Virus record (IMG/VR): IMGVR_UViG_3300021963_000303
Span: 1 to 38,289 of that record
Length of the DNA stretch: 38,289 nucleotides
Direction: 5' to 3' (one strand)
DNA from: a virus
Position 1 is the stretch's first letter. Each line of letters opens with the position of its first letter. Made by a program: the position numbers and the translations under genes. The notes under the pieces are model-generated. The model made no database searches. It was not told where the DNA came from and saw only the letters and a list, made by a program, of their open reading frames with translations. Positions 1 to 38,289 of this stretch are shown here, in pieces.

Positions 1-2
1 GT

Positions 3-269
3 AACGCTAGCCCCAGCGGTACACCTGAGAAGTGTGTGGCCTGGTGGTATGCACCTCCCTCTGATCACGTCAGTGATGGACGTTTTGTTCTGCTCCACAC
101 CAAGTCAGGAGCACAGGCACCACTGACCCACTGGCGTACCTACAAACCCAAAGAAGTCTTCACGCAGCATGATGCGTGGGATCTTTTCTTCAATATGATG
201 GAGGCTGGCTACACACCTTTCCCTGGCGTCTCATTGCCACAACTCAAAGCTGCTGTTAAAAAGCAATGA
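3..269 (+). CDS. hypothetical protein, 5' end cut by window edge
   Basis: The frame is open from the first bases of the window to TGA at 267-269, so the gene begins outside; a GTG at 36 is only an internal possibility. The visible 88 residues are rich in Trp and aromatics (CVAWWYAPPSDHVSDG) and end in a basic tail. The stop overlaps the next start (ATGA at 266-269), as expected for co-translated phage genes. I do not recognise the family and assign no function. Confidence 0.6.
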   Translation, partial: NASPSGTPEKCVAWWYAPPSDHVSDGRFVLLHTKSGAQAPLTHWRTYKPKEVFTQHDAWDLFFNMMEAGYTPFPGVSLPQLKAAVKKQ

Positions 270-496
270 TGGATGATGAACTACGTCAGTATGCACTATC
301 ACTTGCCTTAAAAGTATCTGAGTTACCCATGATGTTAGCCAACGGCAAATACTCTTTGCACCTTGAAGTTGATGAAGACACCTACTGGGGTCTTGTTAAA
401 CTTGGTGCAGAGATCAAAACTGATTGTGAAACCTATGCAGAAAACCTACTCCTTGGCCACGTGCAATCCGAACTCGATCGAAAAGCTACAGATTGA
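266..496 (+). CDS. small acidic hypothetical protein (76 aa)
   Basis: The start overlaps the upstream stop as ATGA, and a second ATG follows at 269. The protein is acidic and helical-looking, with no transmembrane stretch, signal peptide or cysteine motif. It is the second gene in a run of small overlapping + strand genes; such runs in phages are usually early genes. Function unknown. Confidence 0.6.
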   Translation: MMDDELRQYALSLALKVSELPMMLANGKYSLHLEVDEDTYWGLVKLGAEIKTDCETYAENLLLGHVQSELDRKATD

Positions 497-650
497 ATGG
501 ATTGATGAACCAGACGGTGGTAGTATTCTTCAAATCGATTGGGACGAAAATGATCCTGATCTGCAATGGTGGACAGACTTAGGTCCAAAAGGTCAAGAAG
601 CCTTTATTATTGATTCACTCTACGAAGCTTGCGCTTGCTATGTCGATTGA
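435..650 (+). CDS. small acidic hypothetical protein (71 aa)
   Basis: The first ATG that does not make an extreme overlap is at 435; an in-frame ATG at 363 would overlap the previous gene by 134 nt. Even from 435 the overlap is 62 nt, so the true start may be a later non-ATG codon. The second half is strongly acidic and rich in Trp (IDWDENDPDLQWWTDLG) and looks like the conserved core. It overlaps the next gene by 11 nt. Family not identified. Confidence 0.5.
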   Translation: MQKTYSLATCNPNSIEKLQIEWIDEPDGGSILQIDWDENDPDLQWWTDLGPKGQEAFIIDSLYEACACYVD

Positions 651-1014
651 CACCTACGGCCTTTCTACTGAACAGTACGAAAAGTTCTTTGAAGACAACG
701 TCAGGTTTGCTGCCAGGCTTTACCTCCTCAGCTGCAACATCCTTTCTTCTGAGGGTGTTGGCAATGTTGACTTCAAAACAGCCCTTGACATGTATCAAGA
801 AGCTGTCTATGCAACCAACGATGACTGTCGTCGGTACCAAAAGGTCAACAACCCTGAGGCAATCAAAGACAACGATATCTTTGGTTTGACTCCATCCAGG
901 GAAGAGCTGATGGAGGAAATCCAATCAGTCAATGCCAAGGTTGAAGCACTTGTTGACTACATCGGCAAGCTGGTCGAAACCACGACTGAAGGCTTGACAG
1001 GTTTGGTAGACTAA
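640..1014 (+). CDS. hypothetical protein (124 aa)
   Basis: ATG at 640 lies inside the end of the upstream gene, giving an 11-nt overlap; an in-frame start 30 nt earlier is possible but would overlap more. The protein is mostly helical and acidic, with a C-terminal heptad-like helix (EELMEEIQSVNAKVEALVDY) that could be a short coiled coil. It ends the first tightly packed group, and a structured-looking gap follows. Function unknown. Confidence 0.6.
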   Translation: MSIDTYGLSTEQYEKFFEDNVRFAARLYLLSCNILSSEGVGNVDFKTALDMYQEAVYATNDDCRRYQKVNNPEAIKDNDIFGLTPSREELMEEIQSVNAKVEALVDYIGKLVETTTEGLTGLVD

Positions 1015-1026
1015 CCACGCCTGCAA

Positions 1027-1080
1027 TAGCGGGTATAGCCCTGAGAGGCCGTCCTGGGTACGACGTAAAACTGCCTACCC
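1027..1080 (+). other. possible structured leader RNA
   Basis: This sits in the 81-nt gap between two + strand genes. GGGTA at 1031-1035 or, alternatively, GGGTA at 1056-1060 can pair with TACCC at 1076-1080, and GCC and GGC segments inside can form a second helix. The two competing 5' partners for one 3' strand are what draw attention. There is no U-run, so it is not a terminator. It matches no riboswitch class I can name and could be chance. Confidence 0.2.
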
Positions 1081-1095
1081 ACTTCACTTCAACTC

Positions 1096-1212
1096 ATGTT
1101 TGAATCTTTGTTTGCCACCGTAGTTCCGGTGTTTAAAGATCTTTTATGGGCAGCGGCAGGCATGCTGCTGACCTATGTTATAAACAAAATTCAATCTTAT
1201 TCTTTTTCCTAA
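1096..1212 (+). CDS. 38-aa single-span membrane peptide
   Basis: A short ORF starts with ATG at 1096 and stops with TAA at 1210-1212, two bases before the next ATG. Residues about 7-30 form one hydrophobic helix ending in a Lys. The size and single span would fit a small holin, antiholin or membrane-targeted host-takeover peptide, but nothing specific supports any of these. Adjacency to the next gene argues for real translation. Confidence 0.5.
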   Translation: MFESLFATVVPVFKDLLWAAAGMLLTYVINKIQSYSFS

Positions 1213-1214
1213 AA

Positions 1215-1439
1215 ATGAAATTTAATTACAACAACTTCCACAGCTTTTCTGATCTTGAGGGCAAAACATTAATCAGTAAAAAAGGAGTTAAGTTTATTTG
1301 GAATGATACAGGCATCTCCATTGAAGACGAGAAAGTCTATGTTCAATTGTTAGATCCCAAAGATGATGAAAACCATTACATCTGCATTGATGAACTAGAA
1401 GATTTCACCTTGATACTAGGTGATCCAATCATCGAATAA
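1215..1439 (+). CDS. small acidic hypothetical protein (74 aa)
   Basis: The in-frame ORF extends upstream to 1146, but ATG at 1215 is chosen because it follows the stop of the membrane peptide by two bases. The protein is acidic and beta-rich in appearance, with a core of alternating hydrophobics (GVKFIWNDTGISIEDEKVYV) and an acidic C-terminus. No domain recognised. It is followed 20 nt later by the Gp157-like gene. Confidence 0.6.
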   Translation: MKFNYNNFHSFSDLEGKTLISKKGVKFIWNDTGISIEDEKVYVQLLDPKDDENHYICIDELEDFTLILGDPIIE

Positions 1440-1459
1440 AACCAAACTCATTTCAACCC

Positions 1460-2173
1460 ATGTCTAAAATCACTCAAACTAAACTTGAAGATCTCAACAT
1501 CATCAAGCTGTACGAGCACTATGGTGCCCTGGAACGCTCTCTTCCTCTCCTTACTCCTGAGTCCCAGGAACTGGCAAAAGCCGAGTTGGAATGTTGCGCC
1601 AACCTACGGTCTGAAAAGATTGATCGCATCTATTACGCGTTGGCTGCCCATGAAGACGCTCTGGAACGCATTAAGAAAGAAGGGGATCTAATTACCCAGG
1701 CCAAGCGACATCATGAGTCGCAACTGAATCAACTCAAGAACCTGCTAAGTTGGTTACGGCGGTCACTGCCGCTGGACTCCAACAGGATTCAGGGTAGAAA
1801 CTATGAGTTTGTTCTCTCAAAAAAGAAAGAACTTACAGTCGAGATCACATCGGATCCAGAGTTTTGGCACACTGAAGAAAGAAGCAAGTACTGCATTGAG
1901 CAGGAAGTCACCACAACCAAAAGAATTGTGGTACGTTCAATGTCAGGAGAAGTTCTATCCGATAGAACAGAACCCAAAACAAAAACCGAAACCCTCCCAA
2001 ACCTTGATGCAATCCGCAACGCTTACCAAAACGGTGAACACATCCCGTCCGGAGTCAAAGTTGAACAACAATATGCAATCCGAAAAAACCGCCTCTTCTC
2101 TACCAAGCGGATGGAAGCACAAGCACCCGAATATTTCGGAGAGCTTTTACAAGAATCTGACTCCACCAACTGA
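1460..2173 (+). CDS. Siphovirus Gp157-like protein
   Basis: The 237-residue protein has a long charged helical region (about residues 25-110) rich in E, K and R, with the pattern of the Siphovirus Gp157 family (PF05565). This is followed by a short beta segment with a Lys-rich turn (LSKKKELTVEITSDPEFW) that in the family marks the end of the coiled coil. Gp157 proteins are small phage proteins of early gene clusters; in Streptococcus phages they have been linked to phage resistance, but the biochemical role is not settled. The C-terminal half here, ending in a basic segment, is less typical. ATG at 1460 is the first start after the previous gene. Confidence 0.7.
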   Translation: MSKITQTKLEDLNIIKLYEHYGALERSLPLLTPESQELAKAELECCANLRSEKIDRIYYALAAHEDALERIKKEGDLITQAKRHHESQLNQLKNLLSWLRRSLPLDSNRIQGRNYEFVLSKKKELTVEITSDPEFWHTEERSKYCIEQEVTTTKRIVVRSMSGEVLSDRTEPKTKTETLPNLDAIRNAYQNGEHIPSGVKVEQQYAIRKNRLFSTKRMEAQAPEYFGELLQESDSTN

Positions 2174-2423
2174 CTTAGAGGACGCACACATTATGATGTG
2201 CTGTCATCAACAATCAGTCGATGACTTCCAGATGCAGATCGACATGCTTGATATTGAGATCAGCATGATTTGTGAGGACAACCGAGAGATTTCACCTTAT
2301 CAAGAATCAAAGCTTGATGAGCTGGAAGAGCGCAAGATTAAACTACTTTCAGGCAAACGTTTTCACCAGAATGCACGCCATGCCTATTGGTATGTAACCG
2401 CACGTGGTGATAAAAACAACTGA
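2073..2423 (+). CDS. hypothetical protein (116 aa)
   Basis: The frame opens at 1803, but coding character appears only after ATG at 2073, which gives a 101-nt overlap with the Gp157-like gene. A shorter form from ATG at 2193 would leave a 19-nt gap instead, so the start is uncertain. The C-terminal 75 residues look most protein-like: acidic helices with Met and Cys, then a basic tail (KRFHQNARHAYWYVTARG). Unknown family. Confidence 0.55.
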   Translation: MQSEKTASSLPSGWKHKHPNISESFYKNLTPPTDLEDAHIMMCCHQQSVDDFQMQIDMLDIEISMICEDNREISPYQESKLDELEERKIKLLSGKRFHQNARHAYWYVTARGDKNN

Positions 2424-2456
2424 AGTAAAATAACCTAACAATGCAGTTGGGGTTCC

Positions 2457-2720
2457 ATGGCAAATGAAGAGCTGATCAGTAAATTACTACAGAGCTTCAC
2501 TGCAGATGGAACCCCTCTTCCTGCATTGATTGGTAATAAGTTGGAGTGGTCGGTTACCATTTTGACCGCTGCCATGCTTTCTAATGAGCATTTAGCTGCA
2601 TCTATGGATGCAGAAGAAATGGTTGATGCTGCCATCAATTATTCCAACTTGATTCAAGAACGTCTTGGTTATTACGAAACTGTTAAGGTTCATTCTTTAG
2701 AACGTCTTCTCGGCACTTGA
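2457..2720 (+). CDS. small helical hypothetical protein (87 aa)
   Basis: ATG at 2457 follows a 33-nt gap that contains a -10-like TAAAAT at 2426, 31 nt upstream. The protein is predicted helical and slightly acidic, with a Met- and Ala-rich central part (TAAMLSNEHLAASMDAEEM). No motif suggests a reaction. Function unknown. Confidence 0.6.
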   Translation: MANEELISKLLQSFTADGTPLPALIGNKLEWSVTILTAAMLSNEHLAASMDAEEMVDAAINYSNLIQERLGYYETVKVHSLERLLGT

Positions 2721-2760
2721 TAAAGTTGCTGCTAAAGTATTGAAGTCTTCTTTGGATTAA

Positions 2761-2958
2761 ATGGAACCTGTTGTTGTGCCAAGGTTGACCGTATCTTTTG
2801 CGGTTGACATTGACGTTGAATACAATTCTTTTGGTGGCAAGACCGCAGAAGAAATTGCAGAGGCGCTACAAGACGATCTTGATGATCTTCTATTTGAGCT
2901 AAGTCCTCACGTCAAAGGTGTCTATACTTCTACAACAGCTGTTAATTTCAATGACTGA
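2761..2958 (+). CDS. small acidic hypothetical protein (65 aa)
   Basis: Begins with ATG at 2761, 40 nt after the previous stop. The N-terminal half alternates hydrophobic residues like a beta strand (VVVPRLTVSFAVDIDVEY); the second half is an acidic helix (TAEEIAEALQDDLDDLLFEL). The stop overlaps the next start (ATGACTGA). Not recognised. Confidence 0.6.
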   Translation: MEPVVVPRLTVSFAVDIDVEYNSFGGKTAEEIAEALQDDLDDLLFELSPHVKGVYTSTTAVNFND

Positions 2959-3241
2959 CGACCTTGACAAAAAGCTCCGTACTGCCGGTGCCTTTGATAC
3001 TCCCTGGTTAAAAGAACAACTCCGCAACTGGGATGTCAAAGCTGAACAAAAGAAAGCAGACTTCATGGAGCACATGTACCAGTGCTCTGCTCGCACCAAC
3101 GGTCTTTACACCGGGCTGTGGCACGACTTCTGTGTTAATGAAGCAGGGCCTTATGCACGCGACGAATACTTCCGTCGTCTTGAATTTGTCCGTGATTTAG
3201 AAGCAGGTAAGTTCGAAGGACAAGAAGTTATTCTTTCGTAA
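2951..3241 (+). CDS. hypothetical protein (96 aa)
   Basis: ATG at 2951 overlaps the upstream stop by 8 nt, a typical coupled start. The protein is charged and helical, with two Cys (YQCSART, DFCVNEAG) and no membrane segment. It is the last gene before the intrinsic terminator at 3262-3296, so it probably ends the transcription unit. Function unknown. Confidence 0.6.
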   Translation: MTDDLDKKLRTAGAFDTPWLKEQLRNWDVKAEQKKADFMEHMYQCSARTNGLYTGLWHDFCVNEAGPYARDEYFRRLEFVRDLEAGKFEGQEVILS

Positions 3242-3261
3242 TCCTGACTACAACTTAGAAT

Positions 3262-3296
3262 AAAGGGATGCTCCATAATTGAGTATCCCTTTTTTT
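3262..3296 (+). terminator. intrinsic terminator ending the first + strand operon
   Basis: Stem AAGGGATGCT pairs with AGTATCCCTT around a short AT-rich loop (one internal mismatch), followed by an uninterrupted run of seven T. The run touches the ATG of the next gene at 3297. A TTAGAATA element sits just upstream at 3255-3262. Confidence 0.75.
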
Positions 3297-3482
3297 ATGG
3301 ATGATCGATCTCCTATTGCTGCTCTTAGGCAGTTGGATATTAATTACATTCTTTATGTAACAGAACGAAATAATCCCAAATGTAAACAATTGGTATCGGA
3401 CGATTGGCTTGAGGGCTATCATCAAGCTGTTACAGATCTTGCTTCCTACCTTGGCGCAGACCGATCCACTAAACAACCTTGA
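3297..3482 (+). CDS. small hypothetical protein (61 aa)
   Basis: ATG at 3297 directly follows the T-run of the upstream terminator, so expression must come from readthrough or a start just inside the hairpin. The reading frame also opens 18 nt earlier at a TTG inside the stem, which is less likely. The sequence MDDRSPIAALRQLDINYILY has a helical, globular look. It overlaps the next gene by 74 nt in another frame. Function unknown. Confidence 0.5.
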   Translation: MDDRSPIAALRQLDINYILYVTERNNPKCKQLVSDDWLEGYHQAVTDLASYLGADRSTKQP

Positions 3483-3864
3483 TCAAGTTTATAAAGAAGC
3501 CTTCCAGGAATTTAATAAAAAGCTGCGGGCTCCTGATCCTTTAACTGCAAAAGACAAACGTGAATCAGATGCAAAAACATCTAACTACATCAAAACAAAT
3601 TTCAAACCAGAAGCTGATGTGTTTACGGTGCCAGATGGTAAATGGTCTGGTTTCTTTCAAGAATCTAAAGGCAAAGCAAAAGAGCGACTAAGGGAATACC
3701 TTGGCGACACCGTTAGTGAATTTGTAGATACTAACGTATTGAGTAGCAATGAATTCTTTGAAGTACTACTACAAGTTGTTTATGACAACTGGCAGTACTA
3801 CCAAAAAAATGCAGATGAAAATCAAGCGTTACTCAAACTTTTGCAAAATGTAGAAAAGAATTGA
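3409..3864 (+). CDS. hypothetical protein (151 aa), unusual start
   Basis: The frame contains no ATG. TTG at 3409 is the only conventional early start and lies 74 nt inside the previous gene, so the 5' end is uncertain: a non-standard start or frameshift from the upstream gene is possible. The body (from about residue 20) is a soluble, charged helical protein. A Lys-rich stretch (LTAKDKRESDAKTSNYIKTN) precedes an acidic C-terminal half. The strong terminator at 3883 follows. Not recognised. Confidence 0.55.
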   Translation: MRAIIKLLQILLPTLAQTDPLNNLDQVYKEAFQEFNKKLRAPDPLTAKDKRESDAKTSNYIKTNFKPEADVFTVPDGKWSGFFQESKGKAKERLREYLGDTVSEFVDTNVLSSNEFFEVLLQVVYDNWQYYQKNADENQALLKLLQNVEKN

Positions 3865-3882
3865 TTGAATTTAATATGTTGT

Positions 3883-3909
3883 GCAGTGGCCGTAAGGTCA
3901 CTGCTTTTT
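3883..3909 (+). terminator. strong intrinsic terminator
   Basis: GCAGTGGCC and GGTCACTGC form a nine-pair stem (one G-T pair) with a GTAA tetraloop, followed by six T. It separates the small-gene block from the structural genes that start at 3959. Confidence 0.85.
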
Positions 3910-3929
3910 TATGTATAAACTATTGAACT

Positions 3930-3935
3930 TAGAAT
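3930..3935 (+). promoter_or_regulatory. -10-like element TAGAAT before the structural gene
   Basis: TAGAAT starts 29 nt before the ATG at 3959, immediately after a terminator, where a promoter is expected. The 11-base string AACTTAGAATA here recurs at 3252-3262. No good -35 is seen. The same spacing is found at other operon heads in this window. Confidence 0.45.
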
Positions 3936-3958
3936 AATTTTAAGTAATTAAAAAAACA

Positions 3959-5257
3959 ATGCCTAACTATAGAGATCCAAAAGATGAAAACCTTTACCCA
4001 GTACATAAAGTTCAGACATGTAGTGGGCGCCCCCTAGAAGTATCGACTACATCCGGTGCTGTTGTTTATACGCAACCAGGTACAACAGCTGGTGATGCAT
4101 TTGGGCGGCAACGAATTTCACAACTGTATACGATCTTTGATAGCCAGCATCGTTATCAAGAGAATGATAAGTGGACCACTGTTACTGGTGTTAGTGGAAC
4201 AACAACTTATCAAGTCAATCAAAGCGTTGTTGATTTAAATGTAACTACTCTTTCGGGTGATTACATTTATCGAGAAACCAAACGTGTGTTTCCCTACCAG
4301 CCAGGGAAATCCTTTTTGAATATGTCATCGTTTGTTTTTGCTTCTGGTAAAACAAACTTAAGACAACGCGTTGGTTTATTTGGTGCACAGAACGGAATCT
4401 ATTTTGAACAAAGCGGCACAACACATAATCTTGTTCTGCGTAGTTATGTAAGCGGCACTGTTAACGAAACACGTGTTGCTCAAAGCAATTGGAACTACGA
4501 TACGTTTAATGGCAATGGTCCATCGGCTCGAGTTTTAGATTCATCTAAAGCCAATATCTTTTGGATGGATATTGAATGGCTAGGTGTAGGTGATGTCCGT
4601 GCTGGCTTTGTGGTTGATGGGCATATGGAGATTGCTCACATCTTCCACAACGACAATCAAAACAACACAAGCTACATGACAACAGCAGTGCTGCCATTGC
4701 GCCAAGAAATTGAAAATCTTGGTACAACTGCATCTAGCTCTACGGCAAAACAAATCTGTGCAACGGTTGCATCCGAAGGTGGCTATGAGGGTTTTACTAG
4801 GCGTTATAACGTTGCTACCAGTACTACGCCTAAAACACTCACTTCATCTGGCGCAACTTATCCGCTGGTTTCAATCCGTATGGCATCAGGCCGTACAGAT
4901 AGTGTTGTGATTCCAGCCAATTTAAGTATTGCGCTTGAGCAAACACAAAACAACAAACCAGACATTATTCAGTACAAAGTATTACTTAATGCAACACTCA
5001 GTGGTGAAAACTGGCAGACTCATTACAACGGCAATGTTCAGTACGACACCACTGCAACAGGTGTAAGTGGTGGTACCGATGTTGTTGGTGGTTACATTGT
5101 TTCTGATGGCACACTCTCATTGAGTGATGTACGGGACTTTAACTTCCAGCTGGGCCGTACTCAATCTGGTGTCAGTGATGTGTTTACCGTTGTTGCTGCT
5201 CCAACTATCAGTGGTGCAAAAGTGTACACAGACTTGTCTTGGTTTGAAATTGTGTAA
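3959..5257 (+). CDS. phage virion structural protein (432 aa)
   Basis: The protein is rich in Thr, Ser, Gly and Asn with alternating hydrophobics, the profile of a beta-structured virion protein. The segment TAGDAFGRQRISQLYTIFDS (about residues 42-61) resembles a motif I remember from many cyanophage structural proteins (GDAFGRLRVS-type). No signal peptide or catalytic motif is seen. It stands alone between a terminator with promoter and the next head at 5295. A tail, neck or decoration role is an inference from composition and from the neighbouring large protein. Confidence 0.7.
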   Translation: MPNYRDPKDENLYPVHKVQTCSGRPLEVSTTSGAVVYTQPGTTAGDAFGRQRISQLYTIFDSQHRYQENDKWTTVTGVSGTTTYQVNQSVVDLNVTTLSGDYIYRETKRVFPYQPGKSFLNMSSFVFASGKTNLRQRVGLFGAQNGIYFEQSGTTHNLVLRSYVSGTVNETRVAQSNWNYDTFNGNGPSARVLDSSKANIFWMDIEWLGVGDVRAGFVVDGHMEIAHIFHNDNQNNTSYMTTAVLPLRQEIENLGTTASSSTAKQICATVASEGGYEGFTRRYNVATSTTPKTLTSSGATYPLVSIRMASGRTDSVVIPANLSIALEQTQNNKPDIIQYKVLLNATLSGENWQTHYNGNVQYDTTATGVSGGTDVVGGYIVSDGTLSLSDVRDFNFQLGRTQSGVSDVFTVVAAPTISGAKVYTDLSWFEIV

Positions 5258-5268
5258 TTACTTCGCGT

Positions 5269-5274
5269 TACAAT
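5269..5274 (+). promoter_or_regulatory. -10-like element TACAAT before the Dps-like gene
   Basis: TACAAT lies 26 nt before the ATG at 5295 in a 37-nt gap. A TTGAAA at 5244-5249 could be a -35, but the 19-nt spacing is poor. Supported mainly by position. Confidence 0.35.
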
Positions 5275-5294
5275 AGGATTACTGCAAAAAAATT

Positions 5295-5858
5295 ATGTAT
5301 ACTCCTGGTCTTCAAGCTCAGCAACCACCCCAGATGGGGGTGGAAACACCCCGAAATGGGGTGACTCCTGAGCCACAGGCCAAACCTAAAGCTCCTAGTA
5401 AATCAAAGAATGGTGATGTCGGGGCCTTCATCCAACAATGTATTTCCCTCTGCTCCTACCTCAAGGAACTTCAGACACAGTCCCATCTCATTCACCTGAA
5501 CTACGAGGGGTCGAACTTCCTCGGGGTGCATGGCTTCCTTAAAGACCAGTACGAAGCTCATCAGACTCAGTTCGATACGTTGGGTGAGTTCATCAGGTCA
5601 ATGGACTACCTGATGCCAATGTGCGCCAGGGGTCTGGCTGATGCAGGCCCTGGAATCCAGCATGTTACCAGCTACAAAGGTAATGATCAGCTCACCACGT
5701 ACTACAAAAACCTGGAAGAGCTGGGCATGAAGACCAAAAAGCTGGAGCCCATTGCTGCCAAGGTGGGTGCTATCGATATTCAGAACTACATGGCTGACCT
5801 CTGTGGCCAAGCCTTTAAGGCTGCTTGGTTTATTAAAGCAACGTTGCGGAATGGTTGA
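5295..5858 (+). CDS. Dps/ferritin-like protein with intact ferroxidase ligands
   Basis: Residues about 42-185 fit the four-helix Dps fold. Dps proteins form 12-subunit cages that oxidise Fe(II) with peroxide, store ferric iron and often bind DNA. The signature HLNYEGSNFLGVH is followed by a D and E helix. H67, H79, D94 and E98 have offsets 0, 12, 27 and 31, the same as H51, H63, D78 and E82 of E. coli Dps. The position of the fifth E. coli ligand (D67) holds K83 here, with D84 next to it. The last helix ends in AWFIKATL, like the W-L-A-L pattern of Dps helix D. The first 40 residues are a Pro- and Lys-rich disordered tail (KPKAPSKSKNG), comparable to DNA-binding Dps tails. The stop overlaps the next ATG (TGATG), so it is coupled to a large probable virion protein; it may act in the infected cell or be packaged. 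Length 187 versus about 160 is explained by the tail. Confidence 0.75.
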   Translation: MYTPGLQAQQPPQMGVETPRNGVTPEPQAKPKAPSKSKNGDVGAFIQQCISLCSYLKELQTQSHLIHLNYEGSNFLGVHGFLKDQYEAHQTQFDTLGEFIRSMDYLMPMCARGLADAGPGIQHVTSYKGNDQLTTYYKNLEELGMKTKKLEPIAAKVGAIDIQNYMADLCGQAFKAAWFIKATLRNG

Positions 5859-8248
5859 TGGAATTAACACCTGCAGAACGCGTTAAATTAAATGCAGCAA
5901 TTGTTAATGCTGCTAAAACTGGTCAACCTTTAGCAGGTGAACTGCAAAGCTTGTATGATCGTGCTGCTCAATTTGAAGCCACAAAGCAACAACAGTTAGC
6001 TCAACAAGCGGAACAATTTACAGCTGAAAAGGCTAGTCAAATTGCTGCAGAAAACTATACGAATAGAGGACCTGCTGGACTTTTGAATCCGGGTTTTCCC
6101 ACTAGATACAAACCTTTTACCACTACAGACCCAAACAAAACTGAACTTGGACTTAGAAAAGGAGTTGACTGGGGTTTTGCACAAGGACCAACTAGTGACT
6201 TGCCTGTAACAGACTTTAAAGAACTATACCCAAAACGGGTTCCTGTGTTTAATGAACAGTATACAGATTACGCACCAAACGTTGCGCCATTTGGAAAAGA
6301 GTTTGATTTTACAGAAGAACCTGTTGATATTAAAAATACAGAAACTGTTAACGAACGAGCTCAAAGATTTTTAGATCAGTACTTCCCCGGGCAAAAACCG
6401 GGGCAGGCAATAGTAAAGAACCCGCAAACATATCAGCCATATGGAAATGAATTAATTTTGCATGACGCAATGCATGACTTTGCCAATGTAGGTAATACAT
6501 TGCGCGGAGAAGAACTAATCACAATTGCAGAAAATGTCGGTGCAACTCCACTTGGAACAAATCGTATTGGTCTTAAGGGACTAACACAGCAACTTGAGTT
6601 TCTTGATGGTTTAGACCCTGGACAAGCTTATGAAAACGCAATAGATGTTGCGCGTGGAAACGCAAGGATGACTGGTCGAACTCTTGTTCAACAGCGTGGC
6701 GCTGCGCAAGGAAGTTCGTTGTTCCGTGATCAAAATAGAGTTGAATCTTTCTTGAGTCCTCCAATTAGTCAAGAAGAATTCAATACAATGGCTCAAAGGG
6801 GGCAAGAGTTTTACGATCAAGTCAATCAAAACTGGAATGCGTTCAAGCACGGAGGCTCCGTTGAATGGGACAATGCACGCACACGTGAAGCTCTCATTAA
6901 ACGCAATGAAGCCCTAGATGAATTTATGGGCAGTGATCCCACAAAATCCTACGGCCCTCCCCGTGTAATAACACAAAGAATTGCTGGTGGATACAACAGA
7001 GGTGGCATCCCTTATGGAAATCCACTGTCTCTAATGAATGCACCCTTAGTTCCTACTGTAGATCAAGATCTTTACGTTCAAGAATTACAAAATAAAATCA
7101 ACCAAGCAGCTCCCGTTCTTAGGGCTGCTATTGAAAAAGAAGAACAATTCTTTAATACACCAGAGCAAATTACTTTAAGGGAGGCGCCAAAACAATGGGA
7201 GCTTAGAGCTGATGCTTTAAACGAAATGAGCAAAGGCTATGTTTTACCTGAAACAATTAATAGTCTTAAAAATCAGGGAATTGAAGTAGCGTCTCCTGAA
7301 TTTGAAAGAGATTTGCGTGTATATCAGGCTTTGTTGGGAGACAAAGCTATTGGTGGCCGCACGGTTCGTGATGTTCTAGAAGATACAATTGGGCCTGAGC
7401 CGCGGCTGCCTTCCACGCGTCAAGTTGCTCCTATTGCAGCGGATACAAATGATGTAGCAGGCAGATGGAATAAATCAATGTTCAGAGATCCTAATTTCTT
7501 CCAAGATTTAAAAGAAGATGTAACTCTTAAAACTGCTCTTGATGAAGCCCTTACCACTGCCCGTGGTGCACAACCAGGAACACGCGGATTTGCCGCTGCT
7601 GCTCCAGTAGATATAGGGCCAGAAGGAAGAATTTACTTGAATCCAGCAAATTTGGGTGCTAACGCTAACTTAGATCCTGTTGCGTATACTACTAATGTTT
7701 TTAAAGGCGCCAATATTGATCCAAAAGATGTATTGGTAGATGCTGCTGCTAAAGCAAAACAAATTGAAGCCTATAGAAAAGCACTGCCAGGTATTAAAAA
7801 TGCCATACGAACTGGCTTTAATACAACAACAGACATTGCTGGTTCTGTTCCGTTGTTTGATCCAGAGTTTAGGCAAGCTATTGAACAAGGTGACGCACGT
7901 AAAGCAGCTACTCAAGTTGCAAAAGAATATGCAATTGGTACAGCACTTGCTCCAGTGGTTGGTGCTGGTGCTGGACTTGCTCAACGTCTTGCTCCACAAA
8001 CTGCTGCTGCTGTAATCCCTGCCGCTGCTACTGCTTTACGTATTGCTAATCCAGTTGCAGTTGTTTCTCAATTAGGTGGTTCGTCTAAAATCAATGCCGC
8101 AGCAGATAAAAAAGCAGCACAAGCGCAGCTGCAACGTGCAGAAGCTGCCCGCAAACGCGGTGGTAAATGGAAGTTCCCAACTCCTTTTGGTACCGTGACA
8201 ATTCCTGAACTGGGAATCTCAGAGGCAGGCGGTTTATTCTTCCGTTAA
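5858..8248 (+). CDS. large probable internal virion protein (796 aa)
   Basis: ATG at 5858 overlaps the Dps-like stop; an in-frame TTG three bases earlier is less likely. Residues 1-60 are a Gln/Ala-rich coiled-coil-like helix. The middle is long, polar and Pro-containing without a recognised domain. Near the C-terminus (about residues 700-755) lie two or three Ala/Val-rich hydrophobic segments (GTALAPVVGAGAGLAQ and following), then a basic Ala/Lys/Arg helix. Great length, a late hydrophobic region and a neighbouring structural gene suggest a protein carried in the virion that meets the membrane at entry, but no homologue was recognised. Its TAA is interlocked with the stop of the HNH gene on the other strand. 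Confidence 0.6.
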   Translation: MELTPAERVKLNAAIVNAAKTGQPLAGELQSLYDRAAQFEATKQQQLAQQAEQFTAEKASQIAAENYTNRGPAGLLNPGFPTRYKPFTTTDPNKTELGLRKGVDWGFAQGPTSDLPVTDFKELYPKRVPVFNEQYTDYAPNVAPFGKEFDFTEEPVDIKNTETVNERAQRFLDQYFPGQKPGQAIVKNPQTYQPYGNELILHDAMHDFANVGNTLRGEELITIAENVGATPLGTNRIGLKGLTQQLEFLDGLDPGQAYENAIDVARGNARMTGRTLVQQRGAAQGSSLFRDQNRVESFLSPPISQEEFNTMAQRGQEFYDQVNQNWNAFKHGGSVEWDNARTREALIKRNEALDEFMGSDPTKSYGPPRVITQRIAGGYNRGGIPYGNPLSLMNAPLVPTVDQDLYVQELQNKINQAAPVLRAAIEKEEQFFNTPEQITLREAPKQWELRADALNEMSKGYVLPETINSLKNQGIEVASPEFERDLRVYQALLGDKAIGGRTVRDVLEDTIGPEPRLPSTRQVAPIAADTNDVAGRWNKSMFRDPNFFQDLKEDVTLKTALDEALTTARGAQPGTRGFAAAAPVDIGPEGRIYLNPANLGANANLDPVAYTTNVFKGANIDPKDVLVDAAAKAKQIEAYRKALPGIKNAIRTGFNTTTDIAGSVPLFDPEFRQAIEQGDARKAATQVAKEYAIGTALAPVVGAGAGLAQRLAPQTAAAVIPAAATALRIANPVAVVSQLGGSSKINAAADKKAAQAQLQRAEAARKRGGKWKFPTPFGTVTIPELGISEAGGLFFR

Positions 8249-8499
8249 TTAACCCAATGCTCAAGCCTGTGGCAGTTGCAACAGAGCGGTATGCACTTCT
8301 CAATCTCTGCTTCTACTCTGCTCCAGGCGTAACCATGGTTAACCATGGATGAGATGTTGTTATCCTTATCACCTATGTGGTGAAACTCAAGGACACGGTG
8401 ATCATCCAACCCACACTGCTTGCACTGCAAAGTCTTCTTGTACTCCAGAAGCTTCTGTCGATTCTTGTCGATACGTTTTTTGGCATCAGTCCAAGCCAC
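8245..8499 (-). CDS. HNH endonuclease (zinc-bound type)
   Basis: The 84-residue protein has a complete small HNH domain. C26xxC29 and C73xxC76 are the zinc pairs, FHHIGDK (H40-H41) holds the first catalytic His, and N75 and H77 in CCNCHRLEH complete the motif. HNH enzymes nick or cut DNA and in phages are often homing endonucleases. The start is GTG at 8499; no in-frame ATG exists upstream before a stop. It lies just downstream of tRNA-Pro, separated by two tandem near-palindromes, a typical place for a mobile homing gene. Its stop shares TTAA with the convergent gene. Confidence 0.85.
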   Translation of the reverse strand: MAWTDAKKRIDKNRQKLLEYKKTLQCKQCGLDDHRVLEFHHIGDKDNNISSMVNHGYAWSRVEAEIEKCIPLCCNCHRLEHWVN

Positions 8500-8528
8500 G
8501 TATAGTTTTTTGTCATACGTAAATATAA

Positions 8529-8575
8529 TTTATCAGGATTCTTGATAAACGTGGTTTATTGAGATTCTCGATAAT
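8529..8575. repeat. two tandem 21-bp near-palindromes
   Basis: Unit A (8529-8549) has arms TTTATCA and TGATAAA. Unit B (8555-8575) has arms based on TTATTGAG and CTCGATAA. The units match at 16 of 21 positions, 26 bp apart. One arm pair changes from A-T in A to G-C in B, keeping the dyad. They fill the space between the tRNA 3' end and the HNH gene. They could be operator sites, paired RNA hairpins or recombination sites. Confidence 0.6.
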
Positions 8576-8648
8576 CGGAGATGCAGGATTTGAACCTGCG
8601 GCCCTCTGCTCCCAAAGCAGATGCGCTACCAAACTGCGCTAATCCCCG
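8575..8648 (-). tRNA. tRNA-Pro (anticodon UGG)
   Basis: A complete 74-nt cloverleaf can be folded on the minus strand. The acceptor stem pairs CGGGGAT with ATCTCCG (one G-T), and the D-stem pairs GCGC with GCGC. The anticodon stem TCTGC/GCAGA encloses loop TTTGGGA (anticodon TGG at its centre). The variable loop is five bases and the T-arm is GCAGG-TTCAAAT-CCTGC. The discriminator is A and CCA is not encoded. UGG reads CCA and CCG and may help a phage with a codon bias unlike its host. It is the only tRNA I find. Confidence 0.95.
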
Positions 8649-8651
8649 AAT

Positions 8652-8706
8652 AGATGGAGCAAGCGTGATACACCTCAAGGATGTAACAGTGGCTTGCCCT
8701 CTATCT
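8652..8706. other. long hairpin next to the tRNA 5' end
   Basis: AGATGGAGCAAGC (8652-8664) pairs with GCTTGCCCTCTATCT (8692-8706) in 13 pairs with a two-base bulge and one G-T. The loop is 27 nt. It begins three bases upstream of the tRNA on the minus strand, between the tRNA and the gene ending at 8735. There is no T-run, so a processing or stability element is more likely than a terminator. Confidence 0.5.
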
Positions 8707-8734
8707 GCCCGATCAAAAGAGAGCGGGAACAGAT

Positions 8735-9412
8735 TTATTCTACATCTTTTTCGTTGGGTGTCTTCCAGAAATAGTCATCACATTCCCCAAGACGACCCCA
8801 TTTGGGGGCGTGTTCTACATCAAAGTATCGGGTTGATACCTTAAAGTCTGGGGTCTTAAGGTCATGATTGCTTAGTGATGGATCAACCATGCGGCAACGG
8901 TTATTGGGATAAGCGCCAATTTGACCGTTGTCCAAAACCACAATGTTGTGAGATTTGTGTTCATCGGGAAACTCCGCAAAGTAAAAGTCAGGTTCGTTCC
9001 TATGTGGATGATAGTTGTCAATCGTAAATAGGTATGTGCCCGTCATTACACCGGCACTGCGTGTCATCACTTGAAACTCCATGTTATAAATCAAGTTCTT
9101 TTCAATAACCGTAAGCCCGGTGTCAAACCCGTTCCAAAACTGCAGGTCGGTTAGCTCCAAGTCTGGTGTTGGACTTTCTGGTTTTTCCGGATGGTTGGGA
9201 TCCCACGCAAGAAATGCACTGATCGGAAGCTTGTCATACAACGCACCGTACTCAGTCAAGTACGTTTCAAAGTACAGAGCACGGCCAGTAAGTGATTTGC
9301 AAGTGACCCAGTAGCCAGGCGTGTACTCACCATGGCCATCACGAAGGTCACGCAGGTACTCACGACGCACCCAAACCTTGACTGGAGGCACGTTGGCTAC
9401 AAGAGTAGTCAC
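8735..9412 (-). CDS. conserved cyanophage hypothetical protein (225 aa)
   Basis: Starts with GTG at 9412 directly after the T-run of a terminator. The sequence has a pattern I remember from several cyanophage genomes: VRREYLRDLRDGHGEYTPGY near the N-terminus, a GRALYFETYLTEYGALYDKL block, an aromatic middle (DNYHPHRNEPDFYF), DEHKSHNIVVLDNGQIGAYP, and TPDFKVSTRYFDVE near the end. The strong conservation suggests a core phage role, but I know of no function. It is soluble and rich in aromatics. The tRNA follows about 86 nt downstream. Confidence 0.75.
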   Translation of the reverse strand: MTTLVANVPPVKVWVRREYLRDLRDGHGEYTPGYWVTCKSLTGRALYFETYLTEYGALYDKLPISAFLAWDPNHPEKPESPTPDLELTDLQFWNGFDTGLTVIEKNLIYNMEFQVMTRSAGVMTGTYLFTIDNYHPHRNEPDFYFAEFPDEHKSHNIVVLDNGQIGAYPNNRCRMVDPSLSNHDLKTPDFKVSTRYFDVEHAPKWGRLGECDDYFWKTPNEKDVE

Positions 9413-9439
9413 AAAAAATCCCGGTTGTTATACCGGGAT
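9413..9439 (-). terminator. intrinsic terminator (minus strand)
   Basis: On the minus strand ATCCCGG pairs with CCGGGAT around an 8-nt loop, then six T that run straight into the GTG start of the next gene (9412). It ends transcription of the genes at 9542-11469. The about 100 nt before it hold two further short hairpins (GGAGC/GCTC and AAGGGT/ACCCTT) without T-runs. Confidence 0.8.
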
Positions 9440-9541
9440 CATAACTTCCTTCCCACTCAACGTGCCGTTAAGCACTACGTTTGTAACGTGAAAGGGTTTC
9501 GACTATTACCCTTAGAGCGGAATTGCTCCAGGTAAAAGATA

Positions 9542-9745
9542 TCATGTTTTGGTTTGCTGATAACGCCTTGCTGCACGTCCAGCTTTTTTAGCACGCTCAG
9601 TGTTTGGCACAAACTGTTTGCCTTCACGACTGGCGGCACGTTTCTTTTGGTCCGTCTCCGCACGCTGTTCTTTAGACAGTGAAGCCCATGCACTCTCTGG
9701 TAGATAACGCTTTGTGTATCCCTTTTGTATTGCTTTGTCTGCCAT
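9542..9745 (-). CDS. small basic protein (67 aa), probable nucleic-acid binder
   Basis: Very Lys/Arg/Ala-rich and Gln-rich. It contains LPESAWASLSKEQRAETDQK followed by GKQFVPNTERAKKAGRAARR, a pattern I recall in small phage and giant-virus proteins of unknown role. The high positive charge and size suggest DNA or RNA binding, but this is only inferred. ATG at 9745 lies three bases after the upstream stop. Confidence 0.6.
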   Translation of the reverse strand: MADKAIQKGYTKRYLPESAWASLSKEQRAETDQKKRAASREGKQFVPNTERAKKAGRAARRYQQTKT

Positions 9746-9748
9746 GAT

Positions 9749-10666
9749 TCAATAAGAAATAGTAATGTCAACTGGATAAGCTGTTGGTTTCCAAGGCATT
9801 GCATAAAGCATTGCTCGTCCTAATGCTGTTGCAGGGCTTGATGTGGGTGATTTAGAAGTCTGTTGAATTGTTTCTTTTGCTTGTCCGTAATTTCGCTTGC
9901 TTTTTTCTTTGAAAAAATCAGGAGTGCTTCTTTGTAAACTTCCTTTGCTCGGATCCCAAATGCTTTGAATTTCTTCTATTGCTTTTATTGGTTGAAATTT
10001 TCCTGATACTAACTCTGGGTCTTCTGCTGCATTTACCATATCGTACGTGTCAATAAATCTTATTGAACGTCCAGGAACAACCTCAGTATTAAAAGAGCCA
10101 AGGGTGTTAGTTACTCCTTTGCCAGCAGAAAGATTGCCATAAGGAACATACGCACCTGTTTGTGGTAAACCTGGGCCATATGCAGGAACGGATGCCATAA
10201 CAAAATCGGGAGCATTTCTATGTTTTTGTGCTTCCGCAACCAAAGCTCTCATTTCATCTCCCATAGGGGAGTTTAAATTTCTTGGGTCTCCTGTTCTTAA
10301 ACGTTGCTCCATTCCTACCAAGATTTCTTCTGGCATTTTAAATGGATTTGGGATCATGCCTTTTGCCATTGGCTCAGGAGAAGCTGCCATTCTTAAATCC
10401 ATCAAAGTAGAAGGATCTAACTGAAGATTAGTATTACCAACTCCAGTGATATAACGAGCAAATAAATTTGCACGATCTGGAAGCTGGTTCATTGCTGCTC
10501 CAGCTAAAGTTTTTGCTGTGTTTACTGCTGTTGATTGTACTTTTTGTTTTACAGGACTTGCAATAGATGCTGCTCCACCAGGGAGCAATCCACCAAACAC
10601 ATTCTTATCTACCTGGCCATAGCCACGGCCAACCTTGTTTAAAAACTTTTGAAATAAGTCGCCCAT
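9749..10666 (-). CDS. hypothetical protein, possible structural (305 aa)
   Basis: The N-terminus is an amphipathic, Gly/Ala-containing stretch with a weak hydrophobic part (FGGLLPGGAASIASP). The middle is Pro- and Met-rich and includes GSFNTEVVPGRSIRFIDTYD, which looks like the best-conserved block. The C-terminus is basic then hydrophobic. No catalytic motif stands out. Start overlaps the upstream stop (TAATG at 10664-10668). Composition resembles the large + strand protein ending at 8248, so a virion role is possible but unproven. Confidence 0.6.
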   Translation of the reverse strand: MGDLFQKFLNKVGRGYGQVDKNVFGGLLPGGAASIASPVKQKVQSTAVNTAKTLAGAAMNQLPDRANLFARYITGVGNTNLQLDPSTLMDLRMAASPEPMAKGMIPNPFKMPEEILVGMEQRLRTGDPRNLNSPMGDEMRALVAEAQKHRNAPDFVMASVPAYGPGLPQTGAYVPYGNLSAGKGVTNTLGSFNTEVVPGRSIRFIDTYDMVNAAEDPELVSGKFQPIKAIEEIQSIWDPSKGSLQRSTPDFFKEKSKRNYGQAKETIQQTSKSPTSSPATALGRAMLYAMPWKPTAYPVDITISY

Positions 10667-10947
10667 TACTTGTTCTCCTTGTGTTTCTTGGCAGCAGCTT
10701 TAGCTTTACCACGCTTTTCGTATTCATCCTTGGTCATCCATTTCTCCTTGCCCCATTTCTCCAGGGACTTTTGCTTCTCGCCTTTTCCACCTTTATAGCC
10801 ACCGCCTGATTTTTTATATTCTTGCGCCACGATCTGAGCCTTGCGTGCGGACCACTGCCCAGGCTTACCACCCTTGGATCCAGCCATCACACGATCTTTT
10901 ATCCGTTCGCGTAATCCTGGTTTTGTATATTTATTCTCCTGAGACAT
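10666..10947 (-). CDS. DUF5872-like basic protein (93 aa)
   Basis: The core RVMAGSKGGKPGQWSARKAQ followed by GGGYKGGKGEKQKSLEKWGK matches what I remember of the DUF5872 domain. That domain occurs in phages and large DNA viruses and in bacteria, and its function is unknown. The charge is strongly positive, so nucleic-acid binding is plausible. Start ATG at 10947 overlaps the end of the upstream gene by 17 nt; stop overlaps the next start by one base. Confidence 0.7.
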   Translation of the reverse strand: MSQENKYTKPGLRERIKDRVMAGSKGGKPGQWSARKAQIVAQEYKKSGGGYKGGKGEKQKSLEKWGKEKWMTKDEYEKRGKAKAAAKKHKENK

Positions 10948-11107
10948 CAGGATTATTTTTTCTTTCTTCTAATATTTTAGCCCACTTACACGGCTTAGCA
11001 TTCACCGCCCAGTTTGCAGGCGGATTGGGGATTAATTTTTCTAAATCCCAAAAATATTTTTGGAGGCGATCAGCCTCCGTTAAACGATGACGTTCAGTCT
11101 TGGCCAA
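10931..11107 (-). CDS. small basic hypothetical protein (58 aa)
   Basis: A TTG start at 11107 gives MAKTERHRLTEADRLQKYFW and continues with IPNPPANWAVNAKPCKWA to TAA at 10931-10933. It bridges exactly the gap between the flanking minus genes, overlapping one by 14 nt and the other by 17 nt, which supports translation. There is no ATG alternative. The Trp-rich, basic peptide is unknown. Confidence 0.6.
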   Translation of the reverse strand: MAKTERHRLTEADRLQKYFWDLEKLIPNPPANWAVNAKPCKWAKILEERKNNPDVSGE

Positions 11108-11321
11108 GATTTGGAGGGGTGTTTAATTTTCCTGGTGTTGCTTTAGAGCCAAACTGATGCATGAATTCATCCATTGATTCGATACTTTCGCAACGAACCA
11201 AGAGATCAGAAATAGTTCCGATAGTGAGTGAATGTTCTGAACGCGCAGCAAACGCAAGTGCATCACGCAAATGATGGATCGCTTGATTCACCGATTCCTT
11301 CACTTGGGTCGAAAGAGACAT
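11094..11321 (-). CDS. small hypothetical protein (75 aa)
   Basis: The frame opens at 11420, but ATG at 11321 (MSLSTQVKESVNQAIHHLRD) is preferred because it limits the overlap with the upstream gene to 59 nt. Helical throughout, no membrane part. Possibly a small regulatory or structural accessory protein; unknown. Confidence 0.55.
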   Translation of the reverse strand: MSLSTQVKESVNQAIHHLRDALAFAARSEHSLTIGTISDLLVRCESIESMDEFMHQFGSKATPGKLNTPPNLGQD

Positions 11322-11469
11322 CTGAGATTCCGTCGGTTGTTTCGTCAGTATAAAGGTTGTTGTCATTTGCTTGTTTAGATAGCCGAAGACTTTCCAGGAG
11401 ATTGTTGTAGTTTTCAACAAAAGACACGCCGTCTTCTATTGCTTGAATGTATTCTGGCAACTTTTCCAT
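11263..11469 (-). CDS. small acidic hypothetical protein (68 aa)
   Basis: ATG at 11469 starts MEKLPEYIQAIEDGVSFVEN. The second half is acidic, Ser/Asp-rich and probably disordered (DVSFDPSEGIGESSDP). It is first in the minus group 8735-11469. The 43-nt gap upstream contains no clear promoter. Unknown function. Confidence 0.5.
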   Translation of the reverse strand: MEKLPEYIQAIEDGVSFVENYNNLLESLRLSKQANDNNLYTDETTDGISDVSFDPSEGIGESSDPSFA

Positions 11470-11512
11470 TTTAATAAAATACGGGGAACGTGAACAAAAA
11501 GTTCGGCTTACC

Positions 11513-12250
11513 TTAATTGCCGAGGTGTGTTAAAAGAATATTGTAAAGCCCAATGCGATCATAACCGCGCATACTGAATTCATAACAGATGTTTGTGGTA
11601 TCGCAATCCCAGGAATGGCTCCAGGGATTAATGCCAGAGAAACGTGCACCTTCTGCAAAAGGCTTGGCACGGTATACACAAAAACAATTAAAGGTAGACG
11701 CAACGTCAAGCCGTGGAGGCATCTCAAAAATTCGAGGGCCTTTGAAGATGTCATCCTCAACGGAAAGACGTGTGGCCCAACTGTCATAGATCCAGCGGTG
11801 GCTTTGTACATTCATGGGATGCACGCTGTAAGGCGATGCAATGTCATCATCTGTGTACAAAAGTTGACTGATTTCTTCTGGATCAAAGTCAATGTCAGGT
11901 TCAATAAAGATGACTTTGTCGTATTGATCAAGTCCAACTTCTTTGTTTGCTTTTTCTATGCATTCGTTTCGAGCTTCTGCTAAATACTTGACGCGGTCTT
12001 CGGCACGTACAGAGCCAAAGTAAGGCCAGTCTTTTTTGACACACTGAATCCAAACCTTGTTCAACTCACCCTTAAGCTCTGGTTCAATCAAACGAAGGTA
12101 GTCAACACTGCCATCATCTGAATCGTTTTCAAACACCGATAAGTCAAATGTAATCCCAGGATTCTCGTCGTTGAGGCAAAGGATTTGGTCCTTCCATCCA
12201 AACAAGAATGGTTCCCTGTTGCGTATGATGCTACAAATCAATACCCGCAT
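11513..12250 (-). CDS. CAP59-like (CMT1 family) glycosyltransferase
   Basis: The family (PF11735) has fungal capsule alpha-1,3-mannosyltransferases as its named members. The family pattern is present: N-terminal SIIRNRE, then FENDSDDGS, then RVKYLAEARNECIEKANKE, then DKVIFIEPDIDFDPEE, whose acidic PDIDF acts as the metal-binding DxD-like site of a GT-A fold. A later block (GARFSGINPWSHSWDCDTTN) lies where acceptor residues are expected. The likely role is transfer of mannose or a related sugar from a GDP-sugar. The start overlaps the end of the ColD-like gene by 13 nt, so a GDP-sugar-modifying enzyme and this transferase are probably made together. Confidence 0.75.
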   Translation of the reverse strand: MRVLICSIIRNREPFLFGWKDQILCLNDENPGITFDLSVFENDSDDGSVDYLRLIEPELKGELNKVWIQCVKKDWPYFGSVRAEDRVKYLAEARNECIEKANKEVGLDQYDKVIFIEPDIDFDPEEISQLLYTDDDIASPYSVHPMNVQSHRWIYDSWATRLSVEDDIFKGPRIFEMPPRLDVASTFNCFCVYRAKPFAEGARFSGINPWSHSWDCDTTNICYEFSMRGYDRIGLYNILLTHLGN

Positions 12251-13413
12251 CGATCTAATACCTTCGAAAGTGCTTTGATATCAGCTTCTTTGATGAAGTG
12301 ATTATTGCCAATGTAGAACGAATGGGTATGCATCTGCTCGCTATTGGGTAAAGGAATCAAAGACTCATAGTCTTCCATGAAAGGTTGACGTAACAAGTTA
12401 CCTACAAGGAACGGACGTGTCTCAATGCCGATCAACTGGAGAAACTTTTTTAGTTCGGCAGCAATCTCTGCTTCCTTGCAATGGAAGGGCAGTGTCATGG
12501 CACTGTTTCCATCAGCTTTAGGAAGAGTGTCGAACCAAGGGCGGTCAATCATTTCCTCCCGGAACAGGGTATAGTTTTTGCTGCGTTGTTCATTCCAACT
12601 GTCAAGCTTCTTCAGTTGAGTGCGTCCTAAAACCGCTCCAGTTTCTACGTTGCGGAAGTTGTATCCCTTTGTGGGGAACAAAAATGTCGGATCAACATCT
12701 GGGTATTTCTCTTGAATTTCTGTACGGTAAGCAGGAAGCATTTCACGCGATAGTCCGTGAGAACGCTTAGCACGTAAAAGGTTATAGAGCTTTTCATTCT
12801 GAACGCAGATCATGCCACCTTCCACGGTGGTCATGTGGTGCCCAAAATAAAACGAGAAGGTAGAGCCAATGCCTGTGTTGCCAACTTTTACTCCGGTCTT
12901 GGCGTCGCGGGCACCATGGGATTCGCAGCAATCTTCAATTATGGCGGCATGTGGCCACAGCTCTTTAATCTTCTCCATGTCATTGGAGATGCCAAGAACG
13001 TGCGTCAGATAAACGACATCTGGCTGTAAACCCTTAAGGGACAGCTGGCGTGCCGAATCCGTAGTTGGGCTGTAAGTTTCGTAATCAATGTCATAAAAAT
13101 AAACATTGTGATGCTGCTGACAGAAGGTCGAGATATTTGTTGCCCAGTTAATGGCAGGGGCAAAGATTGTCAGCTGCTCTTTCGTTGGAAAATAGTATTC
13201 ATGTACTGCATCAAGCAGCAGGAAATTGGCAACGGAACCGTTGGCTACATATAGGGAATACGGTGCTCCTTGCCACTCACTCCATTCTTCTTCAAATTGA
13301 CGGCACTCTGGACCGTTGGTAAACCGATCAGAAGTCAAAATAAATTTTGCCAGTGCAAGGCGCTCTTTCCAGCCAATGGTATTTTTCTGGAGCGGCCAAT
13401 CAAACACTGCCAT
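12238..13413 (-). CDS. colD: ColD-like GDP-4-keto-6-deoxymannose 3-dehydratase
   Basis: The 391-residue protein belongs to the DegT/DnrJ/EryC1/StrS fold (PLP enzymes on nucleotide sugars). The PLP Asp is in IIEDCCESHGA (D161). Where aminotransferases carry the Schiff-base Lys, this protein reads SFYFGHHMTTVEGG (H192-H193). Replacement of that Lys by His is the hallmark of the 3-dehydratases ColD and E1, which remove the C3 hydroxyl using PLP and glutamate. E1 also needs four cysteines for a 2Fe-2S cluster, not apparent here, and the neighbour is GMD, so ColD fits better. Length is close to E. coli ColD (388). ATG at 13413 is chosen over a TTG 18 nt upstream. It is divergent from GMD and overlaps the CAP59-like transferase. 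A ColC-type epimerase/reductase is not in the window. Confidence 0.75.
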   Translation of the reverse strand: MAVFDWPLQKNTIGWKERLALAKFILTSDRFTNGPECRQFEEEWSEWQGAPYSLYVANGSVANFLLLDAVHEYYFPTKEQLTIFAPAINWATNISTFCQQHHNVYFYDIDYETYSPTTDSARQLSLKGLQPDVVYLTHVLGISNDMEKIKELWPHAAIIEDCCESHGARDAKTGVKVGNTGIGSTFSFYFGHHMTTVEGGMICVQNEKLYNLLRAKRSHGLSREMLPAYRTEIQEKYPDVDPTFLFPTKGYNFRNVETGAVLGRTQLKKLDSWNEQRSKNYTLFREEMIDRPWFDTLPKADGNSAMTLPFHCKEAEIAAELKKFLQLIGIETRPFLVGNLLRQPFMEDYESLIPLPNSEQMHTHSFYIGNNHFIKEADIKALSKVLDRCGY

Positions 13414-13433
13414 AACTAAACGTCGTTTCAATG

Positions 13434-13441
13434 GTTATACT
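13434..13441. promoter_or_regulatory. overlapping divergent -10 elements (gmd / ColD-like)
   Basis: GTTATACT carries TATACT for the + gene (13436, 27 nt before its ATG) and, on the other strand, TATAAC (13439, 26 nt before the ColD-like ATG). The two hexamers interlock within eight bases in a 49-nt spacer. Neither has a clear -35. Only one polymerase could bind at a time. Confidence 0.45.
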
Positions 13442-13462
13442 TTAACCACGCAGATATTGCAA

Positions 13463-14485
13463 ATGAAACGCGCACTAGTCACTGGAATCACTGGCCAAGA
13501 TGGATCTTATCTGGCACGTAACCTGATCGATAATGGCTACAAAGTCTGTGGCGTCGTTAGAAACCATACCCAACCCAACCATCTTGATAAATTGAAATGG
13601 GTGTTTGGTGGTGATATCCCAAAAGATGTGCTGGTTGAATACTCTGATCTGACTGATGCACCTTCTCTGACTCGGGTGATCCAAGACTTTGCGCCTGATG
13701 AGGTTTATAATCTGGCCGCCCAAAGCCATGTTGGTGTCAGCTTTAAATCTCCGGTGAGTACTGCCGCCGCAAATGCGATTGGCGTGATGAATGTTCTAGA
13801 GGCATGCCGGGCTGGATCTGCAAATCCAAGGTTCTATCAGGCATCTACCTCCGAGATGTTTGGGAAAGTCCAGTCGTTTCCGCAAAATGAAGAAACTGGC
13901 TTCTATCCAAGGAGTCCGTATGGCGTTGCCAAGCTCTTTGGTTACTGGCTGACGGTGAATTACCGCGAGAGCTACGACATGTTTGGCGCCAATGGAATCC
14001 TCTTTAATCACGAAAGCCCAATCCGTGGCGATAATTTTGTCACCAAGAAAATTACTAAAGGATTAGTTTCTGTTATTAGAGGAAAACTTCCTGTTCTTGA
14101 GCTGGGGAATTTGGAGGCAAAGCGTGATTGGGGCCATGCCAAGGACTATGTCGATGCCATGCGCCTCATTTTGCAACAATCACAGCCCAAAGACTATGTA
14201 ATCGCAAGTGGTGTACAGCACAGCGTCCGACAGTTCTGTGAAATTGCGGCTGACTATTTAGATCTTGGCCTTGAATGGCAAGGTGAAGGCGTCAGTGAAA
14301 TTGGATACAGTGCCAGGCTGGGCAAAACAGTGATCGCCATCAACCCACAGTTCTATCGTCCGGCTGAGGTCGATACTCTCCTGGGGGATTGCACCAAGGC
14401 GCATCGGGAACTTGGTTGGGAACCTCGTATTGCCTTTGAAGACATGGTGAAAGAAATGATTACTTACGATTTGGCAACTGTCTAA
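13463..14485 (+). CDS. gmd: GDP-mannose 4,6-dehydratase
   Basis: Catalyses GDP-D-mannose to GDP-4-keto-6-deoxy-D-mannose, the branch point to fucose, rhamnose, perosamine and colitose. This is an extended SDR enzyme of 340 aa, usual length 340-375. It has the NADP-binding GITGQDGSYLA at residues 9-19 and the active site STSEMFG (about 128-134). Y153xxxK157 lies in SPYGVAK, with the typical downstream block (HESPIRGDNFVTKKI) and RDWGHAKDYVDAM. ATG at 13463 gives the canonical N-terminus; the frame extends upstream only through the divergent gene. The product is the substrate of the divergently encoded ColD-like enzyme. The stop interlocks with the convergent gene (CTAA). Confidence 0.95.
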   Translation: MKRALVTGITGQDGSYLARNLIDNGYKVCGVVRNHTQPNHLDKLKWVFGGDIPKDVLVEYSDLTDAPSLTRVIQDFAPDEVYNLAAQSHVGVSFKSPVSTAAANAIGVMNVLEACRAGSANPRFYQASTSEMFGKVQSFPQNEETGFYPRSPYGVAKLFGYWLTVNYRESYDMFGANGILFNHESPIRGDNFVTKKITKGLVSVIRGKLPVLELGNLEAKRDWGHAKDYVDAMRLILQQSQPKDYVIASGVQHSVRQFCEIAADYLDLGLEWQGEGVSEIGYSARLGKTVIAINPQFYRPAEVDTLLGDCTKAHRELGWEPRIAFEDMVKEMITYDLATV

Positions 14486-14664
14486 AGGTCCACGCGCAAG
14501 TAACGTTCGCCTTCTTGGATTAACTGATCCTCGAAGGCGTTTGCTTCTGTTGTTTCAATATCATCAAAAGCTACACCGTTTCTACTGTGGTGATCTAATC
14601 TCAGGAACGACTTAAGATCAAGGCTTGGATCACAGTAATAGAAACGAGTAATGTTGCAAGCCAT
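14482..14664 (-). CDS. small hypothetical protein (60 aa)
   Basis: ATG at 14664 gives MACNITRFYYCDPSLDLKSF; an in-frame start 18 nt upstream is less likely. Rich in Asp, Glu and Arg, with two Cys near the N-terminus. It is convergent to gmd and shares four bases with its stop. Unknown. Confidence 0.5.
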   Translation of the reverse strand: MACNITRFYYCDPSLDLKSFLRLDHHSRNGVAFDDIETTEANAFEDQLIQEGERYLRVDL

Positions 14665-14764
14665 ATCGTTAAAGCTTCCCAATTTAATTTAATGTAAGTC
14701 CAAATAATCTGCAGGAGAACCCCCAGGCAACCCCACCACCCTTCAATTGCAAGCTTAAATTTTG

Positions 14765-14854
14765 TTACCGGATCCAATGGGGGACAAGCTCAAGGACAAC
14801 AGTTGCAAGCATAGCTAAAAGAATTGTTAAGACAATTGTTTTGAATTCATCCAT
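14765..14854 (-). CDS. 29-aa single-span membrane peptide
   Basis: ATG at 14854 overlaps the upstream stop (ATGGATGA, 8 nt). The sequence is MDEFKTIVLTILLAMLATVV followed by a short polar end, i.e. one transmembrane helix with an acidic, probably cytoplasmic N-terminus. Coupling to the Cys-cluster gene favours real translation. Such peptides in phages can be holins or membrane regulators. The next 100 nt to 14665 contain no further ORF I can support. Confidence 0.5.
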   Translation of the reverse strand: MDEFKTIVLTILLAMLATVVLELVPHWIR

Positions 14855-15197
14855 TCCTAAGGGCTTTGGTTAGTTGTTCAATATTGATTTTATAGCTTGG
14901 GTCCAGGCCTGCTTTCTCGATCATGTTGTTGCAAGCTTTAGCGGAATCTATATAATGCCCTGCGGGGTTGTCACTATAAAAAATTTCGGTCATCCTCCGA
15001 ACGTTGCAGATTAAAGGCCTGTTCTCATACACAGAACACTTGCCATCAACTAGCATTTCGCAATGACCTTGCTCGTTGGTTTTGTAAGGAAAAATTTTTA
15101 GAAGCTTTCCGATGGGCGTGTCGTCAAGCTCACGGTTTGCAAGGACCGCTCCTACTTGTTTGCAGCATTCACCGCAACTGGTACACGGGAAATCCAT
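14847..15197 (-). CDS. YkgJ-type cysteine-cluster protein
   Basis: The N-terminal CTSCGECCK (C5, C8, C11, C12) and further cysteines at about 46, 54, 64 and 88 match the YkgJ/CxxCxxCC family (PF03692). That family is thought to bind zinc or an iron-sulphur cluster; its biochemical role is unclear. The typical GHCEMLVDGKCSVYENRPLIC block is seen in part as GKCSVYENRPLIC. ATG at 15197 yields the canonical short N-terminus. A promoter lies just upstream. In a phage it may be a redox or metal-handling accessory protein. Confidence 0.8.
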   Translation of the reverse strand: MDFPCTSCGECCKQVGAVLANRELDDTPIGKLLKIFPYKTNEQGHCEMLVDGKCSVYENRPLICNVRRMTEIFYSDNPAGHYIDSAKACNNMIEKAGLDPSYKINIEQLTKALRNG

Positions 15198-15234
15198 TTG
15201 TTTGGGGTGCGCAAGAATCCTGTATACCTGCTAA

Positions 15235-15262
15235 ATTATACTCAATATACAAAACCTGTTAA
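15235..15262 (-). promoter_or_regulatory. sigma70-like promoter for the Cys-cluster gene
   Basis: On the minus strand TTAACA, a 16-nt spacer and perfect TATAAT end at 15235, 43 nt before the ATG at 15197. A second TATACA lies at 15226-15221, 29 nt before the same ATG. On the plus strand TATACT at 15237-15242 is 25 nt before the nuclease gene, so the divergent signals interleave. Confidence 0.55.
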
Positions 15263-16116
15263 TGGTTGCTAAACTGAATACATCAGATCCTTGGATTAAA
15301 GCCAAGGACGAGCAACCGGAAACAATGCGGTCGATTAATCGGACCGCAGCCAGGATAACACTTAACGGAAAACGTCACTATACAACTCCGTTACCTACTG
15401 GACCTGCGCCGTCCGTAACCACTATCATCGGTGAAACAGCTTCCGAAGCAAACAAACGGAAGCTTGAAATGTGGTCGAAAGCTAATCCAGGTGTTAAAGA
15501 AGCTGCTGCTGAGCGCGGCACTGCAATCCATTATGGGATGGAGCAATACCTTAAAGGAAATAAGACACCTGAAATCAAAGAAGAGTATGCAGATTTTTGG
15601 GCTGGTATGCCAGGAATTCTGGATCAATTCCAGGAAGTTCTTTGGGCGGAGTCCCCGGTACTGGACAAATTTGATTTCACTATTGGCGCTGACGATGTTG
15701 CTCGTGTCTGGGGTTGTGACGATGAGGGTCGTGCTTGGGCTGGGGCTCCTGACATTATTGCTGTTGCCAACAACAAACTAACGCTTGCTGACCTAAAGAC
15801 CAGCGTCAAACCCTATAGCCGTAAATGGCCTAAAGATCTAGAAAAAGGTTCGCCTGAATGGCGTGATCTCCTCGGTGGCCACATGAAATTTAAAAAAACA
15901 TGCAAACAGCTCGCTGCGTATGACATCGCAATCGAACAAACTCTTGGCATGAAAGTACAACAGGCGGCCATCCTCGTGTCAACGCCTGTTCGTACTCAAG
16001 TGTTTAAAATCTCCAGGAGATTCCTGGATTCTTTGCGAGAAGATTGGCTTAAGATCGTAGCCGAATACTATTCACAAATTGAGAATTGTAACGTCTACGA
16101 TCCTGACCTTATTTAA
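15262..16116 (+). CDS. PD-(D/E)XK exonuclease, RecB/Cas4-like
   Basis: The 284-residue protein has the ordered nuclease motifs: RGTAIHYGMEQYL with H90, AGAPDIIAV with D164, LTLADLKTS with D177 and K179, and QLAAY with Q216 and Y220. This is the RecB-type metal-dependent nuclease signature, so it probably digests or resects DNA, for example in recombination, replication or host DNA breakdown. No helicase domain or FeS cysteine cluster is attached, unlike AddB or Cas4. It is a single-gene transcription unit: divergent from the Cys-cluster gene and convergent, 7 nt away, with the disordered protein. Confidence 0.85.
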   Translation: MVAKLNTSDPWIKAKDEQPETMRSINRTAARITLNGKRHYTTPLPTGPAPSVTTIIGETASEANKRKLEMWSKANPGVKEAAAERGTAIHYGMEQYLKGNKTPEIKEEYADFWAGMPGILDQFQEVLWAESPVLDKFDFTIGADDVARVWGCDDEGRAWAGAPDIIAVANNKLTLADLKTSVKPYSRKWPKDLEKGSPEWRDLLGGHMKFKKTCKQLAAYDIAIEQTLGMKVQQAAILVSTPVRTQVFKISRRFLDSLREDWLKIVAEYYSQIENCNVYDPDLI

Positions 16117-16123
16117 GATTTAA

Positions 16124-17146
16124 TTAGCGAGGGCTAATTCGTGCGGTGCCTCTCATGGTACCGCCACCGCGACCACGGGGTCCACGAGGTCCAGGGCCTG
16201 GGCGTCCACCTCTTCCAGATACTGCAGAAGTCGAACGACCTTTTGGTACTGGGGCGCTGGCGGAAGGTGCCGGCTTTCCAGGCTTTGCACGACCGGCTTT
16301 GATTTCAGCAGAAGCAGCGGCAGCGCGACCGGCAGGGCCTGGACGATTGCCCCGCTGTTCAAATTTTTTCTCGGGGCGTGCACCGCCACTGGGGCTATCC
16401 TTTACGCGTGCACTGCCAGGTTTTTGTGGGCCTGGACGATTGCCCCGCTGTTCAAAACTTTTCTCAGGGCGAGCACCTGCTTTTGGTGCTGGGGTCCTGG
16501 ATGGACCAGATCCTGGGGTGCCTGAAACTCGCGAAAGTTTCTTAGGTACCTTACCTTTGGGGCGAGCTGGTGCCTTAGGACTGGAATACGCGTCGCGAGC
16601 ATCATTTGCTCCACGGCCGCTGTTTGATGTTCCTGGGCGCATTTTTTTGTTACCTGTGCGAGAGTTAGAGCCTGTTTTAGGGGCGGCCGGTTGTGAATTG
16701 CGGCCTGATGGGGAGGGCGATTTAACACCTTTGGGTGCGCCTCTCTCCCAGCCAGAACCCTCTTTAGGTTGATAACCGCGAGTTAAACTGGTTGACTCTC
16801 CTGTCTTAGAGTTAGTCCAGGTTTCCATAACGGCTGGATGCATACCTGGCTGCTTGGTGAAATCACCTTTAACATCCCTGCCAGATGTATTCTCTTTACC
16901 TGGACCTTTGCTGCCCGGTGCCCGACCTTTGGACTTAGATTCACCGTTCATAGGGGTACGTTTTTTACCGCTGCCTCGTTCGACTGAGTCACGCGTATTA
17001 GACGTGTTCTTGCGAGATAACGGAGGCCGATCGCCTCCGTCATAATTTTTGGGGAGCTGCATGCCACCTTTGCCGCCCATGCGATCAATAATGGCTATAC
17101 CTCTTGGAGCAGCCTTCCGTGAGCCACCAGTATTTGTGTCTCGCAT
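16124..17146 (-). CDS. disordered Gly/Pro/Arg/Lys-rich protein (340 aa)
   Basis: Nearly the whole chain is low complexity, strongly basic and predicted disordered. A short more ordered region (HPAVMETWTNSKTGESTSLT, about residues 103-122) precedes Ser/Pro/Lys tracts. Two copies of GARPEK(S/K)FEQRGNRPGP stand 31 residues apart, and the C-terminus is RG/PG-rich. Base composition is much more GC-rich than the neighbours. Such RG-rich tails often bind RNA or DNA or drive condensation; as a phage protein it could coat DNA or be a structural linker. The opposite strand is also open over 600 nt because of the repeats, but the minus frame has the start and spacing of a gene. Confidence 0.65.
   Translation of the reverse strand: MRDTNTGGSRKAAPRGIAIIDRMGGKGGMQLPKNYDGGDRPPLSRKNTSNTRDSVERGSGKKRTPMNGESKSKGRAPGSKGPGKENTSGRDVKGDFTKQPGMHPAVMETWTNSKTGESTSLTRGYQPKEGSGWERGAPKGVKSPSPSGRNSQPAAPKTGSNSRTGNKKMRPGTSNSGRGANDARDAYSSPKAPARPKGKVPKKLSRVSGTPGSGPSRTPAPKAGARPEKSFEQRGNRPGPQKPGSARVKDSPSGGARPEKKFEQRGNRPGPAGRAAAASAEIKAGRAKPGKPAPSASAPVPKGRSTSAVSGRGGRPGPGPRGPRGRGGGTMRGTARISPR
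16335..16472. repeat. two direct repeats inside the disordered protein gene
   Basis: About 45 nt beginning GGGCCTGGACGATTGCCCCG occurs at 16335-16379 and again at 16428-16472, 93 nt apart (31 codons), with a few differences. In frame it encodes the repeated GARPEK-FEQRGNRPGP motif, so it arose by in-frame duplication. Confidence 0.8.
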
Positions 17147-17160
17147 ATGGTTAACACGTA

Positions 17161-17173
17161 TAGAGTAATTATA
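17161..17173. promoter_or_regulatory. overlapping divergent -10 elements
   Basis: In a 41-nt spacer, minus-strand TATAAT (17173-17168) lies 27 nt before the ATG at 17146, and plus-strand TAGAGT (17161-17166) lies 27 nt before the ATG at 17188. The arrangement repeats that at 13434-13441. Confidence 0.45.
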
Positions 17174-17187
17174 ACAAAAGTAAACAT

Positions 17188-17472
17188 ATGTTCATTTCTG
17201 TAATTAAGAATATTTTTGATGAAGTAATTAAATGGTTGAAACGCATTTGGTTTGAAGCAAAATTAAAAGCAAGGCTTGATATGATCGAATTAGAAAATCG
17301 GATTCAAGCTGAGATTGAACTTGAAAAACAAAACAAACCAATCTACACAGAGCATCCGATTGATCCGGTTCTTCAACCTGGTGAATCACAAAAGCTGGGT
17401 GGAGCAATGCAACTGACAACGCCTTGGTATAAAAATGAACACGAAAACGATGAGCAAAATGGAGAACCGTAA
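17188..17472 (+). CDS. hypothetical protein with amphipathic N-terminus (94 aa)
   Basis: Residues 1-50 form a continuous amphipathic, basic then acidic helix (MFISVIKNIFDEVIKWLKRI) that could lie on a membrane or form a coiled coil. The second half is polar and Pro-containing. It opens the replication operon and overlaps the next small gene by 38 nt. Unknown. Confidence 0.6.
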   Translation: MFISVIKNIFDEVIKWLKRIWFEAKLKARLDMIELENRIQAEIELEKQNKPIYTEHPIDPVLQPGESQKLGGAMQLTTPWYKNEHENDEQNGEP

Positions 17473-17602
17473 GCGCCACGCTTGGGATGTGGCCTGCCAA
17501 ACAGTCGTCGTTACAAAAGAAGATGTCCTGCAGGTCTATAAAAGATTAATGCAACAATTTGAAACAATTGATCCTATTCATGAGTCTGATAAGACTCACT
17601 GA
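17435..17602 (+). CDS. small hypothetical protein (55 aa)
   Basis: ATG at 17435 (MNTKTMSKMENRKRHAWDVA) with alternative ATGs at 17450 and 17459 that would reduce the overlap with the previous gene. The basic N-terminus is followed by a helical segment (KEDVLQVYKRLMQQFETIDP). Not recognised. A 73-nt gap follows with no clear signal. Confidence 0.5.
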   Translation: MNTKTMSKMENRKRHAWDVACQTVVVTKEDVLQVYKRLMQQFETIDPIHESDKTH

Positions 17603-17675
17603 TTTTTAGAAACTTGTAATGGATCCCTTGGATTGGTCGCCGTAGGATAAGAAGACATCAAGTCAAACCCTCACC

Positions 17676-17864
17676 ATGGACATCAACGTCTGTATGGGTG
17701 AGTGGATGAATAGTCTCATGAGTCGCATGATGAGTGCGGCAGATGGGGACTGTTTTTATCTGCCCACTGACATGCATCTTCACGCTTTCTGCCTGTTAAA
17801 AGATGCTGCTTTTGCAGATAAAAACTTTAAAGTAGAAGTTCGACAACACACCGGGAATGACTAA
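17676..17864 (+). CDS. small Met-rich hypothetical protein (62 aa)
   Basis: ATG at 17676; the stop TAA overlaps the primase start (ATGACTAA, 8 nt). The protein has eight Met, three Cys and several His (MGEWMNSLMSRMMSAADGDC), which could bind metal, but no known motif is formed. Coupling to the primase suggests a replication-linked role. Unknown. Confidence 0.55.
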   Translation: MDINVCMGEWMNSLMSRMMSAADGDCFYLPTDMHLHAFCLLKDAAFADKNFKVEVRQHTGND

Positions 17865-20487
17865 TACAAATCGGCAAGCCCTCAAGCCCGGTGAAATTCG
17901 GCTCGATTATATCCCTATCGATTGGCCGCTGACCCCGCTCGGTCCAAACAAAGATCCTTACATTGCTGGCTGGCAAAATAAGCCCTATAGCCCCCAGGAA
18001 ATCGAGAGTGAAGTCCTGGCTGGTCGCTGTAAAGCTGTTGGTCTGCTTGGTGGTCCGGTCTACAACCATCCCTATGGTTTGGTTTGGGTTGATGTCGACG
18101 GCCCCACCGTCTACAAACTCATTGAAGATCTCTCTGAGCTGTCCTTTGCGGAAGCTCTTCCTTCAACGCTGACCATCCTCAGTGGTAAAGAGGGTCGCGA
18201 ACGGAAGTTGTACCGTTTGTCACGAGATCAACACAAACAATTTGTACGAAACAAGTACACCTGGCACGCAGAAGGAACAAAAGAAAAACTTGAAATTCTT
18301 TGGAAGCGTCACCAGGGTGTTCTCATGGGTTTGCACCCTGAGACCGAGGGTTACTTCACCGCTCTAGATCAAGGGTTTGAGTGGATCCAGGAGTTGCCAG
18401 AATTTCCGGAATGGCTACTGAATGCAATCGTTCAAAAGAACATCAAACAAGGTGTTCCCGCTAAAGAAACCACTCGCATTGTCGGTCCTTCTTTTGCCAT
18501 CAACGCAGAGATTGACCTAGAGCGTGACATGCAGTTGGCGCTGGAGGCTATGTGGGGCATGCCGCCAGAAGCAGCAGATGACTACGACATCTGGATCACT
18601 GTTGGTCAGTCGCTTCACTCGTTAGATGAATCGCTGCTTGATCATTGGGATGAATGGTCCCGGCAGTCGGATAAATATCAAGAAGGTGAATGCCATCGGC
18701 GGTGGCGTTCCTTCTCCAAAGGTGGTGGACGTGGTGTCGGTTCTCTAATCCATGTCGCCAAAGAGAACGGTTGGAAACCGTCAGAAAATCACAAAGCAAT
18801 GAACGTAGATGACACCATGCTTGATCACGTTGCAAAATTATTAACCGAATTGGAAGAGGACTTGGGTTTGGCTCCAGTTGCTGAAAAGGAGACAGATGAA
18901 GGCGAAACAAAGGTTTATCGTCGTCGAAGCAGTCCTAACTATGGTGGAGGAAATGGTGCTAAACAAAAAACTCGCAATCCATCCTCGGATGTAATTGCAT
19001 CAATCTTGTTGCAAAATTATCAGGGCAATCTTCGGTATAGCCAGTCGCACGGTGCATTCTTTATGTATCAGTACCACAGCAAAGGACTGTGGTCACAACT
19101 ATCGGAATATGAAGTAAAAGGTGATATCAAGGGTCAGCTTGATTCCATCAAGGATGGTCTGCTGCACAGTGGCTACTCGATGAATCTCATCTCCGACTTA
19201 ATGGAGCAATTAAGGATCTCAACAATTTTTGATGATTGGTACGAGGGTAATGATTACCTGCTATTTACCAATGGCATCTTGAAGGTTGACAGCAGGGAGC
19301 TGCTTCCCTTTGACCGGGAGATGTACATCACTCAACAACTACCATACGAATACGATCCATACGCAGGTTGTGAGCCCATCATTAAATGGTTGAAGTCCAC
19401 GCAACGTGACAGCTGGGGTCGGGTCCAGGTGCTGCGTGCTTGGCTTCGTGCCGTACTCCTGAGTCATTCAGATATTCAAAAGTTTGTTGAGATTGTTGGC
19501 CCCGGTAAGTCCGGTAAATCCACTTATTCCAACCTTGCTCATGCATTAGTTGGTGATGACAACGCCATGATCTCCTCGCTGGAGCATCTGGAAAAGAACC
19601 GATTTGAAACTGCTAACCTTTACAAAAAGAAACTTCTGCTCTTCAATGATGTTGAGCGTTACGGCGGATCGGTCTCCGTCTTAAAAGCAATTACAGGTCG
19701 TGACTTGATTCGTAATGAGCGCAAGTTCCAGGCCGGCAGCCAGAAACCATTTAAATTTAATGGTCTGGTCATGATCACGGCAAACGAACCCATCCAAACT
19801 ACTGACCCAACCTCTGGTTTAGCTCGTCGTCGTCTCACCATTCCATTCGATCAACCGTTCACAGGCAGTTCTGCAGAACAGAAAACCTTGATCGATATGG
19901 ATGATCATGGTCGTCCCTTTGGGGAATTTGCGTCTTTACTTCCAGGTCTTGTGAATTGGGTTCTCGATATGTCTGCGGCTGAGATGCGTGAATACCTGAT
20001 GGAGACCAATGAGAAAGTTGATTTCTTTGCCAAGCATCACCGTGAACAAATCCTTAAATCCAACCAAATCCTTGATTGGATGCAGCATTGTGTGGTCTTT
20101 GACGCAGGGATTGCTACTCCTGTTGGCCTCGCAAAACACGCTCCGGGTGGCGTCTCCAACTTGTACATCAACTGGGACAAATGGCTGTATGCCAGTTACT
20201 GTGAATTCTCACGTGGTTCAAACAGCAACATCCTTGGTCGCAGCCGGTTTGAATCCCTACTGATGGATGTATGTGTGCATCAACTTAAATTAAATGTCTA
20301 CCAATTCAAAAACAGTCGCGGAATGCGTGTTGTCAACATCGCACTACGGGCATCTGGTCCCAAGTACGAACAGTATCCGTCCTTGGTAGAAGTTGGTTTA
20401 AATAAAGAAGAATGGCGTACTTTCTATGGTGACGTGTTAGATAAAACATCTGATGCGACAATGGAAGAGGTAGCAAGCGAACTGTGA
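17857..20487 (+). CDS. primase-helicase (prim-pol / D5-like SF3)
   Basis: An 876-residue replication protein in three parts. The N-terminal prim-pol-like region (about 15-190) includes VGLLGG and VWVDVDG, whose D79-V-D81 fits the catalytic metal site. A PriCT-2-like linker (about 222-310) includes IWITVGQSLHS and GRGVGSLIHVAKENGW. The C-terminal D5/SF3 helicase has Walker A GPGKSGKST (548-556), Walker B-like LLLFNDVE near 595, and the arginine region LARRRLTIPFD near 665. Such proteins lay primers and unwind DNA at viral forks. A polymerase is not in the window. The end overlaps speD (GTGA). ATG at 17857 is supported by the overlap with the previous stop. Confidence 0.9.
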   Translation: MTNTNRQALKPGEIRLDYIPIDWPLTPLGPNKDPYIAGWQNKPYSPQEIESEVLAGRCKAVGLLGGPVYNHPYGLVWVDVDGPTVYKLIEDLSELSFAEALPSTLTILSGKEGRERKLYRLSRDQHKQFVRNKYTWHAEGTKEKLEILWKRHQGVLMGLHPETEGYFTALDQGFEWIQELPEFPEWLLNAIVQKNIKQGVPAKETTRIVGPSFAINAEIDLERDMQLALEAMWGMPPEAADDYDIWITVGQSLHSLDESLLDHWDEWSRQSDKYQEGECHRRWRSFSKGGGRGVGSLIHVAKENGWKPSENHKAMNVDDTMLDHVAKLLTELEEDLGLAPVAEKETDEGETKVYRRRSSPNYGGGNGAKQKTRNPSSDVIASILLQNYQGNLRYSQSHGAFFMYQYHSKGLWSQLSEYEVKGDIKGQLDSIKDGLLHSGYSMNLISDLMEQLRISTIFDDWYEGNDYLLFTNGILKVDSRELLPFDREMYITQQLPYEYDPYAGCEPIIKWLKSTQRDSWGRVQVLRAWLRAVLLSHSDIQKFVEIVGPGKSGKSTYSNLAHALVGDDNAMISSLEHLEKNRFETANLYKKKLLLFNDVERYGGSVSVLKAITGRDLIRNERKFQAGSQKPFKFNGLVMITANEPIQTTDPTSGLARRRLTIPFDQPFTGSSAEQKTLIDMDDHGRPFGEFASLLPGLVNWVLDMSAAEMREYLMETNEKVDFFAKHHREQILKSNQILDWMQHCVVFDAGIATPVGLAKHAPGGVSNLYINWDKWLYASYCEFSRGSNSNILGRSRFESLLMDVCVHQLKLNVYQFKNSRGMRVVNIALRASGPKYEQYPSLVEVGLNKEEWRTFYGDVLDKTSDATMEEVASEL

Positions 20488-20834
20488 GCAACGGCCGTCA
20501 TCTTATCCTTGATCTGTACGACTGCGATCAAGCTCTTCTTGATAATTACGAAGAGCTTGAACGGTTGCTTCAGGTGTCACTTAACATGGCGGGTGCCAAA
20601 ATCTTGCGGATTTTTGGTGAACAATTCCAGCCGCAAGGCGTGACGCTACTGGCATTGCTGGCGGAATCTCACGCTTCCATCCATACTTGGCCTGAGTTGG
20701 GGTATGCAGCTATTGATCTTTATACCTGTGGAGACACCACTAACACGCATAGGGCAGCCGAATTTTTAAAAACTAAACTCAAAGCAAATCAATCAACAGA
20801 AAAAGAGTTAGTGCGTTCTATAACTCCTCAATAA
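20484..20834 (+). CDS. speD: S-adenosylmethionine decarboxylase (SpeD)
   Basis: Converts S-adenosylmethionine to decarboxylated SAM, the aminopropyl donor for spermidine. The self-cleavage site ESHASIHTWPE is present: cleavage between E61 and S62 makes the pyruvoyl group. H67 and C82 (LYTCG) are the other conserved residues. At 116 aa it is a little shorter than bacterial class 1b enzymes (about 120-140), and the family core looks complete. The GTG start overlaps the primase stop (GTGA), so it is probably translated by termination-reinitiation. speD is a known auxiliary metabolic gene of marine cyanophages; polyamines may help DNA condensation or replication. Confidence 0.93.
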   Translation: MSNGRHLILDLYDCDQALLDNYEELERLLQVSLNMAGAKILRIFGEQFQPQGVTLLALLAESHASIHTWPELGYAAIDLYTCGDTTNTHRAAEFLKTKLKANQSTEKELVRSITPQ

Positions 20835-20838
20835 TTTG

Positions 20839-20844
20839 TATACT
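20839..20844 (+). promoter_or_regulatory. -10-like element TATACT before the GT4 gene
   Basis: TATACT starts 29 nt before the ATG at 20868 in a 33-nt gap. TTCTAT at 20816-20821 is at the right distance for a weak -35. Confidence 0.4.
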
Positions 20845-20867
20845 ATTTTCAGTCAATAAAAAATTAA

Positions 20868-22133
20868 ATGGCTGAAAATAAACCAAAGCTCCTGTGGGTG
20901 GGTGACATCGTTGCCACTACGGGTTTTGCGCGTGTCACTGAAAACGTATTGAGCCGTCTAAAAGATAAATATGAAATTCATGTGCTGGGGTGCAACTGGC
21001 ATGGTGATTACACACCTCTTCAGCAGGAATACTTCATGTACCCTGCCTCCAACATGTACCAGAATCAGCCCTTTGGAGAGGCTCGGATTCGTGAAATCAC
21101 GGAAAGAATTCGCCCCGATGTAATTTTTACAATCAACGATTGTTGGATCATCAATAATCAATGGACTCAAATCCGGGATCTACGCAATGAAATCGGATTT
21201 AAATTTGTTGGCTACTACCCCATGGATTCCTATGGGTGGTACGGCTGTTTGGGTGACACCATGAACGAATGGGATGCAGCAGTTTGCTACACCAAATTTG
21301 GTGCGCAAGAAACTATTTCCGCTGGTGTGAACAAACCAATTTGGGTTGTTCCTCATGGCGTTACCCCTGGTCAGTTCTATCCAAAAGATCGGGACACCTG
21401 CCGTAAGCAGCTTGGATTGGATCCGGATGACTTTATTGTTTTCAACGGTAACCGCAACCAATTCCGAAAGCGTATCGACATCACAATCTCGGCATTTGCA
21501 AAATTTGCCGTAGGTAAACCAGATGCCAAGCTTTATTTGCACATGGGCCAGAAGGACCAGGGCTGGGACATCATGCCGTTGTTCCATCGGGAAATGGCGC
21601 GTCAGGGCTTAGATCCCAACAATCGGATCATCATGACGACACCTACTTCTCATGGTCCATCCGTTGATGTGGAACTTCTTAATACCATCTACAACTGTGC
21701 CGATGTGGGTGTTAACACCTGTAAGGGTGAAGGTTGGGGTCTTGTGAACTTTGAACACGCTGCCTGCCGTGTTGCTCAGATTGTACCGGACCACACCTCA
21801 TGTAAAGAAATTTTTGAAGACGCTGGTCTTTTGATTCGCAATCTACATGCAGATGTAGATACAAACTTTGGTCGAATCATGCCCTGCCCAGACGACAATC
21901 ATTTGGCTGAGCTGCTGACTGAACTTTACGAAGATCCTAAAAAGCTTGATCGAGTAGCGCAGGCTTGCTACGAGCGCGTCACTGATCCTTGCTTTAACTG
22001 GAATACGGTTGCATCTGATTTTGACGAGGTGTTCCAGGAAGTCTTGGCTAAGAAAGAGGAACCGCAGATCAAGGTCAGCAAGCGGAAGGGTAAGAAGGAC
22101 AAGAAGAAGGAACTGGCTGAGGCAAAGGCATGA
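20868..22133 (+). CDS. GT4-family glycosyltransferase
   Basis: GT-B fold transferase of 421 aa. The N-terminal domain begins KPKLLWVGDIVATTGFARVT, a nucleotide-free acceptor-side motif. The C-terminal donor domain has FNGNRNQFRKRID (about 195-208) and ends its binding site in GEGWGLVNFEHAA with the retaining E-x7-E region. A Lys-rich disordered tail (KRKGKKDKKKELAEAKA) closes the chain. It transfers a sugar from a nucleotide donor to an unknown acceptor. The stop overlaps the cupin gene (ATGA), tying it to GDP-mannose metabolism. Confidence 0.88.
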   Translation: MAENKPKLLWVGDIVATTGFARVTENVLSRLKDKYEIHVLGCNWHGDYTPLQQEYFMYPASNMYQNQPFGEARIREITERIRPDVIFTINDCWIINNQWTQIRDLRNEIGFKFVGYYPMDSYGWYGCLGDTMNEWDAAVCYTKFGAQETISAGVNKPIWVVPHGVTPGQFYPKDRDTCRKQLGLDPDDFIVFNGNRNQFRKRIDITISAFAKFAVGKPDAKLYLHMGQKDQGWDIMPLFHREMARQGLDPNNRIIMTTPTSHGPSVDVELLNTIYNCADVGVNTCKGEGWGLVNFEHAACRVAQIVPDHTSCKEIFEDAGLLIRNLHADVDTNFGRIMPCPDDNHLAELLTELYEDPKKLDRVAQACYERVTDPCFNWNTVASDFDEVFQEVLAKKEEPQIKVSKRKGKKDKKKELAEAKA

Positions 22134-22471
22134 CCTACGCCGAAGAACGGCCCTGGGGTTGGTTTGAGACGCTTGTCTCTAGTACGACGTACAAGGTAAA
22201 GCTGATCTCAGTTAAGCCCAACTCAAGACTCAGTCTTCAAAAGCACGAGCACCGTTCGGAACACTGGGTGGTGGTGAAGGGCACTGGTGTAATCACTGTG
22301 GAAGACGCGGAAATCCTCGCCTCCCCCGGTACCACTGCCTTCATCCCCGTTGGTGCTGTCCATCGCCTTGAGGCTGGTGATTCGGAGCTTGTGCTTATTG
22401 AGGTCCAGAGGGGGGCCAAACTGTATGAGGATGACATCACTCGCCTTAGCGACGACTACGGTCGCAAGTAA
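22130..22471 (+). CDS. mannose-6-phosphate isomerase type II cupin
   Basis: The short cupin (113 aa) matches the C-terminal domain of bifunctional PMI/GMP enzymes (PF01050). It has RPWGWFETL at the start, LISVKPNSRLSLQKHEHRSE with metal ligands in the H39/H41/E44/H45 region, H78 in PVGAVHRLE, and EVQRG plus DDITRLSDDYGR near the end. Type II PMI interconverts fructose-6-phosphate and mannose-6-phosphate. The pyrophosphorylase half is absent, so phage GDP-mannose would need a host enzyme. It precedes a strong terminator and is coupled to the GT4 gene. Confidence 0.88.
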   Translation: MTYAEERPWGWFETLVSSTTYKVKLISVKPNSRLSLQKHEHRSEHWVVVKGTGVITVEDAEILASPGTTAFIPVGAVHRLEAGDSELVLIEVQRGAKLYEDDITRLSDDYGRK

Positions 22472-22504
22472 GGGTATAGTCTATGCGGAGACGATCCGGG
22501 TGGA

Positions 22505-22533
22505 GGGAGCTGTTGGACGCAGCTCCCTTTTTT
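22505..22533 (+). terminator. strong intrinsic terminator
   Basis: GGGAGCTG and CAGCTCCC form a perfect eight-pair stem (extendable by GA/TT on the flanks) with a 7-nt loop, then six T. It ends the 17188-22471 transcription unit. Confidence 0.9.
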
Positions 22534-22781
22534 CATGCATCAAACACCCCTTTTTTTACGCATCAAATCTCATGTTAAGACCAAAGCAAGGTGCGTAAGA
22601 ACAGAGAATAGGACCCCGCGTATTCCCCCCCTAAGGCGAATGACAGTCTGAATAAAGGGTGTAATTTTAAAAAGTTTGCTGAGAAAGCAAAGAGAAATAA
22701 AACACGTACACTTTGGTCAAGCGGCGTCATTTAACTATAGATAAAGAATTAAAACCCTTATTCTTAGTTTTTTCTGCACCC
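22534..22781. other. about 250-nt gap without a gene
   Basis: The 383-nt space between 22471 and 22855 holds the terminator, this stretch and a promoter. Here GCATCAAA occurs twice, on either side of a T-rich run (22536-22569). A weak minus-strand hairpin TTTGCT/AGCAAA lies near 22672-22690, and a weak AAGAAT/ATTCTT hairpin with a T-run lies near 22746-22775. No start codon opens a credible ORF. Confidence 0.5.
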
Positions 22782-22810
22782 TTGACTCCCTTGGGGGCCT
22801 CTATTACTAT
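22782..22810 (+). promoter_or_regulatory. sigma70-like promoter for the HNH gene
   Basis: TTGACT and TACTAT are separated by exactly 17 nt, giving the best -35/-10 pair on the plus strand of the window. It lies 45 nt before the ATG at 22855 and after a terminator, so it should drive the HNH pair. Confidence 0.65.
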
Positions 22811-22854
22811 GTTTCAGGTGCCAAAGAGTCTCAGTGTCCCGCAACCACAAGGAG

Positions 22855-23199
22855 ATGCCGCCCCTCTGGAGGGTGCAAGAGCTTTTCTTGCTGTCGGATA
22901 GGTACCCCAGTGGGCTGGAGTGGCGTGTCAAAAAAGCCTGCAACGCTGCTGGAACCCAAGCGGGGCGCCTCAATAAGAAAAGTGGCTATTACATGGTTTG
23001 TATCGATAATGTTGTCTACCTCGCTCACCGTGTGGTCCACTACCTACGTACTGAAGTGGATCCAATTGATACAGATATTCTGCACGAAACATCAAATAAA
23101 GATAAAGACAATCGTTTAAAACTAATCGTCAATACAAAATATTCTAAAAAACAATCGGCCAATGTACAACATGAACTTTATGTACCTTTCTCTTGCTAA
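22855..23199 (+). CDS. HNH-type endonuclease, partly degenerate
   Basis: ATG at 22855 follows AAGGAG with almost no spacing. The chain has the N-terminal pattern of small phage HNH proteins: LFLLSDRYPSGLEWRVK, GRLNKKSGYYMVCIDNVVYL and AHRVVHYLR. This is followed by the region where the family reads DHIDGNxxNNR; here it is ILHETSNKDKDNRLKLIVNT. One His and the NR are kept, but the second Asp-His pair is not, so activity is uncertain. Own promoter and position between a terminator and the next gene suit a mobile homing-type gene. Stop and next start overlap as TAATG. Confidence 0.7.
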   Translation: MPPLWRVQELFLLSDRYPSGLEWRVKKACNAAGTQAGRLNKKSGYYMVCIDNVVYLAHRVVHYLRTEVDPIDTDILHETSNKDKDNRLKLIVNTKYSKKQSANVQHELYVPFSC

Positions 23200-23861
23200 T
23201 GGCAAACCTACATCGATCAGAAAAAAAGCTAATTGAAGCTGTAAAATTCCGCTTCCTTCCGGCTATTGATGATCTTGATAACGTACAACTTGATGAAGCA
23301 GGTTACTACAGGGGTTTTGTTTGTCCCCATGGACATGTGATTCGAGACAAGCAGGAGAACTGGTGTTATCACTGCGTTCACAAAATTCAATCCAACCTCT
23401 GTGGTTTTGACCTGAATTATCTTCACGTTGAATATAAAGCTAAATATGAAAAACTTTGGAAAAAAATAACAATTGGTGCCACAGATGAGTGCTGGCTTAT
23501 CGATACACCTGGACCGTATACACCAAAGCGTGTGTGCATGCCGTCTTATCGCTCGGCTTACAGCCACCAAAAATCAGAAAACCTGAGCTTCCACAAAGCT
23601 ATCTACAACTGTGCCTGGGGGGACGTGGGGGGTATGGTCGTGACGCGTTTATGCGGAAACCCAAGGTGTGGTAATCCTTTGCATATGGTTTCTAGCTGGA
23701 ATAAACTCTTTCCACCAGAGTCCATCCATCCGTTTGTGCTTGAGTTCCAGGCGGAAAAACTAATGGCCTATGGGAAAAATAAAGATAATCCATTAATTTT
23801 TAATCAATCGTTTCGTAATGCAATAACCTTTCCTAAACATGTACAAATACCACTTGAGTAG
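23199..23861 (+). CDS. cyanophage zinc-finger/HNH-like protein (220 aa)
   Basis: The sequence has a pattern I remember as recurring in cyanophages. A zinc-knuckle part is GFVCPHGHVIRDKQENWCYHC (about residues 43-63, two Cys pairs). TPKRVCMPSYRSAYS and FHKAIYNCAWGDV follow. RLCGNPRCGNPLHM resembles the zinc-binding loop of larger HNH enzymes (C-x-NP-x-C-x-NP-x-H). No complete HNH triad is obvious. It probably binds DNA and may be a nuclease. ATG at 23199 is preferred over an in-frame TTG six bases earlier. Confidence 0.7.
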   Translation: MANLHRSEKKLIEAVKFRFLPAIDDLDNVQLDEAGYYRGFVCPHGHVIRDKQENWCYHCVHKIQSNLCGFDLNYLHVEYKAKYEKLWKKITIGATDECWLIDTPGPYTPKRVCMPSYRSAYSHQKSENLSFHKAIYNCAWGDVGGMVVTRLCGNPRCGNPLHMVSSWNKLFPPESIHPFVLEFQAEKLMAYGKNKDNPLIFNQSFRNAITFPKHVQIPLE

Positions 23862-23865
23862 AATA
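23859..23865 (+). promoter_or_regulatory. -10-like element TAGAATA before the 245-aa gene
   Basis: TAGAAT overlaps the stop of the previous gene and starts 30 nt before the ATG at 23889. The same element and spacing recur at 3930 and 24787. Confidence 0.45.
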
Positions 23866-23888
23866 TATTGATAGGTTAAACATAATAG

Positions 23889-24626
23889 ATGGCTCATCAA
23901 ATCCCTCAAGATCAAAGAACTCAACATAACCCTTTTAACATGGGTCAATTTGATCAACTTTCTTTGCGTAGTATAAAAGGAACATTGGGACCTAAAAATT
24001 TAATTGTTGGAAGACGAGATACAAATCAAAGCTCCAATGGTGGATTTGGAGGAGGTGCTTACAATAACTGGTTTTCTTTTACACTTACCTCTAAAGGTTG
24101 GGTTATTGTTGCTAAAGCAGGAGATAAAAAATCTTATTTTAATACCTCTATTTATGATCTAAATATTAATCCAATTGAGGGCCGGGGTATTTTTCAGGAT
24201 GACAGTATTCAGGTAACAATTGACGGCAAAGTATATAATCCTTACGTTGGACATGTTATGGACGCACAGTCTGATCTATACAACACTTTTGATCCCAATC
24301 GTTTGGACACAGGAGATGAACGCTATTATCCCCTGGACCAGGGTACATATTTACTTTGTGTTTCAACAACACGTAACGAAACGTTAAAGTACGAAGTTGG
24401 AGTAATTATTGAATTTGTAAATCCAGATTTTGATCTTCTTTTATCCAACTATGAATTTTTGTTGCTAGAAAATAATGATACATTTGAAAATGATCGTTCT
24501 GAGATATACGAAGGTCAAGATGCTCACGACCATTCTTTAAGTGAGTGGGAAAAAGCATGGTCTCGTGACAATCATCCAGACCACACTTTCCCTTCTTATT
24601 TTGTTCCCTTGGCTACAGCGCCGTGA
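23889..24626 (+). CDS. conserved cyanophage protein, beta-rich (245 aa)
   Basis: Recognised from memory as a recurring cyanophage protein. The N-terminus is NPFNMGQFDQLSLRSIKGTL then GPKNLIVGRRD. A Gly-rich GGFGGGAYNNWF precedes beta strands, and AQSDLYNTFDPNRLDTGDER and the YPLDQGTYLLCVSTTRNETL block follow. The YPLDQGTYLLCVS stretch and surrounding strands resemble a pre-peptidase C-terminal-like beta domain. The acidic C-terminus ends in FPSYFVPLATAP. A structural or fibre-associated role is plausible, not shown. Its stop overlaps the next GTG start. Confidence 0.65.
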   Translation: MAHQIPQDQRTQHNPFNMGQFDQLSLRSIKGTLGPKNLIVGRRDTNQSSNGGFGGGAYNNWFSFTLTSKGWVIVAKAGDKKSYFNTSIYDLNINPIEGRGIFQDDSIQVTIDGKVYNPYVGHVMDAQSDLYNTFDPNRLDTGDERYYPLDQGTYLLCVSTTRNETLKYEVGVIIEFVNPDFDLLLSNYEFLLLENNDTFENDRSEIYEGQDAHDHSLSEWEKAWSRDNHPDHTFPSYFVPLATAP

Positions 24627-24763
24627 TTAATTTTTACAATTGGTTTATCTGTAAACTTTCTAAACGTTTTCACCTTGGGACTCCCTTGCCAACACAAAAA
24701 AAATTTGAAAACTACTGTACAAAATATCCGTGGGAGCGTAGCTGTAGGGTTTATGAAGATTAA
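24623..24763 (+). CDS. short cyanophage peptide with C-terminal CRVYED (46 aa)
   Basis: GTG at 24623 overlaps the upstream stop (GTGA). The sequence MINFYNWFICKLSKRFHLGT ends NYCTKYPWERSCRVYED. The YC...P....C+VYED ending is a motif I remember in many tiny cyanophage proteins, with two Cys that may pair or bind metal. A hydrophobic start suggests membrane association. Function unknown. Confidence 0.6.
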   Translation: MINFYNWFICKLSKRFHLGTPLPTQKKFENYCTKYPWERSCRVYED

Positions 24764-24786
24764 ATAAAATACTTTATATTATCAAC

Positions 24787-24792
24787 TAGAAT
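24787..24792 (+). promoter_or_regulatory. -10-like element TAGAAT
   Basis: CTAGAATA lies 29 nt before the ATG at 24816, in an AT-rich 52-nt gap. A GGAG occurs nearer the start, the only clear Shine-Dalgarno-like match at these heads. Confidence 0.45.
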
Positions 24793-24815
24793 ATAAAAAG
24801 ATCTGGAGATCAATT

Positions 24816-24980
24816 ATGCATGATTTTAATCGTTACTTAGAAGTTGCACTTGCCATTCATGCGGCTTGTTCTGCAATTTGTGCGCTCACGCCAACCCCTA
24901 AAGACGACGCAGCTGTTCGCAAGCTGTACCGTCTTATCGAAATCTGTGGTTTAGTTGTTGGCCGAGCTAAACAACGTTAA
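24816..24980 (+). CDS. short phage protein with LTPTPKDD motif (54 aa)
   Basis: MHDFNRYLEVALAIHAACSA is an amphipathic to hydrophobic helix, followed by LTPTPKDD and a second helix (RKLYRLIEICGLVVGRAKQR). The arrangement resembles small marine phage proteins I remember with the same motif. Two short helices around a TPTP turn could suit a membrane or oligomer role. TAA interlocks with the convergent stop (TTAA). Confidence 0.65.
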   Translation: MHDFNRYLEVALAIHAACSAICALTPTPKDDAAVRKLYRLIEICGLVVGRAKQR

Positions 24981-25138
24981 TCGGGTAGGGCTTGAAACCA
25001 AAAACAAGTTCCTCCTTCTTTTTCTACCCAATCTCTCGTTGCGTAAGCCTGTTCTTTTGACAGGGTTACGCATTTTTTTTCTTTGCCAACCTCCCAACAA
25101 ATATTTACCCTAATGTAGGGTTCTTTGTATTTTTTCAT
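24977..25138 (-). CDS. small basic hypothetical protein (53 aa)
   Basis: ATG at 25138 is preferred, just past the endolysin stop at 25140-25142; an in-frame start at 25192 would overlap the endolysin by 53 nt. Trp- and Cys-containing (VNICWEVGKEKKCVTLS), ending FWFQALPD. Last gene of the long minus operon. Unknown. Confidence 0.5.
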   Translation of the reverse strand: MKKYKEPYIRVNICWEVGKEKKCVTLSKEQAYATRDWVEKEGGTCFWFQALPD

Positions 25139-25139
25139 T

Positions 25140-26156
25140 TCAGTAATCCCATCGAATTCGTTGCCGTCCTTCTCTGATTCCAAGGTGAACAAAACCTTTC
25201 AGCGCCCCATATCCTAGGGAGTAAGGCCAATTCTTGTTACACCAATCTTGAACAACGTAAATATTTGCCCCTTCAATGTAAAAATCAATGGCTCCTTTTG
25301 AGGGCGCATTGTAAGTGTGTTCACTATTCTTAGATCCACCTACTTGTGTGTTAATAGGTTCAGGTCGAGAAGCACTAGTAATGATCAAAGGTTTATTACC
25401 AAACGCTACTCTAACTTTTTCAAGAAACTCACATAACTCCAGGGCGGTATCACATTGGTACTGCTTGCTAAAGCGCCGTGCTTCTTGATTGAGAGTTAAT
25501 TCTCCATACGTGATATTCGGTGTGACTTTATAGGTGAAAGGGCTCCAGGGGTTAAAGCGATCTTTTTTAGTTTCTTCTAATTTTTTCTCAATGTTACCGG
25601 GAGTGCCTATCTCCCTGTCCATGATCTGAATTAACTTAGTACTGTAATCAGGATCCGTTGCATATTTTTCAACGACTAATAATTGAGCACACTCATTACG
25701 TGTCTTGGCACGATTAACTCCTTTAAAACGACCAAAATCTTTATACCACCGATCAACTAAATAAAAAACACACGTTTCTAAATCGGGAAAATCAATAAAA
25801 CTGTCGGTAATTGTAATCCACTTTCCGTTAATAAATTCTTGTGTGCTAACTGCACTCCCTGATCCTTTTAATCCAAAAAAATTATTCTTTCCAGATGTAT
25901 GTTTGCCCCAGCCTGATTCGAGTGCCCATTGTGCAGCGACACATTCAGGCCATTTGCTACCTGCTGTTTTAGCTGCGGCAAGAACACCGTCCCAAGTGTT
26001 ACCAACTTCAACAACAGGCTTGGGTAATGTACGGTATTTAGATGCAAACGTCTCCAGGACATTAGGAGATATCTGAGTCTGGAGCCAGTCCCATGCATCG
26101 ATTTGATGCTTCTCTCCTTTGTAAAACTTTGCTGCTTCTTTAAGTAAAATTGACAT
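25140..26156 (-). CDS. two-domain endolysin: glucosaminidase (GH73) plus M15 peptidase
   Basis: Residues about 50-185 match the GH73/FlgJ-type N-acetylglucosaminidase family (PF01832), with ECVAAQWALESGWGKHTSGK, where E80 is the likely catalytic acid, and the NNFFGLKG block. Residues about 215-338 resemble peptidase M15-type D,D/L,D-carboxypeptidase: SASRPEP, H280 in NSEHTY, D291 in KGAIDF and H324 in GFVHLGI are the probable zinc ligands. The spacing H-x10-D is longer than usual. The two activities would cut glycan strands and stem peptides of the host wall for lysis. No signal peptide, so export would need a holin. Confidence 0.85.
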   Translation of the reverse strand: MSILLKEAAKFYKGEKHQIDAWDWLQTQISPNVLETFASKYRTLPKPVVEVGNTWDGVLAAAKTAGSKWPECVAAQWALESGWGKHTSGKNNFFGLKGSGSAVSTQEFINGKWITITDSFIDFPDLETCVFYLVDRWYKDFGRFKGVNRAKTRNECAQLLVVEKYATDPDYSTKLIQIMDREIGTPGNIEKKLEETKKDRFNPWSPFTYKVTPNITYGELTLNQEARRFSKQYQCDTALELCEFLEKVRVAFGNKPLIITSASRPEPINTQVGGSKNSEHTYNAPSKGAIDFYIEGANIYVVQDWCNKNWPYSLGYGALKGFVHLGIREGRQRIRWDY

Positions 26157-26176
26157 ATTAATCTTTAGTTTTTTTT

Positions 26177-26182
26177 ACTCTA
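26177..26182 (-). promoter_or_regulatory. -10-like element TAGAGT before the endolysin
   Basis: Minus-strand TAGAGT lies 26 nt before the ATG at 26156, inside a 37-nt gap in an otherwise close-packed operon. TTGACC adjoins it and cannot act as a -35. Position fits other heads. Confidence 0.35.
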
Positions 26183-26193
26183 GGTCAAGTCAA

Positions 26194-26853
26194 TTAACTA
26201 ACAATTTCAATTGGTGTACATCTACCAGGTTTTTCGCGATACCATTTTGTGATGATATATTTACTTCCTTTTAATACTGGAAGTGCTTCATGCATTACAT
26301 CAATGTTTGGAGTTCCGTCAATATAAAGATTATTCCAGGCAAGAGCCATTCCTTGTACTGGTGTAAAACAGCGACCAATTAATGGGAAATCTGTTTGTCC
26401 TCCTTCTTCTACAGCATTAAGATAAACCATGACCGTCCATGTTCTCTGCCCACCAATACTACAGTTTTCCAAGTATTCATCTCCTTCTGGATCAAACCAA
26501 TCATTATGTTCTTTAAAGTATTGGCCTGGGTCATAACGTTGACCTTGGATAGGTTCTGAATATTCTGGATCAACGCCAAGTACATCAGAAAAATAAATAT
26601 CTAGATCTTCTACCAATTGAGCATTCACGTCAAACAGATGACAAGTTCTACTTGTTCTGTAATTGTTGTTTCCAAATGTTACTTCAGAAGGAACAAGCAT
26701 TTTGTCAATATTTTTAATGACAAATTCACAATAATCTTTTGTTAAAAATCCGGGGATCTCATAAAACTGAGCCAATGGGGTATCCAACTTCCAGGCTCTG
26801 GGATGCCTTGAAGAATCTGTTATGCCAAGGTGGTACCAATCGTTGTAGTCCAA
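26194..26853 (-). CDS. 2-oxoglutarate/Fe(II)-dependent oxygenase (prolyl 4-hydroxylase-like)
   Basis: The 219-residue chain has the double-stranded beta-helix triad: H116-x-D118 in FKEHNDWF, distal H188 in DVMHEALPV, and K198 in GSKYIITKW for the 2OG carboxylate. An aromatic, GQRYDPGQY stretch leads into the metal site. The fold is closest to the P4Hc class, which hydroxylates peptides or small molecules. Start is TTG at 26853; no nearby ATG. Cyanophages often carry such enzymes. Its position beside glycosyltransferases suggests hydroxylation of a glycan or protein. Confidence 0.9.
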   Translation of the reverse strand: MDYNDWYHLGITDSSRHPRAWKLDTPLAQFYEIPGFLTKDYCEFVIKNIDKMLVPSEVTFGNNNYRTSRTCHLFDVNAQLVEDLDIYFSDVLGVDPEYSEPIQGQRYDPGQYFKEHNDWFDPEGDEYLENCSIGGQRTWTVMVYLNAVEEGGQTDFPLIGRCFTPVQGMALAWNNLYIDGTPNIDVMHEALPVLKGSKYIITKWYREKPGRCTPIEIVS

Positions 26854-26862
26854 GTTTTAAAC

Positions 26863-27558
26863 CTAAGGATTAACGTTTAACAGTTGTTTAAAATTACCTG
26901 TATATATTTTGGGGCCAACATGCATGCACGTAGATGTGGTATTAATCCAAATATCGTGCCCCAAATGTTTAATTTTTTGGCATAAATAAATATCTTCTCC
27001 AATAAAACCTTCTGCAACAAAATCATATTGACAGATGTTGTTTAGTTCTTTGCCACGGAATACAGTCTTAGTGCTATTTGCCGCAAGGTCTTTCAATACT
27101 TTCTTGCTTAACTTTAAACAACTGGTGCTTACACCATCTGCCTTGAGCCAATCACCTTCCATCTTGGGTTCTTCTTTAAAAAAGATATCGTAACTTTCTT
27201 GATCTGATTTCTTGACGGTTGGGATAGCAACAACGTCTTTTTCACTTTTTACGACAGTAATAAACGCCTGTGGATCGCAATAAACATCTGAGTCGATGAA
27301 GACAAGCGAATCAAAATCCCCCTGGATCGCAACAGTTAAGATTTCGTTACGTGCCATGGGGAGGATGCTCTCATATGAGAGAAGTACCATATTCACTTCA
27401 ATGTCGTTGAGGAGAGCGAGCTTACCGATCTCATGAAGTGCGTAGGAGTACCAGGCATCGACCCTCCCATCGAGTGCCGGTGTACCGACTAGTACGCGTT
27501 GCTTCCTGTTCTGATTTTGTTTAGCAGGTTTTGCCACTGGATAAACCTTTTTTCCCAT
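26863..27558 (-). CDS. GT-A type glycosyltransferase
   Basis: The 231-aa protein begins basic and disordered, then has VGTPALDGRVDAWY and YESILPMARNEILTVA, followed by FIDSDVYCDP with the DxD metal site. EGFIGEDIYLCQKIKHLG lies where family-2-like enzymes keep the acidic active region. It transfers a sugar from a nucleotide donor. ATG at 27558 gives a 70-nt overlap with the upstream GT4 gene. Confidence 0.82.
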   Translation of the reverse strand: MGKKVYPVAKPAKQNQNRKQRVLVGTPALDGRVDAWYSYALHEIGKLALLNDIEVNMVLLSYESILPMARNEILTVAIQGDFDSLVFIDSDVYCDPQAFITVVKSEKDVVAIPTVKKSDQESYDIFFKEEPKMEGDWLKADGVSTSCLKLSKKVLKDLAANSTKTVFRGKELNNICQYDFVAEGFIGEDIYLCQKIKHLGHDIWINTTSTCMHVGPKIYTGNFKQLLNVNP

Positions 27559-28460
27559 GTCCAATTTTTGTTGTAAAACTCAATTTGCTCAAGAAGACGT
27601 TCCTGGTTTTGCTTAGACCAGTAGTTGTCAATTACTCTGTTTAAGACAATAGCGTAATTTTGAGCAAGTCGGTCATGATCGTTGTCGTAACAAACAAATT
27701 CTCCGTATTCACCACAGGTTTCAAAGAGTGCTCCATAGTTGGTAACGACTGCTTGACACCCAGCGCACATCGCTTCAATTGCTGAGATGCAAGAAGTTTC
27801 TTCAAAGGTACTGGGGTAAGCAAAGATATGCGCGTCTTCCAGGGCGGTGCGGATCTCTTGATTGGGTGCGTAACCTTTGACGTTGATGCCGGAAGTTTTT
27901 TCTAGTTCTTCAAAAAGCTGATCAAAGCGTCCTGTCACGGATTGAGCAAAAGCTGGTCCGTAGATGACAGTAGAAGAGTAAACGTCAAGTTCAATGTCAT
28001 CTCGATTAAGGAGGCGGAATGCTTTCAAAAGAACATGCAGTCCGCGCCAAGGGGTTGATGTGTAGATCAACTTGAGCTTGCCTTTGGGTTTTGGCTTGAT
28101 ATCAAATGCTGTTGTCGCGTTCTTAATAACGACTGATTTCCAAGGCGGTGCATTAAATTTTTCTCTGAATTTTTCGTAGCACCAGTGGGAGTCGTAAACA
28201 AAACAATCAACGGTATCCACAAAAGAAGGGCTGCGCATTCCTTGAACATTTTCTTGGTCGTAACTCAGTTCTTGCAGAAGAATGTTCTTTTTACCAGGCA
28301 CAATAAGTTCTGGCTTGCAGATAGAAACAATTAAGTTGATTCCTGTAAAATCTAAATTTTCTTTTAGTGTATCGACCAGTATTTCAGTCCCGCCTTTTGG
28401 CTGTGTTGGGATCACGTTCAAACAGGAAATCAACCTGGAGTAACTGATTATTCTGATCAT
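27489..28460 (-). CDS. GT4-like glycosyltransferase
   Basis: GT-B type. The start is chosen at ATG 28460 (MIRIISYSRLISCLNVIPTQ) although the frame opens at 28496; it overlaps the FkbM gene by 77 nt. Then come TSTPWRGLHVLLKAFRLL, a donor-domain strand-helix with the usual P-x-RGL pattern, and AHIFAYPSTFEETSCISAIE with the second Glu, AMCAGCQAVVTNYGA. Substrates unknown. Operon with FkbM, GT-A and oxygenase suggests work on a common glycan. Confidence 0.83.
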   Translation of the reverse strand: MIRIISYSRLISCLNVIPTQPKGGTEILVDTLKENLDFTGINLIVSICKPELIVPGKKNILLQELSYDQENVQGMRSPSFVDTVDCFVYDSHWCYEKFREKFNAPPWKSVVIKNATTAFDIKPKPKGKLKLIYTSTPWRGLHVLLKAFRLLNRDDIELDVYSSTVIYGPAFAQSVTGRFDQLFEELEKTSGINVKGYAPNQEIRTALEDAHIFAYPSTFEETSCISAIEAMCAGCQAVVTNYGALFETCGEYGEFVCYDNDHDRLAQNYAIVLNRVIDNYWSKQNQERLLEQIEFYNKNWTWEKRFIQWQNLLNKIRTGSNAY

Positions 28461-29010
28461 ACAGGACATCAAAGATATCCATGAGCCTGTATCCAATTTT
28501 ATTTAGATAAGAGATCACCTCACCGGCCAAGGGTGCGCCTTGGTTGTACTGCTGAATTGAAGTTTCAATTAACAAATAAGTAGGCTGTGTTTTTGTCAGG
28601 TATTTCTTCCCGCCTTTCAAAATATCAAGCTCTGAACCCTGCACATCTAACTTAATAAAATCAAATGCAGGGAAATTTAAATCGTCCAGTGCATACGCCC
28701 ACTTCTTAAGAACCAAGGGATCTTGGTAATAGACGGTGTTTTCGCGGTAGACAGAACTGCCGGTTGTGCAAGCATCCTCTGACAATGTATAAAAATCTAT
28801 TTGCTTGGTCTTTTTACTGAGTAAATAAAAGTCGGTATCAAAATCTAGAAGGAAAGGCGCTTGACGCTCGTCTCCTTCAATGCATTTAATCTTTGAGCCT
28901 GGGAATAGCTCTTTGATTAGACGCGCAAATTCACCACGATAAGCTCCAACATCTAAAACGCTTTTAATGGGCTGCTTTAAATGTTGAAGCCTATGTCGAA
29001 ATCTCTGCAC
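28384..29010 (-). CDS. FkbM-family methyltransferase
   Basis: SAM-binding motif LDVGAYRGEF near residues 19-28 and the family's FIKLDVQGSELDILKGG (about 117-133) are present. FkbM enzymes O-methylate sugars or polyketides, often in glycan gene clusters. The 208-aa length fits. It is followed by GT4-like, GT-A and oxygenase genes with overlapping ends. Confidence 0.87.
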   Translation of the reverse strand: MQRFRHRLQHLKQPIKSVLDVGAYRGEFARLIKELFPGSKIKCIEGDERQAPFLLDFDTDFYLLSKKTKQIDFYTLSEDACTTGSSVYRENTVYYQDPLVLKKWAYALDDLNFPAFDFIKLDVQGSELDILKGGKKYLTKTQPTYLLIETSIQQYNQGAPLAGEVISYLNKIGYRLMDIFDVLYDQNNQLLQVDFLFERDPNTAKRRD

Positions 29011-29020
29011 AGATCTTGTA

Positions 29021-29332
29021 TCAGCTCAGAGAAGTGATATCAAAATCGTTCAGTTTTTCTTCGGTTGGGGTTCCGGTCATGCTTCCGTAAAAGCTGTCAA
29101 ACACCATGTCCAGATGCACGGTGTTGCAAAAACCTAGCAGTTCAGACTTGGTGAAATCAGAAGGTTCTTTGTTGAGATACTCAACGTCTGCTCCACAACT
29201 AAAATCTTTGATCAGACCATTGCAGCTATAAACAACGGTAAGATCCCATTGCTTAACTTTACCGTTGGTTTTAACAGTAGGGATGGCCTTGGAAAGGGCT
29301 TTGGTGGCACCAATAGCGTTAATAAAAGCCAT
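29021..29332 (-). CDS. hypothetical protein (103 aa)
   Basis: Soluble protein starting MAFINAIGATKALSKAIPTV, with three Cys (YSCNG, FSCGADV, GFCNTV) and an acidic C-terminus. No known motif. It heads the minus glycan operon and has a -10-like TATGAT 28 nt upstream. Position between tail fibre and methyltransferase leaves its role open. Confidence 0.55.
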   Translation of the reverse strand: MAFINAIGATKALSKAIPTVKTNGKVKQWDLTVVYSCNGLIKDFSCGADVEYLNKEPSDFTKSELLGFCNTVHLDMVFDSFYGSMTGTPTEEKLNDFDITSLS

Positions 29333-29354
29333 TATTTAAACAGGTGTTTTTTAA

Positions 29355-29360
29355 ATCATA
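29355..29360 (-). promoter_or_regulatory. -10-like element TATGAT
   Basis: Minus-strand TATGAT lies 28 nt before the ATG at 29332 in a 61-nt gap after the tail-fibre gene. It could drive the glycan operon independently of the fibres. Confidence 0.4.
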
Positions 29361-29393
29361 GCAGCAGTTTAAACCTAGTCCAAATCAAATTGC

Positions 29394-32285
29394 TTAAGTC
29401 ACAATGTGATTGAGAAACGCTTCTTCCAGATTTTCCAGGCGTGTGGAAAGTTCTTGTACAGCTTTTACCAAAATTGGATAGGTCTTCATTGTATCAGCTT
29501 CCCACATTAAAGGATTGTCTTTATGGACAAGACGTGTGTATTGCTGTGTACCAAACTGCTGTTCAACTTGATCCAGCTCTTGGGCAATAAACCCAAAATC
29601 TTTACGACCTTTTCGAGAGCCATCACGTGTTGCCCAATCAAATTTTACAGGACGCAACGCTTTAATAAACGTTACGCCAAATGGCAGATCTTCAATATTG
29701 GTTTTGTCTCTTATGTCTGAAAGGGTTGAAATTGTTGTATCAGCACAACGTAAGTTAACAACGTTGGCGTCACCAAGTGTAAATTCACCAGTAACTGTTG
29801 CAGCAGAAGCCTGAGCCTGGTTACCAATACATGTGTTGTTAACACCTGTGGTAATTGTGCTCCCTGCGTTATCACCAATTGCAACATTTTGATTTCCTAT
29901 TGTATTGATGCGTAAAGCGCCAGAACCTATTGCTATATTGGAAGCACCTGAGGTATTAAAAAATAAAGCGTTTGGACCTATGCCAATGTTATTACTGCCT
30001 GTCGTATTAGAGTATAAACAACTACCGCCAATGGCAATATTATAGCTGCCAGTTGTATTCGAGAATAGAGCCTGATAACCAACTGCAGTACTCTCAATAC
30101 CTGTTGTATTAGTGCGCAGGGCTTGATAGCCGACCCCAACCATATTGCCAGATTTGTTATTTTCCAACGCAAAGGAACCAACTGCAGTACTAGCTGTTCC
30201 TGTTACATTTAAACGAAGAGCGCTCCCTCCAATGGCGGTATTGTAATTACCTGTTGTACTAGTCTGAAGAGTACTATTTCCAATGCCAACATTGGTTGTG
30301 CCAAATGTATTACCAATTACTGCAAAAGAGCCAATACCAATATTATTGGTACCTGATGTATTACCGTTTAAAGCAAGGTAACCAACAGCTGTATTATTGG
30401 TGCCTGTTGAGTTAACGGATAAAGCACTGTTTCCAATTGCAACATTAAAACTTCCTGTTGTATTATTAACCAACGAAGTAACTCCAACGGCGGTATTGTT
30501 TGTACCAGTTGAGTTGGTAAACATGGATGATCTGCCGATAGCAGTATTATCAGCGCCTGTTGTATTTGTTTGCAACGCACCGTAACCAACCGCGGTCATT
30601 CTGCTGCCCGCCGTATTATAAAATAAAGCGTTAGCACCAATAGCTGTATTTTCAGTACCTGTTATGTCAGTGGTTAATGCAGAAGATCCAACGGCGGTAT
30701 TGTAATTACCTGTTACGTGAGCCTTACCTGCTTGATAACCAAAAGCAGCATTAGCAAAAGCAGTTGTGTTAGCGTTTAAGGCTTCATATCCAACCGCGGT
30801 ATTACCACCAGCTGTACTATTGGAGCGCAGCGCATTAAAACCAACCGCTACGTTAGCAGTTGCTGTATTAAGACGTAATGCATTTGCGCCAACAGCAACG
30901 TTAGCAAATCCAATTAAATTTGTATATAAACCACTGAGACCAATAGCAATATTTTGACCGCCTGATGTATTACTGTATAGAGCCTGATAACCAATCGCAA
31001 CATTCTCAGCGCCTGTTGTATTAAACGTTAATGCAACAGAACCTACTGCAACGTTTCGATTGCCTGATGTATTACTATCTAAAGACTGATAGCCAACTGC
31101 AGTATTATCGCTACCAGTTGTGCTTAATAAACCTGCCTGATAACCAATAAATGTATTATTAACGCCGGTATTAACATTGCCAGCTTGATAACCTAAAGCA
31201 GTTTCAAAAGGACTTGCAGAATCAGTAATGCCGGATAAGCTGGATCCTGCTGTTACCGCTGCCCATGTGGTGGTTCCATTTCCATTTGTTTGTAAATAAA
31301 ATCCTGATGTTCCAGTTATTGTAGGAAAACTGTATAGACCATATGGTCGAATATCACCACTACCACTGATAACGATTACATCACCGGAAGCTCTGTAAAT
31401 ACTGCCAGAAATCTGATTCGTAAAAACACCGGTTGCAAAATTGGCAGTAGTTCCAGTTACCGTTACACCTGTAATAGATGTAAAACTACCGGCATTCCCT
31501 GTAATGGTTGCACCAGACAGCTGACTTGTAAATACACCATTTACACCATTGAGATTGGTGGCAAAAACCGTTGTGCCAGTGATGCTTGCACCAGATAACA
31601 GGTTAGTAAAGACACCATCTACGCCATTTAGGGTAGTGGCAGAAACCGTGGTGCCAGTAATTGTTGCACCGGACAATTGAGTTGTGAATACACCACTTAC
31701 GCCATTAAGAGTGGTAGCAGAAACTGTGGTACCAGTTATCGTTGCACCAGATAACTGGTCACTGAAGACACCACTTACACCGTTAAGGGTGGTAGCAGAA
31801 ACCGTAGAACCGGTAATTGTTGCACCAGATAATTGGGTGCTGAATACACCACTTACGCCATTAAGAGTGGTAGCAGAAACTGTGGTACCAGTTATCGTTG
31901 CACCAGATAACTGGGTGCTGAATACACCACTTACACCGTTGAGAGTAGTGGCAGAGACCGTTGTACCAGTGACGGTTGCACCGGATAACTGGGTGCTAAA
32001 GACACCGCTTACGCCAGTAATGCTTGTTGCAGCAACCGTAGAACCGGTAATTGTTGTTCCAGATAATTGCGTTGTAAATACACCTGTTACGCCTGTAATA
32101 CTGGTGGCAGAAACGGCGACACCCGTAATAACGTTTCCAGATATTTGTGTAGTAAAAACGCCACTCGTTCCTAAAACGTTTGCGCCGCTAACACTATTAA
32201 TAAATACACCAGTTTGTCCCGTAATGGTGTTCAGGGAAAAAATATTTCCACTGCTGGAATCGTAAGAGCTATATTTGATGGCCAT
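29394..32285 (-). CDS. tail fibre with repeat shaft and S74 chaperone
   Basis: A 963-residue receptor-binding-type fibre. The N-terminal third (to about residue 290) has 26-residue repeats (SGVFSTQLSGATITG.. type), followed by a SGSGDIRPYG module. The middle has about 26 17-residue units (NTAVGYQALYSNTTGSN type), like the left-handed beta-roll head of trimeric adhesins. Residues 856-963 are the intramolecular chaperone peptidase S74. S856 in SDIRDK and K861 form the probable self-cleaving pair, and GFIAQELDQV and a terminal heptad helix follow. S74 trimerises and then cuts itself off. The start overlaps the upstream fibre stop (ATGA). Confidence 0.9.
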   Translation of the reverse strand: MAIKYSSYDSSSGNIFSLNTITGQTGVFINSVSGANVLGTSGVFTTQISGNVITGVAVSATSITGVTGVFTTQLSGTTITGSTVAATSITGVSGVFSTQLSGATVTGTTVSATTLNGVSGVFSTQLSGATITGTTVSATTLNGVSGVFSTQLSGATITGSTVSATTLNGVSGVFSDQLSGATITGTTVSATTLNGVSGVFTTQLSGATITGTTVSATTLNGVDGVFTNLLSGASITGTTVFATNLNGVNGVFTSQLSGATITGNAGSFTSITGVTVTGTTANFATGVFTNQISGSIYRASGDVIVISGSGDIRPYGLYSFPTITGTSGFYLQTNGNGTTTWAAVTAGSSLSGITDSASPFETALGYQAGNVNTGVNNTFIGYQAGLLSTTGSDNTAVGYQSLDSNTSGNRNVAVGSVALTFNTTGAENVAIGYQALYSNTSGGQNIAIGLSGLYTNLIGFANVAVGANALRLNTATANVAVGFNALRSNSTAGGNTAVGYEALNANTTAFANAAFGYQAGKAHVTGNYNTAVGSSALTTDITGTENTAIGANALFYNTAGSRMTAVGYGALQTNTTGADNTAIGRSSMFTNSTGTNNTAVGVTSLVNNTTGSFNVAIGNSALSVNSTGTNNTAVGYLALNGNTSGTNNIGIGSFAVIGNTFGTTNVGIGNSTLQTSTTGNYNTAIGGSALRLNVTGTASTAVGSFALENNKSGNMVGVGYQALRTNTTGIESTAVGYQALFSNTTGSYNIAIGGSCLYSNTTGSNNIGIGPNALFFNTSGASNIAIGSGALRINTIGNQNVAIGDNAGSTITTGVNNTCIGNQAQASAATVTGEFTLGDANVVNLRCADTTISTLSDIRDKTNIEDLPFGVTFIKALRPVKFDWATRDGSRKGRKDFGFIAQELDQVEQQFGTQQYTRLVHKDNPLMWEADTMKTYPILVKAVQELSTRLENLEEAFLNHIVT
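29810..31200. repeat. 51-nt repeat array in tail fibre
   Basis: About 26 in-frame copies of a 51-nt unit encode NTAVGxxALxxNTTGxx. The units vary at most positions outside the framework, suggesting an old array with sequence drift rather than recent slippage. Array ends are approximate. Confidence 0.8.
31480..32210. repeat. 78-nt repeat array in tail fibre
   Basis: Roughly nine copies of a 78-nt unit encode VFxTQLSGATITGTTVSATT and LNGVSG. Central copies (about 31620-31990) are nearly identical at the DNA level, which implies recent duplication or gene conversion. A long opposite-strand reading frame is a by-product of the period. Boundaries are approximate. Confidence 0.75.
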
Positions 32286-34543
32286 CAGTCAATTACCCAA
32301 CCTTGTGAAAGATTTGCATAGATCAACCTAAAACGAGCGTTTAAATCGTCAATCTGCAAATCATCTGCTACACCCATTATATTATTCCCATTTCGCAAAA
32401 GAAGCCCAGTAGTTGTATTACTTCTGTTGATAACTCCCACATAACTACCCGTGGCGGGTGCTGCGGGTAGTGTAATCGATGCTCCACTGATTAAAACATA
32501 ATATGTATTAGAAACACCGGTAATATTTTCCGTAATTACACTAATGTTTTCTGCAGCTGAAGGGATTTGGATTTCAACCCAGCTCGTTGTTCCATTTGCA
32601 TTAGTAGATAAAACATAACCGGAAACGCCTGTTCCTACTGGAAAACTGTATGCGCCATAAGGCCGGATGTCGCCAGAACCACTGATAATTACAATGCCGC
32701 CACTCGCGTAATATGTATTTCCAGAAATTAACCCAGTTGTAAAGATACCGCTTGCAAATGCTCCACTTCCAGAAACAAAAAGATTTCCACTGGTGAGCAA
32801 ACCGGAACCAAAAATTCCGCTACCACTTACAGTAAGATTTCCAGTTGTTGACGCTGTAAAGTTTACATTTCCAGCGTTAAGTGTTCCAAAAGTACCTACG
32901 GTTGCATTAATAGAATTTCCGGTAATGGCATTGCCCGAGATGTTTGAAAATGTTCCTGAAATTCCGGAAATGACTGTAAATAAACCAGTGACACCAGTTA
33001 CTAGTGGCGAGTAGATTCTATTTGCGAAAGTTCCACTAACTCCTGTCAGATGTGTAAATAGTCCTGTAGAACCTGTAATGGTGGCACCTGACAAATCAGT
33101 AAAAACACCAGATCGAAATGTTCCGGATGTACCCGAAATCGTGCCGCCTGTAATTGTATTCCCGCTGATGGAATTAAACGTTCCTGTTACAGCGGTAAAT
33201 GAAGTTGCTTGAATTGTATTTCCTGTAATTAAAACACCGGATATTAAACCGGTTGCATTAAGGGAGGAACCTGTGGCCGTATCAAAAATAAACGTTTGAC
33301 CTGTAACCGTATTCCCTGAAATTGTTCCGGAAACAACGAGGCCTGAGCTGATAATTCCGCTTCCCAATACAATTAAATTACCATCAGCGGATAGGTTACC
33401 CGTAGTGGAAATCGAAGGAATTGAAATGGTATTCGTAAAAATACCTGTTGTAGCCGTAATTGTTGTAAATTGACCACTTGTCCCGGTGATAGTGGCTCCG
33501 CTGATATTGGCTGTACTTGTAAGGCTACTAACAGTTACTGTGTTAAAAAGACCTGTTACGCCGGTAATAACAGCCCCGGATAATCGATCCGTAAAAACAC
33601 CGGTAACTCCTGTAAGATGCGGAAATATCCCTGTTGCACCACTGATAAAAGAAAAAGTTGCAGTATTTCCAGAAACACTTTGTCCTGTAATATTTGTGAA
33701 TGCACCTGTTGTTCCTGTGATCGTTGTTCCAGATGCAATGGTGAATAAACCGGTTACTGCGTTTAGGTTTGTAAATTGTCCCGTTACACCCGTAACTATT
33801 GCGCCAGAAACACGTGAAGTGAAAACACCTGTTACGCCTGTAATCTGATCAAAGAGTCCTATATTTCCTGTAATAACAGCACCGGACAAACGGCTTGTAA
33901 AAACACCGGAAATGCCAGTAATGTTTGCAAAAGCGCCTGTATTTCCTGTAACAGTTGCACCGGATAAATAAGAAGTAAAAACACCAGTGACACCAGTGAT
34001 GCTGGTTCCATTAATGTTTATTCCAGTAATATTGTCCCCTCTAATAAGTTGACCTGTAATACCACTTGCGGCAATTGCATTTCCAGTGATTGTCGCACCG
34101 CTAAACGTTGTTGCTGTAACAGTGCTAAAACCTGCACTTGTTGATTGTAATGAAATGAAGTAACCACTAACACCATTAATATTGGTACCAAGAATGCTGG
34201 CACCTGTAATTGTTGTACCGCTAATGCTGCCGGTACTACTAAAATTATTGATAACAACGTTATTAAGATTTACTGTTCCCGTTCCAGCGCTTGTTATATT
34301 GCCTTGAACAGTTAAGCTACCTGAAACATTCAGGTTATTCTCAATGCTTAAATTGTTGCTGAGAGCGCCGCCAGTTAACTGAAGATAATATTTGTTTAAG
34401 TAAGCCTTATGTTCTTGGAATGTAAATTTCTTATTTTTTAATCCTGGGTCAACTTCTGAAACGTGGACAACAGTAAACAGATCGGCATCTTGAATGTCGA
34501 AAGAGGTAATCGAAGGCAGATCCGTAATGCGCCTGTTGGCCAC
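32285..34543 (-). CDS. tail fibre, N-terminal anchor plus SGA-ITG repeats
   Basis: 752 residues. The N-terminus (RRITDLPSITSFDIQDADLF, VVHVSEVDPGLKNKKFTF) is the cyanophage-type fibre anchor I remember, likely binding the baseplate or tail. Then many irregular GVFT-LSGA-ITG beta repeats follow, then a SGSGDIRPYGAYSFP module shared with the downstream fibre. The C-terminal domain (VITENITGVSNTYYVLISGA and after) may be a receptor-binding or capping domain. It has no S74. Start is GTG at 34543. The stop overlaps the start of the second fibre, so the two could be made in fixed ratio and work as one fibre. Confidence 0.85.
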   Translation of the reverse strand: MANRRITDLPSITSFDIQDADLFTVVHVSEVDPGLKNKKFTFQEHKAYLNKYYLQLTGGALSNNLSIENNLNVSGSLTVQGNITSAGTGTVNLNNVVINNFSSTGSISGTTITGASILGTNINGVSGYFISLQSTSAGFSTVTATTFSGATITGNAIAASGITGQLIRGDNITGININGTSITGVTGVFTSYLSGATVTGNTGAFANITGISGVFTSRLSGAVITGNIGLFDQITGVTGVFTSRVSGAIVTGVTGQFTNLNAVTGLFTIASGTTITGTTGAFTNITGQSVSGNTATFSFISGATGIFPHLTGVTGVFTDRLSGAVITGVTGLFNTVTVSSLTSTANISGATITGTSGQFTTITATTGIFTNTISIPSISTTGNLSADGNLIVLGSGIISSGLVVSGTISGNTVTGQTFIFDTATGSSLNATGLISGVLITGNTIQATSFTAVTGTFNSISGNTITGGTISGTSGTFRSGVFTDLSGATITGSTGLFTHLTGVSGTFANRIYSPLVTGVTGLFTVISGISGTFSNISGNAITGNSINATVGTFGTLNAGNVNFTASTTGNLTVSGSGIFGSGLLTSGNLFVSGSGAFASGIFTTGLISGNTYYASGGIVIISGSGDIRPYGAYSFPVGTGVSGYVLSTNANGTTSWVEIQIPSAAENISVITENITGVSNTYYVLISGASITLPAAPATGSYVGVINRSNTTTGLLLRNGNNIMGVADDLQIDDLNARFRLIYANLSQGWVID

Positions 34544-34571
34544 GTATACTCTCGCAAATCCTATAACTAAA

Positions 34572-34577
34572 ATTATA
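34572..34577 (-). promoter_or_regulatory. -10 element TATAAT before the tail-fibre genes
   Basis: Perfect minus-strand TATAAT, 34 nt before the GTG at 34543, inside an inverted repeat (CTATAA/TTATAG). No good -35. Confidence 0.45.
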
Positions 34578-34594
34578 GTTTAGGTTTGCTGTAT

Positions 34595-34942
34595 TTATTT
34601 GACCTTTATTTCAATTTGAGGTAACATGCGAGACCCAAGTCCCCATAAACCTTGAACACCTAAAACAATTCCACAAGACAAAAGAAGTACTAAGCCAAGT
34701 TCTGCGACTGTAAAATTACGTCTTAAATAAACGATTTGTGGCTGTTGAGGCTGTTGCGGAATAATGGACGGGGGAGGAGCTGCCAGCCGTTGGGATTGGG
34801 CTAGATCTGTATTTTGCTCGCCCAGGGATTCGGCAATTGCCCTTTCCCTTGCGATCGTTTTAAACATTTCAATTTGCTCTCTAGACAGCTTTGGACGAGG
34901 AGTAAATTCCGAGGGTCCATCACTTTGAATTTGCTGTTCCAT
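34595..34942 (-). CDS. small membrane protein with Gln/Pro-rich N-terminus (115 aa)
   Basis: An acidic and then Pro/Gln-rich N-terminal part precedes VVYLRR-like IVYLRRNFTVAELGLVLLLS, a single transmembrane helix (about residues 77-102) and a short basic C-terminus. I recall similar proteins next to tail fibres in cyanophages. A role at the membrane, for example in lysis or assembly, is only guessed. Divergent from the HTH gene. Confidence 0.6.
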   Translation of the reverse strand: MEQQIQSDGPSEFTPRPKLSREQIEMFKTIARERAIAESLGEQNTDLAQSQRLAAPPPSIIPQQPQQPQIVYLRRNFTVAELGLVLLLSCGIVLGVQGLWGLGSRMLPQIEIKVK

Positions 34943-34996
34943 CTTGGTAACAAACCGTGTCTAAATACATTAGCATTTAAGCAAAACAACTGAGGT

Positions 34997-35476
34997 ATGT
35001 CTTACGGAATTCGCAAAGGATTAGAGGATGTCGCACACGAATTAAAAGGAATTCGTAACATTCTCTCAAGCATCTGGGCTCTTCAAGAGGGGGCGGGTGA
35101 AAAAGGTAGCATAAATCCAGAGCTTTATGCTGACGAGTACATTTCTACCGAGGAATGCGCACGAAGATTGTCTGTAACAGATCAGACGATACGAAACTGG
35201 ATTGCAATTGGCAAGAAAAATAAAGATGGGAAAGGTTGGATTGAAGGCGTTCATTACGTCAACATAAATCCTGGTTATGCAAAAAAGAACAAGCTACGCA
35301 TTCCATGGAACCAGCTGATCCGTTCTTTTGCTAAGAATACAGAGCTTTCCTTTAAACATTATAAAGATCGAGGGAACGAAAAACTTTATAAATTTAATGA
35401 GCATTCCCTTGACGTTTATTTGTCCTCTTTAGAAAAAGATCAAAATGCAGAAGAAGATAATATCACTAGCTCATAG
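34997..35476 (+). CDS. helix-turn-helix protein, excisionase/MerR-like
   Basis: A helical N-terminus is followed by YISTEECARRLSVTDQTIRNW at about residues 48-68, a classic winged-HTH start as in excisionases and MerR proteins. WIEGVHYVNINPGYAKKNKL and RIPWNQLI match the wing and the RI-PWNxL ending. It probably binds DNA and may regulate the nucleotide and methylation genes of its own operon or the divergent fibre genes. With no integrase seen, a regulator is more likely than a true excisionase. Confidence 0.75.
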   Translation: MSYGIRKGLEDVAHELKGIRNILSSIWALQEGAGEKGSINPELYADEYISTEECARRLSVTDQTIRNWIAIGKKNKDGKGWIEGVHYVNINPGYAKKNKLRIPWNQLIRSFAKNTELSFKHYKDRGNEKLYKFNEHSLDVYLSSLEKDQNAEEDNITSS

Positions 35477-35927
35477 ATTTGAGTCTTTTTCGATAGAGGA
35501 AGTCACTTTAGAAAACCATAGGGAGATGTTGCCTCTCTCCCTCGCTCTGCAAGTAGAAGCTTTCTTGCCCCCCGAAGGCTCTTTCGATACTGAATGCTTG
35601 CGGCGCTATTTAAAAATTATTCGCACTTACGAAGAGGAGGATGTAAATTCCAGCATGACGCTGGCTAACCGGTTGCGTTTTGCTTTTCGCGATATGCAAC
35701 CTGACACTATTTGCAATAAGTTTCCAATTGCAGAGCTTCCTTTGAAACGGCGCTTACGTTGCGTTGCGGAGTATTTAATTCGTTCTGGAGAATTTGATAA
35801 GCTTCGCGACGAGAATGGTAAACTCATCAAAAAGCGTGGAATTCTTGGTAAACTTGTGGTCATCTATCAACCACTTCCAAAGCTTCAAGAAGTTTTACAA
35901 AAACAAGGGCTGACATCCAATGAATAG
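35445..35927 (+). CDS. hypothetical protein (160 aa)
   Basis: ATG at 35445 lies 32 nt inside the HTH gene, so a slightly later start is possible. Helical, Arg/Leu-rich in the middle (LKIIRTYEEEDVNSSMTLAN, LKRRLRCVAEYLIRSGEF), with a beta turn at GILGKLVVIYQPLP. No recognised motif. Sits between regulator and Dam-like genes; perhaps DNA-associated. Confidence 0.6.
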   Translation: MQKKIISLAHRFESFSIEEVTLENHREMLPLSLALQVEAFLPPEGSFDTECLRRYLKIIRTYEEEDVNSSMTLANRLRFAFRDMQPDTICNKFPIAELPLKRRLRCVAEYLIRSGEFDKLRDENGKLIKKRGILGKLVVIYQPLPKLQEVLQKQGLTSNE

Positions 35928-36306
35928 ACGAGAAAGATTAATTGCTCAGGCTGTTGGTCCTGACATGGATGAAACCAAAGTCAAGATGTTAGACGCAACT
36001 GTGCGTTTAATTCTTGGTGATATGGGCGAGCATTACTGCAAAATGTGGGATGCAGAAGGCCCTGGCGTCATGGTTTTCCAACCTAAGAACAAAGAAAGGT
36101 CCATGTTTTTTTGGACTCTTAAGGAAATTCATTCTGCTCAAGAGGAGTGCGAACGTGGTAATGATGGGGATTTGGCTGAAAGCTTTAGACGGATTTTATC
36201 GGCTGCACAAAAAATTGACCCAACAGAAAAAGCCGGATATGTCATTAATGATGATGAAGGCATCCGTTATTTTGAAGTCGATTACAACAAGGCGACCGAT
36301 AACTAA
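35920..36306 (+). CDS. hypothetical protein (128 aa)
   Basis: ATG overlaps the upstream stop by 8 nt (ATGAATAG). The protein has LDATVRLILGDMGEHYCKMW and GPGVMVFQPKNKERSMFFW, then a helical acidic C-terminus. Stop and next start share one base (TAATG). Not recognised. Confidence 0.6.
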   Translation: MNRRERLIAQAVGPDMDETKVKMLDATVRLILGDMGEHYCKMWDAEGPGVMVFQPKNKERSMFFWTLKEIHSAQEECERGNDGDLAESFRRILSAAQKIDPTEKAGYVINDDEGIRYFEVDYNKATDN

Positions 36307-36893
36307 TGGCCATTACTAAAAGCGGCATGCGCCGCGAAGATCTTGAATTGGTTACCAATGCAGATCTGGTTGCTGCCGCTCATGGCTTAATGGGCCATAT
36401 CGATCTGGACGTTGCAAGTTCAGCTTTTGCCAATGAATATGTCAACGCAAAACAATACTACACACCGAGCGATGACGGATTAAACGATCAAGAATGGTTT
36501 GGAAAAGTTTACCTGTTTCCGCCCAGTGGCACATACTTCTGGGATAAAAAGAATGAACGCTGGAAGATGACCAGGGCTTGCTCCTCAACCTTGACATCAT
36601 CTCACGCTGTGTGGTTTAGACGTTTATTCAAAGCCTGGTTTCATAATGAAATAGAAGAGGGTTTGTATTTTTCCAACTGCCCTGACATGTTTCGTTATGA
36701 ACAGCGACTCTTTGATTTTCCTGTTTGCATTCTCAGGACGGTTCCCTCATTAGTTGCACGTACCAACGAAGGAATCAAACGGCATAACACATGCACTTCC
36801 TTTTTGGTTTATCTGCAACCAAAAGACAATATCGGAGAAGCGACCCAGCGTTTTATCGATATTTACTCTGAAAAGGGTCGCGTTCTTTGCTGA
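36306..36893 (+). CDS. Dam-like DNA adenine methyltransferase fold, altered catalytic motif
   Basis: The N-terminal half has the phage Dam pattern (PF05869): IDLDVASSAFANEYVNAKQY and YTPSDDGLNDQEWFG. The catalytic (D/N)PP(Y/F) is replaced by FPPS (71-74, VYLFPPSGTYFW). That removes the acidic or Asn residue and the aromatic residue that hold the flipped adenine. I recall closely similar proteins in cyanophages with the same FPPS, so the change looks fixed rather than an error. It may bind DNA or SAM without methylating, or act by another residue. Confidence 0.7.
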   Translation: MAITKSGMRREDLELVTNADLVAAAHGLMGHIDLDVASSAFANEYVNAKQYYTPSDDGLNDQEWFGKVYLFPPSGTYFWDKKNERWKMTRACSSTLTSSHAVWFRRLFKAWFHNEIEEGLYFSNCPDMFRYEQRLFDFPVCILRTVPSLVARTNEGIKRHNTCTSFLVYLQPKDNIGEATQRFIDIYSEKGRVLC

Positions 36894-36899
36894 ATACCT

Positions 36900-36905
36900 T
36901 ATATT
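36900..36905 (+). promoter_or_regulatory. -10-like element TATATT before dcd
   Basis: TATATT lies 26 nt before the ATG at 36926 in a 32-nt gap. It may give dcd its own transcript. Confidence 0.35.
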
Positions 36906-36925
36906 GAGAAAGCTTTATTGGATCT

Positions 36926-37513
36926 ATGAGCGTTCTCTGCGATAAAGAAATTCGCCGTCTTGCTGAAGACGAAGAAATGATTGCGCCTTTCCAGGATCGT
37001 CTCGTCAGCGAAGAAAATGGGCGTCGTATTCTCAGTTATGGACTGAGTTCCTACGGATACGACATTCGTCTGTCGCCAGAGCAATGCTTGATTTTTGGGC
37101 GCATCTCCGAAGGCGAGTGTGATCCCAAAGACTTCAAGCCTGAGATCTTAACTAACGCCGAACTTTTAGAAGATGAGAAGGGCAAATATTTTCTATTGCC
37201 TCCTTATGGATATTGTTTAGGCGTGGCGCGTGAGCGCCTCAAGCTTCCTCGTGATGTGACCGTCGTTGCAGTCGGTAAATCTACATATGCCCGTTCAGGC
37301 ATTCTCGTGAACATTACCCCGGCCGAAAGCGGCTGGGAAGGTTATCTGACCCTGGAAATCAGCAACTGCACGGGACTCTTTAATCGCATTTACGCAGATG
37401 AAGGAGTTACCCAACTCCTGTTCTATCGCGGGAATCCCTGCGAAGTGAGCTACCAAGATCGTAAAGGTAAGTATCAAAACCAAGCACCAAAGGTGGTCTT
37501 CAGTAAGGTCTGA
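36926..37513 (+). CDS. dcd: dCTP deaminase
   Basis: Deaminates dCTP to dUTP, which feeds dTMP synthesis for phage DNA. The 195-aa chain keeps GKSTYARSGI (117-126), NITPAESGWEGYLTLEISN with catalytic E134, and the GVTQLLFYRG end strand. Length fits bacterial Dcd (about 190-200). No dUTPase fusion motif is apparent. Seen in many phages and useful in AT-rich genomes. It ends against the convergent gene with adjacent stops (TGATCA). Confidence 0.93.
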   Translation: MSVLCDKEIRRLAEDEEMIAPFQDRLVSEENGRRILSYGLSSYGYDIRLSPEQCLIFGRISEGECDPKDFKPEILTNAELLEDEKGKYFLLPPYGYCLGVARERLKLPRDVTVVAVGKSTYARSGILVNITPAESGWEGYLTLEISNCTGLFNRIYADEGVTQLLFYRGNPCEVSYQDRKGKYQNQAPKVVFSKV

Positions 37514-37975
37514 TCAACCGAAGGAGTCGCGCCAGTTATAGGGTCTGCCGGTACTAGATTGTGGTTTGTTGGGGTAGTTAACGCTGCCCCTACCCCCTGG
37601 TGCATCTCCCAGGCTTGGAAGAACAACTCCACCGCGAGAAGACGGATACCTGCCAACCGAGTTTCCCATAATTGGGTAACGTGTTTCGGCTTGTGCCCTG
37701 TGTTTTCCAGCAAGTCGAGAAGCTTTCATAAAACGTGAGACTCGATCCTGTTGAATTTCGTTGGCTGTATCTGCCGCATTGGCCGTCGCTCTTTCTCCAG
37801 GATCTAAACGCCGCAAGTCAACGTCGTATTGACGTTCCGGTGTCAGGTCTGTAACTTCACCGCCCGAGGATCCAGAATCTTGCCTAGGATCATATTGCAA
37901 GCGTCCTCTGTATCCAATCGATGTGTCGACTGGATCGTTGGCGTTTTCTCTACGTGGGTTATAAAATCTTGCCAT
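37514..37975 (-). CDS. disordered Arg/Gly/Pro-rich protein (153 aa)
   Basis: Low complexity: acidic-basic mixed first half (DVDLRRLDPGERATANAADT), then Gly/Ser/Pro/Arg-rich (GRYPSSRGGVVLPSLGDAPG), ending RPYNWRDSFG. It resembles in composition the 340-aa protein at 16124. Possibly a virion scaffold, linker or DNA-binding protein. ATG at 37975; no clear promoter at the usual spacing. Confidence 0.55.
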   Translation of the reverse strand: MARFYNPRRENANDPVDTSIGYRGRLQYDPRQDSGSSGGEVTDLTPERQYDVDLRRLDPGERATANAADTANEIQQDRVSRFMKASRLAGKHRAQAETRYPIMGNSVGRYPSSRGGVVLPSLGDAPGGRGSVNYPNKPQSSTGRPYNWRDSFG

Positions 37976-38016
37976 GTTAATATTGTAATCGAAGCAATTT
38001 AGGCCAAGATATTCTC

Positions 38017-38289
38017 ATGCACGGTTCTGCAGACTACAATGATGGACTCGGTCAGAACATCATTGATGAGCTTATGTGTCGTTGTTTGAATCAGGCAACT
38101 TTTGGTACTGATCTCGACAACGAAGAAAATGATGTGCCATTATATGATCAGTACAATCGTGGCTTAACATTATGCCAAGAGGAGAGGCCAAGGCAAACGC
38201 TGGAACTCGAGGGGGCACGGCCTGGACTGACGGGTTACATTCCATCGATGGAAGAAGCCCTGGAGATGGGGGCGGATCCACGCCCGAAG
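38017..38289 (+). CDS. hypothetical protein, 3' end cut by window edge
   Basis: ATG at 38017 opens a frame of 91 codons that runs through the last base. The chain is acidic (MHGSADYNDGLGQNIIDELM, DNEENDVPLYDQYN), with a Cys pair (MCRC) and a Pro/Glu-rich segment. It is divergent from the disordered protein. Too short to classify. Confidence 0.6.
   Translation, partial: MHGSADYNDGLGQNIIDELMCRCLNQATFGTDLDNEENDVPLYDQYNRGLTLCQEERPRQTLELEGARPGLTGYIPSMEEALEMGADPRPK

Follow-up and report, generated by a model that had tools for sequence, protein, structure and literature searches.

A lineage-wide Dps-family miniferritin with intact ferroxidase ligands in S-EIVl-like cyanophages, a probable protector of phage DNA during infection

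Proteins of the Dps family bind Fe(II) between two subunits, oxidize it with H2O2, and store the product. What would a virus of a photosynthetic cell do with such a protein? The question is raised by a stretch of viral DNA of 38,289 nucleotides (IMG/VR record IMGVR_UViG_3300021963_000303, positions 1 to 38,289; hereafter the window), in which a sequence-only reading had noticed a gene for a Dps-like protein. The account that we favor, and consider probable as a whole, is that an S-EIVl-like cyanophage uses this gene to make an active miniferritin of the Dps type, which protects phage DNA during infection. The gene and its parts are as follows.

5295..5858 (stop included), plus strand: Dps-family miniferritin gene (dps), 187 amino acids, assigned from Pfam Ferritin, phrog_3636, a profile of Dps chains, and the Dps fold
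5295..5414, plus strand: N-terminal tail, residues 1-40, from alignment, pLDDT, and dN/dS
5493..5588, plus strand: ferroxidase ligand segment, residues 67-98 (H67, H79, D94, E98)

The open reading frame (ORF) runs from an ATG to a TGA at 5856-5858. Its product matches Pfam PF00210 (Ferritin) at 1e-8 and 35.6 bits, against a curated cut-off of 24.5 bits that the proteins of its relatives likewise exceed, and among the PHROG families it matches phrog_3636 (phage DNA binding protein / Dps) at 1e-26, covering positions 8-148 of the 149 in that profile. Solved Dps/NapA chains are matched at 2.3e-4 with the single sequence and at 8.5e-8 with a 32-member profile, and the columns of H67, H79, D94, and E98 align with the ligand columns of those chains. 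The four residues have the offsets 0, 12, 27, and 31 that had been claimed for them, giving the spacing H-x11-H-x14-D-x3-E, and the expected HxNxxGxNFxxxH context reads H-L-N-Y-E-G-S-N-F-L-G-V-H. Judged by these scores, the resemblance to the Dps family is far above chance. The gene is not a recent copy of a host DpsA, since the cyanobacterial DpsA equivalog NF052461 scores only 17.2 bits against a cut-off of 300 bits. A family-alignment scan of genome contigs found no cellular relatives, which is weak evidence, as just two phage-specific peptide patterns were used.

Structure prediction had been proposed as a test that could refute the reading, and it returned a four-helix ferritin fold that retrieves Dps structures. 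In the AlphaFold2 (AF2) model, built from 30 related sequences, helices at residues 41-69, 75-102, 131-156, and 160-186 form a four-helix bundle with core pLDDT mostly 84-97; the model also places a possible short helix at 104-109 in the B-C connection, where residues 101-120 form a low-confidence loop (pLDDT 59-73). The top PDB matches of the model in Foldseek are all Dps proteins. VIA-align gives Dps chains Z scores of up to 18.9 at 2.1 Å and bacterioferritin-like chains 18.8, so that Z alone cannot split the subfamilies; it is the ligand motif that separates Dps. Membership of the bacterioferritins or ferritins, with its nearly equal VIA Z, is disfavored by that motif and by the sequence and Foldseek rankings. 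With Pfam Ferritin, phrog_3636, the Dps/NapA profile, and the AF2 model in agreement, the proposal of a phage-encoded Dps-like protein is upheld, and we think it very likely that the window protein is a Dps with ferroxidase chemistry.

It nevertheless departs from a typical Dps in two places near the predicted metal site. Dps proteins usually have a Trp after the first ligand His, and in the window protein and nearly all of its relatives a Leu replaces it (HLN in 78 of 82 distinct core sequences, HWN in none of the 82). The position of E. coli Asp67, which we take to be a residue near the ferroxidase site, is occupied by Lys, Gly, or Arg in this lineage. Together, the Leu and the missing acidic residue may alter the kinetics of the enzyme.

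The Lys/Pro-rich tail of about 40 residues that had been described is present and is N-terminal. Alignment of the relatives gives it an invariant MY start, a linker of variable length, and a conserved basic QxKPKxPxKSK segment, and residues 1-38 are predicted to be disordered (pLDDT < 50). The tail has lysines at positions 30, 32, 36, and 38 but a small net charge, about +2 to +3, so that strong DNA binding is not assured. A search of MYT-start ORFs for a tag common to other phage proteins found just one unrelated ORF, of 83 amino acids.

The IMG/VR scan for dps yielded 208 encoding stretches, of which 80 were kept. The four ligands are retained in all 81 complete distinct members of the lineage; of the 82 distinct cores, the sole exception to the complete H-x11-H-x14-D-x3-E pattern is truncated at a contig end. 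On every one of the 50 lineage contigs that extend at least 7 kb downstream of an independent anchor gene, the one at 1460-2173, dps was found, usually 2-5 kb from the anchor. These contigs were all picked by similarity to the window and include near-duplicates, so the standing of dps as a core gene is claimed for this virus lineage. The PF00210 match is single in each of 12 larger records; these were chosen from loci known to carry dps and speak to copy number rather than prevalence. The median dN/dS of the core is about 0.09 (pairs with usable dS) and that of the tail about 0.27, both approximate at a dS near 1, and by this measure strong purifying selection acts on the core. Conservation of the site reaches farther still: the Dps proteins of SU10, Privateer, GAP52, LAh_9, S-SRM01, and Coruscant share 15-23% identity with the window protein, and an alignment of these six with the window and S-EIVl proteins has eight invariant columns, four of which are the ligands. 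Phage Dps proteins thus seem as a rule to keep the ferroxidase site intact. That a ferroxidase-competent Dps should be a core gene of a widespread cyanophage lineage suggests that control of iron and peroxide matters while photosynthetic cells are infected.

Many genes of the window are colinear, or partly rearranged, with those of Synechococcus phage S-EIVl (KJ410740), with identities of 65% for the primase, 67% for the exonuclease, 78% for the dCTP deaminase, and 83% for the gene at 8735-9412. From this likeness we infer that the host is a picocyanobacterium. Around dps the window carries the following features.

3883..3904, plus strand: intrinsic-terminator-like hairpin, nine pairs followed by T6 (a consensus match only; the total count of such matches is not above that in shuffled sequence)
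3959..5257, plus strand: upstream gene, 432 amino acids, virion structural protein family (phrog_1645, 3e-107)
5858..8248, plus strand: downstream gene, 796 amino acids, its start overlapping the dps stop by one base (TGATG)

The hairpin thus precedes a cluster of virion gene, dps, and 796-amino-acid gene. The phrog_1645 family is common to T4-like cyanophages and phage HMO-2011. The overlap of the dps stop with the next start was correctly described: the ATG lies at 5858, although an alternative TTG at 5855 would give a product of 797 amino acids, and the TGATG arrangement fits translational coupling of the two genes. The description of the downstream product as a probable virion protein could not be established, since it has no significant match in Pfam or PHROG and none in phage records, and its model is poor (mean pLDDT 48). 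Toward the C terminus it has a conserved, hydrophobic region rich in Ala and Gly, as might be seen in a particle protein or a membrane-active protein. Among relatives, 49 filtered downstream ORFs fall into several clusters that are mutually without detectable similarity, and only a few of the ORFs are near the 796-amino-acid protein. The gene after dps is swapped among several families, some of which share only a C-terminal module, yet overlap or abutment with the dps stop is often kept. The proposed coupling to a virion gene therefore does not hold for the downstream partner, which varies and is only a putative virion gene; it holds better upstream, where 61 of the 82 distinct relatives have a phrog_1645 gene directly before dps. 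S-EIVl is not among them, no copy of that gene being detectable within the part of its genome that was compared. A tRNA-Pro (TGG) lies shortly past the 796-amino-acid gene (8574-8649, minus strand; ARAGORN).

The earlier remark that no described case was known in cyanophages does not survive comparison with existing records: S-EIVl carries a "DNA-binding ferritin-like protein" and S-SRM01 an annotated Dps. A literature search for Dps in cyanophages found no paper that discusses them. The S-EIVl protein (AHV82153.1) is an orthologue, 67% identical over 178 residues, with the same type of tail and the same ligands, and its gene, in a broadly colinear genome, likewise overlaps the next gene by one base; it differs in lacking the upstream phrog_1645 gene in the part compared and in having a different downstream protein of 488 amino acids. 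The S-EIVl gene directly after dps (AHV82152.1, 15534-17000) is annotated "sulfate adenylyltransferase" but has no Pfam or PHROG match, and the annotation appears to lack support. The S-SRM01 Dps (QPX48251.1), from a phage of another family (Kyanoviridae), has the same four ligands but only about 15% identity and no N-terminal tail.

Outside the cyanophages, CDS67 of the Kuravirus SU10 falls, like the window protein, in phrog_3636. The SU10 and Privateer proteins have identical ligand spacing but about 15% identity, HWN rather than HLN, and other tails, and their genes, unlike that of the window, adjoin thioredoxin and nucleotide metabolism. Bacterial Dps/NapA proteins (such as 3kwo, 3t9j, 1dps, and 8ff9) share the four-helix fold and the H-x11-H-x14-D-x3-E site, at roughly 14-23% identity, with the usual Trp where the window has Leu and with unlike tails. 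A structural match in BFVD, the ferritin-like protein of Lactobacillus phage Semele, is also a phage-encoded Dps, at 19% identity and from a phage of a Gram-positive host; for such proteins of L. plantarum phages, protection against iron and peroxide has been proposed (PMC6669764). The window gene thus joins phage dps genes already annotated and, going by these records, is not unprecedented in cyanophages. BFVD also holds Dps-like folds inside longer proteins of uncultured phages that are named prohead protease (A0A6J7WPK9, A0A6J7XDU5, A0A6J7WIS1), a hint of Dps domains within capsid-maturation polyproteins and of capsid association.

How might the protein act? We propose that its subunits assemble into a 12-mer in which H67 and H79 of one chain, together with D94 and E98 of its two-fold partner, would bind Fe(II). 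H2O2 would oxidize the bound iron and the ferric product would be deposited inside, removing both Fenton reagents at once, while the basic tail at the N terminus may tether the 12-mer to DNA. Infected cells would produce the protein, in most relatives from a gene cluster that includes a virion gene, and the result would be less Fenton damage to replicating or new phage DNA in a photosynthesizing, peroxide-producing host. On balance we lean toward such protection inside the infected cell as its main role.

The adjacency of dps to a virion structural gene in those 61 relatives also fits a second reading, in which Dps travels in the particle beside the genome, or attached to the particle, and is handed over at infection, guarding the packaged DNA or carrying iron-handling capacity into the next host. 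Proteomics of other phages points the same way. The SU10 Dps, of the same PHROG, was found in phage preparations by mass spectrometry (six peptides, 35.8% coverage; PMC4281155), and the Privateer Dps was detected in CsCl-purified virions (PMC7881722). The SU10 preparation, however, also contained proteins without a structural role, DNA polymerase and thioredoxin among them (PMC4281155), so that co-purification, of which a dodecamer may be capable, is a possible source of the signal. Moreover, SU10 dps is a middle gene, Privateer dps lies among genes of nucleotide metabolism, and S-EIVl dps is not adjacent to a phrog_1645 gene, which was not detected in the part of that genome compared. By analogy with SU10 and Privateer, packaging in this lineage is plausible; as the explanation of the gene we regard it as possible and give it tentative standing. 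The fuller proposal, that the lineage packages an active Dps as cargo, co-expressed with virion genes and carried in with the genome to guard it from photosynthetic peroxide at entry, seems to us doubtful. The detection of Dps in particle preparations of relatives makes a miniferritin in or on the virion directly testable with S-EIVl.

A third reading makes the protein chiefly an iron buffer. It would hold iron set free from dismantled photosystems and iron-sulfur proteins and either supply it to phage iron enzymes or keep it back, and DNA protection would come second. The intact ferroxidase ligands speak for this reading, as does a 2OG-Fe(II)-oxygenase-like protein (phrog_61, 3e-23) encoded in the window; but in family and tail the protein is more like a DNA-protecting Dps than a 24-mer storage ferritin, and no iron-linked gene adjoins dps in the window, which leaves this reading unlikely. 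Least probable by far is a structural or DNA-organizing role with vestigial ferroxidase chemistry, which the conserved basic segment of the tail and the fact that some Dps proteins act on DNA without iron would favor, because the four ligands do not vary in any complete relative or in the remote phage Dps proteins, and a vestigial site would not be expected to show such constancy.

Comparison with S-EIVl brought out several further features of the window. The gene at 8735-9412 (minus strand), the best conserved between the two, is called "ferredoxin" by PHROG (2e-96) and "PurM" in the S-EIVl record and has no Pfam match, so that at least one of the names is doubtful. The plus-strand ORFs at 1460-2173 and 1803-2423, with S-EIVl matches of 58% and 45%, overlap in different frames and are possibly an overlapping gene pair or the product of a wrong start assigned to the second. 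At 20484-20834 (plus strand), a single ORF of 116 amino acids corresponds to two S-EIVl stretches that lie side by side in different frames, and the first of these is annotated as S-adenosylmethionine decarboxylase proenzyme; the S-EIVl counterpart may contain a frame break or a frameshift. Finally, two large adjacent genes at 29394-34543 (minus strand), of 963 and 752 amino acids, match one S-EIVl stretch several times, and the 963-amino-acid product resembles tail-spike and virion families, which suggests duplicated, repeat-bearing receptor-binding proteins.
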